Below are positions 1 to 64,000 of a DNA stretch of 64,000 bases, one piece after another; position 1 is the stretch's first letter, and each line of letters opens with the position of its first letter. Under the pieces are notes generated by a model. It saw only the letters and a list, made by a program, of their open reading frames with translations. It was not told where the DNA came from and made no database searches. The stretch spans positions 124,001-188,000 of the forward strand of contig NZ_LMSO01000001.1 of assembly GCF_001428435.1 (NCBI RefSeq). Direction: 5' to 3'. The position numbers and the translations under genes were made by a program. This DNA comes from Arthrobacter sp. Soil782 (lineage in GTDB: Bacteria; Actinomycetota; Actinomycetes; Actinomycetales; Micrococcaceae).

Positions 1-168
1 TCTGAGAGATCTGTAGCGGTTTCGAAAGCTGGAAATGTCACGCGCCTGCCTCTGTGGCGAGTGCCCGCCGTCGGCGGTCTCCAACCGCGTTCGGTTCGAC
101 CCCGTTCGTGGACGAAAAGGACCACAGTCCGAAAACTGCGGCCTCTTCGCCTACGAATGTTCTTGATA

Positions 169-519
169 TCAGTGCGACGGCGTAACCGCGTCCTCAGCCT
201 TCTGGGTCGAGTACAACCGTCGCAAGTAGCCGGGTTGGGTCACCGATCTTAACGCCCACCCCCAGTATGAGACGCCGGGTTCGAGCGCCAGACGTCTCCA
301 GAGCAGACCCCCGTAGACGGCGTCCGCGACAAAAGCCGTCAGGGGTAGCAACAGACTCTCAGCGAGAGAGATATCGCCCCAGGGTGCGAGTTGGACAACA
401 TTTGCAGCAGCCAGCAGTAGGGCGCAGATAGTCGGTCCCCAAGCCACCCGTGGTATGCGTGCGGAAGCCAGGATCACGCCGAGGCTACCGCCGATAATCG
501 CTATGCCAATGAATGTCAT
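169..519 (-). CDS. small three-helix membrane protein, unknown function
   Basis: A 116-residue protein with three hydrophobic stretches (about residues 2-20, 27-46 and 53-74) and a polar C-terminal tail, so probably an integral membrane protein. The ATG is preceded by a purine-rich GGGAGAGGG about 4 bases upstream, which supports the start. I recognise no family. The gene lies just downstream of a truncated reading frame on the same strand, separated by about 40 bases, so the two may once have been one transcription unit. Nothing recognisable lies between base 1 and this gene. Confidence 0.55.
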   Translation of the reverse strand: MTFIGIAIIGGSLGVILASARIPRVAWGPTICALLLAAANVVQLAPWGDISLAESLLLPLTAFVADAVYGGLLWRRLALEPGVSYWGWALRSVTQPGYLRRLYSTQKAEDAVTPSH

Positions 520-558
520 TTGCCCTCTCCCGTTTTCGACTACCTCTCCATCATTGCG

Positions 559-711
559 TTACCTGCATTCCGGAGACAGCCATCGCATTGCGATTGGCCC
601 CGGAGCAGCAGCGTAGAAGACGCACCCGCCAGCGTTCTTGGCCAGTGTGGCTTGATACAACCAGTATCCACCTGCAATGCCGCAGGCAACCCTGAGTGCG
701 CCGGGGACAAA
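559..711 (-). pseudogene. 3' remnant of a membrane-type gene cut by an IS relic
   Basis: The last 50 codons or so of a minus-strand frame ending in TAA read as an alanine/glycine-rich hydrophobic peptide (for example GALRVACGIAGGYWLYQATL), unlike the arginine-rich translation upstream of base 711. The change of character falls exactly where the ISL3-derived sequence starts at 712. I infer that this is the C-terminal end of a gene whose 5' part was removed by IS activity. The fragment is short and no family can be assigned. Confidence 0.35.
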
Positions 712-761
712 GCCGGCTTCGGCCGCCCTGACCTGACCGTCTTCGCGGCTCATCCCAATCG
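712..761 (+). mobile_element. chimeric ISL3-family relic
   Basis: Bases 712-746 are identical over 35 positions to 2773-2807, the start of the transposase coding sequence of the full ISL3 element at 2643-4079. They are followed at once by 747-761 (GGCTCATCCCAATCG), which equals the outer 15 bases of that element's right terminal inverted repeat, pointing inward. In the complete element these two pieces are about 1.3 kb apart, so this is a scar from deletion or nested insertion. The stretch 762-974 that follows shows no gene I can support. Confidence 0.75.
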
Positions 762-974
762 ACCCTGATCGGGTCTGCTGACCCCCTCGACGAGAACGCA
801 GCGACATCACAGCCACCCAACCCCGACCGCCCGGGAAGCCGGGGCACGTCACATGGCCTGTGCTGCGGGCGTGTCGAGTGGGTCGTCCAGGGGCGACGCA
901 GGAGCGTCGACGCGACGTGCTGAGAGGTGGTTCCAACCGAGCGCTAGGACACCGGCTACAGGCATGGCGATAGG

Positions 975-1916
975 TCAGGAACGGCGTCGCTCCCTGCGCA
1001 GGAGGGAGCGCAGAGTCTCGGCGTTCGCGTAGCCGACCCGTCGCGCGATCTCGGCGGAGGTGAGGTCCGTGGTTGCTGAGAGGTGCCGAGCTCGTTCGAT
1101 GCGAAGCCGTTGGACGAAGCCGAGCGGAGTGAGGTTGAGCGCCGCACGGACTCGTCGTTCGAGGGTGCGCCGGCTGGTGCCGAGCGACTGCGCGACGAAG
1201 GCGACGTTGAACGGTTCGTCCAGGCGGGCGCGCACGAAGCGTTCGAACTCGACGACGATCGGGTCCTCGTGCCGGAGATGTTCGTAGGCGACGAAGGCCG
1301 CCTGCGACGGGCGCTCGTCGATGATGAGGAGCTTGGCGACATGTTGGGCCAGGTCGGGGCTGATCGATCGCACGAGTGAGAGCGCGAGGTCGATGTGGGC
1401 GAAGGCGGCGCCGGCGGTGACGAGGTTCCCGTCGACCACGACCATGGTGTCGAGATCGAGGGCGACGGTCGGATAGCGCTTCAGGAACTCCGGCCCCAGG
1501 AACCAGCTGGTCGTCGCCCGCCGATGATGCATCCGTCCGGTCTCGGCGACGGCGAACACGCCGGTGCACGCCGCGGCGATCCGGGTGGTCGCGTCGTCGA
1601 GGCGCCCGAGTGAGGCGATGACCGAACGAGCATCTCGGCTCTGGAGGGCGTCGTGGGTCGCGGCGGCCGTGAGGGTTCCAAGCGCAGGGACGACGACGAC
1701 GTCGAACTCTCCGGACTCCGACAGCGGGTGGTCCACCGACAGGGTCATCGATGCCGTCGTGGTCACTCGCCGTTTCGGTCCGAGGATGGCGAGTTCGATC
1801 GGGTCGATCCGCGGGTCGACATCGCCGCGGGCTCCGTCGGCCACCCGCACGATGTCGATGACCGACGCGACCGCCGAACCGAAGCAGCCGTCGATCGCGA
1901 TCAGTCCGATACGCAT
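975..1916 (-). CDS. GlxA family transcriptional regulator (DJ-1/PfpI domain + AraC HTH)
   Basis: A 313-residue protein. The N-terminal half (about 1-165) is a DJ-1/PfpI-like Rossmann domain with the nucleophile-elbow-like segment AACTGVFAVAETG. The C-terminal third (about 215-305) is an AraC/XylS DNA-binding domain with two helix-turn-helix units (VAQSLGTSRRTLERRV and SAEIARRVGYANAETLRSLL). The start at MRIGLIAIDG fits the family better than an upstream ATG 14 codons earlier. GlxA-type regulators often sit beside the small gene they control. Here the divergent neighbour is an ABM-domain monooxygenase gene about 107 bases away, a likely target. The effector is unknown. Confidence 0.85.
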   Translation of the reverse strand: MRIGLIAIDGCFGSAVASVIDIVRVADGARGDVDPRIDPIELAILGPKRRVTTTASMTLSVDHPLSESGEFDVVVVPALGTLTAAATHDALQSRDARSVIASLGRLDDATTRIAAACTGVFAVAETGRMHHRRATTSWFLGPEFLKRYPTVALDLDTMVVVDGNLVTAGAAFAHIDLALSLVRSISPDLAQHVAKLLIIDERPSQAAFVAYEHLRHEDPIVVEFERFVRARLDEPFNVAFVAQSLGTSRRTLERRVRAALNLTPLGFVQRLRIERARHLSATTDLTSAEIARRVGYANAETLRSLLRRERRRS

Positions 1917-2023
1917 GACGTAAACAATAGCAATACTGCCGTATACGCCACTCCCCACCGGCCCTCGCTCGTCATACGCTGAACTCGTCCCACGAAGAAC
2001 CCCGACTTCAAGGAGAGTCCCTC

Positions 2024-2335
2024 ATGTCCACACCCGCATCACTTCCGTATGCCTTCGTCGCCAAGATCGTCGCGGCCGATGGACAGCACGACGCGCTCGC
2101 CGATCTGCTCGCCGGCGCTGTCGCACTCGCCAACGAAGAAGTAGGAACGATTGTCTGGTTCGCGGTCAGGACCCACGCCGACACCTTCTGGATCTTCGAT
2201 GCATTCCCCGACGAGGCCGCTCGCGACGCCCACGCCAACGGCGCCATCGTCGCAGCCCTGATGGCCAACCAGCACCTCCTCGGCGCAGCACCCGAGATCC
2301 TGGCGGCCGACGTCCTCGCGTCCAAGCTCCCGTAG
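2024..2335 (+). CDS. putative quinol monooxygenase, ABM superfamily
   Basis: A 103-residue protein of the antibiotic-biosynthesis-monooxygenase (ABM, YgiN-like) ferredoxin-fold group. The N-terminal strand FVAKIVAADGQHDALADLL, the middle TFWIFDAFPDEAARDAHANG and the C-terminal helix fit the family pattern and length. ABM proteins oxidise quinols or aromatic substrates without cofactor, or detoxify reactive carbonyls, but the substrate cannot be told from sequence. A good ribosome site (AAGGAGAG) lies 7 to 8 bases before the ATG. The divergent GlxA-type gene is the likely regulator. Confidence 0.8.
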   Translation: MSTPASLPYAFVAKIVAADGQHDALADLLAGAVALANEEVGTIVWFAVRTHADTFWIFDAFPDEAARDAHANGAIVAALMANQHLLGAAPEILAADVLASKLP

Positions 2336-2546
2336 TCCGCCAACGCACGAGACGATCGCGCCCCGCCGAGCCGTCGCCAGGTCGCGACGCAACGCCATGC
2401 TGCGTTGCCGAGCGGTGCGAGGCCTATCGGCACACGGACAGGATGCCGGCCGCGAGCGCTCAGCCGGCGAGGGGTCCGTCGCAGAGGAGAGCGACGTCGG
2501 TGTCGGGCAGAGCCGTGAGGCCAGCGCATCGCGCGACCACCAGAAC

Positions 2547-2590
2547 CGAACAGCCCCTGCCCTGCGTTTGCGCAGGTCAGGGGCTGTTCG
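2547..2590 (-). terminator. strong hairpin downstream of the tRNA fragment
   Basis: CGAACAGCCCCTG / CAGGGGCTGTTCG arms enclose an inner CCTGCG-TTTG-CGCAGG stem with one mismatch between the two stem parts. It lies immediately 3' of the minus-strand tRNA remnant, where a tRNA terminator is expected. Confidence 0.7.
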
Positions 2591-2592
2591 CC

Positions 2593-2642
2593 GGAGCCGC
2601 CTGTCGGAATCGAACCGACGACCTAATCACGTCGGCTTTGCG
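2593..2642 (-). pseudogene. 3' end of a tRNA gene, cut at the IS border
   Basis: Read on the minus strand, 2619-2603 forms a perfect T-arm (stem GTCGG, loop TTCGATT, stem CCGAC). It is followed by AGGCGGC (acceptor 3' strand, 2602-2596), a T discriminator and CC, then a strong terminator. The 5' part of the tRNA is missing: the left inverted repeat of the ISL3 element starts at 2643. The stretch 2620-2642 does not fold into a normal anticodon arm, so identity is unsure. The acceptor would pair with GCCGCCT, as in some tRNA-Thr genes. It may be an IS-broken tRNA or an attachment-site remnant of an integrated element. Confidence 0.6.
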
Positions 2643-2666
2643 GGCTCTTCCCAGATGGGGTGTAGG
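2643..2666 (+). repeat. ISL3 left terminal inverted repeat
   Basis: Starts GGCTCTTCCCAGAT and ends GGGGTGTAGG. It matches the reverse complement of 4056-4079 at about 20 of 24 positions. Confidence 0.85.
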
Positions 2667-2751
2667 TCGGCCGGGCGCGTCGGTCCGCAGATAGACGTCG
2701 AGGTCTCCCGACGACGGAGGTTCCTACGCCATCCATCCGAAAGACCTCGAC

Positions 2752-4122
2752 GTGTCCGACGCTACCCCGCCGGCCGGCTTCGGCCGCCCTGACCTGACCG
2801 TCTTCGCTCGACTCGACGGCCTCGGTCTGAGCGTGACCGGACAACGACTTGAACCGGATCGTGCGGTCCTCGCGTGCCGCGTGGTGGAACCAGATCAGTG
2901 GTGCCGATGGTGCGGCAGCGAAGGCGCTGCTCGTGACACCGTGATCCGGCGGTTGGCCCACGAGCCGCTGGGCTGACGACCGACCGTGCTGGAAGTTGTA
3001 GTGCGCCGCTACCGCTGTGCCGACTGCGGACACGTGTGGCGCCAAGACACCAGCGCCGCGGCGGAGCCACGCGCGAAGCTCTCGCGCACCGGGTTGCGGT
3101 GGGCGCTGGAAGGGATCGTGGTCGCACACCTCACCGTCGCCCGTGTCGCCGAGGGACTCGGGGTCGCGTGGGACACCGCCAACAACGCGGTCCTGGCTGA
3201 AGGCAAGCGGCTGCTGATCAACGACCCCACGCGGTTTGAGGGCGTGAAGGTCATTGGCGTCGATGAGCACGTCTGGCGCCACACCAGGCGTGGCGACAAG
3301 TATGTCACCGTGATCATCGACCTCACCCCGGTCCGCGATGGCGCAGGCCCAGCAAGGCTGCTGGACATGGTCGAGGGCCGGTCGAAGGCGGCGTTCAAGA
3401 CCTGGCTCGCCGACCGCGACGACGCCTTCCGTGACGCGGTCGAGGTGGTCGCGATGGACGGCTTCACCGGGTTCAAGACCGCCGCTGCAGAGGAGATCCC
3501 GGACGCGGTCACGGTGATGGATCCCTTCCACGTCGTGCGCCTGGCCGGTGACGCCCTCGACAGGTGCCGGCGCCGGGTCCAACTCGCGATCCACGGGCAC
3601 CGTGAGTTCAGGGACGACCCGCTCTACAAGTCGCGGCGCACGCTGCACACCGGCGCGGACCTGCTCACCGACAAGCAGAGCGACAGGCTACGCGCGCTGT
3701 TCGTTGATGACGCTCACGTCGAGGTCGAGGCGGCCTGGGGTGTCTACCAGCGCATGATCGCCGCCTATCGCCACGAGGACCGGCAACGTGGCCGCGAGCT
3801 CATGGAGAAGCTGATCACCGACCTCAGCGCCGGCGTCCCCAAGGTGCTCACCGAGCTCACCACCCTGGGCCGGACCCTGAAGAAGCGAGCCGCTGACGTG
3901 CTCGCCTACTTCGAACGACCCGGCACCAGCAACGGGCCGACCGAGGCGCTCAACGGACGGCTCGAACACCTGCGCGGCTCCGCACTCGGGTTCCGCAACC
4001 TGACCAACTACATCGCCCGACGCCTGCTCGAGACCGGCGGCTTCAAACCCCAACTCCTACACCCCGATTGGGATGAGCCTTCGCCAGCAGCGACGTCGAC
4101 GTTGCTTGGCATCCCAATCTGA
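2752..4122 (+). pseudogene. ISL3-family transposase interrupted by an in-frame TGA
   Basis: One frame runs from GTG 2752 to 4122, broken only by TGA at 2974-2976. The peptide before it ends RLAHEPLG and the one after begins RPTVLEVVVRRYRCADCG; family members usually carry a tryptophan (TGG) at this junction, so a single G to A change is the simplest explanation. Zinc-binding pairs CRWCG and CADCG flank the stop, and the DDE catalytic part is intact afterwards (GVDEH, AMDGF, GPTEALNGR). A GTG at 2986 could start a 378-residue product lacking the first zinc pair. The frame also reads through the right inverted repeat into host sequence, ending 43 bases beyond it. Confidence 0.85.
4056..4079 (-). 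repeat. ISL3 right terminal inverted repeat
   Basis: Reads CCTACACCCC...GATGAGCC on the plus strand. Its reverse complement matches the left repeat, and its outer 15 bases recur exactly at 747-761. Confidence 0.85.
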
Positions 4123-4457
4123 AGGGACGATCCGCCGGTTACGGGTACTTCTATCGGCGCCGCTGGGTTTGACGCGCTCAGGCTGAGAGCGCCGGGCATA
4201 GTGTCACCAGTATCAACGACTTGCCTTTGATCGGGTGCGACCTTTTCAATTAAGTTGGCGATCTTATCCTCCGGCGAGGGTGCAGCTGAGGCGCTCACGG
4301 TTCCGAACGTGGCGACCGCCAGGCTCAGTCCAAGTACCCCTAATGTTTGTGCAGTTTTTTCATACTCTGAGACAACTTTCCTTCTTATTTCCCCAACTAA
4401 GGCGGATGTCACCTTGACAAGGTCCAAGCTCTCACGGATGTTGTCGCGATCGAGCAA
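4080..4457 (-). pseudogene. truncated secreted protein gene, 3' end lost at the ISL3 border
   Basis: A minus-strand frame carries a signal-peptide-like segment (AQTLGVLGLSLAVATFGTVS, then ASA-AP) and about 55 further residues before it runs into the IS right end at 4079. The C-terminal part is not present on the far side of the IS, so the gene is incomplete. The apparent TTG start at 4457 has no good ribosome site. An out-of-frame ATG at about 4360 followed by six A's would, with one more A, give the textbook signal start MKKTAQTLG, so a frameshift in the A tract is possible. The family is not recognised. Confidence 0.6.
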
Positions 4458-4554
4458 TATGCCTAATTTATTCTCAATTTCAGAACACGTGGTTCCAATA
4501 TGAGCAGAGTGCTGGTATTGAGCGATGTACGGGATTGGCTCTGGGTTATGTCTG

Positions 4555-4710
4555 CTAATCCCGGACCAGGTGGAATGCGATTACGGCGGTGAGCAGTCCG
4601 CCGCCGTAGAACATGGTCGCCTATTCGTCGTAGTGGGCGGCGATCCCACGGCAATGTTTGGGACGGTTGAAGCCGCGTGCGACGGCGTTGCGTCTTCCCA
4701 GACCGCGGTC
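4555..4710 (-). pseudogene. IS5-like transposase C-terminal relic
   Basis: A minus-strand translation gives GRRNAVARGFNRPKHCRGIA, then AHYDE, a stop (TAG at 4621-4623), ATMFYGGGLLTAVIAFHLVRD and a final TAG. This matches the typical C-terminal signature of IS5-group transposases (RNxVERxFNRLKQWRGIATRYDK followed by a hydrophobic end). The internal stop and the lack of the rest of the gene show it is dead. The rest of 4458-4937 holds nothing else I can support. Confidence 0.7.
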
Positions 4711-4937
4711 CAAGGCTGGTGGACTCCCACTAGATTGTTGTTGTCCACCCGGCTCTGAAGCATCTCATCGTGCGATCAGCAGACCACTGGGTAGAGGCTG
4801 GTGAGCGGTTCTGCCCGCTGAGACGTGGAGCGACCCTCAGCTTCGGCGCCTCCCGGCTTGCATACGAAGTCGCACTTCGAATGAATCATTTATCCATCAG
4901 CTTCGAACACCACAATCCGGATATTCAGGCAGGCGTT

Positions 4938-5783
4938 CTAGTCGATCGCCTTGCGCACCTCCGGAAGGTAGCCGGACTTGTAACCCTTCGCGGTCGGGTG
5001 AAGATCGTCGATCGCAGTGAAACCGGTGAACGTGATCCACGGCTGTGGTGAACCGATGCCGTGCTTGTCGAACCTCTTGGTTACGTCGACGAATTCAAAC
5101 CCTGCCTCTTCTGCGCGATCTTCGATAATCTCGTTCAGCGCGTCAGTGCCGTCGTTGAACAGCTCCTGCGCCTCGAGGGAAAGGAGTGGCGTGTTCCCGA
5201 ATTCCGGCGAGAAGAGATGCGGATAACCGGTGACAATGACCTGCGCCTTGGGCGCGGCAGCGTCAATCTGGGCGTAAAGGGAGTCGAGGTTATCGGCGAG
5301 GGTCGTCTCTGCCCCGACGACCCGGACTTCGATGGCGTTGGCACACACCGCCACGTCCTGGGTGGCGCACACCCGGACTATGCCGCCGAAATCCAGGTCA
5401 TTGCCGCCTGCGGAAACCGTCACCAGGTCCGTCTGTGGTCCGACTTTGCCAAACGCGACGAGACCTGCGATCTGCACCGGAAGATCTGGTACATCTACAT
5501 CGTCGGGATCATTGGGGTCCAGTGGAACGTTCGCTGCTTGCGCACCGGAACAGGTCGCATTAGCGGTCAACTCGATCTGCTTACGCTCATCGAGCAGGGC
5601 GGGCAGCCCTAATGGGGATTGTCCGCATGCGTTGACATAGGAGCCGGTACCAAATCCTGCGGCATAGGAATCGCCGACGGCGACGTAGTTCAGAGGTGAC
5701 GGGGGCGCTGCCACAGAGGCTGATGCAGGGGCCACCAGGGCAGCAGTCATGACCGCGCTGGCCGCAATTCGGAGAAGTTTCAT
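4938..5783 (-). CDS. secreted SGNH/GDSL-family lipase or esterase
   Basis: 281 residues with an N-terminal signal peptide (MKLLRIAASAVMTAALVAPA, cleavage near ASA-S-VAA). The SGNH blocks are present: block I AVGDSYAAGFG with the nucleophile serine, an Asn-containing SAGGNDLDFGG block, and block V DDLHPTAKGY with the Asp/His pair. Paired cysteines (CGQ...CSG; CATQ...CAN) suggest disulfides as in secreted Streptomyces-type SGNH lipases. The start is set at the ATG before the signal peptide; an upstream extension to 5936 would put a charged leader before it. It is likely an exported lipid or ester hydrolase. It faces away from the phosphatase gene at 5858. Confidence 0.88.
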   Translation of the reverse strand: MKLLRIAASAVMTAALVAPASASVAAPPSPLNYVAVGDSYAAGFGTGSYVNACGQSPLGLPALLDERKQIELTANATCSGAQAANVPLDPNDPDDVDVPDLPVQIAGLVAFGKVGPQTDLVTVSAGGNDLDFGGIVRVCATQDVAVCANAIEVRVVGAETTLADNLDSLYAQIDAAAPKAQVIVTGYPHLFSPEFGNTPLLSLEAQELFNDGTDALNEIIEDRAEEAGFEFVDVTKRFDKHGIGSPQPWITFTGFTAIDDLHPTAKGYKSGYLPEVRKAID

Positions 5784-5857
5784 CGCATCAACATACTCCT
5801 GAACCGGGGTGCCGGATAGAGCGAATCGGCGCGCCGTGCCGCTTGTTACCCTGAGCC

Positions 5858-6607
5858 ATGGCTTCGATTGATCTGGACCACCTGCACCGAAACGGCAAGC
5901 ACCGGAGCGTTCCGTGGGACGGTGCCGTGAATGCACGGGACCTCGGTGGCGTCAGCCCTGACATCAAGGCCGGTCGGCTGTACCGGATGGGCCGCCACGA
6001 ATGGCTCACCGACGCCGGTTGGCAGCAAGCGTACGACGACGGCATCCGCACTGTTGTTGACCTTCGAAACCCTGATGAACGTGGGCGACGGGAAACGGAT
6101 CCGGTTCTGAACACCGCCGTCCTGGACCGGTTTCAGGTAGTGAACTGTCCTACCGAGGACCAATCCGATCAGGAGTTCATGCAGCTGGTGGGGCCCTATC
6201 TGAACTCACCCGAGTACTACCGGGAAAACCTGCGCCGGTGGCCGGAGAAGATCGCCGCAGTGGTGCGGGCAGTGGCGGAGTCCGAGGGCGCCGTCGTCGT
6301 GCACTGTGCTGCGGGGCGGGACCGCACCGGCATGGTGACCGCGGTGCTGCTCGCGCTCGCGGGCGTCGACCACGAGGACATTGCCGACGACTATGCGCTC
6401 GCCGTGCACGGCATAAACGAACACCATCTCGCGCAGGAGAAGCCGCACGAGACTCCGAAGTCGCCGGAGGAGCTGCACGAGTGGGTCATGCACACCCGGG
6501 CTCATCTACTGGAGCTGCTGGACGGTCTCGACGCCGAGGCGTATCTCCGTGACGCCGGGTTGTCGCAGGGGGAGCTTGACGCGGTCCGCGCGAAGTTGAC
6601 GTTTTAG
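5858..6607 (+). CDS. tyrosine-protein phosphatase (IphP/MptpB-like)
   Basis: 249 residues with the P-loop phosphatase signature HCAAGRDRTG (CX5R) near residue 149. The N-terminal NARDLGGVS...GRLYRMGRHEWLT matches the bacterial dual-specificity group that includes mycobacterial PtpB. These enzymes dephosphorylate phosphotyrosine/serine or phosphoinositides. The signal-peptide-less protein should be cytoplasmic. It ends two bases before the convergent thioesterase gene. Confidence 0.85.
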   Translation: MASIDLDHLHRNGKHRSVPWDGAVNARDLGGVSPDIKAGRLYRMGRHEWLTDAGWQQAYDDGIRTVVDLRNPDERGRRETDPVLNTAVLDRFQVVNCPTEDQSDQEFMQLVGPYLNSPEYYRENLRRWPEKIAAVVRAVAESEGAVVVHCAAGRDRTGMVTAVLLALAGVDHEDIADDYALAVHGINEHHLAQEKPHETPKSPEELHEWVMHTRAHLLELLDGLDAEAYLRDAGLSQGELDAVRAKLTF

Positions 6608-6609
6608 CG

Positions 6610-7008
6610 CTATTCCTTCTCAAGCAGCAGGTTGGTGATGCGCAGGGTGCAGAGGCGGCCGCCGTCGTCGTTGGTCAGCAGCACTTCGTGCGTGGTGAGG
6701 GTGCGCCCGAGATGGATGGGAGTGGCGGTAATGGTGATGGTGCCGTTGCGCGCGGACTTGTGATGGGTCGCGGAGACGTCCACGCCCACGGCGGTCTTGC
6801 CCAGGGTACTCGCGTGGATGACGGCGGCCCAGGAGCCGACGGCTTCACCCACCGCTAGCGACGCTCCGCCGTGCAGGAGGCCGAAGGACTGCCGGTTACC
6901 TTCTACGGGCATGGTCGCAACGACCCGCTCGACGGACTGTTCGAGGATCTTCACGCCCATCTTCTCGTCAAGTTCGCCGAGGGTAATCTGCCAGGGTTCG
7001 CCGCTCAC
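6610..7008 (-). CDS. hotdog-fold acyl-CoA thioesterase
   Basis: 132 residues of the PaaI/YdiI type: the helix segment SFGLLHGGASLAVGEAVGSW contains the HGG turn and the catalytic Glu of the 4HBT group, followed by the VSATHHKSARNG strand pair. Such enzymes hydrolyse aryl- or acyl-CoA esters. It is divergent from paaZ, and a PaaR-like palindrome lies in the shared 120-base gap, so it may be co-regulated with phenylacetate catabolism. It is distinct from the PaaI-like gene at 12280-12756, which uses an Asp at the active site. Confidence 0.82.
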   Translation of the reverse strand: MSGEPWQITLGELDEKMGVKILEQSVERVVATMPVEGNRQSFGLLHGGASLAVGEAVGSWAAVIHASTLGKTAVGVDVSATHHKSARNGTITITATPIHLGRTLTTHEVLLTNDDGGRLCTLRITNLLLEKE

Positions 7009-7062
7009 TGAAGGCTCCTTGTGGGATGTGTAGGGATGGTGCGTTCATGTACTCTGGACATA

Positions 7063-7084
7063 TTACCGAACGGACGTTCAGTAA
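7063..7084. promoter_or_regulatory. putative PaaR (TetR) operator upstream of paaZ
   Basis: A palindrome TTACCGAACG-N2-CGTTCAGTAA with one mismatched pair in the arms. It lies 45 bases before the paaZ start. The same ACCGA/CGTTCA pattern recurs at 10907, 12776 and 21685, always before paa genes. Confidence 0.75.
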
Positions 7085-7128
7085 TGTTTGTCATGTTTCT
7101 TGAGCTCCCCAAACGCGAAAGGTCAACG

Positions 7129-9213
7129 ATGACTACGACCGCCCTCAGCGTGGACATTGTCCCCAGCTTCATCCGCGACGCCTGGTGGACCCCGGACCAG
7201 CACACGCTGTCCGAAGACAACGCCACTGAAGTACGGGACGCCAGCACCGGCGAACTGCTTGCCATGGTGAGCACCAGCGGGCTGGACGTTGCCGACGTCG
7301 TCGATTACGCCCGGACCACCGGCCAGAGTGAACTCGGGAAGTTTACGTTCCACCAACGCGCACTGAAGCTCAAGGCGCTCGCGCAGTTTCTGAACGGGCA
7401 GCGTGAGCACCTCTACGAGCTCTCTGCGCGGACCGGGGCCACGAAGGTGGACTCCATGGTGGACATCGACGGCGGCATCGGCGTCCTGTTTACGTTTGGT
7501 TCCAAGGGTCGGCGGGAACTGCCCAACTCGCAGGTTGTCATCGACGGGCCGGTCGAGGTTCTCTCGAAGGACGGGTCTTTTCTCGGCGAGCACATCTACA
7601 CCCGCATCCCCGGGGTCGCGGTGCAGATCAACGCGTTCAACTTCCCGGTGTGGGGCATGTTGGAGAAGCTTGCTCCGGCGTTCCTGGCCGGCGTGCCGAC
7701 CATAGTGAAGCCGGCAACGCCCACCGGGTATCTGACGGCCGCCGTCGTGAAGCTCATCATCGAGTCGAACATTCTGCCCGCCGGGTCGCTGCAGCTCATT
7801 TCCGGCCCTGCCCGCGACGTTCTGGATTACCTCGATTACCGCGATCTGGTGCTGTTCACCGGATCCGCATCGACGGCTAACAAGCTGAAGTCCCATGACA
7901 ACGTGACCACTGGCGGTGTGCGCTTTTCCTCAGAGACCGACTCCCTTAACGCCGCGATCCTCGGCGAGGACGCCGTCCCCGGCACTCCGGAGTTCGATGC
8001 GTTCATCAAGTCCCTCGTCACCGAGATCACGGTGAAGGCGGGCCAGAAGTGCACGAGTATCCGCCGCACGCTGGTTCCGAAGGCGCGGGTGTTCGACGTC
8101 GTTGCTGCCGCCCGCGACCGCATTGAGCAGCGCATCACGCTCGGTGACCCGCGTGCCGAGGGCGTCACCATGGGTGCGCTCGCGTCGGTCGCGCAGATGC
8201 GCGACGTCCGCGCCGCCGTCGAGACCATGCTGGCAGCGGGCGGCGAACTCGCCTACGGAACGCTCGATTCCCCGCGGGTCACGCACGCGGACGGCACCGT
8301 GGACGTTGCCGAGGGCGGCGCTTTCATGGCGCCGATGCTGCTGACCTGGGAGAACTCCGACGCGGTTGAACTTCACACGGTGGAGGCCTTCGGCCCGGTT
8401 GCCTCGGTGGTGGGATATGACGACACGGCCCATGCCGTGCGGCTCGCTGCCATGGGCGAGGGGTCGCTGGTTGCGACAGTCTGCACCAACGATCCTGCCA
8501 TTGCACGCGAACTGGTGATGGGCATTGCGGCTCACCACGGCCGCGTTCTGCTGCTGAACCGGGAGGATGCGCGTTCCTCCACCGGACACGGTTCGCCTGT
8601 GCCGCACCTGGTGCATGGCGGGCCGGGGCGTGCCGGCGGCGGCGAGGAGCTCGGCGGCATCCGCTCGGTGCTGCACCACATGCAGCGCACAGCCCTGCAG
8701 GGATCGCCGAACATGCTGACCGCGATTACCGGCGTCTGGCACACCGGCGCGGACCGGAACTTCGATGAAGAGCACCCGTTCCGGAAGAACCTTGCGACGC
8801 TGCGGATCGGGGATGCGGTGCGCTCGGACCTGCGTCAGGTGACGCTTGAGGACATCACCGCGTTTGCCAATGAGACCGGCGACAAGTTCTACGCGCATAC
8901 CAATGAGGAAGCTGCGGCCGCGAACCCGTTTTTCCCGGGCATAGTTGCGCACGGCTATCTGCTGCTGTCCTGGGGAGCCGGGCTGTTCGTGGAACCTGCT
9001 CCGGGGCCCGTCCTCGCGAACTACGGCCTCGAGAACCTGCGGTTCATCACTCCCGTTGCTGCCGGTGACTCGATCCGCGTGACCCTTACGGCCAAGCGCA
9101 TCACGCCGCGCGAGGACGAGGAGTACGGCGAGGTGTCCTGGGATGCGGTGCTCACCAACCAGAATGACGAGATCGTGGCGACCTACGACGTCCTGACCCT
9201 CGTGGAAAAGTAG
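7129..9213 (+). CDS. paaZ: bifunctional oxepin-CoA hydrolase / 3-oxo-5,6-dehydrosuberyl-CoA semialdehyde dehydrogenase
   Basis: 694 residues, the usual PaaZ length. Residues about 1-530 form the aldehyde dehydrogenase domain (NAFNFPVWGMLEKLAPA, FTGSASTANKL, catalytic Cys308 in KAGQKCTSIRR, ELGGIRSVLHHMQRTALQG). Residues about 545-690 form the MaoC-like hydratase domain (DKFYAHTNEEAAAANPFFPG, then IVAHGYLLLSWGAGLFV). The enzyme opens oxepin-CoA and oxidises the resulting aldehyde in the CoA-dependent phenylacetate pathway. The start at MTTTALSVD is chosen because the upstream extension would cross the operator. An AAAGG site lies 8 bases upstream. Confidence 0.95.
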   Translation: MTTTALSVDIVPSFIRDAWWTPDQHTLSEDNATEVRDASTGELLAMVSTSGLDVADVVDYARTTGQSELGKFTFHQRALKLKALAQFLNGQREHLYELSARTGATKVDSMVDIDGGIGVLFTFGSKGRRELPNSQVVIDGPVEVLSKDGSFLGEHIYTRIPGVAVQINAFNFPVWGMLEKLAPAFLAGVPTIVKPATPTGYLTAAVVKLIIESNILPAGSLQLISGPARDVLDYLDYRDLVLFTGSASTANKLKSHDNVTTGGVRFSSETDSLNAAILGEDAVPGTPEFDAFIKSLVTEITVKAGQKCTSIRRTLVPKARVFDVVAAARDRIEQRITLGDPRAEGVTMGALASVAQMRDVRAAVETMLAAGGELAYGTLDSPRVTHADGTVDVAEGGAFMAPMLLTWENSDAVELHTVEAFGPVASVVGYDDTAHAVRLAAMGEGSLVATVCTNDPAIARELVMGIAAHHGRVLLLNREDARSSTGHGSPVPHLVHGGPGRAGGGEELGGIRSVLHHMQRTALQGSPNMLTAITGVWHTGADRNFDEEHPFRKNLATLRIGDAVRSDLRQVTLEDITAFANETGDKFYAHTNEEAAAANPFFPGIVAHGYLLLSWGAGLFVEPAPGPVLANYGLENLRFITPVAAGDSIRVTLTAKRITPREDEEYGEVSWDAVLTNQNDEIVATYDVLTLVEK

Positions 9214-9225
9214 CCCCGCCGGCCC

Positions 9226-9274
9226 GGACCGCCTATCCCACTGGGTGCCCCAACTGAGTGGGACACGGCGGTCC
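9226..9274. terminator. hairpin between paaZ and the convergent AbiEi/DUF559 gene
   Basis: An outer stem GGACCGCC/GGCGGTCC and inner stem TCCCACT/AGTGGGA enclose a 14-base loop. It lies 12 bases after the paaZ stop and just before the end of the opposing gene, so it could serve both. Confidence 0.6.
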
Positions 9275-9295
9275 AGTCCCACCCGGATGGACGTT

Positions 9296-10102
9296 TCACT
9301 GGGATTTTCGGGAAGCGAGGCCTTGCCGGACTAACCGAATGAACGAGTCGGGCTCCCGTAGGATCAATTTCGCGCTGACACGCAGGATCGGGATGCCCTT
9401 CACCGTGAGCAGGTTCCACCGCCGGCGGTCCTCTTCGAACTCCTTGTGACCGCTGTGGTGCTCCCGACCGTCTGCCTCTATTCCCAGAATCCCTTCAACA
9501 AAAAGATCAAGCCGCCCGACACCTGGGATGTAGACCTGCGAGCTGACGTGAAGACCCTCCTCCCCGAGGCGGTAGCGTGCGACTGTCTCAAGAATGGACT
9601 CGGCATGAGGATCAACCAGTCCGATGATCCGGCGCAAGGGAGCATCGCGGGCGCCGGTTGCAGAAGCGCGAAGCTGTTCGAGGGAGACCCTCTTCTGGAC
9701 CACGGCGGACTCAACAATGCAGAGCGCATCCAGTTCCGGCAGGCACCTCATGCTCTGCACGCAGATATCCGCAAGTGACAGCGGCTTGACCTGGCGATGG
9801 ACCCGGAAGACTCCTTCAAGCGGCCGGCCGTGGTCAACGGTCACATGGACAAATGTCGGTTCCCGGAACACCCATAACCCTAGGTGTTTCGCAGCGGTGA
9901 TACAGGCAAGCTCGGCTCCCGCGCAGGCAGCGCTGACCAGTGCACTGGCAGACCCCGGAAGTGCGTAGACGCCTCGGGCCGGCCGCAGAATACGCTGTGT
10001 GGATAGAGCTTCGTCAATGCGCTGACGGGGGACACCCTGGGCGAGCAGAGTACCTCGGCGCGCAACTCCTCCTTGTATCTGCAGGGCTGCGACAATGTCC
10101 AT
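9296..10102 (-). CDS. AbiEi-like winged-helix + DUF559/Vsr-like endonuclease-fold protein
   Basis: 268 residues. The N-terminal part (about 1-60: GGVARRGTLLAQGVPRQRID, then RILRPARGVYALPG) is the AbiEi antitoxin-type winged helix. The C-terminal part carries the DUF559 PD-(D/E)XK pattern: GRLDLFVEGILGIEADGREHH, then FEEDRRRWNLLTVKGIPILR. This fusion is common and usually solitary in actinobacteria. A role in DNA binding or repair, or as a domesticated toxin-antitoxin component, is possible but unproven. No AbiEii nucleotidyltransferase partner is adjacent. It sits antisense between paaZ and paaR and breaks the catabolic cluster. Confidence 0.75.
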   Translation of the reverse strand: MDIVAALQIQGGVARRGTLLAQGVPRQRIDEALSTQRILRPARGVYALPGSASALVSAACAGAELACITAAKHLGLWVFREPTFVHVTVDHGRPLEGVFRVHRQVKPLSLADICVQSMRCLPELDALCIVESAVVQKRVSLEQLRASATGARDAPLRRIIGLVDPHAESILETVARYRLGEEGLHVSSQVYIPGVGRLDLFVEGILGIEADGREHHSGHKEFEEDRRRWNLLTVKGIPILRVSAKLILREPDSFIRLVRQGLASRKSQ

Positions 10103-10291
10103 GCTTCCAGACTGCCCGGGACGCATGGGGTGCGGATGAACTCGGACGGCTATGTGGATAACCCCTGCTCCCAGCGACCGGGTGAGACTGCTGGGATTGG
10201 GCTGCTTATTCCCAGCGGACGACGCATGTGGGTGGGATTCGCGGCAGGCGCGCCGGAATATCCCGACGAGGAGGGCGTGGTGTGGCCGGCC

Positions 10292-10897
10292 TCAGGCGTG
10301 GTGGTGCAGGCCCTCAAACACCATGGCGATGACGTCGTCGGCGAGCTTCTGGGGCGTCAGCGGACCCCCGGGCTTGTACCACTCGACCACTGAGTTGATC
10401 GTGCCGAACAGCAGCCTCGTTGTGGTCCGCGGATCGATGTCCTTACGGATGGAGCCCTCGGACCGCGCAGCCTCAACCAGGGACGCCACGTGGTGATCAA
10501 ACGCACGACGGCGTTCGAGGGCCTCGCGCTCAACCTCCGTATTGCCGCGCAGCCGCAGCAGGAGAGTCACAAAGGGAAGGCGCTCGGTCAACACGGCGAT
10601 AGTGCCGCGCAGCACGTACTCGAGCCGCTGGTCCGCCTTGCCGGACGTTGCATGCGCGTGCGTCAGTACGGCTTCGAGGCCTCCTAGTGCATGGTCCAGT
10701 GCGAGGCGCAGCAGATCGCCTTTCGAAGGCACGTGATGATAGATCGCGGACTTGCTGATGCCCAGGTTCTCAGCGAGAACGCCCATCGACGTGGCCTCAT
10801 AGCCATGCCGGTTGAAGACATCGACGGCGATGTTAAGAACGGTCTGCTGGTCGTATCCGGGACGTCCGCGGCGGGTAGCGGCCTGTGAAGTAGGCAT
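10292..10897 (-). CDS. paaR: TetR-family repressor of phenylacetate catabolism
   Basis: 201 residues with an N-terminal TetR DNA-binding domain (about 15-62; AENLGISKSAIYHHVPSKGD) and an all-helical ligand domain. Location between paaZ and paaK, and palindromes resembling its own promoter site in front of each paa block, fit PaaR, the phenylacetyl-CoA-responsive repressor known in several bacteria. A related palindrome lies 10 bases before its start, suggesting autoregulation. The paaK gene upstream is on the same strand with a 54-base gap that contains the site. Confidence 0.88.
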   Translation of the reverse strand: MPTSQAATRRGRPGYDQQTVLNIAVDVFNRHGYEATSMGVLAENLGISKSAIYHHVPSKGDLLRLALDHALGGLEAVLTHAHATSGKADQRLEYVLRGTIAVLTERLPFVTLLLRLRGNTEVEREALERRRAFDHHVASLVEAARSEGSIRKDIDPRTTTRLLFGTINSVVEWYKPGGPLTPQKLADDVIAMVFEGLHHHA

Positions 10898-10906
10898 AGC
10901 TGTTAT

Positions 10907-10928
10907 TTTCGCATGAACGTTCGGTCAG
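10907..10928. promoter_or_regulatory. putative PaaR operator between paaK and paaR
   Basis: TTTCGCATGAACGTTCGGTCAG carries the core TGAACGTTCGGT, the reverse complement of ACCGAACGTTCA. The outer bases are less conserved than in the sites at 7063 and 12776. It lies immediately upstream of paaR on the minus strand. Confidence 0.6.
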
Positions 10929-10951
10929 CATAAACGCCGGCTATCCCGGAA

Positions 10952-12283
10952 TCAGAGCTTCGGCCGCAGGTCATAGATGCGCTTTAGCTTCCCGCTTGAG
11001 CGTGCCAGGGAACCGCTCTCGACGACGGATACCGCGCAGCTTGACCCGATGTGGATCTTGATCTGTTTGCTCAGCTCGGACGCTGCAGCAGCAGCGTCGT
11101 CGGCGCTCACGCCTTCGCGCGGCTCGATGCGGACAGTCAACTGGTCCATCCGCTGCCCCTCAGGGCGCGTGAGCTCCAGCTGGAAATGCGGGCTGAGCGC
11201 AGGAATGCGAAGGGCAATCTCCTCAATCTGCGTAGGAAAGAGATTTACGCCCCGCAGGATGATCATGTCGTCGCTGCGTCCGGTGATTCGGTCCATCCGC
11301 CGCATACCGGGCCGGGCGGTGCCCGGAAGCAGTCGAGTCAGGTCATGCGTGCGGTACCGGATTATGGGCAGCGCTTCCTTGGTGAGCGAGGTGAAGACAA
11401 GCTCACCCGACTGGCCGTCGTCGAGGACTGCGTCGGTGAAAGGGTCGATGATTTCGGGCCGGAAGTGGTCCTCCCAGATGTGTGAGCCGTCCTTCGTCTC
11501 GACGCATTCACCCGCGACGCCAGGCCCCATCACCTCGGAGAGCCCGTAGATGTCGCACGCGTCGAATCCCATGCGCTGCTCAAGTTCCGTGCGCATCCGG
11601 TCAGTCCAGGGCTCCGCCCCCAGCACTGCGGTCTTGAGGGAGGTACCCTTCGGATCAACGCCGGCTGCGACCATCGCGTCAAGGATGGTGAGCAGGTAGG
11701 TGGGAGTGCTGAGGATGGCGTCCGGCTCGAAGTCCTGGATGAGCTGCACCTGGCGTTCGGTTTGCCCGCCGGAGATCGGGATAACGGTGCAGCCGAGCTT
11801 CTCTGCTCCGAAGTGCGCCCCCAACCCACCCGTGAAGAGCCCGTAGCCGTAGGCGTTGTGGACCTTGTCGCCCTTCTTGACGCCGCTGGCCCGCAGGCAC
11901 CGCGCAACCAGCGACGCCCACCGGTCGAGATCCCCGGAGGTGTAACCGACGACCGTGGGACGTCCGGTGGTGCCCGAGGAGGCGTGAATGCGGGCCACAC
12001 GCTCCTGCGGAACTGCGAACATCCCGAAGGGGTACGTCTGCCGGAGGTCCTCCTTGGTGGTGTAAGGGAACTTGGCCAGGTCGGAAAGCTCGCGAAGGTC
12101 CTCAGGGTGGACTCCGGCGTCGTCGAACTTGCGGCGGTATAGGTCCACATTCTCGTACGCGTACTTCACCGTCCACTGCAGCCGCTCGAGCTGGAGTTCC
12201 TCAATGCGCCCCCGGTCATAGCTCTCCTCGGGATCCAAGGTGCCTGCATCCGCTGCTGTCGCCTTGATGGCCGTGGTGCTCAT
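10952..12283 (-). CDS. paaK: phenylacetate-CoA ligase
   Basis: 443 residues of the AMP-forming adenylate family, PaaK branch. The nucleotide-binding motif HASSGTTGRPTVVGYT is near residue 100, YGLSEVMGPGV follows, and the C-terminal lid domain contains GRSDDMIILRGVNLFPTQIE. It activates phenylacetate with ATP and CoA, the first step of the pathway. The stop is 54 bases before paaR and its start overlaps the paaI stop by 4 bases (ATGA), so paaI-paaK form one translationally coupled unit, possibly with paaR. Confidence 0.95.
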   Translation of the reverse strand: MSTTAIKATAADAGTLDPEESYDRGRIEELQLERLQWTVKYAYENVDLYRRKFDDAGVHPEDLRELSDLAKFPYTTKEDLRQTYPFGMFAVPQERVARIHASSGTTGRPTVVGYTSGDLDRWASLVARCLRASGVKKGDKVHNAYGYGLFTGGLGAHFGAEKLGCTVIPISGGQTERQVQLIQDFEPDAILSTPTYLLTILDAMVAAGVDPKGTSLKTAVLGAEPWTDRMRTELEQRMGFDACDIYGLSEVMGPGVAGECVETKDGSHIWEDHFRPEIIDPFTDAVLDDGQSGELVFTSLTKEALPIIRYRTHDLTRLLPGTARPGMRRMDRITGRSDDMIILRGVNLFPTQIEEIALRIPALSPHFQLELTRPEGQRMDQLTVRIEPREGVSADDAAAAASELSKQIKIHIGSSCAVSVVESGSLARSSGKLKRIYDLRPKL

Positions 12284-12756
12284 GGTGTCCTCTTCTCGGG
12301 CTGGTTCGTGGCTGAAGCATCGCGGCCGGTTTTGTTGGGAACGGTTCGCGACCGGCCGCGGAACTCGGCAATCAGACGAGTGTCGCCGTCGTCGTTCGCG
12401 GCAGTGATCGCAATGTCGTAGAGGCCGCTCCGGCCGGCAGAGGCTTTTCGGTCAGCGACCGCGGTCAGCACATCGCCCGGAAAGGCGGGGGCAAGGAAAT
12501 TGATGTCGACGCCGGATGCGACCGTGATCGTTTCCGTCTCACCTGGCGGATTGCAGGCGAGCGCGAAGGCCGAATCCGCGAAGGCAAAAACCATTCCGCC
12601 GTGAGCAATCCCGAAGCCGTTGAGCATTTCCTCGCGCAGTCGCATGGTGATGGTCGCATGCCCGTCAGCGAGACGGAGAACTTCGATTCCCATCCAGCGG
12701 GAGGCGTGGTCCTGTTCGAGGATAGGGTGCGCAGGGCGGACGTCAGTGTCCTTCAT
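12280..12756 (-). CDS. paaI: hydroxyphenylacetyl-CoA thioesterase
   Basis: 158 residues, hotdog fold of the PaaI group: GFGIAHGGMVFAFADSAFAL contains the HGG turn and the catalytic Asp (ADSAF). PaaI rescues CoA from dead-end hydroxylated phenylacetyl-CoA species. It is the first gene of the minus-strand paaI-paaK unit. A PaaR-like operator starts 20 bases upstream of its ATG. About 24 C-terminal residues are polar and probably disordered. Confidence 0.9.
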   Translation of the reverse strand: MKDTDVRPAHPILEQDHASRWMGIEVLRLADGHATITMRLREEMLNGFGIAHGGMVFAFADSAFALACNPPGETETITVASGVDINFLAPAFPGDVLTAVADRKASAGRSGLYDIAITAANDDGDTRLIAEFRGRSRTVPNKTGRDASATNQPEKRTP

Positions 12757-12775
12757 ACAGGCCTCTCAGAATTAT

Positions 12776-12797
12776 TTACCGATCGTTCATTAGGTAA
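12776..12797. promoter_or_regulatory. putative PaaR operator upstream of paaI
   Basis: TTACCGATCG-N6-TTAGGTAA has perfect 5-base outer arms and shares ACCGANCGTTCA with the sites at 7063 and 10907. The rest of the gap 12757-12916 shows nothing else. Confidence 0.7.
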
Positions 12798-12916
12798 TAC
12801 CGGAACCGCCTCGACTGTCAAGCAGATGAAGGCATTGTGGCGCGCGAGGTACCGGCAGGGAGTCGCTGCAAACCCGCCGGGTGGGGTCAGTCTCCCGGCG
12901 GCGCGGGCGGGTCCGG

Positions 12917-13666
12917 TCACCCTGGTGGTTCAGGGCTTGCTGGTGGTGCGGGGCTTGCCGGCGGTGCCGGAGTGGTTGGTGGTCCGACGGCGGGTGCGGA
13001 GGGGAGCGGAGGTTCAGGCACGGCCGGCCCTGAAGGTTCGGGAGAGGGCGGAGCGGGCGCCGGCGTCGTTGGAGGTGGAGGTTCGACCGGGGCGGGTCCG
13101 GTGGGTGGTGGCGCAAGCTCAGGAGGTGGAGCCTGTCCCCGCCCTGGGTCTGGAGCAGGATCAGTCACGGGCGAGGGAGTAGATGCGGGATCCGGCACCG
13201 GCTCACGCGACGTATCCGGTTCCGGATCGGGAATCGGAGCGGGAACGGGGACCGGCACAGGTACGGGCGGCGGTACCAGACCCGGCGTCGGTTGCGTCGG
13301 TTGGAGTTCTGTTTGCTCCGGTGTTGGCGTCGAGGGGTCCCTTGGCGGAGTCGGAGCGGAACGGTCGTTCAACCTGCGTTCGAAGTACGCTCGGAGATTG
13401 GCAATCGCTTCTTCAATCTCCTGCTGTTGTGCAGGCTCGACTGCGCCGATGAAACCCAACGTTGCCAACCGGGTACCGAGAGCATCCAGCGCATCCAGTG
13501 CCGCTGCGAAATCTCCGTCGACGGACAATGCCGTGACCTCCAGAACGTCGGCCTGTAACTGTCGCGAGGCGGCAGCACCGTAATCCGGAGCGAGACTGCA
13601 GCCGCTCAAAAGCGTCAGGCTCAGCGCTGCCGCTGCAGCGCCCAGGCGGGTTCTTCTGGTCCTCAC
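12917..13666 (-). CDS. proline-rich lipoprotein coupled to a Ser/Thr kinase
   Basis: 249 residues. A lipoprotein signal peptide ends in the lipobox LLSGC (Cys about 23). A short helical domain follows (about 30-105; an ALDALDALGTRLATLG helix and EIEEAIANLRAYFERRL). The last 140 residues are a low-complexity Pro/Ala/Pro-Val tract, like a wall-spanning or extended linker. The gene overlaps the kinase stop by 4 bases (ATGA), so the two are co-translated and may work together at the envelope. The base composition of the tract makes a false glycine-rich frame on the opposite strand. Confidence 0.8.
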   Translation of the reverse strand: MRTRRTRLGAAAAALSLTLLSGCSLAPDYGAAASRQLQADVLEVTALSVDGDFAAALDALDALGTRLATLGFIGAVEPAQQQEIEEAIANLRAYFERRLNDRSAPTPPRDPSTPTPEQTELQPTQPTPGLVPPPVPVPVPVPAPIPDPEPDTSREPVPDPASTPSPVTDPAPDPGRGQAPPPELAPPPTGPAPVEPPPPTTPAPAPPSPEPSGPAVPEPPLPSAPAVGPPTTPAPPASPAPPASPEPPG

Positions 13667-14970
13667 GGGGTCACGCTTTCCTGTAGATCTTCCAGCAGTT
13701 CACCGAGTTCTCCTGTGGCCGGAGGGTAGTCGACCGTCTCGGAACCAGCTCCTGGCATGAGGGCGGGCACCAGGATGACCGCCGCAATCAAGAGCGCCAG
13801 CACCGCTGCGAGTGCAATCAACGCCCAACGGAGCACCGCAGGCTTTCTCCGTCCCTGCGAAGCTGCGGGGGCAGCTGTCGCGGCATGGCCGTGCCACTCA
13901 TCGTCGTCCTCCGGGCCGCCGTCGTCGTCAGGTGCATGCAGCGCGGGCCCGGGCCGCTCCTGCACCGGCTGCTGCGCCGTGGTCGGCTGCGGGTCCTGCC
14001 GGATGCGTTCCTGCTGCTCTGTGGGAGGTTCCGATGCTTCCGGCGAGTCCTTGCGGAGTCCGCCCATTCCGCCCGCTGTCACAGACGGAGAACCCAGTGC
14101 GCGGGAAACGTCCTCCGCCGATGGCCGGGCCGCCGGATCCCGGTGCGTCATAGCGCGGAGGAGCCGGGCCCAGCCGCTATCCAGTTGCGCCGGGATCACC
14201 GGGTCACGGTGAAGGCGTGCGGCGGCGGACGCTGCTGCCGGACCAGGGAAAGGCGTTTCACCTGTGAGGCACTCGAGCAGCACCAGGCCGAGAGAGTAGA
14301 TGTCGCTGGCAGCGGTGGCCCCGAGACCTTCCGCCTGTTCCGGACTGAAGTAGGCGGCGGTACCGACGGATTGCCCCGTCGCAGTCAGATGAGCTTCTTC
14401 CACGAGGCGGGCGATGCCGAAATCCGTGAGCTTGGGATGCTCGGTCCGGTGTGGATTGCCGCTGGTACCGAGGAGAATGTTGGCCGGTTTCACATCGCGG
14501 TGGATTACCCGCTGACTATGGATATAGGCCAGAGCCTCGGCCACGCCCCTCCCCATGGCCTGCGTCTCTTCCGCAGTGAGGGGAGCATGGAAGTTGGCCC
14601 GGTGAAGATCCTCACCCTTGATCAACTCCATCACGAGGAAGGTCCGGCGGTGCAGGTCAACCGTGTCAGTGCCGATGTCGAAAACGGTCACCAGATTGCG
14701 GTGGTTCAGCCCCGCCAGAATCTGGGCTTCCGCCCGTTGGCGAGCTTCATCCTCGGGGCTGATCGAACCGGTGTGGAACACCTTGATGGCCACATCCCGG
14801 TCAAGCACTTCATCCCGCGCCTGATGCACCGAGGCCATGCCTCCCTGACCGAGGAGGGCATCCAGCCGATACCGCCCGCCAAGGACCTGGGGTAAGCCGA
14901 GGTCGGGTTGGGAGCCTGGTTCTCCCACCGTCGTTGCAGCATGTGCCGATCCGGCACTCTTGCTGTCCAT
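13663..14970 (-). CDS. PknB-type transmembrane serine/threonine protein kinase
   Basis: 435 residues. The Hanks-type kinase domain covers about 30-290: the Gly loop LGQGGMASVHQAR, VAIKVF lysine, catalytic HRDVKPANILL, DFGIARL and an APE-like SPEQAEG. A Pro/Glu-rich juxtamembrane region (about 300-375) is followed by one membrane helix (WALIALAAVLALLIAAVILV) and a short external tail of about 30 residues without PASTA repeats. It likely phosphorylates cytoplasmic targets in response to a signal seen with its lipoprotein partner. It is read together with that downstream gene. Confidence 0.92.
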   Translation of the reverse strand: MDSKSAGSAHAATTVGEPGSQPDLGLPQVLGGRYRLDALLGQGGMASVHQARDEVLDRDVAIKVFHTGSISPEDEARQRAEAQILAGLNHRNLVTVFDIGTDTVDLHRRTFLVMELIKGEDLHRANFHAPLTAEETQAMGRGVAEALAYIHSQRVIHRDVKPANILLGTSGNPHRTEHPKLTDFGIARLVEEAHLTATGQSVGTAAYFSPEQAEGLGATAASDIYSLGLVLLECLTGETPFPGPAAASAAARLHRDPVIPAQLDSGWARLLRAMTHRDPAARPSAEDVSRALGSPSVTAGGMGGLRKDSPEASEPPTEQQERIRQDPQPTTAQQPVQERPGPALHAPDDDGGPEDDDEWHGHAATAAPAASQGRRKPAVLRWALIALAAVLALLIAAVILVPALMPGAGSETVDYPPATGELGELLEDLQESVTP

Positions 14971-15006
14971 CTTTCAACTATACCGACGCCGGGCTGTCCC
15001 CGCCCG

Positions 15007-15045
15007 GCGCCGGGAACCCGGGGCCGGGCGCCGGGTTCCCGGCGC
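15007..15045 (-). terminator. 15-bp GC-rich hairpin after oligopeptidase B
   Basis: GCGCCGGGAACCCGG and its perfect complement are separated by 9 bases. It lies 74 bases past the ptrB stop and before the kinase start on the same strand. No clear U tract follows. Confidence 0.6.
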
Positions 15046-15118
15046 GCCTGAAGTGTCCATACGGAGTGTTCGGAGCCCCGGCACCGAAGTATCGCAGCAG
15101 CGCTGGGAATTCGGGAGC

Positions 15119-17287
15119 CTATCCTGTGGCGCTCGCTCCTGAAAGCACCCGGGTGGCACCCAACGCGTCAGCGACAAACGCGTAATCCCAGGCAACGTCC
15201 TTCCATTGTTCGTACCGCCCGCTCGCGCCGCCGTGGCCGCCGTCCATCTCGGTCTTGAGGACAATCGGTTCATTGCCGGTGGTTTCCTCGCGCAACCTCG
15301 CCACCCATTTGGCAGGCTCCACGTACAGCACGCGGGTGTCATTGAAGCTCGTCACTGCAGCGATCCGCGGGTACTCGGCCGCGCGGATGTTCTCGTACGG
15401 GGTGTATTCCTTCATGTACCGGTAGACCTCGGGGTCCGTGATGGGGTTGCCCCATTCCTCCCATTCCAGGGCCGAGAGTGGAAGCTCCGGGTCCAGAATG
15501 GTGGTCAGGGCGTCCACAAACGGCACCTGCGCCACAATGGCGCGGTACTTCTCGGGAGCCAGGTTGGCGACGGCGCCCATCAGGAGCCCGCCGGCGGAGC
15601 CGCCGATAGCGGCAATCCTGCTCGGGTCCACCCAACCGGAGCCGGCCAGGTGCGTGGTGGCATCGACGAAGTCCGTGAAGGTGTTCTTCTTCTCGAGCTT
15701 CTTCCCCTTCTCATACCAGGTGCGCCCCATCTCTCCGCCACCACGGATATGTGCGACGACGAAGATCACTCCGCGGTCCAGCAGCGACAGGCGCGAGATA
15801 GAAAAAGCCGGATCCATGCTGATTTCATAGCTGCCGTAGGCGTAGACAACGGCGGGGTTGCTTCCGTCCTGCTGCAGATCCCGGCGCCGAAGGACGGAGA
15901 GCGGGATCTGCGTGCCGTCCGCCGCCGTCGCCCACTGGCGTTCGGCGACGTAGTCCTCGGAGCGGTATCCGCCGCGCACCTCCGTCTCCTTACGCAGTAT
16001 GAGTGCACCGCCGTCGAGCAGGTAGTCGTAGACACGCGGCGGAGTGAAGTAGGAGGCGTAGGAAAGCCGGATCACCGGGGATTCAAACTCGGCGCCGGCC
16101 AGGTTGCAGGTGTATAGGGCCTCGTCGAAGGCAGGCTCGAGCGGTGCCGGCTGTGCTGGCGTGCCGAGGCCTTCCCGCGGCAGGATCTGCACGCGCATGG
16201 TGGTGTCCTTGCGGACCGAAACCAGGACGTGCGTGGCGGTGACGGTGGCACCGTGGACACGGACTGCGTCGTCGTGCGTGATCACCGGCAACCACTCCTG
16301 CTCGGCAAGCGGGCGCTGGAACTGCTCCGCGTCCACGAGGCTGACCATCGAGTTCTTCGCGCCGCGGTCGTGGGTGAGCAGGTAGTGCAGGCGGCCCTCG
16401 ATCCGCAGCGGCTCCGGCTCGTAGAGGACGCGATCCGAACGCGGAATCAGCGTGGTGAGACCGGCCTCCTGATTCTCAAGGTCCAGCACCCGGTACTCGC
16501 TGTACTCGGAGCAGCCGATGCCGATGAGCAGCTGGGTGCGGTCCGCGGAGAGGTCGAAGCCCGTCCACATGGCGACGTCGTCTTCCTGGTACACCAGCTC
16601 GTCCTGCCCGACGGCGGTGCCGAGCCGGTGCGATTTCACCTGGTAGGGGCGCCAGCTGTCATCGACGACGGTGTAGAACACCTGGGATCCGTCCGGTGAG
16701 AACGCCAGGCCGTAGAAGATGTTGGGGATCTCGTCGGGCAGGAGCTGACCCGTCGACAGGTCCTTGATGCGCAGGGTGAAACGCTCATCCCCGGCGTTGT
16801 CCACGCTGAAGGCCAGCAGGTTCCCGTCCTCGCTGACGGTGAGGCCACCGAGTGAGAAGAAGGGCTTTCCCTCCGCCTCCGCGTTGCTGTCAAGGAGGAC
16901 CTGTTCGCCTTCGACGGGCCGGCCGGCGACCACCTCAGGCGGCGTCCAGTCGCGGGCGACATCCCCGGTATCCGATGCCCGTACCCGGCAGTGGATGCTG
17001 TACTGCTTTCCCTCTTCGGTACGGGAGTAGTACCACCAGTCCTTTTTGCGGGCGGGAACGGACAGATCGGTTTCCTGCGTGCGGTTCTTGATCTCGCTGA
17101 AGATGTCCTGGCGGAGCTGTTCCTGCCCCGCGGTGACTGCCTCGGTGTAGGCGTTCTCGTCCTTGAGATGCCCGATGACCTCGGGGTTGTCCTTGGCGCG
17201 CATCCACTCGTAAGGGTCAATCACGGTGTCCCCGTGGTGGGTGCGTTCGGTGGGGACTTTCTTGGCAACGGGAGGGGTGAGAGTCAT
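15119..17287 (-). CDS. ptrB: oligopeptidase B (S9A serine peptidase)
   Basis: 722 residues: an N-terminal seven-bladed beta-propeller (about 75-420) and a C-terminal alpha/beta-hydrolase domain with the serine motif GGSAGGLLMG, an Asp in SFNDTRVLYVEPAKW and the His in DGGHGGASGR. S9A oligopeptidases cleave short peptides; the PtrB branch prefers basic residues at P1. There is no signal peptide, so it is cytoplasmic. The start MTLTPPVAKKVPTERT is chosen over an upstream ATG because family members begin this way. It is followed 50 bases upstream by the LacI gene on the same strand. Confidence 0.92.
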   Translation of the reverse strand: MTLTPPVAKKVPTERTHHGDTVIDPYEWMRAKDNPEVIGHLKDENAYTEAVTAGQEQLRQDIFSEIKNRTQETDLSVPARKKDWWYYSRTEEGKQYSIHCRVRASDTGDVARDWTPPEVVAGRPVEGEQVLLDSNAEAEGKPFFSLGGLTVSEDGNLLAFSVDNAGDERFTLRIKDLSTGQLLPDEIPNIFYGLAFSPDGSQVFYTVVDDSWRPYQVKSHRLGTAVGQDELVYQEDDVAMWTGFDLSADRTQLLIGIGCSEYSEYRVLDLENQEAGLTTLIPRSDRVLYEPEPLRIEGRLHYLLTHDRGAKNSMVSLVDAEQFQRPLAEQEWLPVITHDDAVRVHGATVTATHVLVSVRKDTTMRVQILPREGLGTPAQPAPLEPAFDEALYTCNLAGAEFESPVIRLSYASYFTPPRVYDYLLDGGALILRKETEVRGGYRSEDYVAERQWATAADGTQIPLSVLRRRDLQQDGSNPAVVYAYGSYEISMDPAFSISRLSLLDRGVIFVVAHIRGGGEMGRTWYEKGKKLEKKNTFTDFVDATTHLAGSGWVDPSRIAAIGGSAGGLLMGAVANLAPEKYRAIVAQVPFVDALTTILDPELPLSALEWEEWGNPITDPEVYRYMKEYTPYENIRAAEYPRIAAVTSFNDTRVLYVEPAKWVARLREETTGNEPIVLKTEMDGGHGGASGRYEQWKDVAWDYAFVADALGATRVLSGASATG

Positions 17288-17336
17288 GGCTCCATCCTGC
17301 CAGAGGGATGCCGTCCTGCCAGAGGGGCGCCGCAAC

Positions 17337-18392
17337 TCAGCCGGGAGCGGCCGTGGTGGATCCCCGGACAATCAGGTCCGACTCGAACAGAACCTCGGTG
17401 CGACTGCTGCGTTCGCCGGAGAGTTCCGTGAGCAACGCCTGGACGGCGGCTTCGGCCATCGCTGAGACGGGTTGCCGCAGCGTGGTCAACGGCGGGTCGG
17501 TGAAGGCCATCAGGGGTGAGTCATCGAACCCGACAACGGACACGTCCTCCGGCACGCGGAGCCCCCGCGAGCGTGCGGCGCGGATGGCGCCGAGGGCCAT
17601 GACGTCGGAGGCGCAGACAATGCCGGTGTGGCCGGAGTCCAGAAGCTCGACGGCGGCGCTGTGGCCGCCCTCGATGCTGAACATGGTGACGGCCTTGTGT
17701 TCGGCGGGATCGATCTGGTCGAGGTGCTGTTCCAGGCCGACGCGGAATCCTTCCGCCTTCCGGCGACTGGGGATGAAGTGTTCCGGGCCTGTGGCGAAAC
17801 CGATGTGCCGGTGCCCAAGCGAGGCAAGGTGACGGACGGCGGTCTGGACGGCGATGGAATCGTCATTCGCGATGGCCGGGGCATCAATCTCCGGCCGTGT
17901 TCCATTGACCAGCACAAAGGGGATGCCGCGCGCACGCAGCCGTTGATACCGCTCAACGCTTGCACGGCCGTCCGCATGGGCGGCGCACACGAAGATCAGG
18001 CCGCGTGCGCCCTGATCCAGGAGGAGGGACACATACTCGTCCTCGGGAACGCCGCCGCCCGGCAGTGTGCAGAGTGCGGGAATGTAGTCATTGGGAGCAA
18101 CCAGAGCGCTGATCGCTCCGGCGAAAGCAGGAAAAATCGGGTTGACCAGGTCAGGCACCACAATGCCGATTTGCCCCTTGGCCCTGCCGGACAGGCGGTC
18201 GGGCCGCTCATAACCGAGGTCATCCATGGCCGTCAGTACTGCCTGACGAGTCTCTCTCGAGGCTCCGCTCCGCCCGTTGAGCACCCGCGAAACCGTAGGC
18301 ACGCTCACCCCGGCGTGGCGTGCTACATCCTCCAGCCGGGGCTTTTCTGTCTGGGGAGGAAGGGTCACTGTTCCATCGTATCCGGCTGACAC
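17337..18392 (-). CDS. LacI-family repressor, probable regulator of pullulanase
   Basis: 351 residues with an N-terminal LacI helix-turn-helix (about 19-65: EDVARHAGVSVPTVSRVLNG) and hinge, then a periplasmic-binding-protein-like sugar domain. It is transcribed away from the pullulanase gene, and a TTTCATGAAA palindrome characteristic of LacI-type alpha-glucan regulators lies between the two starts. By analogy with maltose/maltodextrin regulators it would release the operator on binding an alpha-glucoside; the ligand is inferred. A later start at a GTG eight codons in is possible. Confidence 0.88.
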   Translation of the reverse strand: MSAGYDGTVTLPPQTEKPRLEDVARHAGVSVPTVSRVLNGRSGASRETRQAVLTAMDDLGYERPDRLSGRAKGQIGIVVPDLVNPIFPAFAGAISALVAPNDYIPALCTLPGGGVPEDEYVSLLLDQGARGLIFVCAAHADGRASVERYQRLRARGIPFVLVNGTRPEIDAPAIANDDSIAVQTAVRHLASLGHRHIGFATGPEHFIPSRRKAEGFRVGLEQHLDQIDPAEHKAVTMFSIEGGHSAAVELLDSGHTGIVCASDVMALGAIRAARSRGLRVPEDVSVVGFDDSPLMAFTDPPLTTLRQPVSAMAEAAVQALLTELSGERSSRTEVLFESDLIVRGSTTAAPG

Positions 18393-18404
18393 GGACCACT
18401 GAAA

Positions 18405-18418
18405 AGTTTCATGAAAGT
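18405..18418. promoter_or_regulatory. LacI-type operator between lacI and pulA
   Basis: AGTTTCATGAAAGT contains the perfect 10-base palindrome TTTCATGAAA, with a further overlapping half repeat (GTTTCAGC) to the right. It sits 12 bases upstream of the pulA -35 box. Confidence 0.7.
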
Positions 18419-18430
18419 TTCAGCAAGCTA

Positions 18431-18459
18431 TTGACCGGACAGCGACGCCTTCCTAGGGT
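18431..18459 (+). promoter_or_regulatory. sigma-70-like promoter of pulA
   Basis: TTGACC (-35, 18431-18436) and TAGGGT (-10, 18454-18459) are separated by 17 bases. The operator palindrome just upstream makes this the likely controlled promoter. Confidence 0.55.
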
Positions 18460-18514
18460 GAGAAGCGCCTACTACCAAGATCGGACGTGCACTGGAGCGC
18501 GTCGAGGAGGATCC

Positions 18515-21500
18515 ATGCCCATCCCACCATCCGTTCATCCCGGCCGACGGCGCGCAGCCGGGCTGGCCGCCGGTGTCCTTGCCGTACCGCTGCTCGTCAG
18601 TCTCGTGCCTGTTCCGGCGCTCGCCGATCACAGCGCTCTGCCGGCGTCCGTCACCCTCGTGGGCTCGCTGCAGTCCGAGCTCGGCTGCCCCGGCGACTGG
18701 CAGCCCGAGTGCACGGCGACGGCACTGAACGAAGTCGAAGGCTCGCCCGGCATCTACAGCGCCACCTTTGACGTCCCCGCGGGGGATTACGCTTACAAAA
18801 CGGCACTCAATGGCACCTGGGCCGAGAACTACGGCGACGGCGGCGCGGCAGGAGGCGCCGATATCGCCTTGACGTCCCAGGGAGGGCAGATCACCTTCAC
18901 CTACAACCACAGCACCCATGTGATTACCAGTGATGTTCCGGCCTCGCTGGTCTCCGGCGCCGCAGCCCACTGGCTTGCGCCCGGCGTCCTGGCGTGGGAC
19001 CTTGCGGACGCCCCGGAGGGCTCCTCTTACCGCCTCTACTATGCGCCGGACGGCGGGCTGGAAGTGGTTGACGGCGCGGTCCCTCAGGGGGAGTACGTTG
19101 ACCTGCAATTCAGTTCCGACTCGCTCGGCGCCGAGCTGGCCGCCACGTCTCCGCACCTGGCATCCTTCGACACTCTGGCCCTTCCGAAGAAGGCTGCGCG
19201 CCAGGCAAAGGACCTGCTCAAGGGCGAGCTGCTTGCTGTGCAGGTCGGTGCCGACGGAACGGTCCTGCAGGCCACCGGGGTGCAGGTTCCCCGGGTACTG
19301 GACGCCCTCTACCCGAAAGCCCTCAAGCGCACACTCGGTCTGAGCTGGAAGGGCCCGCGCCCGCGCTTCGACCTGTGGGCGCCGACAGCCCGCCAGGTGA
19401 GCCTCCACGTGTACCGCGAGGGGTCCGGCGGCGAGGCCCTGGCCACAGTTCCCCTGAAAGAAGGGCACGACGGCGTGTGGTCGCTTCTCGGTGAGAAGGA
19501 CTGGAAAGACGCTTATTACCTCTACGAAGTGGAGGTCTATGTGCCGGAGACGGGGGCCGTGGAACGCAACCTCGTCACCGATCCCTACAGTGTGGGCCTC
19601 TCCACCAATTCGGAGCGCAGCCTGATCGTGAACCTGGCGGACCCGGCACTTGCGCCGTCCGGCTGGAAGTCGCTGGAGAAGCCCGCCCTTGCGCAGCCCG
19701 AAGACCTCTCACTGTATGAACTGCACGTCCGGGACTTCTCAATCTCCGACACCACGGTCCCTGCGGAGCGCCGCGGCACGTACGCAGCCTTCGCCGAACC
19801 GGACAGTAATGGAATGAAGCGGCTGGCAGACCTGGCGGATGCCGGGCTGAATGCCGTGCATCTCCTGCCGGTGAATGACATCGGAACCATTGAGGAGCGC
19901 CGCGACGTCCAGACTGAGCCGCAGTGCGATCTGGAAAGCTTCGCTCCTGACAGCGAGGAACAGCAGGCCTGTGTCTCCGCCGTCGCAGGCAAAGACGGCT
20001 TCAACTGGGGCTATGACCCGCTGCATTACACGACACCGGAAGGCTCCTACTCCACCAACCCTGAGGACTCCACCCGCATCCGCGAATTCCGCGACATGGT
20101 GGCGGGCCTGAACACTACGGGCCTGAGGGTGATCCAGGACGTGGTCTACAACCACACCGCCGGCGCCGGCCAAACCTCGACCAACAACCTGGACCGGATC
20201 GTGCCCGGGTATTACCACCGGTTGAACCCGACCAGCGGCGCCGTCGAGACCTCGACCTGCTGCCCAAATACGGCAACTGAGAACGCCATGATGGGCAAGC
20301 TCATGGTGGACTCCATTGTGACCCTCGCGCGCACCTACAAGCTGGACGGCTTCCGGTTTGACCTGATGGGTCACCACAGCAAGCAGAACATGCTCGACGT
20401 TCGCGCGGCGCTCGATGAGCTGACGCTGAAGAAAGACGGCGTCGACGGCAAAAGCATCTATGTCTACGGCGAAGGCTGGAATTTCGGCGAGGTGGCCAAC
20501 AACGCGCGGTTCGAGCAGGCCACCCAGCTGAACATGGCGGGCACGGGCATCGGCACCTTCAATGACAGGCTTCGCGACGCCGTGCGCGGTGGCGGGCCGT
20601 TCGACGAGGACCCCCGCGTGCAGGGCTTCGGCTCCGGTCTCTGGACCCAGCCCAACGGCGCGGAGATCAATGGCACGCCAGAGGAGCAGCGGGAACGCCT
20701 GCTGCTCAGCCAGGACCAGATCAAGGTGGGGTTGACCGGAAACCTGCGGGACTACACCTTCATCGATCGCACCGGCGCGGAGGTAACCGGCGCCGACGTC
20801 GACTACAACGGCAGCCCCGCGGGCTACACCGCCGATCCGCAGGAAGCGATCACCTACGTCGAGGCCCACGACAACGAGACCCTGTTCGACAGCCTCGCCT
20901 TCAAGCTGGCGCCCGGTACATCGATGGCCGACCGCATCCGGTTCCAAACCCTCTCGCTCAGCACTACGGCCTTCGGTCAGGGCATTTCCTTCTGGCATGC
21001 CGGGGGAGAGGCCCTGCGCAGCAAGTCGCTGGATCGCAACAGCTATGACTCCGGTGACTGGTTCAACCTCCTGGACCACACCGGCACGGACAACGGCTTC
21101 GCCCGTGGACTGCCGCCGCGTGCGGACAACGCGGACAAGTACGAATTCATGAAGCCGCTGCTGGCGGATCCCGCGCTCAAGCCCGCGCCGGCGGACATCG
21201 CAACGGCTCGCGAGCAGGCTCTGTCCCTCCTCGAAATCCGCACGAGCACACCGCTGTTCCACCTGGGTGCGGCCGAGCTGGTTCAGCAGAAGGTGTCGTT
21301 CCCCACCGGTGGCCCTGGCCAGACTCCGGGCGTGATCGTGATGCACATTGACGACACCACCGGACCGGACGTGGATAGCGAGCGGACCGGCATCGTCGTC
21401 GTTTTCAATGCGTCTGACACTGCCGCAACCCAGACGGTTCCGGGGGCGGAAGGGCAGTCCTTCGGGCTGCATCCGGTCCAGAGCAGCGGCTCGGATGATG

Positions 21501-21583
21501 TGGTGAAGGCTGCGTCCTTCGACCCCGCGACGGGCAGCTTCACCGTCCCGCCGCTCACGGTGGCGGTGTTCGAGGCGAAGTAG
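18515..21583 (+). CDS. pulA: secreted pullulanase-type alpha-1,6-glucosidase (GH13)
   Basis: 1,022 residues. A signal peptide (to about residue 42, VPALA-DH) is followed by an N-terminal starch-associated domain ([20 protein letters not shown]25/SusE-like), a pullulanase N2/CBM48 region and the GH13 barrel. GH13 regions are clear: DVVYNHT (I, about 542), [10 protein letters not shown] with nucleophile D616 (II), [10 protein letters not shown] with acid E653 (III), and EAHDNETL with D786 (IV). It debranches pullulan, glycogen or starch outside the cell. The ATG has a strong GAGGAGG site. It is divergently controlled by the LacI gene. Confidence 0.93.
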
Positions 21584-21597
21584 CAACCAGGCAGGGA

Positions 21598-21634
21598 AAG
21601 GGCCGGAACAGCAGAGCGTGCTGTTCCGGCCCTT
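21598..21634 (+). terminator. pulA terminator
   Basis: AAGGGCCGGAACAGCA and its perfect 16-base complement with a 5-base loop, 14 bases after the pulA stop. It insulates pulA from the paaA promoter. Confidence 0.85.
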
Positions 21635-21684
21635 CGTGCGTCCCGGGACCGCACCGGTGTTGACTCTGAACTCACCTCGCCGAT

Positions 21685-21706
21685 ATCCTGAACGAACGGT
21701 CGGTAA
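21685..21706. promoter_or_regulatory. putative PaaR operator upstream of paaA
   Basis: ATCCTGAACGAACGG-TCGGTAA has the reverse complement TTACCGACCG-N2-CGTTCAGGAT, sharing ACCGA and CGTTCAG with the paaZ site. It lies 49 bases before paaA. Confidence 0.7.
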
Positions 21707-21755
21707 TTATTTCGGGCTGGCACTTGGGCCGGCCTCGCACAGTGAGGTGACCATC

Positions 21756-22733
21756 ATGACAACCGCGACTGACACTCCGCAGGACCTGACCGCGGAGCAG
21801 GAACAGTTCGACAGGCTGATCGCCGAGGACTCCCGCATCGAGCCCCGTGACTGGATGCCCGGGGCTTACCGCAAGACCCTCACCCGGCAGATCTCCCAGC
21901 ACGCGCACTCCGAGATCATCGGCATGCAGCCGGAGGCCAACTGGATCACGCGTGCACCGAGCCTGAAGCGCAAGGCGATTCTGATGGCCAAGGTCCAGGA
22001 TGAAGCCGGACACGGTCTGTACCTGTACTCAGCCGCGGAGACTCTCGGAACAACTCGCGATTCGATGATGGCTGACCTCATTGCCGGCAAGGCCCGCTAC
22101 TCCAGCATCTTCAACTACCCCGCGCGCACCTGGGCTGACATGGGTGCCATCGGCTGGCTGGTCGACGGCGCTGCTATCGCCAATCAGGTGCCGCTCTGCC
22201 GTGCGTCGTACGGTCCTTACGGGCGTGCCATGGTCCGCATCTGTAAGGAAGAATCCTTCCACCAACGCCAGGGCTTCGAGATCCTGCTGGAACTCGCCAC
22301 CGGAACCGAAGCGCAAAAGAAGATGGCCCAGGACGCCGTGAACCGCTGGTACGCGCCGAGCCTCATGATGTTCGGTCCGCCGGATGAGGATTCACCGAAC
22401 TCCCAGCAGTCCATGGCCTGGAACATCAAGCGGTTCTCCAACGATGAACTGCGCTCGCGCTTTGTGGGCATGATCGTTGAGCAGATCAAGACCCTCGGCC
22501 TGACCCTCCCGGATGACCAGATCAATTACAACGAGGCAACTCAGCGGTGGGAGCACGGGCCACTGGACTGGAACGAGTTCAAGGAAGTCCTCGCCGGCCG
22601 GGGACCATGCAACGCCCAGCGCCTCGAGCGGCGTCGCGAAGCGCACGACGACGGCGCCTGGGTCCGTGAGGCCGCAGCGGCTTACGCTGCAAAGCAAGCC
22701 GCGAAGCGTTCTGAAATGAAAGAGGCGGCATAA
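21756..22733 (+). CDS. paaA: 1,2-phenylacetyl-CoA epoxidase, catalytic subunit A
   Basis: 325 residues of the diiron bacterial multicomponent monooxygenase fold. Iron-ligand helices are visible: [14 protein letters not shown] (ExxH) and [14 protein letters not shown] (ExxH), with further Glu ligands N-terminal to each. With PaaB, C and E it epoxidises phenylacetyl-CoA. The start MTTATDTPQ has a GTGAGGTGA ribosome site. It begins a tight operon paaABCDE, where genes abut or overlap by a few bases. Confidence 0.96.
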
Positions 22734-23087
22734 ATGGTCGGCGGATCAACAACGGGCGACGACGGCTCCAAGGCTCCCAGCGCGGAGCAGCCGGGTCATC
22801 CGGCGGCCGAACCGTGGCCGCTGTGGGAAGTATTCGTCCGGTCCTCACGCGGTCTCAGCCACGTGCATGCGGGCTCGCTGCACGCCCCTGATGCTGACAT
22901 GGCCGTCCGCAACGCCCGCGATCTGTACACCAGGCGCAACGAGGGTGTGAGCCTATGGGTAGTACCGGCGTCGTCAATCATTTCCAGCGATCCGGACGCC
23001 AAGGGGCAGTTCTTCGAGTCGCCGCAGGGCAAGGACTACCGGCATGCCACGTACTACACCAAGAGCGAAGGGGTGAAGCACCTGTGA
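22734..23087 (+). CDS. paaB: 1,2-phenylacetyl-CoA epoxidase subunit B
   Basis: 117 residues. The conserved core PWPLWEVFVRSSRGLSHVHA, then GSLHAPDADMAVRNARDLYTRR, is diagnostic for PaaB, a small structural subunit that bridges the PaaA/PaaC heterodimers. It starts directly after the paaA stop. About 25 extra polar N-terminal residues precede the core, longer than in enterobacterial PaaB, so a later start is conceivable. Confidence 0.93.
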   Translation: MVGGSTTGDDGSKAPSAEQPGHPAAEPWPLWEVFVRSSRGLSHVHAGSLHAPDADMAVRNARDLYTRRNEGVSLWVVPASSIISSDPDAKGQFFESPQGKDYRHATYYTKSEGVKHL

Positions 23088-23908
23088 GCGAGTCGAATGC
23101 GAGCGCCACGCGCATCACTCCGGGTAACGCGCTCCGGCCGGAGGACATTGCGGCGTCGGACGTCAAACCCAGCGAAGCCGTGGGGGAGTACGCGCTGCGC
23201 CTGGGCGATGACGCCCTGATTCTTGCGCAGCGTCTGGGCTGGTGGATTTCCCGCGCACCGGAGCTCGAGGAGGACGTGGCGCTGGGCAATATTGCGCTGG
23301 ACCAGATTGGGCATGCGCGCTCGTTCCTCGCCTACGCCGGGCACGCCTGGGGCAAGACGGAGGATGATCTCGCGTATTTCCGTGGTGAGGACGAGTTCCG
23401 CTCGTGCCACCTCGTGGAGCAGCCCAATGGCGATTTCGCGCGGACCATTGCGCGGCAGCTCGTGATTTCCCAGTACCAGTTCACCCTTTACGCCCGGTTG
23501 ATGAATTCCGGCGACGCCACGTTGGCTGCCATCGCGGCCAAGGCAGTCAAGGAAGTCGATTACCACCGGGATCACGCCCGCCAGTGGGTGCTGCGCCTGG
23601 CGCTGGGCACGGAGGAATCGCGCCGCCGCATCATCGAGGGAATTCTCCTCACGTGGCCGTATGTGGGCGAGCTCTTCGAGGATGATGAGCTTGTGACCGG
23701 CCTCGACGGCGTCGCGGTGCGTCCTTCCGACCTCCGCCCGGCCTTCGATACCGACATCGAGTCTCTCTTCGCCGAAGCCGAGCTTGAGGTGCCTGCTGTC
23801 CCGTTCGCCGTGGGCGGCGGACGCAACGGGCACCACAGCGAACACCTCGGGTACATCCTCGCCGAAATGCAGGTTCTGGCCCGCGAACACCCGGGAGCGA
23901 CATGGTGA
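23084..23908 (+). CDS. paaC: 1,2-phenylacetyl-CoA epoxidase, structural subunit C
   Basis: 274 residues, related in fold to PaaA but without a complete diiron site, as is usual for PaaC. The core DALILAQRLGWWISRAPELE, then EDVALGNIALDQIGHARSFL, is characteristic. The GTG start overlaps the paaB stop by 4 bases (GTGA), a sign of coupled translation. It stabilises PaaA in the epoxidase complex. Confidence 0.94.
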   Translation: MSESNASATRITPGNALRPEDIAASDVKPSEAVGEYALRLGDDALILAQRLGWWISRAPELEEDVALGNIALDQIGHARSFLAYAGHAWGKTEDDLAYFRGEDEFRSCHLVEQPNGDFARTIARQLVISQYQFTLYARLMNSGDATLAAIAAKAVKEVDYHRDHARQWVLRLALGTEESRRRIIEGILLTWPYVGELFEDDELVTGLDGVAVRPSDLRPAFDTDIESLFAEAELEVPAVPFAVGGGRNGHHSEHLGYILAEMQVLAREHPGATW

Positions 23909-24399
23909 CCACAATGCTTACCCTTGAGCAGACTGTCTGGGAGATCGCCGCGACGGTGGCCGACCCTGAGATTCCTGTGCTCACCATTGAGGATCTTGGT
24001 GTTCTTCGCGCGGTGAACATCGATGATGACGGCGCCATCACCGTCACCATTACCCCCACCTACTCGGGGTGCCCGGCCATGGACGCCATCCGCGACGACA
24101 TCATCACGGCCCTTGCAGAGCAGGGCCACAGCAACGTGCGGGTCAACCTCGTGCTGTCGCCGGCTTGGACCACCGATTGGATGAGTGCAGCAGGCAAGGC
24201 GAAGCTCGAGGAGTACGGCATTGCGCCGCCCACGGGGAAGGCCGCCGCAGGCAAAGTCAGCGTGGGCCTGAGCGTCAAGTGCCCGCAGTGCTCGTCACTG
24301 AACACCCGTGAGCTCACCCGTTTCGGCTCCACCTCCTGCAAGGCGCTCTACGTCTGCCAGGACTGCCGGGAGCCCTTCGACTACTTCAAGGTCCACTAA
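23902..24399 (+). CDS. paaD: PaaD, Fe-S/diiron maturation factor of the epoxidase
   Basis: 165 residues. The N-terminal MIP18/DUF59 domain (DPEIPVLTIEDLGVLR, TPTYSGCPAMD) is followed by a C-terminal zinc-ribbon-like part with CPQCSS, then CQDCREPFDYFK. PaaD is needed for a working epoxidase, probably for cluster assembly. It overlaps paaC by 7 bases; an internal GTG or ATG a few codons on could also start it. Confidence 0.93.
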   Translation: MVTTMLTLEQTVWEIAATVADPEIPVLTIEDLGVLRAVNIDDDGAITVTITPTYSGCPAMDAIRDDIITALAEQGHSNVRVNLVLSPAWTTDWMSAAGKAKLEEYGIAPPTGKAAAGKVSVGLSVKCPQCSSLNTRELTRFGSTSCKALYVCQDCREPFDYFKVH

Positions 24400-25559
24400 T
24401 GGCAGTGAAACTAGCGCCGTCCACCAAGCGGCGGACCGCTTTCCATGAACTGACGGTCGCGGAGGTGCGCCGGCTGACCGAGGACGCTATCGAGGTGACC
24501 TTTGCCGTTCCGGAGGAACTGGCCGGACGGTTTGACTACGTGCCCGGGCAGTATGTGGCCCTGCGAACCACGCTGGATATCGACGGCGAACCAAAGGAAG
24601 TACGGCGCAGCTACTCCATCTGTGCCGAGCCGCAGCCGGGGGAGATCCGCGTCGCCATCAAGAAGGATCTCGGCGGCACCTTCTCCACCTGGGCGAACGA
24701 GTTCCTCAAAGCCGGCGACAAGCTGGACGTCATGAGCCCCATGGGCCAGTTCATCTCGAAGCATCCCATGGCGGGGCTGAACGATCCCGAGAGCATTGAC
24801 ACCACCACCGAGCACTCCTTCGTAGCGGTCGCCGCCGGCTCGGGGATCACGCCGGTCATCGCCATTGCGCGCTCGGTGCTCGCCGCCAACCCTGCAACCC
24901 GGTTCGACCTCATCTACGCCAACAAGGCCGCGATGGACGTCATGTTCCTCGAGGAACTCGCGGACCTGAAGGACCGGTACCCCGCGCGGTTCGCGCTACA
25001 CCATGTTCTTTCCCGCGAACAGCGCATTTCCCCGCTATTGAGCGGGCGGATCGACGCCGAAAAGCTGCAGACCATGCTGACCAGCGTCATCCGCACCGAA
25101 GAGGTGGACGAATGGTTCCTGTGCGGTCCCTTCGAACTCGTCCAACTGTGCCGCGACACCCTCGCCGAGCGCGGTGTCGCCCCGGAGAAGATACGTTTCG
25201 AGCTGTTCACCACCGGCGAGCCGACCAAACCCGAGGGCCAGATCGGCCGGCCGGTGAAGGACGACGGCAACGCCGATTCCTACTCCATCAACTTCAACCT
25301 TGATGGTTTGCAGGGCACAGTCTCCAGCCCGACCCACGCACGCGAGTCCATCCTCAACGCGGCGCTTCGCGTCCGACCTGATGTGCCGTTCGCGTGCGCC
25401 GGGGGAGTCTGCGGCACCTGCCGCGCCAAGGTGGTCAGCGGAACCGTGGACATGGAGGAGAACTACGCGCTGGAGCCGGACGAACTGGCGAACGGCTACG
25501 TGCTGACGTGCCAGTCGAGGCCAACCAGCCCCGAAGTCACCGTCGACTACGACGCCTGA
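24399..25559 (+). CDS. paaE: 1,2-phenylacetyl-CoA epoxidase reductase subunit E
   Basis: 386 residues. An FAD-binding domain (RRSYSICAEPQPGEIRVAIK), an NAD(P)H domain (VAAGSGITPVIAIARSVL) and a C-terminal plant-type [2Fe-2S] domain (CAGGVCGTCRAKV...CQ) form the electron chain that feeds PaaA. The ATG overlaps the paaD stop (TAATG). It is of the usual PaaE length. Confidence 0.95.
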   Translation: MAVKLAPSTKRRTAFHELTVAEVRRLTEDAIEVTFAVPEELAGRFDYVPGQYVALRTTLDIDGEPKEVRRSYSICAEPQPGEIRVAIKKDLGGTFSTWANEFLKAGDKLDVMSPMGQFISKHPMAGLNDPESIDTTTEHSFVAVAAGSGITPVIAIARSVLAANPATRFDLIYANKAAMDVMFLEELADLKDRYPARFALHHVLSREQRISPLLSGRIDAEKLQTMLTSVIRTEEVDEWFLCGPFELVQLCRDTLAERGVAPEKIRFELFTTGEPTKPEGQIGRPVKDDGNADSYSINFNLDGLQGTVSSPTHARESILNAALRVRPDVPFACAGGVCGTCRAKVVSGTVDMEENYALEPDELANGYVLTCQSRPTSPEVTVDYDA

Positions 25560-25586
25560 CCCCCATCACAGAAGAGGAGCGGTCGC

Positions 25587-26366
25587 TTGATCGACCTGAC
25601 CATTGACGGCAACGTCGTCGAGATAGTCCTGAACGCGCCCGAGAAGCTGAACTCCCTCAACGAGGAAGCGCTCGCCGAGTTATCAAAAGCGTACGACGAC
25701 GCTGCTTCCGCTGCCGCGGAAGGCCGGGTCCGCGCGCTGCTGCTGCGGGGCGAAGGAAGGGCTTTCTGCGCCGGGCGCGATATTTCGCAGGTAGCCCCGG
25801 AAACCGACGACGCCGTTGCCTACCTGGACGGGCTGGTCACCCCGCTGCTCAAGAAGATGGCGGCCTTTCCCGCTCCTACGTTCGCCGCCGCACACGGCGC
25901 CTGCCTTGGAGTCGGTCTTGGATTGCTGATTGCAACGGACGTGGTGTACGTTGCCGACTCAGCGAAGATCGGGTCCCCGTTCGCCAAACTGGGTGCAACG
26001 CTGGACTCGGGCGGGCATTGGCTGTTCACTGAACGGCTCGGCGCGCACCGCACGCTCGACCTCATTTATACAGCCGATTTGATGAGGGGGGCAGACGCCG
26101 TCGCTTCTGGACTCTTCAGTAGGGCTTTTCCGGCGGAGGAGCTGTTGCCGTCAACGAGGTCCACGGTGGAGCGGGTTGCCGAGGGCGCTACGGGTGCATT
26201 CCGCGCGTCGAAGGAACTGGTCGCATCTATTCGTGACCGGAGGCTTGGCTTGTGGGAGTCGGTTGCTGACGAGAACACCGTCCAGGGCGAGCTCTGCAGC
26301 AGCCCGGACTACGCCGAAGGATTCCGGGCATTCCAGGAGAAAAGGGCGCCCATTTTCAAGGGGTGA
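25587..26366 (+). CDS. paaG: enoyl-CoA hydratase/isomerase, PaaG-like
   Basis: 259 residues of the crotonase family: the oxyanion-hole segment GRAFCAGRDISQV and AHGACLGVGLGLLIATDVVY, then KIGSPFAKLGATLDSGGHW. In the paa context it probably converts the ring 1,2-epoxide to oxepin-CoA (PaaG), although the other crotonase PaaF cannot be ruled out by sequence alone. The start is a TTG with a GAAGAGGAG site 7 bases upstream. It is 27 bases after paaE and probably in the same operon. Confidence 0.82.
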   Translation: MIDLTIDGNVVEIVLNAPEKLNSLNEEALAELSKAYDDAASAAAEGRVRALLLRGEGRAFCAGRDISQVAPETDDAVAYLDGLVTPLLKKMAAFPAPTFAAAHGACLGVGLGLLIATDVVYVADSAKIGSPFAKLGATLDSGGHWLFTERLGAHRTLDLIYTADLMRGADAVASGLFSRAFPAEELLPSTRSTVERVAEGATGAFRASKELVASIRDRRLGLWESVADENTVQGELCSSPDYAEGFRAFQEKRAPIFKG

Positions 26367-26434
26367 TGGCGGCAGGAGTCCTATGTCACAGCCGATTCTG
26401 GAATCTCGCCAGAATCCAACTGGTTGTCGCAAGC

Positions 26435-27031
26435 ATGACCTCGACAACACTTGATTCCACCGTCCGCAACGCAGAGACCAGTGTTCCGCTGGTTCCACTG
26501 CTCGACGAGCGCTGGAGCCCGCGTTCGTTTGACCCTACAGCCACCCTCACGGACGAGCAGCTCGCTGCGCTGCTTGAAGCAGCACGCTGGGCGCCGTCTG
26601 CGGCGAACAGCCAGCCCCGCCGCTTCGTTGTGGGCCGCCGCGGGAGCACCACGTTCGATGCGATTGTCAAGGCACTCATGGGATTCAACGCCGCGTGGGC
26701 AGGAAACTCGTCAGCGCTGATTGTAGCTATTGCGGAGACCTCCACAGTCGAAGGCGAGCCGCGGCAGTGGGCAGAGTATGACCTGGGGCAATCGGTGGCA
26801 CACCTCTCGGTTCAGGCACATCATGAGGGCCTTCACACCCACCAGATGGCGGGCGTCGACTGGGACCAGATCACCGCGGCATTTGATCTGGCGGACAATC
26901 TGAAGCCGGTCACCGTGACGGCCGTCGGAGTTGTGGATGAGGCAGAAAAGCTGGTTGATGCGCTTGCTGAGCGTGAGACGGCTCCGCGCACGCGCTTGTC
27001 GCTGGACGAACTGGTTCTGGTCCGCGACTGA
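26435..27031 (+). CDS. nitroreductase-family FMN oxidoreductase
   Basis: 198 residues with the nitroreductase fold: RWSPRSFDPTATLTDEQLAA, ARWAPSAANSQPRRFVVGRR and the C-terminal GHTHQMAG-like helix with an ADNLKPVTVTAVG strand. These flavoproteins reduce quinones or nitro compounds with NAD(P)H. The start MTSTTLDS is used; the longer upstream frame overlaps the paaG-like gene. A role in phenylacetate catabolism is not implied by the sequence. Confidence 0.78.
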   Translation: MTSTTLDSTVRNAETSVPLVPLLDERWSPRSFDPTATLTDEQLAALLEAARWAPSAANSQPRRFVVGRRGSTTFDAIVKALMGFNAAWAGNSSALIVAIAETSTVEGEPRQWAEYDLGQSVAHLSVQAHHEGLHTHQMAGVDWDQITAAFDLADNLKPVTVTAVGVVDEAEKLVDALAERETAPRTRLSLDELVLVRD

Positions 27032-27180
27032 GCGCGAATTCGATACGCTAAAGCAACCAGTTATGCAACGGTTTGAACTCAATACTGCGTAATCTGCGGT
27101 GAAGAGCCGACATTTGTCTTTTCGTGGCATTTACTGGGACAGGTGGCCGGAGCAGTCTGCCGGGGGGCCTCATGGGGGAT

Positions 27181-27206
27181 GGTGACATTCAGAACGGGAT
27201 GTCACC
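27181..27206. terminator. weak hairpin in a convergent gap
   Basis: GGTGACAT and ATGTCACC form a perfect 8-bp stem with a 10-base loop between the convergent ends of the nitroreductase and epimerase genes. No U tract. I see nothing else in 27032-27282. Confidence 0.3.
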
Positions 27207-27282
27207 TCCAGTACGGCGGACGTCCGGTCACCACTTTCCTCGGCGCAGTGACTACTCCGGAATCCGCTTTTTTGACCTTGGG

Positions 27283-28260
27283 CTACCCACGGCGAAGCTG
27301 TTCCAACAACTCAAGCTCTTCGGATCGGCTCAAACCGGACCTGCGTTCACGGTCAAGACCGAGGTTTCGTTCGGCTTCCAGAGTTCGTTGCACCGTTTGC
27401 CGAAGAGGCCTCAACTCGCCGCCTGCAGCATGGAAGGCACTGTTGTCCCGCTGGGCAAATGCGCTGTCTGCTTGGGGAACCCAGAGCGGCAGTGAGCGGG
27501 GACCGGCCCAGAACCGGACATCGTGGTCAATGAGCCATCCATCAGAAGCGCGCACCAGCTCACCGGTAAAGCCGGCAACATCCGCACAAAGCGCGAGCAC
27601 ATCCGCGAGAGCATGCTGATTGCCGGTGGCGTTGATGACCCCGGTGATGCCGCTCCTGCCTGCCTGAGCTATAAAAATCGCGATGTCCTCGATATCAATC
27701 ACCTGTACCACTCGATCATCAGCGATCGGTGAGAGCACCGGGCCTTCTCCTGCGAGGGCAAAGCGTCCGGCCCAGTACCCGAATCTGTCGCTGCCGTCCC
27801 CCGGACCGGCAATCAATCCTGGCCGGATAATGAGAAGCCGCTCATTCAGCGCTTCCTGCGAGACCTGCTCCGCGGCGACTTTCGCTTGCCCATAGTCCTC
27901 CAGGTCCACCGGCTCGAGCAGAGGTGCGGACTCGTCAGCACCCGCGTCGGTGTTCGTAGCGTAGACAGAGACCGAGGAGACCAGGGTCCAGTGTTTCGCT
28001 CTGTCGGCAAGGGCGTCGAGTGCACCCTGCACCAGAAAGGGCTCGTAGGACAGCTCTATGACTTCGTCCCAGGTCTGATTAGCTACCGCCCCGTACGCAT
28101 CCGGTGATCGTCGATCGCACTGGACAAAGGCGGCCCCGGCAGGTGCTCGGCCGGACTCACCGCGCGCAAGGCACGTGACCGCGTCGCCGCGGGCCAGTAA
28201 TTGCTCGGCAATTTGGAACCCGAGCCAGGCAGTTCCCCCGAGCATCAGGACGTTACGCAT
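27283..28260 (-). CDS. NAD-dependent epimerase/dehydratase family protein
   Basis: 325 residues. The Rossmann nucleotide motif GGTAWLGFQIAEQLLARGD is at the N terminus, SSVSVYA and YGQAKVAAEQ provide the Ser/Tyr-x3-Lys catalytic set of extended short-chain dehydrogenases, and IIRPGLIAGPGD is the usual substrate-cleft segment. The substrate is unknown, possibly a sugar nucleotide or flavonoid-like compound. It starts 8 bases after the methyltransferase stop on the same strand, suggesting a two-gene unit. Confidence 0.82.
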   Translation of the reverse strand: MRNVLMLGGTAWLGFQIAEQLLARGDAVTCLARGESGRAPAGAAFVQCDRRSPDAYGAVANQTWDEVIELSYEPFLVQGALDALADRAKHWTLVSSVSVYATNTDAGADESAPLLEPVDLEDYGQAKVAAEQVSQEALNERLLIIRPGLIAGPGDGSDRFGYWAGRFALAGEGPVLSPIADDRVVQVIDIEDIAIFIAQAGRSGITGVINATGNQHALADVLALCADVAGFTGELVRASDGWLIDHDVRFWAGPRSLPLWVPQADSAFAQRDNSAFHAAGGELRPLRQTVQRTLEAERNLGLDRERRSGLSRSEELELLEQLRRG

Positions 28261-28268
28261 TTGGCCGA

Positions 28269-28973
28269 TCAGCCAGCCTCGAGGACGAAGAAGATGAAGG
28301 ACAAGAACGCTGTCTTTTCGCCGTTGAGGATGCGCGGCGGAAGGAGTTCGCGCGGGGTGTCTGGGGCTGGCTCTGGCTCGCTCACGGTGGCTATGCGGTA
28401 TCCCGCCGTTGTGAAGGCGTTGATCATCGCGTGGAGTGGTCGGTGCCAGAAGGTCAGGACCGCGGGCTCGCCATTGAACTCGTAGTCCTCCGAGTACTGC
28501 CGGATGGCGAAGTAGTCCTCGGTTGGTTGGGTGATCACGCTGACCGTGGGGTGGTTGACGGACAGGATCAAACGGCCGCCCGGCTTCAGCACCCGCCTCA
28601 GTTCCGCAAGAGGGGCCGCCCAGTCCTCCAGATAGTGCAGAACCAAGGACGAGACAACGTCGTCGAAGGAAGCATCGGCGAAAGGAAGCGGCTTGCTGAG
28701 ATCGGCTTCGTACAGGTCCGCGGTGGCGCCTAATCGCTGTCGTGCCAGTTCGAGCATCGCCGGACTGGAATCGAAGCCGGTCATGATGGCGCCCTTCGCG
28801 CTTAGCGCTGCGGACAGTGGCCCGGAGCCGCACCCGGCGTCAAGGACCCGGTGACCGTCGACGTCGCCGGCGAGACCAATCATTGCCGGCCGCTCGTAGT
28901 AGGCGTTGAGAAGGCTGGACTCGTTCTCCGCCGCATAGCTGTCGGCGAAACTGTCGTAGAGGTCGGCTTTCAT
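28269..28973 (-). CDS. SAM-dependent class I methyltransferase
   Basis: 234 residues. Motif I VLDAGCGSGPLSAALSAKG, post-I MTGFDSSPAML, motif II DVVSSLVLHYL and LKPGGRLILSV are those of the UbiE/Methyltransf_11 group. The substrate is not indicated. It is upstream of the epimerase gene and closely spaced. Confidence 0.85.
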   Translation of the reverse strand: MKADLYDSFADSYAAENESSLLNAYYERPAMIGLAGDVDGHRVLDAGCGSGPLSAALSAKGAIMTGFDSSPAMLELARQRLGATADLYEADLSKPLPFADASFDDVVSSLVLHYLEDWAAPLAELRRVLKPGGRLILSVNHPTVSVITQPTEDYFAIRQYSEDYEFNGEPAVLTFWHRPLHAMINAFTTAGYRIATVSEPEPAPDTPRELLPPRILNGEKTAFLSFIFFVLEAG

Positions 28974-29116
28974 GGATCCTCGCTGCCGGGAGAACGTTCA
29001 CGGTTGGTACGGTCGGATCGATCCTAGCTACCCGGTCGCCCAGTCCGCATCAAGAAGTTGCAGATGATCCCTCCGCAGGCGGAAGCTCCCGGTTCACTGT
29101 TTGGTTCAATGGGTGC

Positions 29117-29647
29117 ATGATCCGACTTGCGCAGGTGGACGACGTCGAATCGTTGTCCGATATTGAGCGAGCTGCTGATGCTATGTTTCGTAGCGAAGGC
29201 ATGGCTTTTGTTGCTGATGGTGTCACCATGCCGATCCCCGAGCTACTCCGGTATCAGAGTGCGGGTAGAGCATGGGTTGACACTGATGAGCTCGGCAGCC
29301 CCATTGCCTACCTTCTCCTGGATGTCGTCGACGACTCTGCGCACATCAAGCAAGTCTCGGTACATCCAGCCCACGCGGGTCAGGGAAAGGGCCGCCAGCT
29401 CATCGAGACGGCGGCAGGATGGGCGAAACAGCAGGGGTACTCGGCGCTGACGCTTACCACTTTCGTCGATGTTCCGTGGAACGCGCCCTACTACGCTCGC
29501 CTCGGCTTCGAAATCGTCCCGCCAAGCCGGCTCACCCCTGGCCTGCGCGAGATTCGGCAACACGAAGCCTCTGCTGGGCTGGATGCCTGGCCCCGTGTCG
29601 CCATGTGGCGATCACTCCGTGGATGGCCTGAACTACTAACGCAGTAA
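29117..29647 (+). CDS. GNAT-family N-acetyltransferase
   Basis: 176 residues with the acetyl-CoA-binding motif A (VHPAHAGQGKGRQLIETAAGWAKQ split over about residues 83-105) and the following TFVDVPWNAPYYARLGFE. It acts on an unknown amine. There is no clear operon partner. Codon use is a little less GC-biased than in the paa genes. Confidence 0.85.
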   Translation: MIRLAQVDDVESLSDIERAADAMFRSEGMAFVADGVTMPIPELLRYQSAGRAWVDTDELGSPIAYLLLDVVDDSAHIKQVSVHPAHAGQGKGRQLIETAAGWAKQQGYSALTLTTFVDVPWNAPYYARLGFEIVPPSRLTPGLREIRQHEASAGLDAWPRVAMWRSLRGWPELLTQ

Positions 29648-29741
29648 CGGCGACCCGATCGAGGATCCCTCATCGTGCCAAATAGCAGTCTGAGTCAAGG
29701 CGCAACGTTTCCAGCTGCAATTAATGGAGAATCGCTTAGTG

Positions 29742-30260
29742 ATGAGTACAGCAAAGCTTGAGGGTTTCGTGGTTCGGGTAGGCGGGCAGTCGCGGATCGA
29801 AGTCGTCCAGTCACTGCGGGATGTAGGCGTGCACCTCAATGTCCACGCAGAGACCCTGCTCGCCCACCCAGCGTTCGATGAACCAGTGAGTCAAACGCTA
29901 CGAATCGTGGAGCGAACCGTGGAGCAGCTCGGCCTGGAGGAAGGTGCAGTTCAGTCCCAGGTCTTCGCCCGTGCAAGGACGCAGGGTCTGGAACTCTGCC
30001 CTATAGTGACCGGCCCTTACCTCCGGTTGGCGCTGATGGACCAGTCAAACGCATCAGACTCAGTCCTTTCCGCAGGTCGCGCACCGACCGGAGCGATTCA
30101 CATCGCGTCCGAACCCGTCAGTGAGGACGTGGAATACCCCAAAGGGTTTTACCTCCGGGTTTTGGACGGGCAGCCTTGGCTGAGGGGTTATCGCTGCGAT
30201 GACACGTATCTGTGGGCCCCTGAGCAGCGGCTCGCGTTCGTACTGCCGGAGAACGGATAA
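29742..30260 (+). CDS. hypothetical protein with a conserved-looking C-terminal domain
   Basis: 172 residues from ATG 29742, with an in-frame ATG at 29724 as alternative; neither has a strong ribosome site. The N-terminal half (SRIEVVQSLRDVGVHLNVHA) resembles an alpha/beta domain. The C-terminal part (EDVEYPKGFYLRVLDGQPWL, then RGYRCDDTYLWAPEQRLAF) is aromatic-rich and acidic, typical of a binding domain. I have seen similar C-termini in Firmicute hypothetical proteins but know no function. It could be a defence or immunity accessory gene. No signal peptide is present. Confidence 0.65.
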   Translation: MSTAKLEGFVVRVGGQSRIEVVQSLRDVGVHLNVHAETLLAHPAFDEPVSQTLRIVERTVEQLGLEEGAVQSQVFARARTQGLELCPIVTGPYLRLALMDQSNASDSVLSAGRAPTGAIHIASEPVSEDVEYPKGFYLRVLDGQPWLRGYRCDDTYLWAPEQRLAFVLPENG

Positions 30261-30361
30261 AGGCGATTCTCATTCGGATCATACGAGACAGGTTCACTTT
30301 GATCCTTTTACGGGCACGCTCGGCTGCGCAGGCCGCGAAGCGCGAATCGTGGCCCGTGGCC

Positions 30362-30661
30362 TTAGTGCTCTCCGTGCAATAGGGCCTCAAGCGCCTGGCG
30401 GTGTCGACGATATGCAGCACTGCCGGCTCGCGTGATCGTGTAGGTCGTCGTGCTTCCGTGCCCGCGTCCGGATTTGCTGACCTTGACGTAGCCTGCGGCT
30501 CGCAGCGCTGACATCTGCTTGGACAAGTCGGAGTCCGAGAGTTGGAGGTGCTCACGCAGGAAGGCAAAGTCAGTGCCACTGCTGGCAGCGAGAATAGCCA
30601 TTGCGGCCAGCCGCTTAGGAGCATGAATGACCGCATCTAAATCGGTTAGGGGTGAGCTCAT
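30362..30661 (-). CDS. small winged-helix regulator (ArsR/MarR-like)
   Basis: 99 residues with a single winged-helix domain (FAFLREHLQLSDSDLSKQMS, then ALRAAGYVKVSKSG and a TTTYTITRAG wing). This matches the compact regulator group found next to small membrane genes. Its stop is near 30362 and its start overlaps the membrane-protein stop by 4 bases (ATGA), so it is co-translated with it. It likely controls its own operon. Confidence 0.8.
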   Translation of the reverse strand: MSSPLTDLDAVIHAPKRLAAMAILAASSGTDFAFLREHLQLSDSDLSKQMSALRAAGYVKVSKSGRGHGSTTTYTITRAGSAAYRRHRQALEALLHGEH

Positions 30662-31116
30662 GCCAGTCGGTCTCGGACCTGCTGAACAGCGCGGGGATAC
30701 AGGATCCGCTCATACGCCCAGGTGATGGCCAGTGTCATGACGAAGATGACACTAAGCCCACCCTGCCACCCGAGGAGCATCCACACGACCACGCTGACCG
30801 CCATTGATCCACCAAATGCCAGGCAGAGCCAGCGATAGGCCCGCTTGATTTCGTCGGGAGCCGACCTCATTCTTGGTGACGTACCCGATTTGGCCCGATG
30901 AGCGACATAGAACGCGCCTACGGCGATGATGGCCACGGCTTGCAGACCCATCCCGGCTGCTCCGCGTCCCTGGCTGATAAGCAGAGGGCCCGCCGCCATA
31001 GCGGTGAAGAAACTCGCCATCAGTAGTGGGTACCACCACTGACTTACCGGCTCATTCACGAACGGGGCGGCAGCGGCCCGCTCAACGTCGTGCAGGGCAT
31101 CATGGGTATTTTCCAT
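30658..31116 (-). CDS. membrane protein, partner of a winged-helix regulator
   Basis: 152 residues with four hydrophobic segments (about 33-51, 58-76, 98-118, 120-137) and no signal peptide. The family is unknown to me. The start MENTHDALHDVE is chosen for its charged cytoplasmic N-terminus; starts 4 and 12 codons upstream are possible. It is coupled to the downstream regulator by a 4-base overlap. Regulator-membrane pairs of this type may sense an envelope or solute signal. Confidence 0.65.
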   Translation of the reverse strand: MENTHDALHDVERAAAAPFVNEPVSQWWYPLLMASFFTAMAAGPLLISQGRGAAGMGLQAVAIIAVGAFYVAHRAKSGTSPRMRSAPDEIKRAYRWLCLAFGGSMAVSVVVWMLLGWQGGLSVIFVMTLAITWAYERILYPRAVQQVRDRLA

Positions 31117-31240
31117 AACGGAAAGCATGCCAAGAATTTTCCAGTTGTGCAAGTGTCAAGTTCCGGTGTGGCCAAATCTTCACTTCACAAAGCTGTGATG
31201 GTGTAACCCATAGGGACGCAACGGGTATGACTCGGGCTGA

Positions 31241-31651
31241 CTAGCGGACCGGGAAGTCACCCTCGTAGTCATTCCATGTACCTGCCAGTTGATGCATAGC
31301 GAAAAGCTGGTCGTTCACAGAAGCGTCCTTGCCTGCGAAGTCCATGACGAAGTAGTTCACACTAAAGCTGTCGGTAAGGGTCGAGTTGTACTCTGTGGCC
31401 GCGGCACGCGTTCGAAAACGGTAGTAGTTCGCTTCAGCAGTGCTGTATGCCTCAACGCAGCCAACCTCGGCACCGCATGCTAAGTCAGTGATCTCTGTGA
31501 CCTCGGTAGTTACATCTTTCCCTGTGTACTCGGCTTCCATCACGTCCTCGAGCGTGAGGGTGAGTTGAGGGTGCAGAAACAAATAGATTATCCCTGCTAC
31601 GAAGACCAGTGGTACTCCTACCAGGACTGCGATCAGCCATTTCTTCCCCAT
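31241..31651 (-). CDS. membrane-anchored small protein, unknown function
   Basis: 136 residues: MGKKWLIAVLVGVPLVFVAG forms an N-terminal signal-anchor helix (about 5-27), and the rest is an acidic external domain with two cysteines (LACGAEVGCVEAY) that could form a disulfide. No family recognised. It is a single gene. The 230 bases between it and the Lrp gene show nothing clear. Confidence 0.65.
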   Translation of the reverse strand: MGKKWLIAVLVGVPLVFVAGIIYLFLHPQLTLTLEDVMEAEYTGKDVTTEVTEITDLACGAEVGCVEAYSTAEANYYRFRTRAAATEYNSTLTDSFSVNYFVMDFAGKDASVNDQLFAMHQLAGTWNDYEGDFPVR

Positions 31652-31882
31652 ACCGCACCATTATTCAGGAGTCGGTCGAGTCGACGACCGTCCGCAAGCC
31701 GGTCGTTCAGTGCCGTAAGCCGAACCTTCACCGGGTCCCTCCGGACGCGTCTCCTTCGCAGAGAGAAGCCACGTGTTCGGTGCAGTTGCTGAATCCCGTA
31801 AGACCCGCCCGCAAAGATGCCCGGTGAGGGAGCCCGATGCGTGCTTTGTTATAAGCGCATCCCGCTTCCACAGGCAAGACGC

Positions 31883-32326
31883 CTAGCGCGTATCCATGTC
31901 CTCAAACACCAGGAAGGTCTGGGTATCCAGCACACCGGGCATGGACTGGAGTTGATCGAAAATAACCCGTCGAAGATCCACATTGTCTTCAGCACGAACC
32001 AGCAGGATGACGTCGAAATCGCCTCCCACCAGCGCAATGTGATGCACCTCCGGGATGGCACGCAGCTGCTCCCTCAGCTCCCGCCACGAATGTTGACGCA
32101 CCTTCAGCGTCACATAGGCCGAAGACCGAAGCCCTGCTTTGATCGGATCGATCAGTGCAGTGAACTTCGTCAGCACGCCGCTTTCCGTCAACCGCGCAAT
32201 CCGGGAGTACGCGTGCGCCCGGGAGATATGCACGTTCTCGGCCACTGCCGTGACTGAGAGCCGTCCATCGCGGGTGAGCTCGGCGAGGATCTTCCGGTCC
32301 ACTTCATCGAGCGGCTGTTCCGCCAT
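31883..32326 (-). CDS. Lrp/AsnC-family regulator, likely regulator of bkd
   Basis: 147 residues with an N-terminal Lrp helix-turn-helix (about 5-52: DEVDRKILAELTRDGRLSVT, ending AYSRIARLTESGV) and a C-terminal RAM ligand domain (HHIALVGGDFDVILLVRAED). It is divergent from the bkd operon, with 214 bases between starts, the arrangement seen for BkdR, which activates or represses branched-chain keto-acid dehydrogenase genes in response to branched-chain amino acids. The name bkdR is likely but not proven. Confidence 0.85.
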   Translation of the reverse strand: MAEQPLDEVDRKILAELTRDGRLSVTAVAENVHISRAHAYSRIARLTESGVLTKFTALIDPIKAGLRSSAYVTLKVRQHSWRELREQLRAIPEVHHIALVGGDFDVILLVRAEDNVDLRRVIFDQLQSMPGVLDTQTFLVFEDMDTR

Positions 32327-32540
32327 CTGTCTACACCCTTGTTAGTTATCTAGCTCACACTGCCGATATGTCTGCAGAATCAACCTTAGGATGGCTATTC
32401 TTCCACGATATTGCCCGGTTGTGGATACGAATCGGGCGGCAAACGCATAATTGAGCAACAGATACAGTTCCTCAGCCATGCGCCGGGGATGCCAAGGCAG
32501 CGAAGCCGTCCCTCACAGTGGAACGGCTGAGGGAGGCAGT

Positions 32541-33707
32541 ATGACCATTTCAACCGGCAACTCCGCCAACAACCAGTTCGGCGAGTCAATGAAGCCCACC
32601 GGCCGCAGCAGTGACCAGGGCCCTACGGCGGAGGAATACATGCTCCCGTCCGCCCAGCCGGTCCAGCTCGTGGGCCCCAGCGGCGAGCACATTCACAATG
32701 ACCGTTACCCCCTGCCCGACGGCGAAGCTCTCCTCAGTGCCTACGAGAAGCTGGTCGTCGGCCGCCGCATCAACGATCAGGCCAACGCGCTGGTCCGGCA
32801 GGGCCGGATGGCCGTCTACCCCTCATCGCACGGGCAGGAAGCCTGCCAGGTGGCTGCCGCCGTCGTGCTCGAAAAGGATGACTGGCTCTTCCCGACCTAC
32901 CGCGACACTGTCGCTGTCATCACCCGCGGCGTGGATCCCCTTGGCGTCCTGACCCTCCTGAGGGGCGACTGGCATTCCGGGTACGACCCCTACGAGTACA
33001 AGACCGCCACCCAGGCAACGCCGCTGGCTACCCAGCTGCTCCACGCCGTCGGCGTGGCCCACGCGGCCAAGCTGCGCGGTGAAAACACCGTGGTGCTTGC
33101 GCTGTGTGGTGACGGCGCCACCAGTGAAGGCGACTTCCACGAGGCCCTGAACTTCGCAGCCGTGTTCCACGTGCCGGTGGTCTTCCTGGTTCAGAACAAC
33201 GAATACGCCATCTCCGTTCCGCTGAAGCACCAGACCGTTGCGCCGTCGCTGGCGCACAAGGCGATCGGCTACGGCATGCCCGGCGAACGCGTGGACGGCA
33301 ATGACCTCGCGGCCATGCTGTCCGTGCTGGGCAAGGCAGTTGATCGAGCGCGCGACGGCGGTGGCCCGGCCCTCGTCGAAGCCCACACCTACCGCATGCA
33401 GGCGCACACCAACGCTGACGATCCGTCGCGGTACCGGGCCCAGTCCGACGTCGACGAGTGGGTACCGAAAGATCCGATCACCCGTATGCGCACCTACCTG
33501 GGAAACCTCAACCTGCTCACTGCAGAGGAGGAACAGCGCATCGCCGGAGCGGCCGAAGAGACGGCCAGCACCCTGCGGGACGGGCTCAACTCCGAGCCGG
33601 AGATCAACCCGGCAGACCTTTTCGAGTACGTCTACACCGAGAAGACGAGCCAGCTGCGCGAACAGGCCGCGCTCCTGGCCGACGAGCTCTCACGGGAAGG
33701 TGCCTAG
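32541..33707 (+). CDS. bkdA: branched-chain 2-oxoacid dehydrogenase E1 alpha
   Basis: 388 residues, thiamine diphosphate-dependent. The ThDP motif GDGATSEGDFHEALNFAAVF ends in QNN, and QATPLATQLLHAVGVAHA and RYRAQSD are typical of E1 alpha of 2-oxoacid dehydrogenases. With E1 beta and E2 it oxidises branched-chain keto acids to acyl-CoA. The start is MTISTGNSANN with a GGGAGG site; the ATG 30 codons upstream is unlikely. It is the first gene of bkdA-bkdB-bkdC. E3 is not in the window. Confidence 0.93.
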   Translation: MTISTGNSANNQFGESMKPTGRSSDQGPTAEEYMLPSAQPVQLVGPSGEHIHNDRYPLPDGEALLSAYEKLVVGRRINDQANALVRQGRMAVYPSSHGQEACQVAAAVVLEKDDWLFPTYRDTVAVITRGVDPLGVLTLLRGDWHSGYDPYEYKTATQATPLATQLLHAVGVAHAAKLRGENTVVLALCGDGATSEGDFHEALNFAAVFHVPVVFLVQNNEYAISVPLKHQTVAPSLAHKAIGYGMPGERVDGNDLAAMLSVLGKAVDRARDGGGPALVEAHTYRMQAHTNADDPSRYRAQSDVDEWVPKDPITRMRTYLGNLNLLTAEEEQRIAGAAEETASTLRDGLNSEPEINPADLFEYVYTEKTSQLREQAALLADELSREGA

Positions 33708-33709
33708 CC

Positions 33710-34783
33710 ATGACTGACACCGCAGTTCGATCCGGTTCGGCCGAAAAGGCAGCCGGAACCACGAAGACAGGGCTCCAGCCGCTTACCTTCGCCAAGGCGC
33801 TGAACACAGCCTTGGCCGACGCCATGGAGGCTGATCCCTCCGTCATCATCTTCGGCGAAGACGTCGGCCCGCTCGGCGGCGTCTTCCGGATCACGGATGG
33901 ACTCACCGCCCGCTTCGGTGAGGAACGCTGCTTCGACACGCCCCTGGCGGAGTCCGGCATCATGGGCATGGCGGTCGGCATGGCGATGAACGGGATGATC
34001 CCCGTCGTCGAAATGCAGTTCGACGCCTTCGCCTACCCCGCCTTCGAGCAGGTGGTCAGCCACGTCGCGAAAATGCCCAACAGGACCAAGGGCAAGGTGA
34101 AGCTGCCGCTGGTTATGCGCATTCCGTACGCCGGCGGTATTGGGGGAGTGGAGCACCACTGCGACTCCTCGGAGTCCTACTACGTGCACACGCCCGGGCT
34201 GACCGTTCTGGCCCCCGCCACCGTGCGCGATGCCTACCTGATGCTCCGCGACGCCATCCGCTTCCCCGATCCCGTGGTCTTCCTTGAGCCGAAAAAGCTC
34301 TACTGGACCAAGGAGACACTCGACCTGGATGAACTTCGCAAGGAAGCCGACGACGCCGCCACCGCCGGTTCAACGGTGGGCCGCGCCGTGGTTGCCCGCT
34401 CCGGAACCGACGCCACCCTTATTGCCTACGGACCCTCCGTGCCGACGGCGCTGGCCGCCGCTGAAGCGGCTGCCGCTGAAGGGCGCAGCCTTGAGGTGAT
34501 CGACGTGCGCTCGCTCGTACCATTCGACGACGAGACCGTCACCGCCAGCGTGCGAAGGACTGGGCGCGCCGTCGTCATTGCGGAAGCACCGGGGTTCGCC
34601 TCGGTCGCCGCGGAGATCGTTGCCCGTGTGCAGGAGCGCTGCTTCAACTCGCTGGCTGCCCCCGTGCGGCGCGTGACCGGGTTCGACATTCCGTACCCCG
34701 CACCCAAGCTCGAGCACTTCTTCCTGCCGAGCGTTGACCGGATCCTCGACACCGTGGATGAACTGCAGTGGGAGGACGCATGA
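33710..34783 (+). CDS. bkdB: branched-chain 2-oxoacid dehydrogenase E1 beta
   Basis: 357 residues with the transketolase pyrimidine-binding and C-terminal domains: FGEDVGPLGGVFRIT, CFDTPLAESGIMGMAVGMAM and IPYAGGIGGVEHHCDSSES. It forms the E1 heterotetramer with the E1 alpha protein 2 bases upstream. About 23 N-terminal residues precede the conserved core. Its stop overlaps the E2 start by 4 bases. Confidence 0.94.
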   Translation: MTDTAVRSGSAEKAAGTTKTGLQPLTFAKALNTALADAMEADPSVIIFGEDVGPLGGVFRITDGLTARFGEERCFDTPLAESGIMGMAVGMAMNGMIPVVEMQFDAFAYPAFEQVVSHVAKMPNRTKGKVKLPLVMRIPYAGGIGGVEHHCDSSESYYVHTPGLTVLAPATVRDAYLMLRDAIRFPDPVVFLEPKKLYWTKETLDLDELRKEADDAATAGSTVGRAVVARSGTDATLIAYGPSVPTALAAAEAAAAEGRSLEVIDVRSLVPFDDETVTASVRRTGRAVVIAEAPGFASVAAEIVARVQERCFNSLAAPVRRVTGFDIPYPAPKLEHFFLPSVDRILDTVDELQWEDA

Positions 34784-36339
34784 GCGCCATGACAACGAGC
34801 CCCTCGGTGAAGGTGTTCCTGCTGCCTGACCTCGGTGAGGGCCTGACCGAAGCCGAACTGGTGAACTGGCTCGTGGCCGAGGGGGACACGGTCTCCGTCG
34901 ACCAGCCGGTGGCCGAAGTGGAGACGGCAAAATCCATGGTGGAGGTTCCTTCTCCGTTTGCCGGGGTCGTCGCTCAGTTGCATGGCGAAGCCGGGACCAC
35001 CATCAACGTCGGTGCGCCCCTGATCTCCGTACGGCCCGACGGCGCTGCGCCCGAGGCAGTGGCTACCACAGCTGCTTCCGCGGGCAATCCTGACGCGGAG
35101 GCGTATCGCGAGGAGGAACGAGCCGGGGTCAGCGTGCCCACCGACGCTGAGGTCGCCGCAGCGCCGGACGCAGGTGAATCAGGTGCCGAGGCCGGTGAGG
35201 GATCCGGCAATGTCCTGATCGGTTACGGCACGCCGGGCACCGGTACCGGAGGCCGGACGCGGCGGCGCAGGGGCGATGCCGGTTCAGCCGCGGTCTCAAC
35301 TTCCGCTTCGGCAGCCGAGGCACCGGAGAGCGCGGAAGCGCCGGAGACCGCGCAAGCGCCGGCAACGCTGACGCAGGAAGCACCCGTGGCAGCGTCCGAG
35401 CAGCGTGCAGTGCTGTGCATCTCGCCGCTGGTCCGCAAGCTTGCGCGGGACGCCGGTCTCACATTGTCCTCGGTCGAGGGTACGGGCGTGGACGGCATGG
35501 TCCTGCGCCGCGACGTCGAGCGCGCTTTGCAGGCTTCCGCCGGAACGTCCGGTGAAAAGCAGGAGACCCTACCCAGCAGTAGCAGCGATCAAAGCACCGC
35601 TGGGGAAGTGGGCCAGGATCGCCGCAGCGGGCTGCGGATCGCCGAGCGCATCCCCGTCCGGGGTGTCCGCAAGGCGGTAGTCGAGGCTATGACCCGCAGT
35701 CGGCGCGAGATCCCGGAAGCAACGGTCTGGGTGGACGTCGATGCCACCGCGCTGCTTGACCTGCGCACTGGGCTCAAGCGCAGGCAGCCGGATGCAACGC
35801 CCGGCCTGCTGGCATTTGTCGCACGGTTCGCACTGGCCGGGCTCGCCCGGTACCCGGAACTGAATACGCGCATCGTCGAGCGTGAGGACGGCAGCTCGGA
35901 GATCCTGAAGTTTGACGGCGTGAACCTCGGTATCGCCGCGCAGACCGACCGCGGGCTTCTGGTTCCCGCGGTTCAGCGGGCCGACCGGATGAGCGCACGG
36001 GAACTGGATGCGGAGATCCGGCGTCTTGCCGCCGTCGCACGCGAAGGCAAAGCGACACCCGCGGAACTCACCTCAGGTACGTTCACGCTGAACAACTACG
36101 GTGTGTTCGGCGTGGACGGCAGTGCAGCGATCATCAATCACCCGGAGGCCGCGATCCTCGGGCTGGGACGGATCATTGACCGGCCGTGGGTCGTCAACGG
36201 CGAGCTCGCCGTCCGCAAGGTGACCGAGTTGACGCTGACCTTTGACCATCGGGTGTGCGACGGCGGTGTTGCCGGAGGCTTCCTGCGTTACGTTGCCGAC
36301 GCTATAGAGAACCCGGGCGGCGTCCTCGCTGATCTCTGA
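34780..36339 (+). CDS. bkdC: lipoamide acyltransferase (E2) of the branched-chain keto-acid complex
   Basis: 519 residues. The lipoyl domain (about 8-82) has the lipoylated Lys in VETAKSMVEV. An Ala/Glu-rich linker, a peripheral-subunit-binding domain (about 215-250, ISPLVRKLARDAG) and the C-terminal CoA acyltransferase domain with the catalytic His in FDHRVCDGGVAG follow. The linker is long, about 80 residues, and contains a short RTRRRR basic run. ATG overlaps the bkdB stop (ATGA). The last gene of the operon. Confidence 0.93.
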   Translation: MSAMTTSPSVKVFLLPDLGEGLTEAELVNWLVAEGDTVSVDQPVAEVETAKSMVEVPSPFAGVVAQLHGEAGTTINVGAPLISVRPDGAAPEAVATTAASAGNPDAEAYREEERAGVSVPTDAEVAAAPDAGESGAEAGEGSGNVLIGYGTPGTGTGGRTRRRRGDAGSAAVSTSASAAEAPESAEAPETAQAPATLTQEAPVAASEQRAVLCISPLVRKLARDAGLTLSSVEGTGVDGMVLRRDVERALQASAGTSGEKQETLPSSSSDQSTAGEVGQDRRSGLRIAERIPVRGVRKAVVEAMTRSRREIPEATVWVDVDATALLDLRTGLKRRQPDATPGLLAFVARFALAGLARYPELNTRIVEREDGSSEILKFDGVNLGIAAQTDRGLLVPAVQRADRMSARELDAEIRRLAAVAREGKATPAELTSGTFTLNNYGVFGVDGSAAIINHPEAAILGLGRIIDRPWVVNGELAVRKVTELTLTFDHRVCDGGVAGGFLRYVADAIENPGGVLADL

Positions 36340-36379
36340 CGATTAGGCTTAGCGGACAGCCGCCACCAGAGAGGAACCC

Positions 36380-37243
36380 ATGTCCGAGCGAGAAGACGAA
36401 CAGTCCCACCCCTGGACCCAGTTGGGAGACCGCGTGTGGATGCTTCGTACCGATCCCTTCGGCCTGAACACCGGACTGGTGGTGGGAACGGACCGGGCAC
36501 TGGTGATAGACACCGGGGCCGGGCCCGAACAAGCGGCCCGGATCTTCGACGCCGTGCGTGCGCTGACTGACCTGCCGCTGTGCGTGGTCAACACCCATTC
36601 GCACTTCGACCATGTGTTCGGCAACGCCTATTTTGCGGCCCACGGCACTGAGGACTTCTGGGCAACCGACCGGTGCGCCGCCGTCATTCGCGAGAGCGGC
36701 GAGGAACAGCGTGCGGAAGTTGGCAAGACGGAGCCGGCGATGGTCGAGAACCGCGGTGATCACACGGCTATCCACCCGGCCAACAGGCACGTTTCCGGAT
36801 CGCCGGTGGATCTGGACCTCGGCGGTATCTCGGTCACCCTGTTTCACCTGGGCTTCGGTCATACGGACAACGACCTTTTGGTTGGCGCCGGCAACGTGTT
36901 GTTCACCGGTGATCTGGTCGAGGAGGGCGCGGATCCCGGTTTTGAGGATTCCTTCCCGGCGGAGTGGATCCGCACGCTGGGCAAGATTACGGCGCTCGAT
37001 GACCTGTATGACGTCTTTGTTCCCGGTCACGGTGCGCCGGTGGACGTCGACTTTGTGGCCACGCAGCTGAACAAGATGCGCAGCGCGGTCCGGGTCACCA
37101 AGGTAGCTATGGATGAAGCCTCGGTGGACATGACCAAGGCCATCCCGATTCTCCCATACGGCCCGGAGCAGTCGCGGGCGCTACTGACCCGCCTGCGCAC
37201 CCTCGCGCACTGGAAGTGGCTGGAGCGCCAGGGCAGCAGCTGA
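36380..37243 (+). CDS. MBL-fold metallo-hydrolase
   Basis: 287 residues with the metallo-beta-lactamase metal motif HSHFDHVFGN (HxHxDH) and later GFGHTDND and FVPGHGAP, matching the hydrolase (glyoxalase II or quorum-quenching-like) group. There is no signal peptide. The substrate is unknown. The last 63 bases overlap the 3' end of the opposing P-loop gene, an unusual but acceptable tail-to-tail overlap. Confidence 0.82.
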   Translation: MSEREDEQSHPWTQLGDRVWMLRTDPFGLNTGLVVGTDRALVIDTGAGPEQAARIFDAVRALTDLPLCVVNTHSHFDHVFGNAYFAAHGTEDFWATDRCAAVIRESGEEQRAEVGKTEPAMVENRGDHTAIHPANRHVSGSPVDLDLGGISVTLFHLGFGHTDNDLLVGAGNVLFTGDLVEEGADPGFEDSFPAEWIRTLGKITALDDLYDVFVPGHGAPVDVDFVATQLNKMRSAVRVTKVAMDEASVDMTKAIPILPYGPEQSRALLTRLRTLAHWKWLERQGSS

Positions 37244-37879
37244 CGGCGGCGGACCAGGCATGACCAGCCGTGCCTCGATGTGCTTTGCGAGCCCCTTGGT
37301 AATCTCTGCCGCGGTCCCGTTCGCATCCACGAGGGCGTAGTCCTCGAACCCGGGCAGCTGCCGGTAGGAAGCGTCCAGCGCAGTGAGGAATTCAAGGGTT
37401 TCCTGGTCGGTATTCCGGGACGCAATGCGGGCCTGCGCCGTGTTCGGGTCAACGCCGAGGTAAACCACAAGATCGGGCTGCGGCAGCACGCGCAGTAACC
37501 AGGGCAGCAGCCGGCCGGCGGGAAGGCCCCGCACCCGTCGCAAGGCCAGCTGGCACTGCAGGTGGCGGTCAAAGAGAACGACACCCCGCCGTCGTCGTGC
37601 CTGCAGCGTGGAGCGCAGCACGGCAAGCACGCGGAGGGAACTCTCGACTGCATCCAGTAAGCGGCTTCCTAGCAGGGATTGAGCGGTGTGCGAGTGCCGT
37701 GACGCCCAGCGGTCGAGGGTTCGCCGGCCGCCGGGATTGCGAAACAGCGCCGCCTCGATGCCGGCCTCCCGGAGCTTGTGAACAACTGACCGCGCGGCCG
37801 TTGTTTTGCCCGCTCCGTCGATCCCCAGCAGGACCACGCGGAGAACCTGTGGATTCCTTGGGAACCGGGTCATTTTCAC
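37181..37879 (-). CDS. dTMP-kinase-like P-loop nucleotide kinase
   Basis: 232 residues with Walker A GIDGAGKTT near residue 20, a DRH motif (VVLFDRHLQCQLAL) equivalent to the DRY of thymidylate kinases, and a basic segment. It resembles Tmk but the rest is divergent, so the true substrate is uncertain. The Met at 37873 is an alternative start. The 3' end overlaps the MBL gene by 63 bases on the opposite strand. Confidence 0.7.
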   Translation of the reverse strand: MKMTRFPRNPQVLRVVLLGIDGAGKTTAARSVVHKLREAGIEAALFRNPGGRRTLDRWASRHSHTAQSLLGSRLLDAVESSLRVLAVLRSTLQARRRRGVVLFDRHLQCQLALRRVRGLPAGRLLPWLLRVLPQPDLVVYLGVDPNTAQARIASRNTDQETLEFLTALDASYRQLPGFEDYALVDANGTAAEITKGLAKHIEARLVMPGPPPSAAALALQPLPVREGAQAGQ

Positions 37880-37970
37880 CTTTCGCGGGTGTACTCTCTG
37901 TGAACAATCATCGCAAGGGCGGCTGGACGAAGACTGATAGCGCCAGTATCACTCTGTCTCTGCAGTTAAT

Positions 37971-38026
37971 CCGGCTTCCCACAGCGAAGACCAGGTGAGA
38001 GGGATGCATGCTCCCGGGGAAGCCGG
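37971..38026 (+). promoter_or_regulatory. structured leader upstream of the cupredoxin gene
   Basis: CCGGCTTCCC (37971-37980) pairs perfectly with GGGAAGCCGG (38017-38026); the 36-base loop holds a second small hairpin (GGGA...TCCC, about 38001-38014). It ends 28 bases before the cupredoxin ATG. The nearest upstream gene is divergent, so this is not a terminator for it. The sequence GGGGAAGCCGGTGGTGAATC echoes part of a cobalamin riboswitch but the GCCACTG box is absent. Confidence 0.45.
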
Positions 38027-38053
38027 TGGTGAATCCCGCCGGAATGGAGAGCA

Positions 38054-38539
38054 ATGAAAATCACGCGTAGTGCCCTTGGCCTGGTACTTGCTGCAGCGCT
38101 CATTGGAGTGGCCGGCTGCGGTTCAGGCGGCGAGCCGACCAGTGAGGCGCCGCCGGCCGAGACCAGTAGTGCGGCCGAGCCCACGGCAGAGGAGACAACC
38201 GCGGCTGCGGAGCCCAGCGAAGCGGCCTCGGAGGCGCCCAGCGGGGCAGCTTCGGAGGAGCCCACGGAAGAGGCTCCGGCCGAGGAAATCGTCATCACCA
38301 TCCGAAATTTCGAGTATGAGATGCCCGACTCCGTGCCCGCGGGGGCGGAGATCACGGTGGTCAACGAGGACACCGCACCCCACACGGTGACCACCACGGA
38401 GACCGAGGACTTCGACGCCATTGTGCAGGGCGGGGAGACCGTAACCTTCACCGCGCCGTCCGAACCGGGGGAGTACCCCTTCATTTGCACGTACCACCCC
38501 AACATGACGGGGACGCTGGTGGTGAGCAGCGATGGCTAA
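38054..38539 (+). CDS. cupredoxin-domain lipoprotein (plastocyanin/azurin-like)
   Basis: 161 residues. A lipoprotein signal peptide ends at a Cys in the lipobox GVAGC (about residue 22). An acidic Glu/Ala/Ser/Thr linker (about 30-80) is followed by a C-terminal cupredoxin domain with the probable copper ligands His (APHTVTT), Cys (FICTYHPNM), His and Met. It would be held on the outer face of the membrane and carry electrons or bind copper. It overlaps the next gene by 8 bases. Confidence 0.85.
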   Translation: MKITRSALGLVLAAALIGVAGCGSGGEPTSEAPPAETSSAAEPTAEETTAAAEPSEAASEAPSGAASEEPTEEAPAEEIVITIRNFEYEMPDSVPAGAEITVVNEDTAPHTVTTTETEDFDAIVQGGETVTFTAPSEPGEYPFICTYHPNMTGTLVVSSDG

Positions 38540-38990
38540 TGCGGCAACGCACGGGCGCGTTGCCCGCGGGCGCGGACGCTCGGCTCCGCTGCTGATGGTG
38601 ATCCGCGTGCTCATTGCACTGGGGTTGGCTGTCGACGCCTACGTGCACTTCATCCTTGCTCCCCAGTACCAGCAGGCTTACCCCGACGGCATGGGCGGGG
38701 GGACTCTTTTCCGCATCCAAGCCGTGGCGGCCATCCTTGCAGGGCTCTACGTGCTGATCCGCGGAAGCCGCCTGTCCTACGCCATCGCTGCGCTGGTTGC
38801 GCTTTCGGCCTTCGCCGCCGTAGTGCTGTCCGTCTATATCCAGCTCCCACAAGTGGGCCCGATTCCGGCCATGTATGAACCGCTGTGGTTCTTCGAGAAA
38901 ACGCTGAGCGCCGTTGCCGAAGGTATAGCGGGAGTTCTCGCCGTCGTCGGCTTCTTCCTGGTTCCGCGGAAGGACACTGCACTGCGCTAG
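38532..38990 (+). CDS. four-helix integral membrane protein, partner of the cupredoxin
   Basis: 152 residues with four hydrophobic segments (about 24-43, 62-80, 83-105, 125-146). The overall layout is DoxX-like but the core motifs are not clear. It overlaps the cupredoxin stop by 8 bases, so the two are co-translated and may form one redox or copper-handling unit. No family assigned with certainty. Confidence 0.7.
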   Translation: MANAATHGRVARGRGRSAPLLMVIRVLIALGLAVDAYVHFILAPQYQQAYPDGMGGGTLFRIQAVAAILAGLYVLIRGSRLSYAIAALVALSAFAAVVLSVYIQLPQVGPIPAMYEPLWFFEKTLSAVAEGIAGVLAVVGFFLVPRKDTALR

Positions 38991-39000
38991 CGTGTGAACG

Positions 39001-40209
39001 GTGCCCCAGGAACCGTTCAACCTCCGAAAGATTGCCGTTGGCGCATACGGCCCGTCACTCTTGTACGGCGCGGCAACGGGGTCCATCATCCCGGTCATCG
39101 TGCTCTCTGCCACTGAGCTCGGCGCCGATGTGGCGACGGCGGCGCTCATCCTCACGCTCACCGGCATCGGATCGCTGGTCACCAACGTACCTGCGACGCT
39201 GATCACCTCCCGGTTTGGGGAGCGGTGGGCGCTGGTAGCGGCGTCGCTCTGGTGCTCGGCGGCGATGATCCTTGCGCTGTCGGCGCCTAACCTCGCGGTA
39301 TTCGCGGCTGCGATCTTCATGGTCGGTATGGCAGGGGCGGTGTTCGGCCTCGCCCGCCAGAGCTACCTCACTGAGGCGGTGCCCGTTCACTTCCGGGCGC
39401 GCGCTCTCTCGACCCTCGGTGGAGTGACCCGGATCGGCGTCTTTCTGGGGCCGTTCGCCGGCGCGCTTGCCATGAGTTTCCTGGGGCTCGACGGCGCCTA
39501 TTGGGTGGGTGCCGGAGCTACCCTCGTTGCCGCTGTCCTCAGCTTTCAGGTTCCCGAGCTGGGTGGTCCGCGAGCGTCCCCCGGCCAGGGCACGGCGGCT
39601 GCGGCCGCGGCCCCGCCGACCCTCCGAGCCATCTTCCGAAGCCACGTCCGGGTCTTCGGCACCGTAGGCGTGGGAGTGCTGCTGATCGCCGCGGTACGGG
39701 CCACCAGGCAGGCCGTTCTGCCGCTCTGGGCCCAGGAGATAGGGCTTGACCCCGCAACGACATCGCTCATCTACGGTCTCTCCGGCGCCATCGACATGCT
39801 GATTTTCTACCCCGCGGGCAAGGTGATGGACCTTTACGGCAGGCGCTGGGTGGCGGTGCCCTGCATGCTGATCATGGGAGTGTCGCTGCTCCTCCTGCCG
39901 CTCACGCGGGACGCGCTGAGCCTGCTGGCCGTGGCGCTGCTCATCGGCTTTGGCAACGGGATCGGCTCCGGGATCGTCATGACACTCGGAGCTGACTTTT
40001 CACCGTCGCCCGGACGGCCGCAGTTCCTCGGGATCTGGCGTCTGCTGACGGATGTGGGGACCATGGCGGGCCCGGGAACCGTGTCTGCCGTGACGGCGGT
40101 CGCGTCCCTTGCGGGAGGGATTTGGACAACGGGCGCGCTGGGACTCGTGGGAGCGGTTGTCCTGTGGCTGTGGGTGCCGCCGAGAGAGCAGCGGGGGCGC
40201 CAGCGGTAG
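39001..40209 (+). CDS. MFS transporter
   Basis: 402 residues from a GTG with about 12 transmembrane helices, major facilitator superfamily. Motif-A-like loops are at TLITSRFGERWALVAASLWC and GKVMDLYGRRWVAVPCML. It is like drug or sugar efflux members, but the substrate is unknown. It starts 10 bases after the membrane protein and may belong to the same transcript. Confidence 0.8.
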   Translation: MPQEPFNLRKIAVGAYGPSLLYGAATGSIIPVIVLSATELGADVATAALILTLTGIGSLVTNVPATLITSRFGERWALVAASLWCSAAMILALSAPNLAVFAAAIFMVGMAGAVFGLARQSYLTEAVPVHFRARALSTLGGVTRIGVFLGPFAGALAMSFLGLDGAYWVGAGATLVAAVLSFQVPELGGPRASPGQGTAAAAAAPPTLRAIFRSHVRVFGTVGVGVLLIAAVRATRQAVLPLWAQEIGLDPATTSLIYGLSGAIDMLIFYPAGKVMDLYGRRWVAVPCMLIMGVSLLLLPLTRDALSLLAVALLIGFGNGIGSGIVMTLGADFSPSPGRPQFLGIWRLLTDVGTMAGPGTVSAVTAVASLAGGIWTTGALGLVGAVVLWLWVPPREQRGRQR

Positions 40210-40237
40210 CGCGCCGCCGAAAAGGCCCGGCCGAGGC

Positions 40238-41152
40238 TCAGCTCGCGGCGCCCTGCAGGCGAGCCTGGGATCCGAACAGCCAGCACGCCGTCGCGCTCAG
40301 CGTGTAGCCCACCCCAACGATGAGCGAGAGGCCGGACCAAAAAAACAGCGGAACGCCGGCCGTGCCCGGAACAGGAGCAGGGCCGATTGCCTGAACATAC
40401 ACGTAGAGACCAAGGGATAGCGCCAGGCCCAGCAAGCCCGGGATCCAGCACAGAGCCAGCCAGGCCCGGGACGCACCCCAGAACCTTCCAAATCCCTCCC
40501 ACACGTTCCAGCGGTTTCCGGAGCGCAGGATCAGGAGCCCGCCGATGAGCGTCCAGGCTCCAACCACCAGGTACGCGGCCACGACGTCGGCCGGCCGGTG
40601 CCACAGATTGATGAACGTCGCGGCCCCCGCCAGAACGGAGTAGGTGCCGCCGGCGGCCGCCGCGAGCGGGCGCCAGCGGGGGGATACAACGAGGAAGATC
40701 GCCGCAGCGGCGGAGGCAGCCAGCGTTGTATGCCCGGACGGAAGCGAGTTGAAATCGAGCGTGGGCACGCCGCGATCGGGCCGGTCAAAGAGGACGTTCT
40801 TGAGGATCTGTGTTGTGAGATTGGCGCCGATGATGGTGCCGAGCGCTATTCCGGCAGCCGCCCACCGCCGTCGTCCGAGTGTCACAAACAGAATCACCGC
40901 TGCGGCGATGAACACCGAAATCAGAGGCAGGCTGTCGAGGAACCGAAGAAAGGGGCCCTGGGTATCGGGTGCAGCTATGCCCGCTTCCGCCCACGCGGAC
41001 TCGTCTGCAAACTGCCCAGTGGTGGTGCGGACAAACGCCCAGTAGGTCCACCCCAGAGCGACAAAGCACCCAAGCGCGCCGAGGACAAACAGCACGGGGT
41101 GCCGTGCGGCCGTGGAGAAGCGGCGTGCCGTTCTCGAGTGTTGGGTGCTCAC
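40238..41152 (-). CDS. membrane phosphatase, PAP2 family
   Basis: 304 residues with a PAP2 domain whose three motifs are KNVLFDRPDRG, PSGHTTLAASAAAA and ATFINLWHRPADVVAAYLV. About six to seven membrane helices are visible. Such enzymes act on phosphatidic acid or undecaprenyl pyrophosphate. The opposing MFS gene ends 28 bases away. Confidence 0.85.
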   Translation of the reverse strand: MSTQHSRTARRFSTAARHPVLFVLGALGCFVALGWTYWAFVRTTTGQFADESAWAEAGIAAPDTQGPFLRFLDSLPLISVFIAAAVILFVTLGRRRWAAAGIALGTIIGANLTTQILKNVLFDRPDRGVPTLDFNSLPSGHTTLAASAAAAIFLVVSPRWRPLAAAAGGTYSVLAGAATFINLWHRPADVVAAYLVVGAWTLIGGLLILRSGNRWNVWEGFGRFWGASRAWLALCWIPGLLGLALSLGLYVYVQAIGPAPVPGTAGVPLFFWSGLSLIVGVGYTLSATACWLFGSQARLQGAAS

Positions 41153-41212
41153 CTGTTTAACACTGACACAGCGTCGCGTTGGTTCCGGAATCGGGCGGGT
41201 CTGTCCCGTTCC

Positions 41213-41261
41213 CCACGCAGGTCCGCCTGCACCCCGGGAGGGTGCAGGCGGACCTGCGTGG
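41213..41261 (-). terminator. perfect 22-bp hairpin after the FN3 protein gene
   Basis: Two complementary 22-base arms (CCACGCAGGTCC... and ...GGACCTGCGTGG) separated by a 5-base loop. It begins 11 bases beyond the stop of the FN3 gene, and the PAP2 gene continues in the same direction, so it likely ends FN3 transcription. No U tract. Confidence 0.7.
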
Positions 41262-41272
41262 TGGAGCCGCGG

Positions 41273-43264
41273 CTACCGCGTGGTGACAGGTACGGTGATG
41301 GATCCGCCGGCCGAGGAGGTGATGGTGATGGTCGTCGTCGCGGGGGCGGTTGAGTTCCGCGTGCGGATGGTCCAGCTGCCGTCAGCTGCAACGGTTGCCG
41401 TACCAATCACCGACCGGGCGAGATTCGTGCTCCGCGCAGTGATCGTATTACCGGCGGTGATGGTCGCCGTCCCGGTGATTCGCCATTCACGGCGGTCGGA
41501 GCGGAACTGCGCCGATGCCGTGAGCTGGTCGGCCGGGGTGACGGTTGCCGAAGCGCCCGTGCCGAAGCTCGCCGGTGCACTGTTGCCTGCCGCGCTGGTT
41601 GCGACAAGTTTCAGCGAGTACGCCGTACCGTTGGTGAGCCCGTTCAGAACTGCAGTGCGGGCTGCGGCGTCTGTTGTCACTGTCACCGGCGTTCCCGTTG
41701 CCGGAGTGGCGGTCAGGATGTAGCCCGTGACCGGCGTGTTCGCGGCAACTGCCGCCTGCCATTCGACCGTAGCGCTTTGGTTGCCCACAGTGGTACGCAC
41801 GACCCTCGGTGCAGCGGGCGCCTGGAGGGTGGCCTGCACGGGAGTGAAGGCTGTCGGCGTTGCAGACGTGTCACCTGCGGCGCTCAGCGCGGTGACGACA
41901 ATACCGTACGCCGTGCCGGGCGTGAGTCCTTCAAGCCGCGCGGAGGTTGCGCCGCTTGCGGCCGTGACGGTCTTTGCGACACCGGCACTGGTGGTCGCAT
42001 CGATGCGGTATCCCGTCACTGCGGCGCCGTTGGCGGTTGCAGCTGTCCACGTGACATCCGCCGATCCGGCCAGGGTGCCGTCCTTTACTGCCACGCTGCC
42101 CGGAGCCGTTGGTGCAGTGGCTTCGGAGACTGCTGTCGCAGAAACGGTGACGTTGCCGCCGGAGGCAGGCGTGCTCGCCTGACCGTTGAGTGCAACGACG
42201 CTGACCGGGTAGACCTGTCCGCCCACCAGGCCCTGAATGGTGGCCGTGGTGGCGGTGGATCCAACCTTGATGCTTACCTCCTGGCCAAGCACGGTATCCG
42301 CCGCTATCACCTGGTAGCCGGTGATAGCCGGTGCATCCGCGGGAACGGTTGCTGGTGCCCAGGTCGCCGTGAGGGTGCCGTTGCCGGACGCCTTCGCGAA
42401 AACCTCGGTGGGCTGGTTGGGGGCCTGCCCTGCCGGACCGGCGGGGCAGCCACCGAAGCCCGGGCCGTCGATCTCCTTGAATTCGGAGATGGTCAGGCCA
42501 AGCTGAGCCTCGACAGTTGCCGGCTCGGCCTGCCAGCTCGCGACCGACGGATCGCCCGCGAATGCTGCGTCCTGTTCCGCCTTCGAGAAGAACCCGTACG
42601 TGACGGTGAACTCACCGTTCGCGGCCGTACCATCCACGGTGTAGCCCGTTGGTACCTCATCGTCCGGCCAGCCGATTGCCCGTTCGCCGATCCCCATGTC
42701 CCGCATGTCCGGATTGACGATCTCCACACCCATGCGTGCAGTGTCCACATCGGTGCCGTAGGTACCCTTGACGACAACCCTGCCCTCGACGTCTCCTGCG
42801 ATATCGGTGGCCGGAAGGTCCTCCCTCGTCACGGAGGTGATGACGGCGGTTCCGGCGTTGGCGCCGTCTCCACTGCCATCTGCGAACTCAACGCTGACCA
42901 CATCCTTGCCGGTGATGTTGGGGGTGACCACGTCCCAGCAGACGCCGCCGGGGTGGTTCACCTCGAGGAAGCCGGTTGCGTCGACCACCCCGTGGGCAAT
43001 GCCGATCAGGTTCCCGTCGCGGGTGACCTTGATGGTGGCATCCTGGCCTGCCTGGGCGGTGTAGCCCTCAATGGCCACCATGTCCCGCTTGGTGAAGATT
43101 TCAACGTTGCCGGGACCTACCGGCGGGTTGGCTGCCATGACGACGGACGCTCCGCCGGCCAGAAGGGCCAAAGTGGTGGTTCCGGCAAGCAGGGGAAGGG
43201 TGCGCCTGCGTGAACGTGGCGCTTTCGCGGATGGAACGGACGCAACGGGACTTCGTGAATTCAT
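41273..43264 (-). CDS. secreted protein with fibronectin type III repeats
   Basis: 663 residues. Signal peptide (RRTLPLLAGTTTLALLAGGA, cleavage near VMA-A). After a unique N-terminal domain of about 250 residues with one Cys pair, three FN3 domains follow (about 280-375, 380-470, 475-570), with motifs such as GYQVIAADT, GYRIDATTSAG and GYILTATPATG in equivalent places. The C-terminus is Thr/Ser-rich with no LPXTG anchor. It is probably an extracellular or surface structural protein, or the carrier of an unrecognised enzyme domain. The ATG at 43264 has a GAAAGGATG site. Confidence 0.75.
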   Translation of the reverse strand: MNSRSPVASVPSAKAPRSRRRTLPLLAGTTTLALLAGGASVVMAANPPVGPGNVEIFTKRDMVAIEGYTAQAGQDATIKVTRDGNLIGIAHGVVDATGFLEVNHPGGVCWDVVTPNITGKDVVSVEFADGSGDGANAGTAVITSVTREDLPATDIAGDVEGRVVVKGTYGTDVDTARMGVEIVNPDMRDMGIGERAIGWPDDEVPTGYTVDGTAANGEFTVTYGFFSKAEQDAAFAGDPSVASWQAEPATVEAQLGLTISEFKEIDGPGFGGCPAGPAGQAPNQPTEVFAKASGNGTLTATWAPATVPADAPAITGYQVIAADTVLGQEVSIKVGSTATTATIQGLVGGQVYPVSVVALNGQASTPASGGNVTVSATAVSEATAPTAPGSVAVKDGTLAGSADVTWTAATANGAAVTGYRIDATTSAGVAKTVTAASGATSARLEGLTPGTAYGIVVTALSAAGDTSATPTAFTPVQATLQAPAAPRVVRTTVGNQSATVEWQAAVAANTPVTGYILTATPATGTPVTVTTDAAARTAVLNGLTNGTAYSLKLVATSAAGNSAPASFGTGASATVTPADQLTASAQFRSDRREWRITGTATITAGNTITARSTNLARSVIGTATVAADGSWTIRTRNSTAPATTTITITSSAGGSITVPVTTR

Positions 43265-43391
43265 CACGCATCCTTTCGTGACGGAGCGGACGGGCCCCGA
43301 GGATGATGCGCAGGACGGTCGCCTGCTGAAGAAACAATCGCGGATGGAACTTGGGAATAACTTGGCCACTCGTTATCACTACGCTGGTGGC

Positions 43392-44372
43392 ATGAAGCAA
43401 CCGACTGTCGAGGAACTGCTGGCGTCGGCGTGCGTCGTCTCCGTGCCGATGCGCGTCCGCTTCCGCGGACTGACCCATCGCGAGGCGCTGATCCTGCAGG
43501 GACCGGCCGGCTGGGGCGAATTCTCACCCTTTCCCGAGTACGACGACGACGAGTCGGCTACGTGGCTCCGCGCCGCAGTGGAAGCCGCCTGGCACGGATT
43601 CCCGACGCCGGTGCGCAGCCGTGTACCGGTGAACGCGACCGTGCCTGCGGTGCAGGCGTCCGGCGTCGAACCTGTCCTGGCGCGGTTCGGCGCCGTGAGC
43701 GCGGTCAAGATCAAGGTGGCGGAACGCGGGCAGTCCCTTTCCGATGACGTCGCGCGCGTGGAGGAGGTGCGCCGCCTCCTCCCGGAGGCGAACCTGCGCA
43801 TCGATGCCAATGGCGGCTGGAGCACGGCCGAGGCACTGACCGCGCTGGAGGCTCTTGTTCCCTACTCGCTGGAGTACGCCGAGCAGCCCGTGATGGACAC
43901 CGCAGATCTGCGCGCCGTGCGGCTGGAAGTGCAGCGGCGTGGACTCCCGGTGCTCATCGCCGCTGATGAAAGCGTCCGGAAAGCCGAAGACCCACTGCGC
44001 GTCGCCCGGGAGGACGCGGCGGATCTGATCGTTGTGAAGGTCGCGCCGCTCGGAGGCGTGCGGAGGGCCCTGGACATCGTGGCGCAGGCGGGACTTCCCG
44101 CCGTCGTCAGTTCCGCACTGGACACTTCGGTGGGGATTCGAGCCGGAGTGGCCCTGGCCGCGTCATTGCCGCAGCTGCCGTACGCCTGCGGGCTGGCAAC
44201 GCTGTCGCTGATGGACGGCGACGTATCGCCTGAGCCGCTACTGCCCGACGGCGGCTGGTTGCCGGTGCGGCCGCTCACCGTTACGGAAGAGCTTCTTGAT
44301 CGTCATGAGGCTCCGCGGGACCGCGCGAACTGGTGGCTCGAGCGGCTGAAGCGGGTGTCCGGGAAGCTGTAG
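43392..44372 (+). CDS. menC: o-succinylbenzoate synthase
   Basis: 326 residues of the enolase superfamily, MenC branch. The KIKVAERG lysine, the metal ligands in LRIDANGGW and SLEYAEQPV, AADESVR and the C-terminal lysine in LIVVKVAPLGG are present. It dehydrates SHCHC to o-succinylbenzoate in menaquinone biosynthesis. It is divergent from the FN3 protein gene. The start at MKQPTVEELL is the family start; a longer N-terminal frame is unlikely. Confidence 0.92.
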   Translation: MKQPTVEELLASACVVSVPMRVRFRGLTHREALILQGPAGWGEFSPFPEYDDDESATWLRAAVEAAWHGFPTPVRSRVPVNATVPAVQASGVEPVLARFGAVSAVKIKVAERGQSLSDDVARVEEVRRLLPEANLRIDANGGWSTAEALTALEALVPYSLEYAEQPVMDTADLRAVRLEVQRRGLPVLIAADESVRKAEDPLRVAREDAADLIVVKVAPLGGVRRALDIVAQAGLPAVVSSALDTSVGIRAGVALAASLPQLPYACGLATLSLMDGDVSPEPLLPDGGWLPVRPLTVTEELLDRHEAPRDRANWWLERLKRVSGKL

Positions 44373-44503
44373 GGATCCGACAATGCGTGACGGCCGGTAT
44401 TCGCCGGTCGTTGGGTTGGCGTTCACCGAAGGACCCTCCAAAGGTTCATTTTCCTTGTCAGGGTGGGACGGACCCCACATCTGTACACCGGAAGGTTCCT
44501 CTA

Positions 44504-46672
44504 GTGAGCGACACCAAGCGCCGTCTCCTGCCCATGCTCGGCCACACCAACGGCAAGCGCAGCGCCGTCACCTGCGCGCTGAAGTGCGACAACGCCTGCG
44601 CGTCGGCCGTCTGCAACACCAGCAGCAACAACTACTTCCGCGACATCGTCTCCAACGAGCTCTCCCGCCGCAGCGTCATGGGCGCAGGAGCCGTGGGCGC
44701 CCTCACCATGCTCATCGGCGCCAACGCACCGCAGCTGGCGCCGGACGGAACCGGCATTGCACCTGCCGTAGCGATGGAGCGCCACGGTGGAAAGGGGAAG
44801 CTGAAGTTCACGCCGATCGACCCGGTGGACGCGCTCGTTGACGACTTCACTGTTCCCGAAGGTTTCGCCTGGCGTCCGGTGATCCGCTGGGGCGACCCGC
44901 TGTTCCGTGGTGCTCCGGCGTTCGACGCCAACAACCAGAGCGCCGCCGCGCAAGCGCAGCAGTTCGGTTACAACTGCGACTACACCGACATCGTCGAGAT
45001 TCCCGGCAGCAAAGGCCGCCGCGCCGTCCTGTTTGCCAACCACGAATACACCAACGAGAGCATCATGTTCCCGCCGGAACTTCCCGACGGCGAAGTACGG
45101 GCCATTGCCCGCGCGGCTCACGGGCTCTCCGTCGTCGAGCTTGAGCGGAAGAACAAGAACGCGCCGTGGAGCTACATTGTGGGCGCGGGCCTCAACCGCC
45201 GCTACCTCCTGGATACCCCGTACGAGTTGACGGGCCCAGCGGCCGGATCCGAGTTCGTGAAGACCATCGATGACCCTGCAGGACGCACCATTCTCGGTAC
45301 GCTTGGCAACTGCGCCGGCGGCACCACGCCGTGGGGCACCATCCTCTCCGGCGAGGAAAACTTCAACGGCTACTTCGTCACCCCGGGTACGTCCGACGCC
45401 GACCGCCGCTACGGTCTCACATCCCGGCCCACCGGGCGCGCGTGGGAAACCGATGAGCCCCGTTTCGACACCCGCAACGCCGGCTACGCCAACGAAGCGA
45501 ACCGGTTCGGCTACATCGTGGAGGTCGATCCATTCGATCCCAACTCCACACCGAAGAAGCACTCCATGCTGGGCCGCTTCAAGCACGAGGGTGCAAACGT
45601 CATTGTTGCCGGCGACGGCCGCGTGGTTGCCTATTCAGGCGACGATGAGCGCTTCGACTACCTCTACAAGTTCGTTTCGAAGAACACCGTCCGCACGGGA
45701 AACAGCGCCGAGTACCGCAGGGCAAACATGGAGCTGCTCTCCGAGGGTTCGCTGTATGTGGCCCGCTTCCAGGGCAACTCGGTTCCGGAAATCGACGGCA
45801 CCGGTGCGCTTCCCTCCGATGGTGCATTTGACGGCGTCGGCGAGTGGCTGCCGCTGATCATTGACAACGAGTCCGCCGTTCCGGGTATGAGCGCCGCTGA
45901 GGTTGCGGTTTTCACCCGCCTGGCAGCGGACAAGGTGGGACCCACAAAGATGGACCGCGCCGAAGACGTGGAGCCCAACCCGGCAACCGGCAAGGTGTAC
46001 GTCGCGTGCACCAACAACACCAACCGCGGCGTACCGGGCCAGGCTCCGGTGGACGAGGCAAGCCCCCGCACCCGCAACCGTGACGGGCACATCGTCGAAC
46101 TCACTGAAAACGGCGGCGACCAGACCTCCACACGGTTCACCTGGAACCTGCTGATGGTTTGCGGTGATCCCGCCACCAACTCGAGCACCTACTTCAGCGG
46201 CTACCCGACGGACAAGGTGTCCCCGATCTCCTGCCCGGACAACCTGGCGTTCGACACTGCCGGCAACCTGTGGATTTCCACCGACGGTCAGCCGGGCACC
46301 ATCGGCTACTGTGACGGACTCTTCCGGGTGGGCCTCGAGGGCAGCGAACGCGGCCGGGTGGACCAGTTCCTCGCGGTTCCGCGCGACGGCGAGACCTGCG
46401 GACCGATCATCCACGACGATGAGCGCAACGTCTTCGTTGCCGTTCAGCACCCGGGAGAGGACGGTGCCTGGGGCGCCCAGAACTCCCTGTTCCCCGACTA
46501 CGTCGAGGGAGGCACTGCTCCGAAGCGCGGCGAAGGCGCCCTGCCGCGCCCGTCGGTCATTCAGGTCTTCCCGGCTGAGCGCGCAGGCAAGGGCGATGAC
46601 AAGCCTGGCCGCGGACACGGCAAGGGGAAGCCGCGGACGGACGACAACCGCGGGGGCCGCGACGCCAAGTAG
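44504..46672 (+). CDS. phoX: PhoX-family alkaline phosphatase (DUF839), Tat-exported
   Basis: 722 residues. After a 50-residue leader the Tat signal LSRRSVMGAGAVGALTMLIG is followed by the DUF839/PhoX domain (FANHEYTNE, GTILSGEENFNGYF, RFKHEGANVIVA). PhoX releases phosphate from esters with calcium and iron cofactors. A GTG with a GGAAGG site is used. The C-terminus is basic and Gly-rich. It separates menC from menD. Confidence 0.85.
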   Translation: MSDTKRRLLPMLGHTNGKRSAVTCALKCDNACASAVCNTSSNNYFRDIVSNELSRRSVMGAGAVGALTMLIGANAPQLAPDGTGIAPAVAMERHGGKGKLKFTPIDPVDALVDDFTVPEGFAWRPVIRWGDPLFRGAPAFDANNQSAAAQAQQFGYNCDYTDIVEIPGSKGRRAVLFANHEYTNESIMFPPELPDGEVRAIARAAHGLSVVELERKNKNAPWSYIVGAGLNRRYLLDTPYELTGPAAGSEFVKTIDDPAGRTILGTLGNCAGGTTPWGTILSGEENFNGYFVTPGTSDADRRYGLTSRPTGRAWETDEPRFDTRNAGYANEANRFGYIVEVDPFDPNSTPKKHSMLGRFKHEGANVIVAGDGRVVAYSGDDERFDYLYKFVSKNTVRTGNSAEYRRANMELLSEGSLYVARFQGNSVPEIDGTGALPSDGAFDGVGEWLPLIIDNESAVPGMSAAEVAVFTRLAADKVGPTKMDRAEDVEPNPATGKVYVACTNNTNRGVPGQAPVDEASPRTRNRDGHIVELTENGGDQTSTRFTWNLLMVCGDPATNSSTYFSGYPTDKVSPISCPDNLAFDTAGNLWISTDGQPGTIGYCDGLFRVGLEGSERGRVDQFLAVPRDGETCGPIIHDDERNVFVAVQHPGEDGAWGAQNSLFPDYVEGGTAPKRGEGALPRPSVIQVFPAERAGKGDDKPGRGHGKGKPRTDDNRGGRDAK

Positions 46673-46686
46673 CGCCACAACTCTTC

Positions 46687-46751
46687 GGAACTTTTGTGCA
46701 GGTCCGGTGGGTCGACCGGTCGTCGACCCACCGGATCTGCGCAAAAGTTCC
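46687..46751. repeat. intergenic palindromic repeat, copy 1
   Basis: Two 30-base arms (outer GGAACTTTTGTGCAGGTCCG, inner GGTGGGTCGAC) separated by the 5-base loop CGGTC. 28 of 30 positions are complementary; the two mismatches leave G-U or A-C pairs. A second copy of the same family is at 56095. It lies between phoX and menD. Confidence 0.85.
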
Positions 46752-46785
46752 CTGAGGTGGTGCGTAGGGATGTGAGGATGGGGGA

Positions 46786-48495
46786 GTGGACTCCATCGAA
46801 TCAGCCCGCCGCGTGACTGCAGCCCTCGCTGCCGCCGGAATCACCGACGTCGTTCTCGCTCCCGGATCGCGCAGCGCACCTCTGGCCTACGCGCTCGCCG
46901 AGGCAGAGGAGCGCGGGGAGCTCCGCATCCACGTGCGCATTGATGAACGGGTGGGTGCCTTCACCGCGCTGGGCCTCGCGCTCGGTGCGCAGCGGCCGGC
47001 TGCCGTCGTCACCACCTCCGGAACCGCTGTGGGGGAACTGCTTCCGGCGGTCATGGAAGCCAATCATGCCGCTGTACCCCTTGTGGTTCTCTCCGCTGAC
47101 CGGCCGGAGGAGTTGCGCGGAACCGGCGCCAACCAGACCACCCGGCAGCCGGGACTGTTCGGTGTCCACGTGCGCGCCGCCGTGGACGTCCCCGCCGGAA
47201 CCGATCCTGCCCCCTACCTCGCCCGGGCGCTCGCCGAAGCGCGCGGAGCCAGCGGTCCGGCCGGTCCGGTGCACGTGAACCTGGCCTTCCGGGACCCGCT
47301 GGTGCCGAGGATTGACGGCGCCGCGGGCTCGGCCGGCGCGGCGCCCAACGAGGCGGGAACGGAGCCCGGATCGGCCACAACAACAAGCACAGTCACAGCA
47401 GCAGAAATAACAACTGCATCAACAAGGACGACGACGACGCCTGCACCTTCCGGTGACCACAACGGCGCGCGCACCGTTGTGGTCGCCGGGCACAGTGCGG
47501 GGGAGCTGGCGGCGGTGTTCGCGCAGCATCTGGGCCTGCCGCTGCTGGCGGAGCCCTCGTCGAACGCCCGGTTCGGTTCGTCGGTGATCGGCGCGTACCG
47601 GCTGCTTCTTGAGCGGTTCGGCCCACGGATCGAGCGGGCTGTTGTCTTTGGCCGGCCCACCCTGTCCCGGCCGGTCGCGGCGCTGCTGGCCAGGACAGAC
47701 GTGGAACGTGCACTGTATCTGCCGGAGCCGCAGGCGTGGTTCGAGGAGGGCAGGCGCCCCGAACGGCTGATCAGCACAATCGATGAGCTGCTGTCCTTCG
47801 CCGGTCGCGGCGCAGACGGCTGGCTCAGCGAATGGCGGAAAGCCGGGGCCCGCGCCGAGGCCGCTCTGCAACTGCATCTCGCGGACGAGCCGGTCCTGTC
47901 GGGACTGCACGTGGCGGATGCAGTGTGGGAGAACACGACGGACAACCTCGTGCTCGGGTCCTCCAACCCCATTCGCGATGTGGACCTGATGGCCACGGGT
48001 GACTGGCACCCGCTTGAGGTGTACGCCAACCGGGGTCTCGCCGGGATCGACGGCAGCATCTCTACTGCAGCCGGAATCGCGCTCGCAGCCGGAATCCCGA
48101 CCCGACTGCTTGTCGGTGACCTGACCTTCCTCCATGACGCCGGCGGCCTTCTGCTGGGGACGGGCGAAGAGGAACCGGACCTGCAGGTGGTAGTGCTCAA
48201 TGATTCAGGCGGCGGCATCTTCGGGCTGCTTGAGCATGGGAACCCGGCAACGCTGGAGCGCTATGGATCCGCCGTCGAACGCTTGTTCGGCACGCCGCAC
48301 TCCGCGAACCTCGCCGCTCTGGCGGAGGGGTACGGCGTGCCGCATCGTCTGATCAGCACAGTCGACGAGCTGGACGCAGCGCTGGAGGAACCGATCAGCG
48401 GCCGGTCGGTCCTGGAGGTGCGGACCGACCGCGCCGCGCTGCGTGCCATGCACGCGCGGGTGAAGCAGGCGGTGCTGGACGCCGTCGGGCGCTGA
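46786..48495 (+). CDS. menD: SEPHCHC synthase (menaquinone biosynthesis)
   Basis: 569 residues, thiamine-dependent. The N-terminal pyrimidine-binding domain has APGSRSAPLAYAL and RIDERVGAFTALGLA. The ThDP/Mg motif is GDLTFLHDAGG (about 446) with LNDSGGGIFGLL. It condenses isochorismate with 2-oxoglutarate. An unusual Thr/Ala low-complexity insert lies at about residues 186-225 (GTEPGSATTTSTV, then ASTRTTTTPAP), between the first and second domains; ordinary MenD has a short link there. GTG start. It follows phoX after the palindromic repeat. Confidence 0.94.
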   Translation: MDSIESARRVTAALAAAGITDVVLAPGSRSAPLAYALAEAEERGELRIHVRIDERVGAFTALGLALGAQRPAAVVTTSGTAVGELLPAVMEANHAAVPLVVLSADRPEELRGTGANQTTRQPGLFGVHVRAAVDVPAGTDPAPYLARALAEARGASGPAGPVHVNLAFRDPLVPRIDGAAGSAGAAPNEAGTEPGSATTTSTVTAAEITTASTRTTTTPAPSGDHNGARTVVVAGHSAGELAAVFAQHLGLPLLAEPSSNARFGSSVIGAYRLLLERFGPRIERAVVFGRPTLSRPVAALLARTDVERALYLPEPQAWFEEGRRPERLISTIDELLSFAGRGADGWLSEWRKAGARAEAALQLHLADEPVLSGLHVADAVWENTTDNLVLGSSNPIRDVDLMATGDWHPLEVYANRGLAGIDGSISTAAGIALAAGIPTRLLVGDLTFLHDAGGLLLGTGEEEPDLQVVVLNDSGGGIFGLLEHGNPATLERYGSAVERLFGTPHSANLAALAEGYGVPHRLISTVDELDAALEEPISGRSVLEVRTDRAALRAMHARVKQAVLDAVGR

Positions 48496-48514
48496 CTCCA
48501 GATCAGCCCCATCC

Positions 48515-48544
48515 AGCGGAGCAGGGCGCCGAACCTGCCCCGCT
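48515..48544. terminator. hairpin between convergent menD and VanY-like genes
   Basis: AGCGGAGCAGG and CCTGCCCCGCT, 10 of 11 pairs, with an 8-base loop, in the 48-base convergent gap; it touches the end of the VanY gene. Confidence 0.5.
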
Positions 48545-49959
48545 CAACGGAACAGTCGGTAGCTTTGCCAGCCGTGGCCGATGGTCGCGGCAGCTCCCCA
48601 CCGGTTGCCCGGCATCGGGTAGTACCTCAGCTCGCCGGTCGTCGTAGAGCGCGCACGAAGCCCATACGAACCGGGGCCCTGGAAACCGGAGATGGCTTTC
48701 AGGCTGTCCATCGTTGACCAGCCGTTCCCGATCACGCGCCGGGTTTCTGCGACGAACGCACCGGCTCCTGTGGAACGGTACAGCGCGAGCTGTCCGTCGG
48801 CCCGGATGGCGAGGATGTCCTGGTTGCCGTCGCGGTCCCAGTCGGCCTGAGTCAGGCGCAGGTCCTGCCAGCCGTGGCCTATCCTGGCGGGCGCTGACAA
48901 ACCGGCGCCGGCGGTGTTCGCGTAGTGCCACAGCACGCCTGCACCGTCCTTCGCCACCACGGAGGGGAACCGGCTGCCGCGGAGCCAGACTCCCACGGTG
49001 ATGTCGTAACTTCCCCAACCTTGACCTATGCTGATTGGCGCCTGGAATCCGCCGCCGAACTGACCGCGGTACAGGGTCAACCGGCCGTCATTCCATTGCG
49101 CGAGGATGTCCTGAAGCCCGTCTGCATTCCAGTCGGTGCTGAAGCCCGCCTTGAGCGTGGACCACCCGGCGCCGAGCCGCGCACGCGGACGAAACCCGTT
49201 GAGGAAGTTTGACGGATATGTCCACGACGTTCCTGTCGAGTCGACTGCCACCACGTCGGAGGAGTGCTTGATGGGCGGGTTGGAGCCGTTGTAGTAGTGC
49301 TCCATGGTGGGGATGCCTCGGGTCCGCATCTCGGTGGCCACGGACCGGCCGACATAGCGCAGGTGCCACGGCTCGAAGGTGTAGCCGGTGGTGGGCTGGT
49401 ACCCGTCCGGGTAGCGGATGATGAACCCGTAGCGGTGGGCGTTCGCTGCCACCCAGCGGCCGCCGGCTGTGGTGGCGAAGCAGGCGTTGAGGCCGCATGA
49501 GCCGCTGAGGTTTCCGACGTCGACAGCCAGCCCGGTCTGGTGCTCGCTGTGGCCGGGACGGGCGGAAATGGTGTCCGCGACCGCCTGTCCGTACTGGGCC
49601 ACGTACGAGTTGTACAGCGCAGCCTGCTGGTCGTAGGAGCGGTACGCGCTGACCACGGCAAGCGGGGCGCCGGCGCTCCTGGCACCCGCGAAGAGGTTCT
49701 GCAGATTCGCCGACACTTCACGCCGGAGCACATAGTTGGTCCCGGGGAAGAACACGAGATCCGGCGCAATGTACCGGAGGGGATTGAGCGGCCGGGACTT
49801 GGTCACCAGCACCTGGATGTTGCCGGGGTCATTCACCGGGAGTGCGGCAACGGCCGGCGGTGCGGTAAGCAGCCCGGTGAGCAGCGCGAAACAAACAACG
49901 ACGACGGCGGCGAACCGCGCTCTCAGGCGCGGCCGTCCGACCGTGGGAAGCTCGGACAT
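48544..49959 (-). CDS. secreted D-Ala-D-Ala carboxypeptidase (VanY/M15B) with FG-GAP repeats
   Basis: 471 residues. A signal peptide (AAVVVVCFALLTGLLTAPPA, then VAA) is followed by an M15 peptidase domain (about 60-215) with the zinc pattern GHSEHQTGLAVDVG and EPWHLRYVG. The rest contains repeated FG-GAP/VCBS units with calcium-type motifs (DWNADGLQDILAQW, DWDRDGNQDILAIR). The peptidase trims cell-wall peptides; the propeller may bind the wall or a partner. It ends convergently with menD. Confidence 0.85.
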   Translation of the reverse strand: MSELPTVGRPRLRARFAAVVVVCFALLTGLLTAPPAVAALPVNDPGNIQVLVTKSRPLNPLRYIAPDLVFFPGTNYVLRREVSANLQNLFAGARSAGAPLAVVSAYRSYDQQAALYNSYVAQYGQAVADTISARPGHSEHQTGLAVDVGNLSGSCGLNACFATTAGGRWVAANAHRYGFIIRYPDGYQPTTGYTFEPWHLRYVGRSVATEMRTRGIPTMEHYYNGSNPPIKHSSDVVAVDSTGTSWTYPSNFLNGFRPRARLGAGWSTLKAGFSTDWNADGLQDILAQWNDGRLTLYRGQFGGGFQAPISIGQGWGSYDITVGVWLRGSRFPSVVAKDGAGVLWHYANTAGAGLSAPARIGHGWQDLRLTQADWDRDGNQDILAIRADGQLALYRSTGAGAFVAETRRVIGNGWSTMDSLKAISGFQGPGSYGLRARSTTTGELRYYPMPGNRWGAAATIGHGWQSYRLFR

Positions 49960-50047
49960 GGGATTCCTGGGGTAGGGGAGACCAGGCGGGTCGGTGCGTA
50001 TATTTTTGCACGCACCAACCCGTTTGGAAACGGCACTCAAATCACAA

Positions 50048-50800
50048 TTAGAGAACCTTCGAGAGGAAGCTCTGCGTGCGCTCGTGCTGCGGGTTGCCGA
50101 GGACATCGTCCGGCTTGCCCTGCTCCACCACAATCCCGCCGTCCATGAAGACAACGCGGTCGCCGACCTCGCGAGCGAACCCCATTTCATGGGTCACTAC
50201 CATCATGGTCATGCCGTCACGCGCAAGCTGCTTCATGACATCGAGAACGTCCCCGACCAGCTCCGGGTCGAGTGCGCTGGTCGGTTCATCGAAGAGCATC
50301 ATGTCCGGGTCCATCGAAAGCGCCCGGGCGATGGCGACGCGCTGCTGCTGGCCGCCGGAAAGCTGGGCCGGGAACGCATCAACCTTGTCCGCCAGGCCCA
50401 CCTTGTCCAGGTTGCGGCGGGCGATTTCCTCAGCTTCCGCCTTGCCCCGCTTCTTCGCGCGGATCTGGGCGAGCGTCAGGTTCCGCAGGACCGTGAGGTG
50501 GGGAAACAGGTTGAACTGCTGGAACACCATGCCAATGCGGGTACGCACCTTGTCCAGGTCAGTGTCCTCATCGGTGATGTCGACGCCCTCAACGATGATG
50601 GTTCCCGAGGTGGGCTCTTCCAACCGGTTGACGCAGCGCAGCAATGTGGATTTGCCCGATCCGGACGGGCCGATGACGCAGACCACCTCGCCCTGATCAA
50701 CGTGAAAGTCGATGCCCTTGAGCACCTCGTTGTCCCCGAAGGACTTGCACAGCTTGCGTACTTCAATGGCGGGTACGCCCGTCGTTTGCAGTTCGGCCAT
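50048..50800 (-). CDS. polar amino-acid ABC transporter ATP-binding protein
   Basis: 250 residues with Walker [12 protein letters not shown], signature [15 protein letters not shown], Walker [15 protein letters not shown] and the switch histidine in [13 protein letters not shown]. This is the GlnQ/HisP type. It starts 4 bases after the permease stop and completes a binding protein-permease-ATPase operon transcribed from 52471. The substrate is likely glutamate, glutamine, arginine or cystine. Confidence 0.93.
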
Positions 50801-50803
50801 GAC

Positions 50804-51589
50804 CTACCGCCCTCTCTTGTTATGGCGTTCCAGTTTGGCAACCAGCTGGGTCAGCGGGAGGGTGATGATCAGGTACAACAGCGCGGCAAGAACGAGAGGC
50901 GTCGAGTTTGCCTGCGAAGACACTGTGTCGCGGGCGAAAGTGGTCAGTTCCCTGTCACCGAGCGCCATGCCGGCGATGAACAGCAGCGAGGTGTCCTTGA
51001 TCAGAATGACCAACTCGTTGGTCAGCGGGGGAGTGATAATGCGGAATGCCTGCGGCAGCACCACGGACACCAGTGTCCACGAGGGCCGCATACCGAGTGA
51101 ACGGGCCGCTTCAACCTGACCTTTGGGCACAGCCTCGATGCCCGCGCGGATTGTTTCAGCGATGTAGGCCGAGGAGACAACGATCAACGCAATCAAACCG
51201 GCGCCGGTCGAACCTCCCGGCGGACGCCACTCGAAGGCGATCGGCACGGCGAACGCGAAACCGAAGATGACGAGGAGCGCCGGGAGGCCCCGGAAAAGTT
51301 CGATGTAGGCAGTGGCAACCCAGCGGTAGGGACCCACCGGAGAAAGCTTCATCAGCGCCAGGATCAGGCCGCCGATCATTCCACCGATGAAGGCAATGAC
51401 CGTGTAGACGACGGTGTTTTTCGCGGCCTCGGTGACGACCGTGGGAAAGGCTTCAGCCGCAACATCGAGGTTGAAGAAGTTGGTGCGGATTGCTTCCCAG
51501 TCGGCAACGAAGATGACGGCAGCGACGGCAAGGATGAAAATTGCGTACAGGACTCCGCGGAACAAGCGTTTGCGGGTAGATGGTCTCAC
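50804..51589 (-). CDS. polar amino-acid ABC transporter permease
   Basis: 261 residues with about five helices and the HEAA-type EAA motif EAARSLGMRPSWTLVSVVLP. It is of the His/Glu/Gln/Arg permease family (ALRGLPALL-like ELFRGLPALLVIFGF). A GTG start. One permease gene only, so the channel is likely a homodimer. It is downstream of the binding protein with a hairpin in between. Confidence 0.92.
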   Translation of the reverse strand: MRPSTRKRLFRGVLYAIFILAVAAVIFVADWEAIRTNFFNLDVAAEAFPTVVTEAAKNTVVYTVIAFIGGMIGGLILALMKLSPVGPYRWVATAYIELFRGLPALLVIFGFAFAVPIAFEWRPPGGSTGAGLIALIVVSSAYIAETIRAGIEAVPKGQVEAARSLGMRPSWTLVSVVLPQAFRIITPPLTNELVILIKDTSLLFIAGMALGDRELTTFARDTVSSQANSTPLVLAALLYLIITLPLTQLVAKLERHNKRGR

Positions 51590-51623
51590 GTGTTTTACCT
51601 ATCTTTCAGGAGGTGAACACGGC

Positions 51624-51654
51624 TGCGGCAGTCCCAGAATCTGGAACTGCCGCA
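51624..51654 (-). terminator. intercistronic hairpin after the binding-protein gene
   Basis: TGCGGCAGT and ACTGCCGCA with an inner CCAG/CTGG stem. It sits 14 bases past the binding-protein stop and 35 bases before the permease start. A partial terminator or RNA-stabiliser here would raise binding-protein levels over permease levels, as in other ABC operons. Confidence 0.6.
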
Positions 51655-51667
51655 AATCCGTGGAAGC

Positions 51668-52471
51668 TTACTGCTCCTCGAAGTAGGTGTTGTAGATTTC
51701 GTCGTAGGTGCCGTTGTCACGCAGCTCCGCGAGCTCGGTGTTCACAGCCTCGACGAGCGCTTCGCTGCCCTCCTTGGGGAATGCGAAACCGTACTGCTCA
51801 TCAGTCTCGAACTCCGCAGCGATGGTGTACTCGCCTTCCTGCGTGTGGTTCAGGTTCACCGGCAGGTCCTGGAGGATCGCGGCAACGTTGCCGGCCTGCA
51901 GCGCCGCGTAAAGCTCGGCGTCGCTCGGGAAGGCCACTACCTCGGTGTCCGCAGGAACATTGTCGCGGGCGTACTGCTCGCCCGTGGTGCCCTGCTGGAC
52001 GCCCACGGATTTGCCGGCGAGGTCTTCAAGAGTGGCGACGTCAGAGTCAGCAGGAACCAGCAGCGACTGCAGGGAGTCGTAGTACGGGTCGGCGAAGGTC
52101 AGATTCTCTTCCCGATCAGGAGTGATGGTCATGGCGCTGGCACCGACGTCGCACTGCCCTGCGGCAAGCACGGCACCGGACTGCAGGCCGTCAAAGCCGA
52201 CATCCTGCACAGAGAGCTCAAGGTCAAGGCCCGTGGCGATCTCACGCATCAGGTCCATATCGAACCCGACATACTCACCGTTTTCCTCGTACTCGAACGG
52301 CTCGTAGGGGATGTCGGAGCAGACGGTCAGGGTACCGGGAGAGACGAGGTTCAGTTCGGAACCACCTGCTGCCTCGCCGCCCTCTTCGGACTCGGAACCG
52401 CCGCCACACGCGGTTAGTGCCAGGGTGCCGATTGCCATAACGGCGAGCGACTTGGAAATCTTGGAAAACAT
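51668..52471 (-). CDS. polar amino-acid ABC transporter substrate-binding lipoprotein
   Basis: 267 residues. The lipobox LALTAC is near residue 21, followed by an acidic Gly/Ser linker and an SBP_bac_3 domain (GTLTVCSDIPYEPFEYEENG, VGFDMDLMREIATGL, AGQCDVGASAMTITPDREEN). The opening of the operon. It binds an amino acid outside the membrane for transport by the downstream permease and ATPase. Confidence 0.93.
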   Translation of the reverse strand: MFSKISKSLAVMAIGTLALTACGGGSESEEGGEAAGGSELNLVSPGTLTVCSDIPYEPFEYEENGEYVGFDMDLMREIATGLDLELSVQDVGFDGLQSGAVLAAGQCDVGASAMTITPDREENLTFADPYYDSLQSLLVPADSDVATLEDLAGKSVGVQQGTTGEQYARDNVPADTEVVAFPSDAELYAALQAGNVAAILQDLPVNLNHTQEGEYTIAAEFETDEQYGFAFPKEGSEALVEAVNTELAELRDNGTYDEIYNTYFEEQ

Positions 52472-52603
52472 GCAGTACCTCAGCTCGGGACGGAGTAAAG
52501 AACGGAGTAAAGAAACGTCATGGACGATTCTAGCTGTATAGAGATGTGCATCACAGGCTACAGGTATTGCCTATTGGTAACCAACAGGCAGAATCGATCT
52601 GAT

Positions 52604-53956
52604 TCAGGACCGTAATGGTGCCCGCAGGCCCAGCGCCTCGATCATCGGCCGGAACTTGCTCCACGTTTCCGCCAGCTCAGCGACCGGCTGGGAAGCCTCG
52701 ACAATGCCGCACCCGGCGTACATCCGGACCCGCGTCGGGGTCTCGACGACGGCGCCCCGCAGGGCGATGCCCCACTCACCGTTTCCTGTCGCATCCATCC
52801 AGCCCACCGGCCCGGCATACGGTCCGCGTTCCAAATGTTCCAGCTCGCGAATCAGTTCGCCCGCCACCGTAGTGGGCGTCCCGCACACGGCGGCGGTGGG
52901 GTGGAGCGCCTCCACCAGAGCCAACGACGACGGCACGTTGCCCTCGCTGTCCACCGCGAGCTCCGCACTTACATCGGACGCCAGGTGCCACACGTTGGGA
53001 AGTTCAAGGACAAACGGTTCGCTGTGCGAGGTCATGGTCCGGGTGAAGGGCTCCAACTGCCGTGTAAGGGAGTCGATCGCAATCTCATGCTCGTGCTGCT
53101 GCTTCTCGGAACCGGCCAGAACCCGGTTCGCGTATCCGCTGTCACCGGCGGGGGCGGTTGAGCGGTCGAGGGTTCCTGCCAGCACCCGGGCGCGGGCTGT
53201 CTGGTCCTCGACCTTGATGAGCATCTCCGGCGTAGAGCCGATCAGCCCGTCCACCGAATACGTCCAGCAATCGGAGTACCGGACAGCGAGCTCGCGGAGC
53301 ACCTGCGACGTCGAGATGGGCGATCCGAGTTCCGCGACGACATCGCGTGCCAGCACGAGCTTACTCAGCTCACCTTCCCTGATGTGCGCGACCCCGCGGC
53401 TGACGGCCGTCATCCATTGCTCTTCGGTCAGGATTCCCGGGGCAATCCGGTCTCCCGAACAGGGTTCGCGTTCGGGCTCCACCTCGTCGAGGTAGGCGGC
53501 GAGTTCCGCTTCGGCGGCTGAGGCACTCAGCTCTGCGCCGCCGTCGTCCGTGATGTAGGTGATCCAGCTCTTGCCTTCCCGGCTGCCGACAAGAACGCGC
53601 GGCACTATCAGGCGCGACAGGTGACGGGACGTCTTTGAAAAGGCGAACGAGCCGAACGCCACCAGCCCGCTGCCCGGCTGGGCGAGGGGGTCAACGACGT
53701 CAGCCGCCGCAACAACCTCGCGCCACCAGGCCTGAGCCTCAGCGAAGCGGCCGGGTCCGGAGGTGGTGAAGCGCGCCGTCTCCCCGAAGGCAACGATGCC
53801 TCCGCCGCGCCGGATCCAGGTGTGGACATCACTGCGGACCACGAAGTCCAGGAGGCCGGTGTCGAGCTGGAGGTCGCCCCGCTCAAAGGTGATGCTGCGG
53901 AGGGCCGGCGCCTGATTCAGCGGCGTCGCCACTGCGGCAGGGGACGGATTGCTCAT
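52604..53956 (-). CDS. menF: isochorismate synthase
   Basis: 450 residues of the chorismate-binding family: LSKLVLARDVVAELG, PTAAVCGTPTTVAGELIREL, RGPYAGPVGWMDATGNGEW and the C-terminal RVRMYAGCGIVEASQP. Because it sits divergent from menG in a menaquinone region it most likely makes isochorismate for menaquinone rather than siderophore. No menaquinone genes downstream on its strand. Confidence 0.9.
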   Translation of the reverse strand: MSNPSPAAVATPLNQAPALRSITFERGDLQLDTGLLDFVVRSDVHTWIRRGGGIVAFGETARFTTSGPGRFAEAQAWWREVVAAADVVDPLAQPGSGLVAFGSFAFSKTSRHLSRLIVPRVLVGSREGKSWITYITDDGGAELSASAAEAELAAYLDEVEPEREPCSGDRIAPGILTEEQWMTAVSRGVAHIREGELSKLVLARDVVAELGSPISTSQVLRELAVRYSDCWTYSVDGLIGSTPEMLIKVEDQTARARVLAGTLDRSTAPAGDSGYANRVLAGSEKQQHEHEIAIDSLTRQLEPFTRTMTSHSEPFVLELPNVWHLASDVSAELAVDSEGNVPSSLALVEALHPTAAVCGTPTTVAGELIRELEHLERGPYAGPVGWMDATGNGEWGIALRGAVVETPTRVRMYAGCGIVEASQPVAELAETWSKFRPMIEALGLRAPLRS

Positions 53957-54050
53957 GATGCTCTAGCGTACTCCCGAGCGGCAGCCCGCCCGTTCCGCGC
54001 GGATCGGGGCCGCATTTTTCGGCACTGACAATGTTTGAGACAATGACGGG

Positions 54051-54815
54051 GTGAATCGAGCATCGCTGGATAAGCGTCCTGACGAAGTTGCTGCCATGTT
54101 TGACGACGTGGCGCCCAAGTATGACGTCGTCAATGACGTGCTGTCGCTGGGGCAAACCCACCGGTGGCGGCGGATCGTTGTTGATGCCGTAGACGCCAAC
54201 GCCGGCGACCGGGTGCTTGATCTTGCAGCCGGTACGGGCACGTCGAGTGAGCCTTACGCGGACGCCGGCGTGCACGTGGTCGCGTGTGATTTCTCACTTG
54301 GAATGCTGCGGGTGGGCAAGCGCCGCCGGCCGGATATCGACTTCATCGCCGGAGATGCCACGGATCTTCCGTTCGCGGACAACTCCTTTGACGCCTGCAC
54401 GATCTCCTTCGGCCTGCGCAATGTGGACCGGCCCACCAGGGCGCTCCAGGAAATGCTCCGCGTCACCAAACCTGGGGGCCGCCTCGTCATCGCCGAGTTC
54501 TCCCAGCCGGTCGTTCCGCTGTGGCGCACCCTGTACACCGAATACCTGATGCGGGCCCTCCCGGCAATTGCCACCAAGGTCAGTTCCAACCCCGCCGCCT
54601 ACGTCTACCTCGCCGAGTCCATCCGCGCCTGGCCCAACCAGGACGAGCTCGCAGGCTGGATCACGCAGAGCGGCTGGGAATCGGTCGCGTACCGCAACCT
54701 CAACGGCGGCATCGTCGCGGTGCACCGCGCCACCAAACCGGAGGGCACCATCACGACGACGGCGGCCGCCTCACAGACGCGCGGTCGGCGCCGCAGCAGC
54801 AGGGCTGCCAACTAG
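54051..54815 (+). CDS. menG: demethylmenaquinone methyltransferase
   Basis: 254 residues. UbiE/COQ5 family: the N-terminal [20 protein letters not shown] and motif [11 protein letters not shown], with [20 protein letters not shown] and LRPGG-like [12 protein letters not shown]. It adds the ring methyl group in the last step of menaquinone synthesis. GTG start. It directly abuts the reductase gene at 54816. The final 25 residues are basic. Confidence 0.93.
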
Positions 54816-56084
54816 GTGTCAGTCCTCATCATCGGAGCGGGGCCTGCCGGGTCTACTGCCGCCTACTACCTGGCCGCCGCAGGGATCGAAACCACGGTTG
54901 TCGAGAAGACCTTCTTTCCCCGGGAGAAGGTATGCGGCGACGGCTTCACGCCGCGCGCCGTCCGGGAGATCCAGCTGCTTGGGTTGCCGCATGGCGAGGA
55001 GCTCGGCTGGCGACGGAACAAGGGCCTGCGGCTACTGGCCGGCGGCCGCACGGTGGAGCTCCCGTGGCCCGAACTGTCCGATTTCCCTTCCTACGGGCTC
55101 GTCCGCACGCGCCTCGGCTTCGATGAGCAGCTCGCCTCGCACGCCCTGTCCGCCGGAGCGCAGATTCTCGAGGGCCACTCCGTCACCGAAGCAGTACGGG
55201 ATGAATCCGGGCGGGTGACCGGCGTCGTCGTCAATGTTCTGGGTCCCAACGGGCGCCGGACCGGCGAGCAAAAGACACTCAGCGCGGACGTCGTGCTGGC
55301 TGCGGACGGCAACTCGACGCGGACCGCCGTGAGTCTCGGCATGGCCAAGCGGGATGACCGGCCGCTCGGCGTCGCTGTACGGACGTACTTCACCAGCCCC
55401 CGGCATCAGGATCCGTGGATGGAGGGCTGGCTCGAGCTGCCTGACGCCTCCGGAAAGCCGCTGCCCGGATACGGCTGGGTGTTCGGTGTGGGCGACGGCA
55501 CGTCGAATGTGGGTCTGGGGATTCTGAACTCCTCGGCGTCGTTCGGGAAGCTCGACTACAAGCAGGTGTTGCGTGACTGGACCGCCGGGATGCCCGCCGG
55601 GTGGGGGTTCACCGAGGAGAACCAGGTCGGCGAAATCCGCGGTGCGGCGTTGCCGATGGGGTTCAACCGCACTCCGCACTATTCACCGGGACTGTTGCTG
55701 CTGGGGGATGCCGGTGGCATGGTGTCGCCGTTCAACGGTGAGGGCATCTCCTATGCGATGGAGTCGGCCCGGTATGCGGCCGAGTTCATCGAGCGGTCGT
55801 TCACCGCTCCGCCGGGGCCTGGACGGGACACCGTGCTTGCCGGCTACGCGCCGTACATCCGGGACCAGTGGGGGAGCCACTTCACCCTGGGGCGGATCTT
55901 CGCGGGGCTCATCGGTAAACCGGCCATCCTTCGCCTCGCGTTGCGCACCGGCATGCCGATCCCGGTGCTGATGCGGTTCGTTGTGCGGATGCTGGCCAAT
56001 CTGACTGACTCCTCACCGAAGGGCTTCGAGGATCGGCTGATCCATGTGCTCGAGAAGCTGGTCCCGTCAACCAGCAACCAGTAG
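54816..56084 (+). CDS. geranylgeranyl-reductase family FAD protein, MenJ-like
   Basis: 422 residues with the Rossmann dinucleotide motif IIGAGPAGSTAAYYLAAAG and CGDGFTPRAVREIQLLGL, and the flavin motif GDAGGMVSPFNGEGISYAME. It is of the group that includes mycobacterial MenJ, which reduces one double bond of the menaquinone side chain. Being directly after menG and before a polyprenyl synthase gene fits this role. GTG start adjoining the menG stop. Confidence 0.88.
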   Translation: MSVLIIGAGPAGSTAAYYLAAAGIETTVVEKTFFPREKVCGDGFTPRAVREIQLLGLPHGEELGWRRNKGLRLLAGGRTVELPWPELSDFPSYGLVRTRLGFDEQLASHALSAGAQILEGHSVTEAVRDESGRVTGVVVNVLGPNGRRTGEQKTLSADVVLAADGNSTRTAVSLGMAKRDDRPLGVAVRTYFTSPRHQDPWMEGWLELPDASGKPLPGYGWVFGVGDGTSNVGLGILNSSASFGKLDYKQVLRDWTAGMPAGWGFTEENQVGEIRGAALPMGFNRTPHYSPGLLLLGDAGGMVSPFNGEGISYAMESARYAAEFIERSFTAPPGPGRDTVLAGYAPYIRDQWGSHFTLGRIFAGLIGKPAILRLALRTGMPIPVLMRFVVRMLANLTDSSPKGFEDRLIHVLEKLVPSTSNQ

Positions 56085-56094
56085 TTTGCCCGAA

Positions 56095-56168
56095 TCCGGG
56101 AAATTTTGCGCACGTCCGGTGGGTTCGACGGCCGTGGAACCCACCGAAACTGCACAAAACTTCCCGGG
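56095..56168. repeat. intergenic palindromic repeat, copy 2
   Basis: Two 35-base arms with 28 of 35 complementary pairs around the 4-base loop GGCC. Shared parts with copy 1 include TTTTG-GCA-GTCCGGTGGGT-CGAC. It lies between the MenJ-like gene and the polyprenyl diphosphate synthase gene. Confidence 0.8.
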
Positions 56169-56227
56169 TTGTGCGCCTCATCCTCGCTGCGCTCGCATCG
56201 GGTCCCTCGCCCGATAGGCTTAGACCC

Positions 56228-57331
56228 ATGACGGATTCCCCCCACACCAGCTGGACCCGCGCTGGCCATCCGCGTCCGCTCATCGACGAGCTGGACCCGA
56301 GTACCGGTGTGATTGCTACCGGGATGCGCCTGCCGGCGGGTTTCGCCCTGATCGCTGAGGACCCGGAGCTTGGTCCGGCGGTCTCGACGTGCCTGGCGAA
56401 GGTTGAGAAGCAGCTGCGGGAGGCGATCTCCAGTTCCGACCCGCTGGCCGATGCCACCTCCCGGCACCTGGTGGAAGCCGGCGGCAAGCGGATCCGTCCA
56501 CTGTTGACGATCCTTGCCTCCCACCTCGGGGACGCAAGCAAGGCGGAGGTGGTGGTTGCCGCCGTCGTCGTCGAACTGACTCATCTGGCAACGCTCTATC
56601 ACGACGACGTCATGGACTCCGCGCCCTACCGCCGCGGTGCGCCTACGGCCCACGAGGTGTGGGGCAATTCCGTAGCCATCCTGACGGGGGACCTGATCTT
56701 CGCCCGTGCGTCGATCCTTGTTTCGGAATTGGGATCGCGTGCGCTTGGCATCCAGGCGCGCACCTTTGAGCGGCTGTGCCTGGGCCAGTTGCATGAGACC
56801 GTCGGTCCGCGGGACGGCGAGGATCCGGTGGAGCACTACCTGTCGGTGATTGCGGACAAGACCGGTTCGCTGGTTGCTGCGTCCGGGCAGCTCGGCGCGA
56901 TTTTCGCGGATGCACCGGCGTCCGCCGTGGATGTCATGGTGTCCTATGGAGAGAAGGTCGGAGTGGCGTTCCAGCTTGCTGACGACGTCATCGATGTCAC
57001 CGGGCTGAAGGACAAATCGGGTAAATCCCCGGGTACCGATCTGCGCGAGGGCGTGCCCACGCTGCCGGTGCTGCTCCTGCGGCAGGCGGCGGCGTCCGGT
57101 GATGACTCCGCGCAGCGGGTGCTCGAGCTGGTCGACGGCGATCTGACGTCCGATGAAGCCCTGGCTGAAGCCGTGTCAGCTCTTCGCGGGCACTCCGCCA
57201 CCCGGCAGGCGTGGGCTGTTGCGCAGCAGTGGGCGGAAGACGCGGTGACGGCGCTCGACCCGCTGCCTGACAGCATGGTCAAGACGGCCCTGGCGAGTTT
57301 TGCGCAGGCGGTCGTCAGCCGAGACGTCTGA
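56228..57331 (+). CDS. polyprenyl diphosphate synthase (menaquinone side chain)
   Basis: 367 residues of the trans-prenyltransferase family. The two aspartate-rich motifs are LYHDDVMDSAPYRRG (first) and LADDVIDVTGLKDKSGK (second), with GGKRIRPLLT upstream. The fragment GDLIFARAS lies between the motifs. Context after menG and MenJ points to the heptaprenyl- or octaprenyl-type synthase for menaquinone. The start MTDSPHTSW is chosen over an upstream in-frame ATG because the region before it includes the palindromic repeat. Confidence 0.9.
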   Translation: MTDSPHTSWTRAGHPRPLIDELDPSTGVIATGMRLPAGFALIAEDPELGPAVSTCLAKVEKQLREAISSSDPLADATSRHLVEAGGKRIRPLLTILASHLGDASKAEVVVAAVVVELTHLATLYHDDVMDSAPYRRGAPTAHEVWGNSVAILTGDLIFARASILVSELGSRALGIQARTFERLCLGQLHETVGPRDGEDPVEHYLSVIADKTGSLVAASGQLGAIFADAPASAVDVMVSYGEKVGVAFQLADDVIDVTGLKDKSGKSPGTDLREGVPTLPVLLLRQAAASGDDSAQRVLELVDGDLTSDEALAEAVSALRGHSATRQAWAVAQQWAEDAVTALDPLPDSMVKTALASFAQAVVSRDV

Positions 57332-57373
57332 TTCCCGGACCGGATTCCCCACCTCCCGGCAGTGATGGGCTCA

Positions 57374-57408
57374 CATAAGGGCGTGTCGGGACGCGACACG
57401 CCCTTATG
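57374..57408. terminator. 15-bp bidirectional terminator
   Basis: CATAAGGGCGTGTCG and its perfect complement with a 5-base loop, in the convergent gap between the polyprenyl synthase and HIT genes. Confidence 0.85.
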
Positions 57409-57446
57409 GCTCGAGAACCTGGGGAAAGCGGACCGCCGAAGAGGAG

Positions 57447-57920
57447 CTAGAGGCTCAGCGCAGCGCGGAGCTCGCCAGCCTTGCGGGCCCGGATGGCGGG
57501 GTCCACGATAGGGCGCTTCGGCGTGAAGTAGAAGCCGTCGTCGTGCCAGCGGGGAAGCACGTGCTGGTGGTAGTGCCACACGTGCTGGCTTCCGGCCGGC
57601 TCGTTGTGCTGGCGGGTTGAAACGCCGTCAGGGTTCCACGCGCGCTTGATGGCGATGGACATGTCCCGGGTGACGGTCATGATGCGGCCGGCGACGTCGT
57701 CGGGCAGTTCATATAGCAGCTCATAGTGGGCGCGAGGTGTCACCAGGACGTGCCCGGGGTTCGGCTCGAAGCCGTGGGAGGCGATGAACGCCAGCACCAG
57801 ATCATCCGAGTAGATCAGGTCCCCGGGCCTGCAGAGATTGGTCGGGAACCGAAACTCGCCGGACGCCAGATCGCAGAAGGGGCACTCATACCCCGCAGGA
57901 GCGTGCGTGGTCCAGGTCAT
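57447..57920 (-). CDS. HIT-family nucleotide-binding protein
   Basis: 157 residues with the histidine triad HVWHYHQHVLP near residue 115 and an N-terminal zinc-type Cys pair in ECPFCDLASGE. HIT proteins hydrolyse or bind AMP- or ADP-linked nucleotides. It overlaps the stop of the SUKH-like gene by 4 bases (ATGA), so the two are co-translated. Confidence 0.87.
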   Translation of the reverse strand: MTWTTHAPAGYECPFCDLASGEFRFPTNLCRPGDLIYSDDLVLAFIASHGFEPNPGHVLVTPRAHYELLYELPDDVAGRIMTVTRDMSIAIKRAWNPDGVSTRQHNEPAGSQHVWHYHQHVLPRWHDDGFYFTPKRPIVDPAIRARKAGELRAALSL

Positions 57921-58339
57921 TCTGCCTCGTCGTCGAACACCCAGTCGAACATGTCAAGCATAAACTCGCTAAACGTTCCTTCCTCGTTTTTCCAGGAAGC
58001 ACGGGCGTTGTTACGCCGCCAGACAATCGGATCCGGAACGTTCAGCTGGTCTGCCTTGATGCCCCAGACAAACTTCTCATCCACGTCTTCCATGAAGAGC
58101 AGGAACCCGTCTTCGATCTCCAGCTCGTCCGGATCCCACACATAGTGGAACGCCTCCATGAGATCTTCGGAAGCACCGACCGCAAGGTAGAACTCGTGCA
58201 CGGCCATCGGAAGCGGGAAATCCTGGCCTTCGCGCAGCTCCGCCAGCTCGTCTTCCGAAAGGCCGTCTTCCGGCACCCAGGGTTCCTCGAAATAGGCAGG
58301 TACGAGGGCGCGGAATTTATCCAGGAACAGCTCGGTCAC
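57917..58339 (-). CDS. SUKH-like (SMI1/KNR4) protein
   Basis: 140 residues, acidic. FPLPMAVHEFYLAVGASEDL, GFLLFMEDVDEKFVWGIKAD and LNVPDPIVWRRN match the SUKH layout, a superfamily often found as immunity proteins to polymorphic toxins and also in ordinary regulators. No toxin gene is next to it. It overlaps the HIT gene. It may work with HIT or be an orphan immunity protein. Confidence 0.65.
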   Translation of the reverse strand: MTELFLDKFRALVPAYFEEPWVPEDGLSEDELAELREGQDFPLPMAVHEFYLAVGASEDLMEAFHYVWDPDELEIEDGFLLFMEDVDEKFVWGIKADQLNVPDPIVWRRNNARASWKNEEGTFSEFMLDMFDWVFDDEAE

Positions 58340-58375
58340 AGTGGCTCCAGGTGGTGTCAGGGGGATGCCCTCATC

Positions 58376-59011
58376 CTATCCCGTGGACGGGGGGTCGGCG
58401 CGACGCGCGTCCTGGGCTGCGAGGGGTGCATGCCAGCCCGATCGCCACGCCATCACCCGCAGCGTGAACACCAACACAGCGACGACGATCCCCGTCACCA
58501 CGTTGAACAGGCCCAGCTCTGCCAGCGCAACAGTGAGCGTTGCACCGAGGAAGGCCGGTAGGGCATACAGGTCACCGGTGAACAGCTGCGGCACCTCATT
58601 TGCGACGACGTCGCGCAGCAGCCCTCCGCCGACTGCGGTTGTCACTCCCAGCAGCACTGCCGCTACGGGATTGGTGCCCTCGTTGATGGCTTTGAGCGCA
58701 CCGACGATGCAGAACAGGGCAAGGCCTCCTGCATCGAAGAGCACCAGCGGCCGGCTTGCCTTCTCAATCCCGGAATACAGGAAGTAGACGAGGCCAGTGG
58801 CAAGCAGCGGCGGCACCAGATAGAGGGGGTTGTAGAACGCTACGGGCTCGACGTCGATGATCAGGTCCCGTGCCACTCCTCCTCCCAACGAGGCGAGGGA
58901 AGCCAGCAGCAGCGAGCCGATCAGATCGAACCCCTTGCGCGCCGCCAGCAGAGCTCCGGACATGGCGAAGAAGAAGACGCCGAACAGGTCCAGGACCAGT
59001 GGCGCGTTCAT
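58376..59011 (-). CDS. TRIC/UPF0126-family membrane channel protein
   Basis: 211 residues with about seven hydrophobic helices and two similar halves, each with a conserved GGG-RD signature (SLGGGVARDLI and VGGGLLRDVVANEVP). UPF0126 members are trimeric intracellular cation channel homologues that may conduct potassium. It lies 36 bases upstream of the SUKH gene in the same direction. Confidence 0.87.
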   Translation of the reverse strand: MNAPLVLDLFGVFFFAMSGALLAARKGFDLIGSLLLASLASLGGGVARDLIIDVEPVAFYNPLYLVPPLLATGLVYFLYSGIEKASRPLVLFDAGGLALFCIVGALKAINEGTNPVAAVLLGVTTAVGGGLLRDVVANEVPQLFTGDLYALPAFLGATLTVALAELGLFNVVTGIVVAVLVFTLRVMAWRSGWHAPLAAQDARRADPPSTG

Positions 59012-59064
59012 GAGGTCTCTGCGTTACGGGACACAACTGTCAATAGTCGCAGGCGGGTGCTTCA

Positions 59065-59832
59065 ATGGCCAACATGCAGACGCCCAAACACCCCGTCCTG
59101 ATTGCTTGTTCGCACGGCACCAGCAGCGCCGAGGGGCAGGCCGCCGTCAATCAGCTGCGGCATGAGATGCGTGCCCTGCGCCCCGAGCTGGACATCCGGG
59201 AAGCCTATGTCGACGTCCAGGAGCCCGATCTTCCCGGGGTGGTGGCCTCGCTTCCGGATGGCCCGGCCGTCATCGTGCCGCTGCTGCTGTCCGTGGGCTA
59301 TCACGTGAAGGTGGACATTGCCGAAGCGGTGCAAAGCCGCCCGAACACCTTCGCCGCCGCTCCGCTGGGCCCCGACCCGAGGCTGGCGGAGCTGCTGCAG
59401 CAGCGGCTGGAGGATGCGGGCGTGCAGGTGAGTGACGCCGTCGTGCTTGCTGCAGCGGGTTCCTCGGACGCATGCGCGGCTGTGGACGTCGAGGAGCTGG
59501 CAGGGCAGCTCAACGGACTGCGGACCGGGCGGATTGTCGTCGGGTACGGAGCAAGCGCAAGCCCATCCGTTCCCGAGGCGGTCGCGGAGGCGCACCAGGA
59601 CGGCGCCGCTCCGGCAATCGCCTCCTATCTGTTGGCTCCCGGCTACTTCCATGACCAGCTCGCCAAAGCCGGCGGAGCCGTGGTGAGTGCGCCGCTGCTT
59701 CCGTCGACGGCGCTCGCGGAGATTGCGCTTGCCCGGTACGACGACGCCGCCAGCCGTCTTCAGGCGCCTGACCCCACCAGGGACTGCGGCAGGGCCTGCC
59801 GGCCCCTCGTCCAGGCATGCGCCAGGCCCTGA
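59065..59832 (+). CDS. sirohydrochlorin chelatase (CbiX/SirB-like)
   Basis: 255 residues. The N-terminal ACSHGTSSAEGQ and the LLLSVGYHVKVDI histidine match class II chelatases that insert iron (or cobalt) into sirohydrochlorin. A second half shows a related but degenerate fold. The C-terminus has a Cys-rich tail (RDCGRACRPLVQAC) that may bind metal. It is upstream of the siroheme-dependent sulfite reductase, supporting a siroheme role. The gap to the next gene is 129 bases with no clear hairpin. Confidence 0.8.
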   Translation: MANMQTPKHPVLIACSHGTSSAEGQAAVNQLRHEMRALRPELDIREAYVDVQEPDLPGVVASLPDGPAVIVPLLLSVGYHVKVDIAEAVQSRPNTFAAAPLGPDPRLAELLQQRLEDAGVQVSDAVVLAAAGSSDACAAVDVEELAGQLNGLRTGRIVVGYGASASPSVPEAVAEAHQDGAAPAIASYLLAPGYFHDQLAKAGGAVVSAPLLPSTALAEIALARYDDAASRLQAPDPTRDCGRACRPLVQACARP

Positions 59833-59961
59833 GTAACACTGGTTCCGCGAGCGCGCCAGTCCTGTCAAGACCCTGCTGGCATTGTGACGCGCTGTGTCCC
59901 CACGTGAACGGGTGTTTCCGGACCTTTGAAGGGCTTCCGAGGCCGGTCCTACTGTCTTTAC

Positions 59962-61698
59962 ATGACGAGTTCACTCGCGACCGAAGCAGCCCCTGAAGCC
60001 GGGCGAAAGCCGCGCGCGGCCAGGCCCGCGGCCAAGCCTCACGGCCAGTGGAAGGTTGACGGCACCACGCCCCTGAACCCCAATGAAACCTGGAAGCAGG
60101 AGGACAACGGGCTCAACGTCCGCGAGCGGATCGAGCAGATCTACGCGAAGGACGGCTTCGACTCCATCGACGGGACGGACCTTCACGGACGCTTCCGCTG
60201 GTGGGGCCTCTACACGCAACGCCGACAGGGTATCGACGGCGGCAAGACGGCCACGCTCGAACCGCACGAACTCGAAGACAAGTACTTCATGCTGCGTGTG
60301 CGCATTGACGGCGGCGCGCTCAGCACCCACCAGCTGCGGGTCATCGGAGGTATTTCCACCGAGTTCGCCCGCGACTCCGCTGACATCACGGACCGGCAGA
60401 ACATCCAGCTGCACTGGATCCGGGTCGAAGACGTCCCGGAAATCTGGAACCGCCTTGAGTCCGTCGGTCTCTCCACGACCGAGGCCTGCGGCGACGTTCC
60501 CCGCGTGATCCTCGGTTCTCCCGTGGCGGGCATCGCGAAGGACGAAATCCTCGACCCGACGCCGCTGATCCGCGAACTGAGCGACCGGTTCATCGGCGAC
60601 CCTGAACTGGCGAACCTCCCGCGCAAGTACAAAACCGCGATCACCGGCCACCCCAGCCAGGATGTGGTGCATGAGATCAACGACTTCGCCCTGGTGGGCG
60701 TGGTCCACCCAGAGCTCGGCGCCGGATACGACCTCTGGGTGGGCGGCGGGCTCTCCACCAACGCGCGGCTTGCCGAGCGGCTGGGCGTGTTCGTCACGCC
60801 CGAGGTCGCCGCCGAGGTCTGGCTTGGCGTGACCAGCATCTTCCGCGACTACGGCTACCGCCGCATGCGCACCAAGGCCCGCCTCAAGTTCCTCCTTAAT
60901 GACTGGGGCACCGAGAAATTCCGGCAGGTCCTTCAGGACGAGTACCTCGGCTTCGAGCTGCCGGACGGCCCCGCGGCTCCCAAGCCCGATACTCCGGGGG
61001 ATCACGTCGGCGTCCACGAGCAGAAGGACGGCAAGTTCTTCATCGGCGTGACGCCGACGGTCGGCCGGGTCTCCGGAACCACCCTGACCTCACTCGCCGA
61101 CACCCTCGAAGCACACGGCTCCACCCGGCTGCGCACCACCCCGCACCAGAAACTCGTGGTCCTTGACGTCGCGAAAGACCAGGTGGAACCGCTCATCTCG
61201 AAGCTGGACGCGCTGGGCCTCTCCGCCCGGCCGTCACTGTTCCGCCGCTCCACTATCGCTTGCACCGGCATCGAGTTCTGCAAGCTCGCCATCGTGGAAA
61301 CCAAGGTCACCGCGGCTACCGCCATCGCGGAACTTGAACGCCGGCTTTCCGACCTCGTTGACAGCGGCACGCTCATCCAACCGATCGCGCTGAACATCAA
61401 CGGCTGCCCTAACTCCTGCGCCCGCATCCAGACCGCGGACATCGGGCTCAAGGGCATGATGCTCCCAACGCCCGACGGCGACCCTACGCCCGGTTTCCAG
61501 GTGCACCTCGGAGGCGGGCTGGCTGATTCCAACCGCGCTGAAGCCGGGCTGGGCCGAACCATCCGTGGCTTGAAGGTCACCGTCGAAAACCTGCCCGACT
61601 ACGTCGAACGCGTGGTCCGCCGCTATGTCGAGGGACGCCAGGAGAACGAGACCTTCGCCCAGTGGGCGCACCGTGTCGAGGAAGGAGAGCTGCAGTGA
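59962..61698 (+). CDS. sir: assimilatory ferredoxin sulfite reductase
   Basis: 578 residues of the siroheme/[4Fe-4S] family. The cluster ligands are C434 and C440 in ACTGIEFCK and C482, C486 in NGCPNSCAR. It reduces sulfite to sulfide. The start MTSSLATEA is preferred over an upstream ATG that lies within the promoter region. It is the first of a run of cysteine genes sir-cysH-cysD-cysN, each overlapping the next by 1-4 bases. A nitrite reductase is the main alternative; the neighbours argue for sulfite. Confidence 0.9.
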   Translation: MTSSLATEAAPEAGRKPRAARPAAKPHGQWKVDGTTPLNPNETWKQEDNGLNVRERIEQIYAKDGFDSIDGTDLHGRFRWWGLYTQRRQGIDGGKTATLEPHELEDKYFMLRVRIDGGALSTHQLRVIGGISTEFARDSADITDRQNIQLHWIRVEDVPEIWNRLESVGLSTTEACGDVPRVILGSPVAGIAKDEILDPTPLIRELSDRFIGDPELANLPRKYKTAITGHPSQDVVHEINDFALVGVVHPELGAGYDLWVGGGLSTNARLAERLGVFVTPEVAAEVWLGVTSIFRDYGYRRMRTKARLKFLLNDWGTEKFRQVLQDEYLGFELPDGPAAPKPDTPGDHVGVHEQKDGKFFIGVTPTVGRVSGTTLTSLADTLEAHGSTRLRTTPHQKLVVLDVAKDQVEPLISKLDALGLSARPSLFRRSTIACTGIEFCKLAIVETKVTAATAIAELERRLSDLVDSGTLIQPIALNINGCPNSCARIQTADIGLKGMMLPTPDGDPTPGFQVHLGGGLADSNRAEAGLGRTIRGLKVTVENLPDYVERVVRRYVEGRQENETFAQWAHRVEEGELQ

Positions 61699-62441
61699 AC
61701 CTGTCATCCGAAAGCGTTTCTCTAGCTGCCACTACGCAGGCCCGCCGCCCCGAAGCCGAGTTGAAGGCGCTCGCTGCCATGGGCGCCGAGGAGCTTGGCT
61801 GGGACTCGTCCGCTGAGCAGGTCATCGCCTGGGTAGCCCGGAACTTCGACCTGTCCCAGGCCTCCGTCGCCTGCTCCATGGCCGACGCCGTCCTCCCGCA
61901 CCTGGTCTCGCAGCAGTTCCCCGGCATCGACGTGCTCTTCCTCGACACCGGCTACCACTTCACCGAAACGCGCATCACCCGGGACGAAGTCGCCGATCAG
62001 CTCAAGGTCACGATCGTCGATGTCCTGCCCGAGCAGACCGTCGCCGAACAGGACGCCGCCTACGGGCAAGACCTGTTCAGCCGGGATCCCGCCCAGTGCT
62101 GCGCCCTGCGCAAAATGGACCCCCTCAAGAAGGCACTCGCCAACTATGAGGTCTGGTTCACCGGCGTCCGTCGCGACGAGGCACCCACTCGGACCAACAC
62201 GCCGCTCGTTACCTGGGACCACGTCCACAACCTGGTCAAGATCAACCCGCTCGCGGCCTGGACGTTCGACGAGCTCCTCGACTACGCCGGCGAACACCAG
62301 GTGCCCGTGAACATGCTCCTATCCAATGGCTACCCATCGATCGGCTGCAAGCCCTGTACCCGACCGGTGGCCCCAGGAGAAGACCCGAGAGCCGGTCGTT
62401 GGGCCGGCCTAGCGAAGACAGAGTGCGGAATCCACCAATGA
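61695..62441 (+). CDS. cysH: phosphoadenylyl/adenylyl-sulfate reductase
   Basis: 248 residues. The reductase has C135-C136 (QCCALRK) and C218-x2-C221 (GCKPCTR), the four Cys of the iron-sulfur APS-reductase type, plus the C-terminal ECGIH with the catalytic Cys. This suggests the APS rather than PAPS-only enzyme. GTG start overlaps the sir stop. It supplies sulfite. Confidence 0.92.
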   Translation: MNLSSESVSLAATTQARRPEAELKALAAMGAEELGWDSSAEQVIAWVARNFDLSQASVACSMADAVLPHLVSQQFPGIDVLFLDTGYHFTETRITRDEVADQLKVTIVDVLPEQTVAEQDAAYGQDLFSRDPAQCCALRKMDPLKKALANYEVWFTGVRRDEAPTRTNTPLVTWDHVHNLVKINPLAAWTFDELLDYAGEHQVPVNMLLSNGYPSIGCKPCTRPVAPGEDPRAGRWAGLAKTECGIHQ

Positions 62442-63373
62442 GCATTTCAATCAGCGAAGACGCGATCGTGAAGACGGCGAAGCGGCTCAGCTCCCTCGAC
62501 GCCCTCGAATCCGAAGCTATTCACATTATTCGGGAGGTTGTCGCCGAGTTTGAACGGCCTGCTCTGCTGTTCTCCGGCGGCAAGGACTCCGTGGTCATGC
62601 TGCACCTTGCCACCAAGGCGTTCTGGCCCGGCAGGGTTCCGTTTCCGGTGCTGCACGTCGATACCGGCCACAACTTTCCCGAGGTTCTCGAGTTCCGGGA
62701 CCGCACGGTTGAGCGGCTCGGGATCCGCCTCGTGGTTGGGTCCGTCCAGGAGTACATCGACCGCGGCGAGCTGAACGAACGAGCTGACGGAACCCGGAAT
62801 CCGCTGCAGACCGTCCCGCTGCTCGACACCATCAATGCCAAGAAGTTTGACGCAGTCTTCGGCGGCGGCCGCCGCGATGAGGACAAGGCCCGCGCCAAAG
62901 AGCGGATCCTGAGCCTCCGCGACGAGTTTGGGCAGTGGGATCCGCGTAACCAGCGGCCGGAGCTGTGGAACCTGTACAACGGCCGGCACACCGTCGGCCA
63001 GCACGTCCGGGCATTCCCCATCAGCAACTGGACTGAACTGGACGTCTGGCGCTACATCGAGCGCGAGAACATCGAACTCCCAGGCCTTTACTATGCCCAC
63101 CAGCGCGAGGTCTTCCGCCGTGACGGCATGTGGCGCGCCGTCGGCGAGGTCTCACAGCCAACCGAAAAGGAGACCGTTGAGACGCGCACGGTCCGCTACC
63201 GCACGGTCGGTGACATGTCCTGCACCGGGGCCGTCGAATCAGATGCGGCGGACGTGTCGGCAGTCGTCAGGGAAGTCGCCCTCAGCACACTCACCGAACG
63301 CGGTGCCACCCGCGCGGACGACCGGATCTCGGAAGCCGCCATGGAAGACCGCAAGAAAGACGGGTACTTCTAA
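62438..63373 (+). CDS. cysD: sulfate adenylyltransferase small subunit
   Basis: 311 residues with the PP-loop motif [16 protein letters not shown] and the core [20 protein letters not shown], ending in [10 protein letters not shown]. It forms with CysN the ATP sulfurylase. It overlaps cysH and cysN. The N-terminal extension is about 10 residues. Confidence 0.95.
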
Positions 63374-64000
63374 TGAGCACAGCAGTCGAGACAGCACTTG
63401 AGCACTCCACCCTGTTCCGTTTTGCCACCGCCGGTTCCGTCGACGACGGCAAATCAACCCTCGTGGGCCGGCTCCTGCATGACAGCAAGTCGGTCCTGGC
63501 GGACCAGCTCGACGCCGTTGCCCGCACCTCCGCCGAGCGCGGTTTCGGTGGGGAGCGCGGGGGACTGGACCTCGCCCTCCTGACCGACGGCCTGCGTGCC
63601 GAACGGGAGCAGGGCATCACGATCGACGTCGCCTATCGTTACTTCGCCACCGCCAACCGCACCTTCATCCTCGCGGACACCCCGGGGCATGTGCAGTACA
63701 CGAAGAACACGGTGACGGGCGCTTCCACGGCCGACGCCGTCGTCGTACTCATTGACGCACGCAAGGGTGTGCTGGAGCAGACCCGCCGCCACCTCGCGGT
63801 GGCGCGGCTGCTGCGTGTGGCGCACATCATCGTCGCGGTGAACAAGATTGACCTCGTGGACTACAGCGAGGCCGTGTTCCGCGACGTCGAGTTCCAGCTC
63901 AAGCAGGCCGCCCGCGAACTGAAGGTCGATGAACCGGCGATCATCCCGGTCTCCGCCCTTGAGGGCGACAACGTGGTGGACCGCTCGGAGAAGACCCCCT
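63373..64000 (+). CDS. cysN: sulfate adenylyltransferase subunit 1, GTPase (partial, runs off right edge)
   Basis: The first 209 codons only. Translation gives a GTPase domain with the P-loop [20 protein letters not shown] (about 21-40), the G3 motif [15 protein letters not shown] and the G4 NKIDLVD. It overlaps the cysD stop (TAATG). GTP hydrolysis drives sulfate activation by CysD. Whether a CysC kinase domain is fused at the 3' end cannot be seen here. Confidence 0.93.

Follow-up and report, generated by a model that had tools for sequence, protein, structure and literature searches.

The window analysed here, a stretch of 64,000 nucleotides from Arthrobacter sp. Soil782, encodes a transmembrane Ser/Thr protein kinase directly followed by a lipoprotein, and the two constitute a real and conserved pair; it is apparently undescribed, and no paper describing it was found in the open-access PMC literature. 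As judged from sequence, the fact that the lipoprotein is almost never encountered without such a kinase points to a little-noticed family of two-piece receptors. We consider it probable that the pair is a two-gene receptor, in which the terminal helix of the kinase docks on the lipoprotein domain, which in turn controls kinase activity. This reading relies on the near-obligate pairing of the two genes, on the conservation of the kinase tail and of the lipoprotein domain as opposed to a variable linker and a variable extension, on the amphipathic character of the tail helix and on the occurrence of kinases fused to FIMAH-like domains. The features of the locus are collected in Table 1.

Table 1. 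Features of the kinase-lipoprotein locus, with positions given in the window and residues in the respective protein.
Feature	Position	Strand	Basis
Transmembrane Ser/Thr protein kinase, 435 aa, ATG start	13663..14970	minus	Pfam Pkinase, 4.1e-49
Kinase catalytic domain, residues 34-288	14107..14871	minus	Pfam match; dN/dS 0.08
Variable cytoplasmic linker of the kinase, residues 295-376	13843..14088	minus	14% identity; dN/dS 0.53; low pLDDT
Single transmembrane helix of the kinase, residues about 378-404	13759..13839	minus	AlphaFold2
Kinase outer tail, residues 405-435	13666..13758	minus	Tail alignment
Predicted C-terminal amphipathic kinase helix, residues 421-433	13672..13710	minus	AlphaFold2, pLDDT 70-80; hydrophobic moment
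Shine-Dalgarno-like AGGAAAG for the lipoprotein, within kinase tail codons	13676..13682	minus	Sequence reading
GTGA shared by the kinase stop and the lipoprotein start, 4 nt	13663..13666	minus	Sequence
Lipoprotein, 249 aa, GTG start	12917..13666	minus	Open reading frame and translation
Lipoprotein signal peptide and lipobox LLSGC, Cys23	13598..13666	minus	Sequence reading
Three-helix FIMAH-like domain, lipoprotein residues 23-102	13361..13600	minus	AlphaFold2; three domain alignments; dN/dS 0.17
Pro/Ala-rich C-terminal part, lipoprotein residues 103-249, variable in the family	12920..13360	minus	17% identity over 73 pairs

The sequence-only reading had described the first protein as a Ser/Thr kinase devoid of PASTA repeats and with a short outer tail, overlapping the lipoprotein gene by four bases, and our analysis bears this out in all three respects. 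The Pkinase match (E=4.1e-49) spans residues 34-288, the Pfam scan of the window kinase returned no PASTA match, and the best NCBIfam model, PknB_PASTA_kin (NF033483), scores 266.3 bits, which is below its equivalog cut-off of 450, with an alignment that comprises positions 2-355 of the 563 in the profile. The VAxK, HRDxKPxN and DFG motifs are kept across 23 aligned kinase rows. In an AlphaFold2 construct beginning at residue 28, the transmembrane segment corresponds to helix 351-377, a separate short helix (394-406, pLDDT 70-80) is predicted at the extreme C-terminus, and the cytoplasmic linker is modelled with low confidence; a single transmembrane helix is thus followed by only 31 residues, and the genes share GTGA at 13663-13666. 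In a 42-row alignment of the tail, P416 and L429 are kept in all rows and L426, V433 and P435 in at least 90% of them, and in 42 of 55 non-redundant tails the hydrophobic moment equals or exceeds the 90th percentile of shuffled versions of the same tail. The outer part of the kinase is modelled as a stalk rich in Pro, with a short, predicted amphipathic helix at its end. Part of the tail conservation may reside at the DNA level, because the ribosome-binding site of the lipoprotein overlaps the tail codons for Glu-Ser.

The second protein carries the lipobox LLSGC with Cys23 (read by eye), as is characteristic of bacterial lipoproteins, and the cysteine is conserved in two domain alignments, A5 and A7; the rows of both had been cut at this residue. 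The domain that follows has about 80 residues and is predicted by AlphaFold2 to be a three-helix bundle (pLDDT 87.7, pTM 0.73), with helices at about 29-49, 53-72 and 78-102. Foldseek, VIA-align and PDB sequence searches for relatives of this domain returned helical bundles of a generic kind along with ribosomal protein S20, the best Foldseek E for the predicted domain being 0.4. Annotation as a mucin-associated surface protein was considered as a lead, and one unrelated paper came of it. A scan of the locus for promoters and terminators found none. Antisense to the lipoprotein gene there is a Gly-rich open frame of 248 codons (12837-13583, plus strand) which, given the constraint in the lipoprotein frame, is probably no more than a side effect of GC-rich codons. 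The genes for prolyl oligopeptidase and LacI adjoin the pair in the close relatives L036 and L037 too, as does paaI in L036, and none of the three has a tblastn match in the nine other loci compared (5-7.5 kb each), so that the neighbours provide no hint of a pathway.

We have searched the genus with separate profiles for the two partners, one comprising the first 80 mature residues of the lipoprotein (A1) and the other the last 30 residues of the kinase (A3). Each profile found 49 places in 34 of the 38 genomes, and all 49 tails and lipoproteins pair one to one, with 56-110 nt between tail and domain, the other four genomes (G001, G010, G016 and G037) being devoid of both; eight further tail matches at E above 0.002, six of which are identical repeats in G009, were excluded from the 49. 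The window genome has two more such pairs, and three pairs each are found in G000, G021, G030 and G034. Several of the genus genomes share their lipoprotein domains with records named Arthrobacter, in keeping with the genus of the host. Among the first 40 loci around related kinases, which were hand-chosen and biased toward matches reaching the kinase C-terminus, 32 have the conserved tail and then the lipoprotein and eight have neither; the overlap in these 32 pairs amounts to 4 nt in 29 and to 1 nt in three. The lipoprotein is present in 39 of 197 genomes of a family sample and in 32 of 396 genomes of an order sample, the latter figure setting aside 19 of the 51 genomes matched, which had only weak matches (E 7e-7 or worse); nine of these 19 were inspected, resulting in six cases of ribosomal protein S20 and three others. 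The tail was found in 31 of the 396 order genomes, all among the 32 with the lipoprotein, and the one genome left (G414) has a kinase whose tail has diverged. In the genus and order searches alike, the kinase tail is therefore never seen in the absence of the lipoprotein. A limited number of first-look candidates, 14-28 per genome, was scored in the larger samples, so that misses are possible. Also, profiles A1, A3 and A7 were built partly from genomes that were later searched, which makes recall there a matter of construction; unlike recall, the lack of unpaired extra matches does not follow from this overlap.

A lipoprotein standing mostly without the kinase in its relatives had been named as what would refute the split sensor, and the reverse was found: besides the 49 of 49 in the genus, 109 of 117 distinct lipoprotein domains lie less than 400 nt behind a kinase in the loci gathered before the phylum search. 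The 117 domains are what remains of 126 distinct matches upon removal of six ribosomal S20 proteins (judged by eye, in agreement with the S20 matches mentioned above) and three weak matches, and the 109 include L154, in which the kinase frame is broken before the tail. The count becomes 113 of 117 if one includes a tandem copy and three cases in which a kinase tail lies at the edge of a contig or next to N (L074, L125/L207 and L151). The orphan domains are L148, L150, L155 and L158. Two of them, L155 and L158, have a transmembrane segment and no lipobox cysteine, and in both loci lie behind a similar small membrane protein rather than a kinase; L150 is located behind a LysM-like frame (by eye), about 10 kb from a complete pair (L041) in the same genome (G041). 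In Agromyces albus (L187, 3273-4108) two tandem lipoproteins of the family follow one kinase. A record titled Vibrio cholerae strain 35D (L172, WNZI01000042.1) holds an Arthrobacter-like pair, with a lipoprotein domain identical to that of genus genome G025 (L093), and is probably a mislabelled or contaminated assembly. Plasmid copies were searched for as well: 13 records have kinase matches, none of which spans 80% of the kinase.

Conservation of the pair in other genomes, one of the checks that had been proposed, also extends to distant Actinomycetota. In a phylum sample of 396 genomes, the narrow profile matched in seven at E up to 1e-5 and the wider profile A7 in 27 at E up to 1e-4, the latter at 32 places. 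A full kinase stands directly upstream in 14 of these, namely in 13 newly retrieved loci, nine from outside the order and four from the window's own genome or order, and in the known G000 pair on C9. Two further places (L226 and L229) have the tail of a kinase close to where the contig ends, two are kinases with the domain fused behind the transmembrane helix (L232 and L244), one is a FIMAH-like piece at a contig edge (L228), one is an orphan (L243) and one was not retrieved; nine look like ribosomal protein S20, a protein similar to the domain in both sequence profile and fold. Kinase tails from outside the order are exemplified by LPAELDEAMRRLEESVRP. At the two places left, in two genomes (L237 and L240), the order is swapped, with the lipoprotein first, the kinase second and a 4-nt GTGA overlap; these lipoproteins are weak matches (E 4e-5 and 8e-5), one of the two genomes (G592) gave no FIMAH match, the terminal helix of the L237 kinase is a different one, PADAARDLARWLRERAED, and the L240 kinase runs off its locus. 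Two more fused kinases came from a Pfam FIMAH search of 17 genomes in one family and 19 in another, so that kinase-FIMAH-like fusions are known in four genomes (G666, G698, G644 and G971). FIMAH matches were also seen at eight places in G678, five of which fall within open frames longer than 1000 codons.

Both proteins are under constraint at the protein level. Mean pairwise identity among 73 non-redundant pairs amounts to 51% for the catalytic domain, 40% for the tail and 32% for the lipoprotein domain, whereas it is 14% in the linker and 17% in the extension. Likewise, dN/dS against the G034 copy is 0.08 in the catalytic domain, 0.25 in the outer tail and 0.17 in the lipoprotein domain, with 0.53 in the linker and 0.27 in the Pro-rich extension. 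A mirror-tree analysis of 84 pairs yields a partial correlation between tail and domain distances, given the catalytic domain, of 0.18. Shuffles within 29 close kinase clusters reach this value in 132 of 500 cases, so that at close range the correlation is no greater than shared descent can account for; shuffles within 12 looser clusters, or of all pairs together, reach it in none of 500.

The relation to FIMAH (PF22888; 81 profile positions, cut-off 24.8 bits) is uneven within the family. For the window domain, scans of Pfam and NCBIfam gave nothing above cut-off and no FIMAH match, and in this it differs from FIMAH proper; on the side of likeness, two distant lipoprotein domains, L224 and L210, exceed the cut-off (32.8 and 34.2 bits) and FIMAH-like fused kinases occur. 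Out of 11 lipoprotein domains scanned singly, seven match FIMAH, including the two above cut-off, and four do not, and eight of 28 A1 members match it weakly (E up to 0.1). A further difference concerns where the matches begin: the seven mature split domains enter the profile at position 14-18, its first 13 or so positions being absent, whereas the four fused kinases enter at position 2-3. In the genome-frame search, the G689 and G876 lipoproteins align to positions 18-80 and 18-79, and the G666 lipoprotein to 8-79, with about four aligned residues before the cysteine. Since mature matches start this late in comparison to the fused kinases, the mature split lipoprotein seems to be short of the FIMAH helix that comes first; the kinase retains a single separate helix at its C-terminus, and the kinase tail would then fill the vacant place. 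We thus tentatively put forward, as a possibility that falls short of even expectation, that one receptor domain is divided over two chains, with helix 1 on the kinase tail and helices 2-4 on the lipoprotein, completion of the bundle outside the cell acting as the signalling switch. Joining the tail to the domain did not raise the FIMAH score (32.2 versus 32.8, 31.0 versus 34.2 and 17.1 versus 16.9 bits), hhalign placed the tails on helices other than FIMAH helix 1 (Prob 2-6%), and it is by eye only that the L237 tail looks similar to helix 1 of the fused kinases. The odds of a divided domain are also slightly lowered by the fact that a single fusion out of four is above the FIMAH cut-off (27.3 bits, the others being at 24.5, 21.3 and 17.9).

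As a two-gene receptor, the pair would work with the lipoprotein anchored through its lipid at the outer face of the membrane that holds the kinase, presenting there the three-helix FIMAH-like domain and a variable extension of low complexity. Docking of the kinase tail helix on this domain would make the lipoprotein the outside part of the kinase, and a cue acting on the lipoprotein, presumably one from the cell envelope, may then alter kinase dimerisation, clustering or position. Of the split sensor that had been proposed before, what finds support is the part of the lipoprotein as the kinase's outside half, in view of near-obligate pairing, of a tail seen only with the lipoprotein and of the FIMAH-like fusions. 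Counted against a two-gene receptor are the close-range mirror-tree result, the lack of a FIMAH match in the window domain, the three fusions below cut-off, the orphans, the weakness of the swapped-order matches and the overlap of the tail with a ribosome-binding site. This last point, together with a gene overlap that favours co-expression, is what could be expected if the genes were merely translationally coupled, with the lipoprotein serving as a substrate or client in the envelope and the tail being conserved for reasons of its own. We find this very unlikely, as protein changes in the tail are few relative to synonymous ones (7.5 protein changes against L036 and 7 against L037, in 71 sites, with about 8.5 and 20 synonymous ones, respectively, in 25 sites), gene order can swap with the overlap kept (in the weak members), fused kinases occur, and all eight kinases without the tail are also without the lipoprotein.

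The lipoprotein could also be an accessory that reads no ligand and binds the tail so as to hold the kinase in place or switched off. A small three-helix bundle whose fold searches gave only generic helical bundles, and an extension that varies freely, would suit such a role; the multiplication and divergence of the pairs, up to three in one genome, would be more natural for sensors of different cues, and we regard an inhibitory or anchoring accessory as rather unlikely. A wall-spanning probe, with the Pro/Ala tract reaching outward, is unlikely to a higher degree. Indeed, the long tract noticed in the sequence-only reading is present in the window protein, whose extension past residue 102 has 147 residues and is Pro-rich, and relatives of its subtype have 40-56% Pro in this part, but it does not hold as a feature of the family: among 109 pairs the extension ranges from 4 (L107) to 208 residues, and it has at least 25% Pro in only 17 and at least 20% Asp+Glu in 55. 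With length and composition varying in this manner, reach across the wall would be at most a trait of some subtypes.

In respect to known systems, the window kinase resembles the PASTA kinases PknB and Stk1 in its kinase domain and in having a single transmembrane helix with the C-terminal part outside, which is the topology of PknB, and differs from them by having no PASTA repeats and a separate lipoprotein as outside module. MIT domains, which bind short C-terminal helices, may share a three-helix bundle fold with the lipoprotein domain (VIA-align Z about 10, a size common for helical bundles); no sequence relation to the lipoprotein domain was shown. Actinobacterial lipoproteins encoded with signalling proteins have been reported in passages of PMC5487470, in which LpqB is described as encoded with the sensor kinase MtrB and modulating it, and, by the title of a reference there, CseA of the sigma-E operon is a novel lipoprotein influencing the sigma-E response. 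By analogy, the window lipoprotein may similarly tune a kinase or an envelope response, although MtrB is a histidine kinase and the partner here is a Ser/Thr kinase of the Pkinase fold. A distinct scenario is provided by GlnH-GlnX-PknG of Corynebacterium glutamicum, where, in the account given in PMC9769921, an extracytoplasmic lipoprotein feeds a Ser/Thr kinase from within one putative operon, GlnH being a periplasmic binding protein for Asp/Glu, GlnX a transmembrane relay and PknG cytoplasmic. The window system, by contrast, consists of kinase and lipoprotein only, and the lipoprotein is predicted to be an 80-residue three-helix bundle with no binding-protein fold. The pair therefore stands outside both the MtrB and the GlnH types, as its kinase is not a histidine kinase and its lipoprotein is not predicted to adopt the fold of a binding protein. 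Tethered domains are listed in a survey of prokaryotic kinases, and the word 'lipoprotein' is absent from its main text (PMC2877116).

Taken by analogy with these systems, the pair may represent lipoprotein-assisted kinase signalling, the divided receptor domain being a bold and unproven extension of this view. If the latter were true, Actinomycetota would hold a fused type alongside a widespread split type that is able to multiply within one genome. To our knowledge, many bacterial Ser/Thr kinases with a transmembrane helix have no recognised outside domain that would tell what they read. A large set of actinobacterial kinases would now gain a candidate outside partner, encoded in the next gene, and a putative docking peptide some 13 residues long; the search for ligands and tests of the interaction would thereby become direct.
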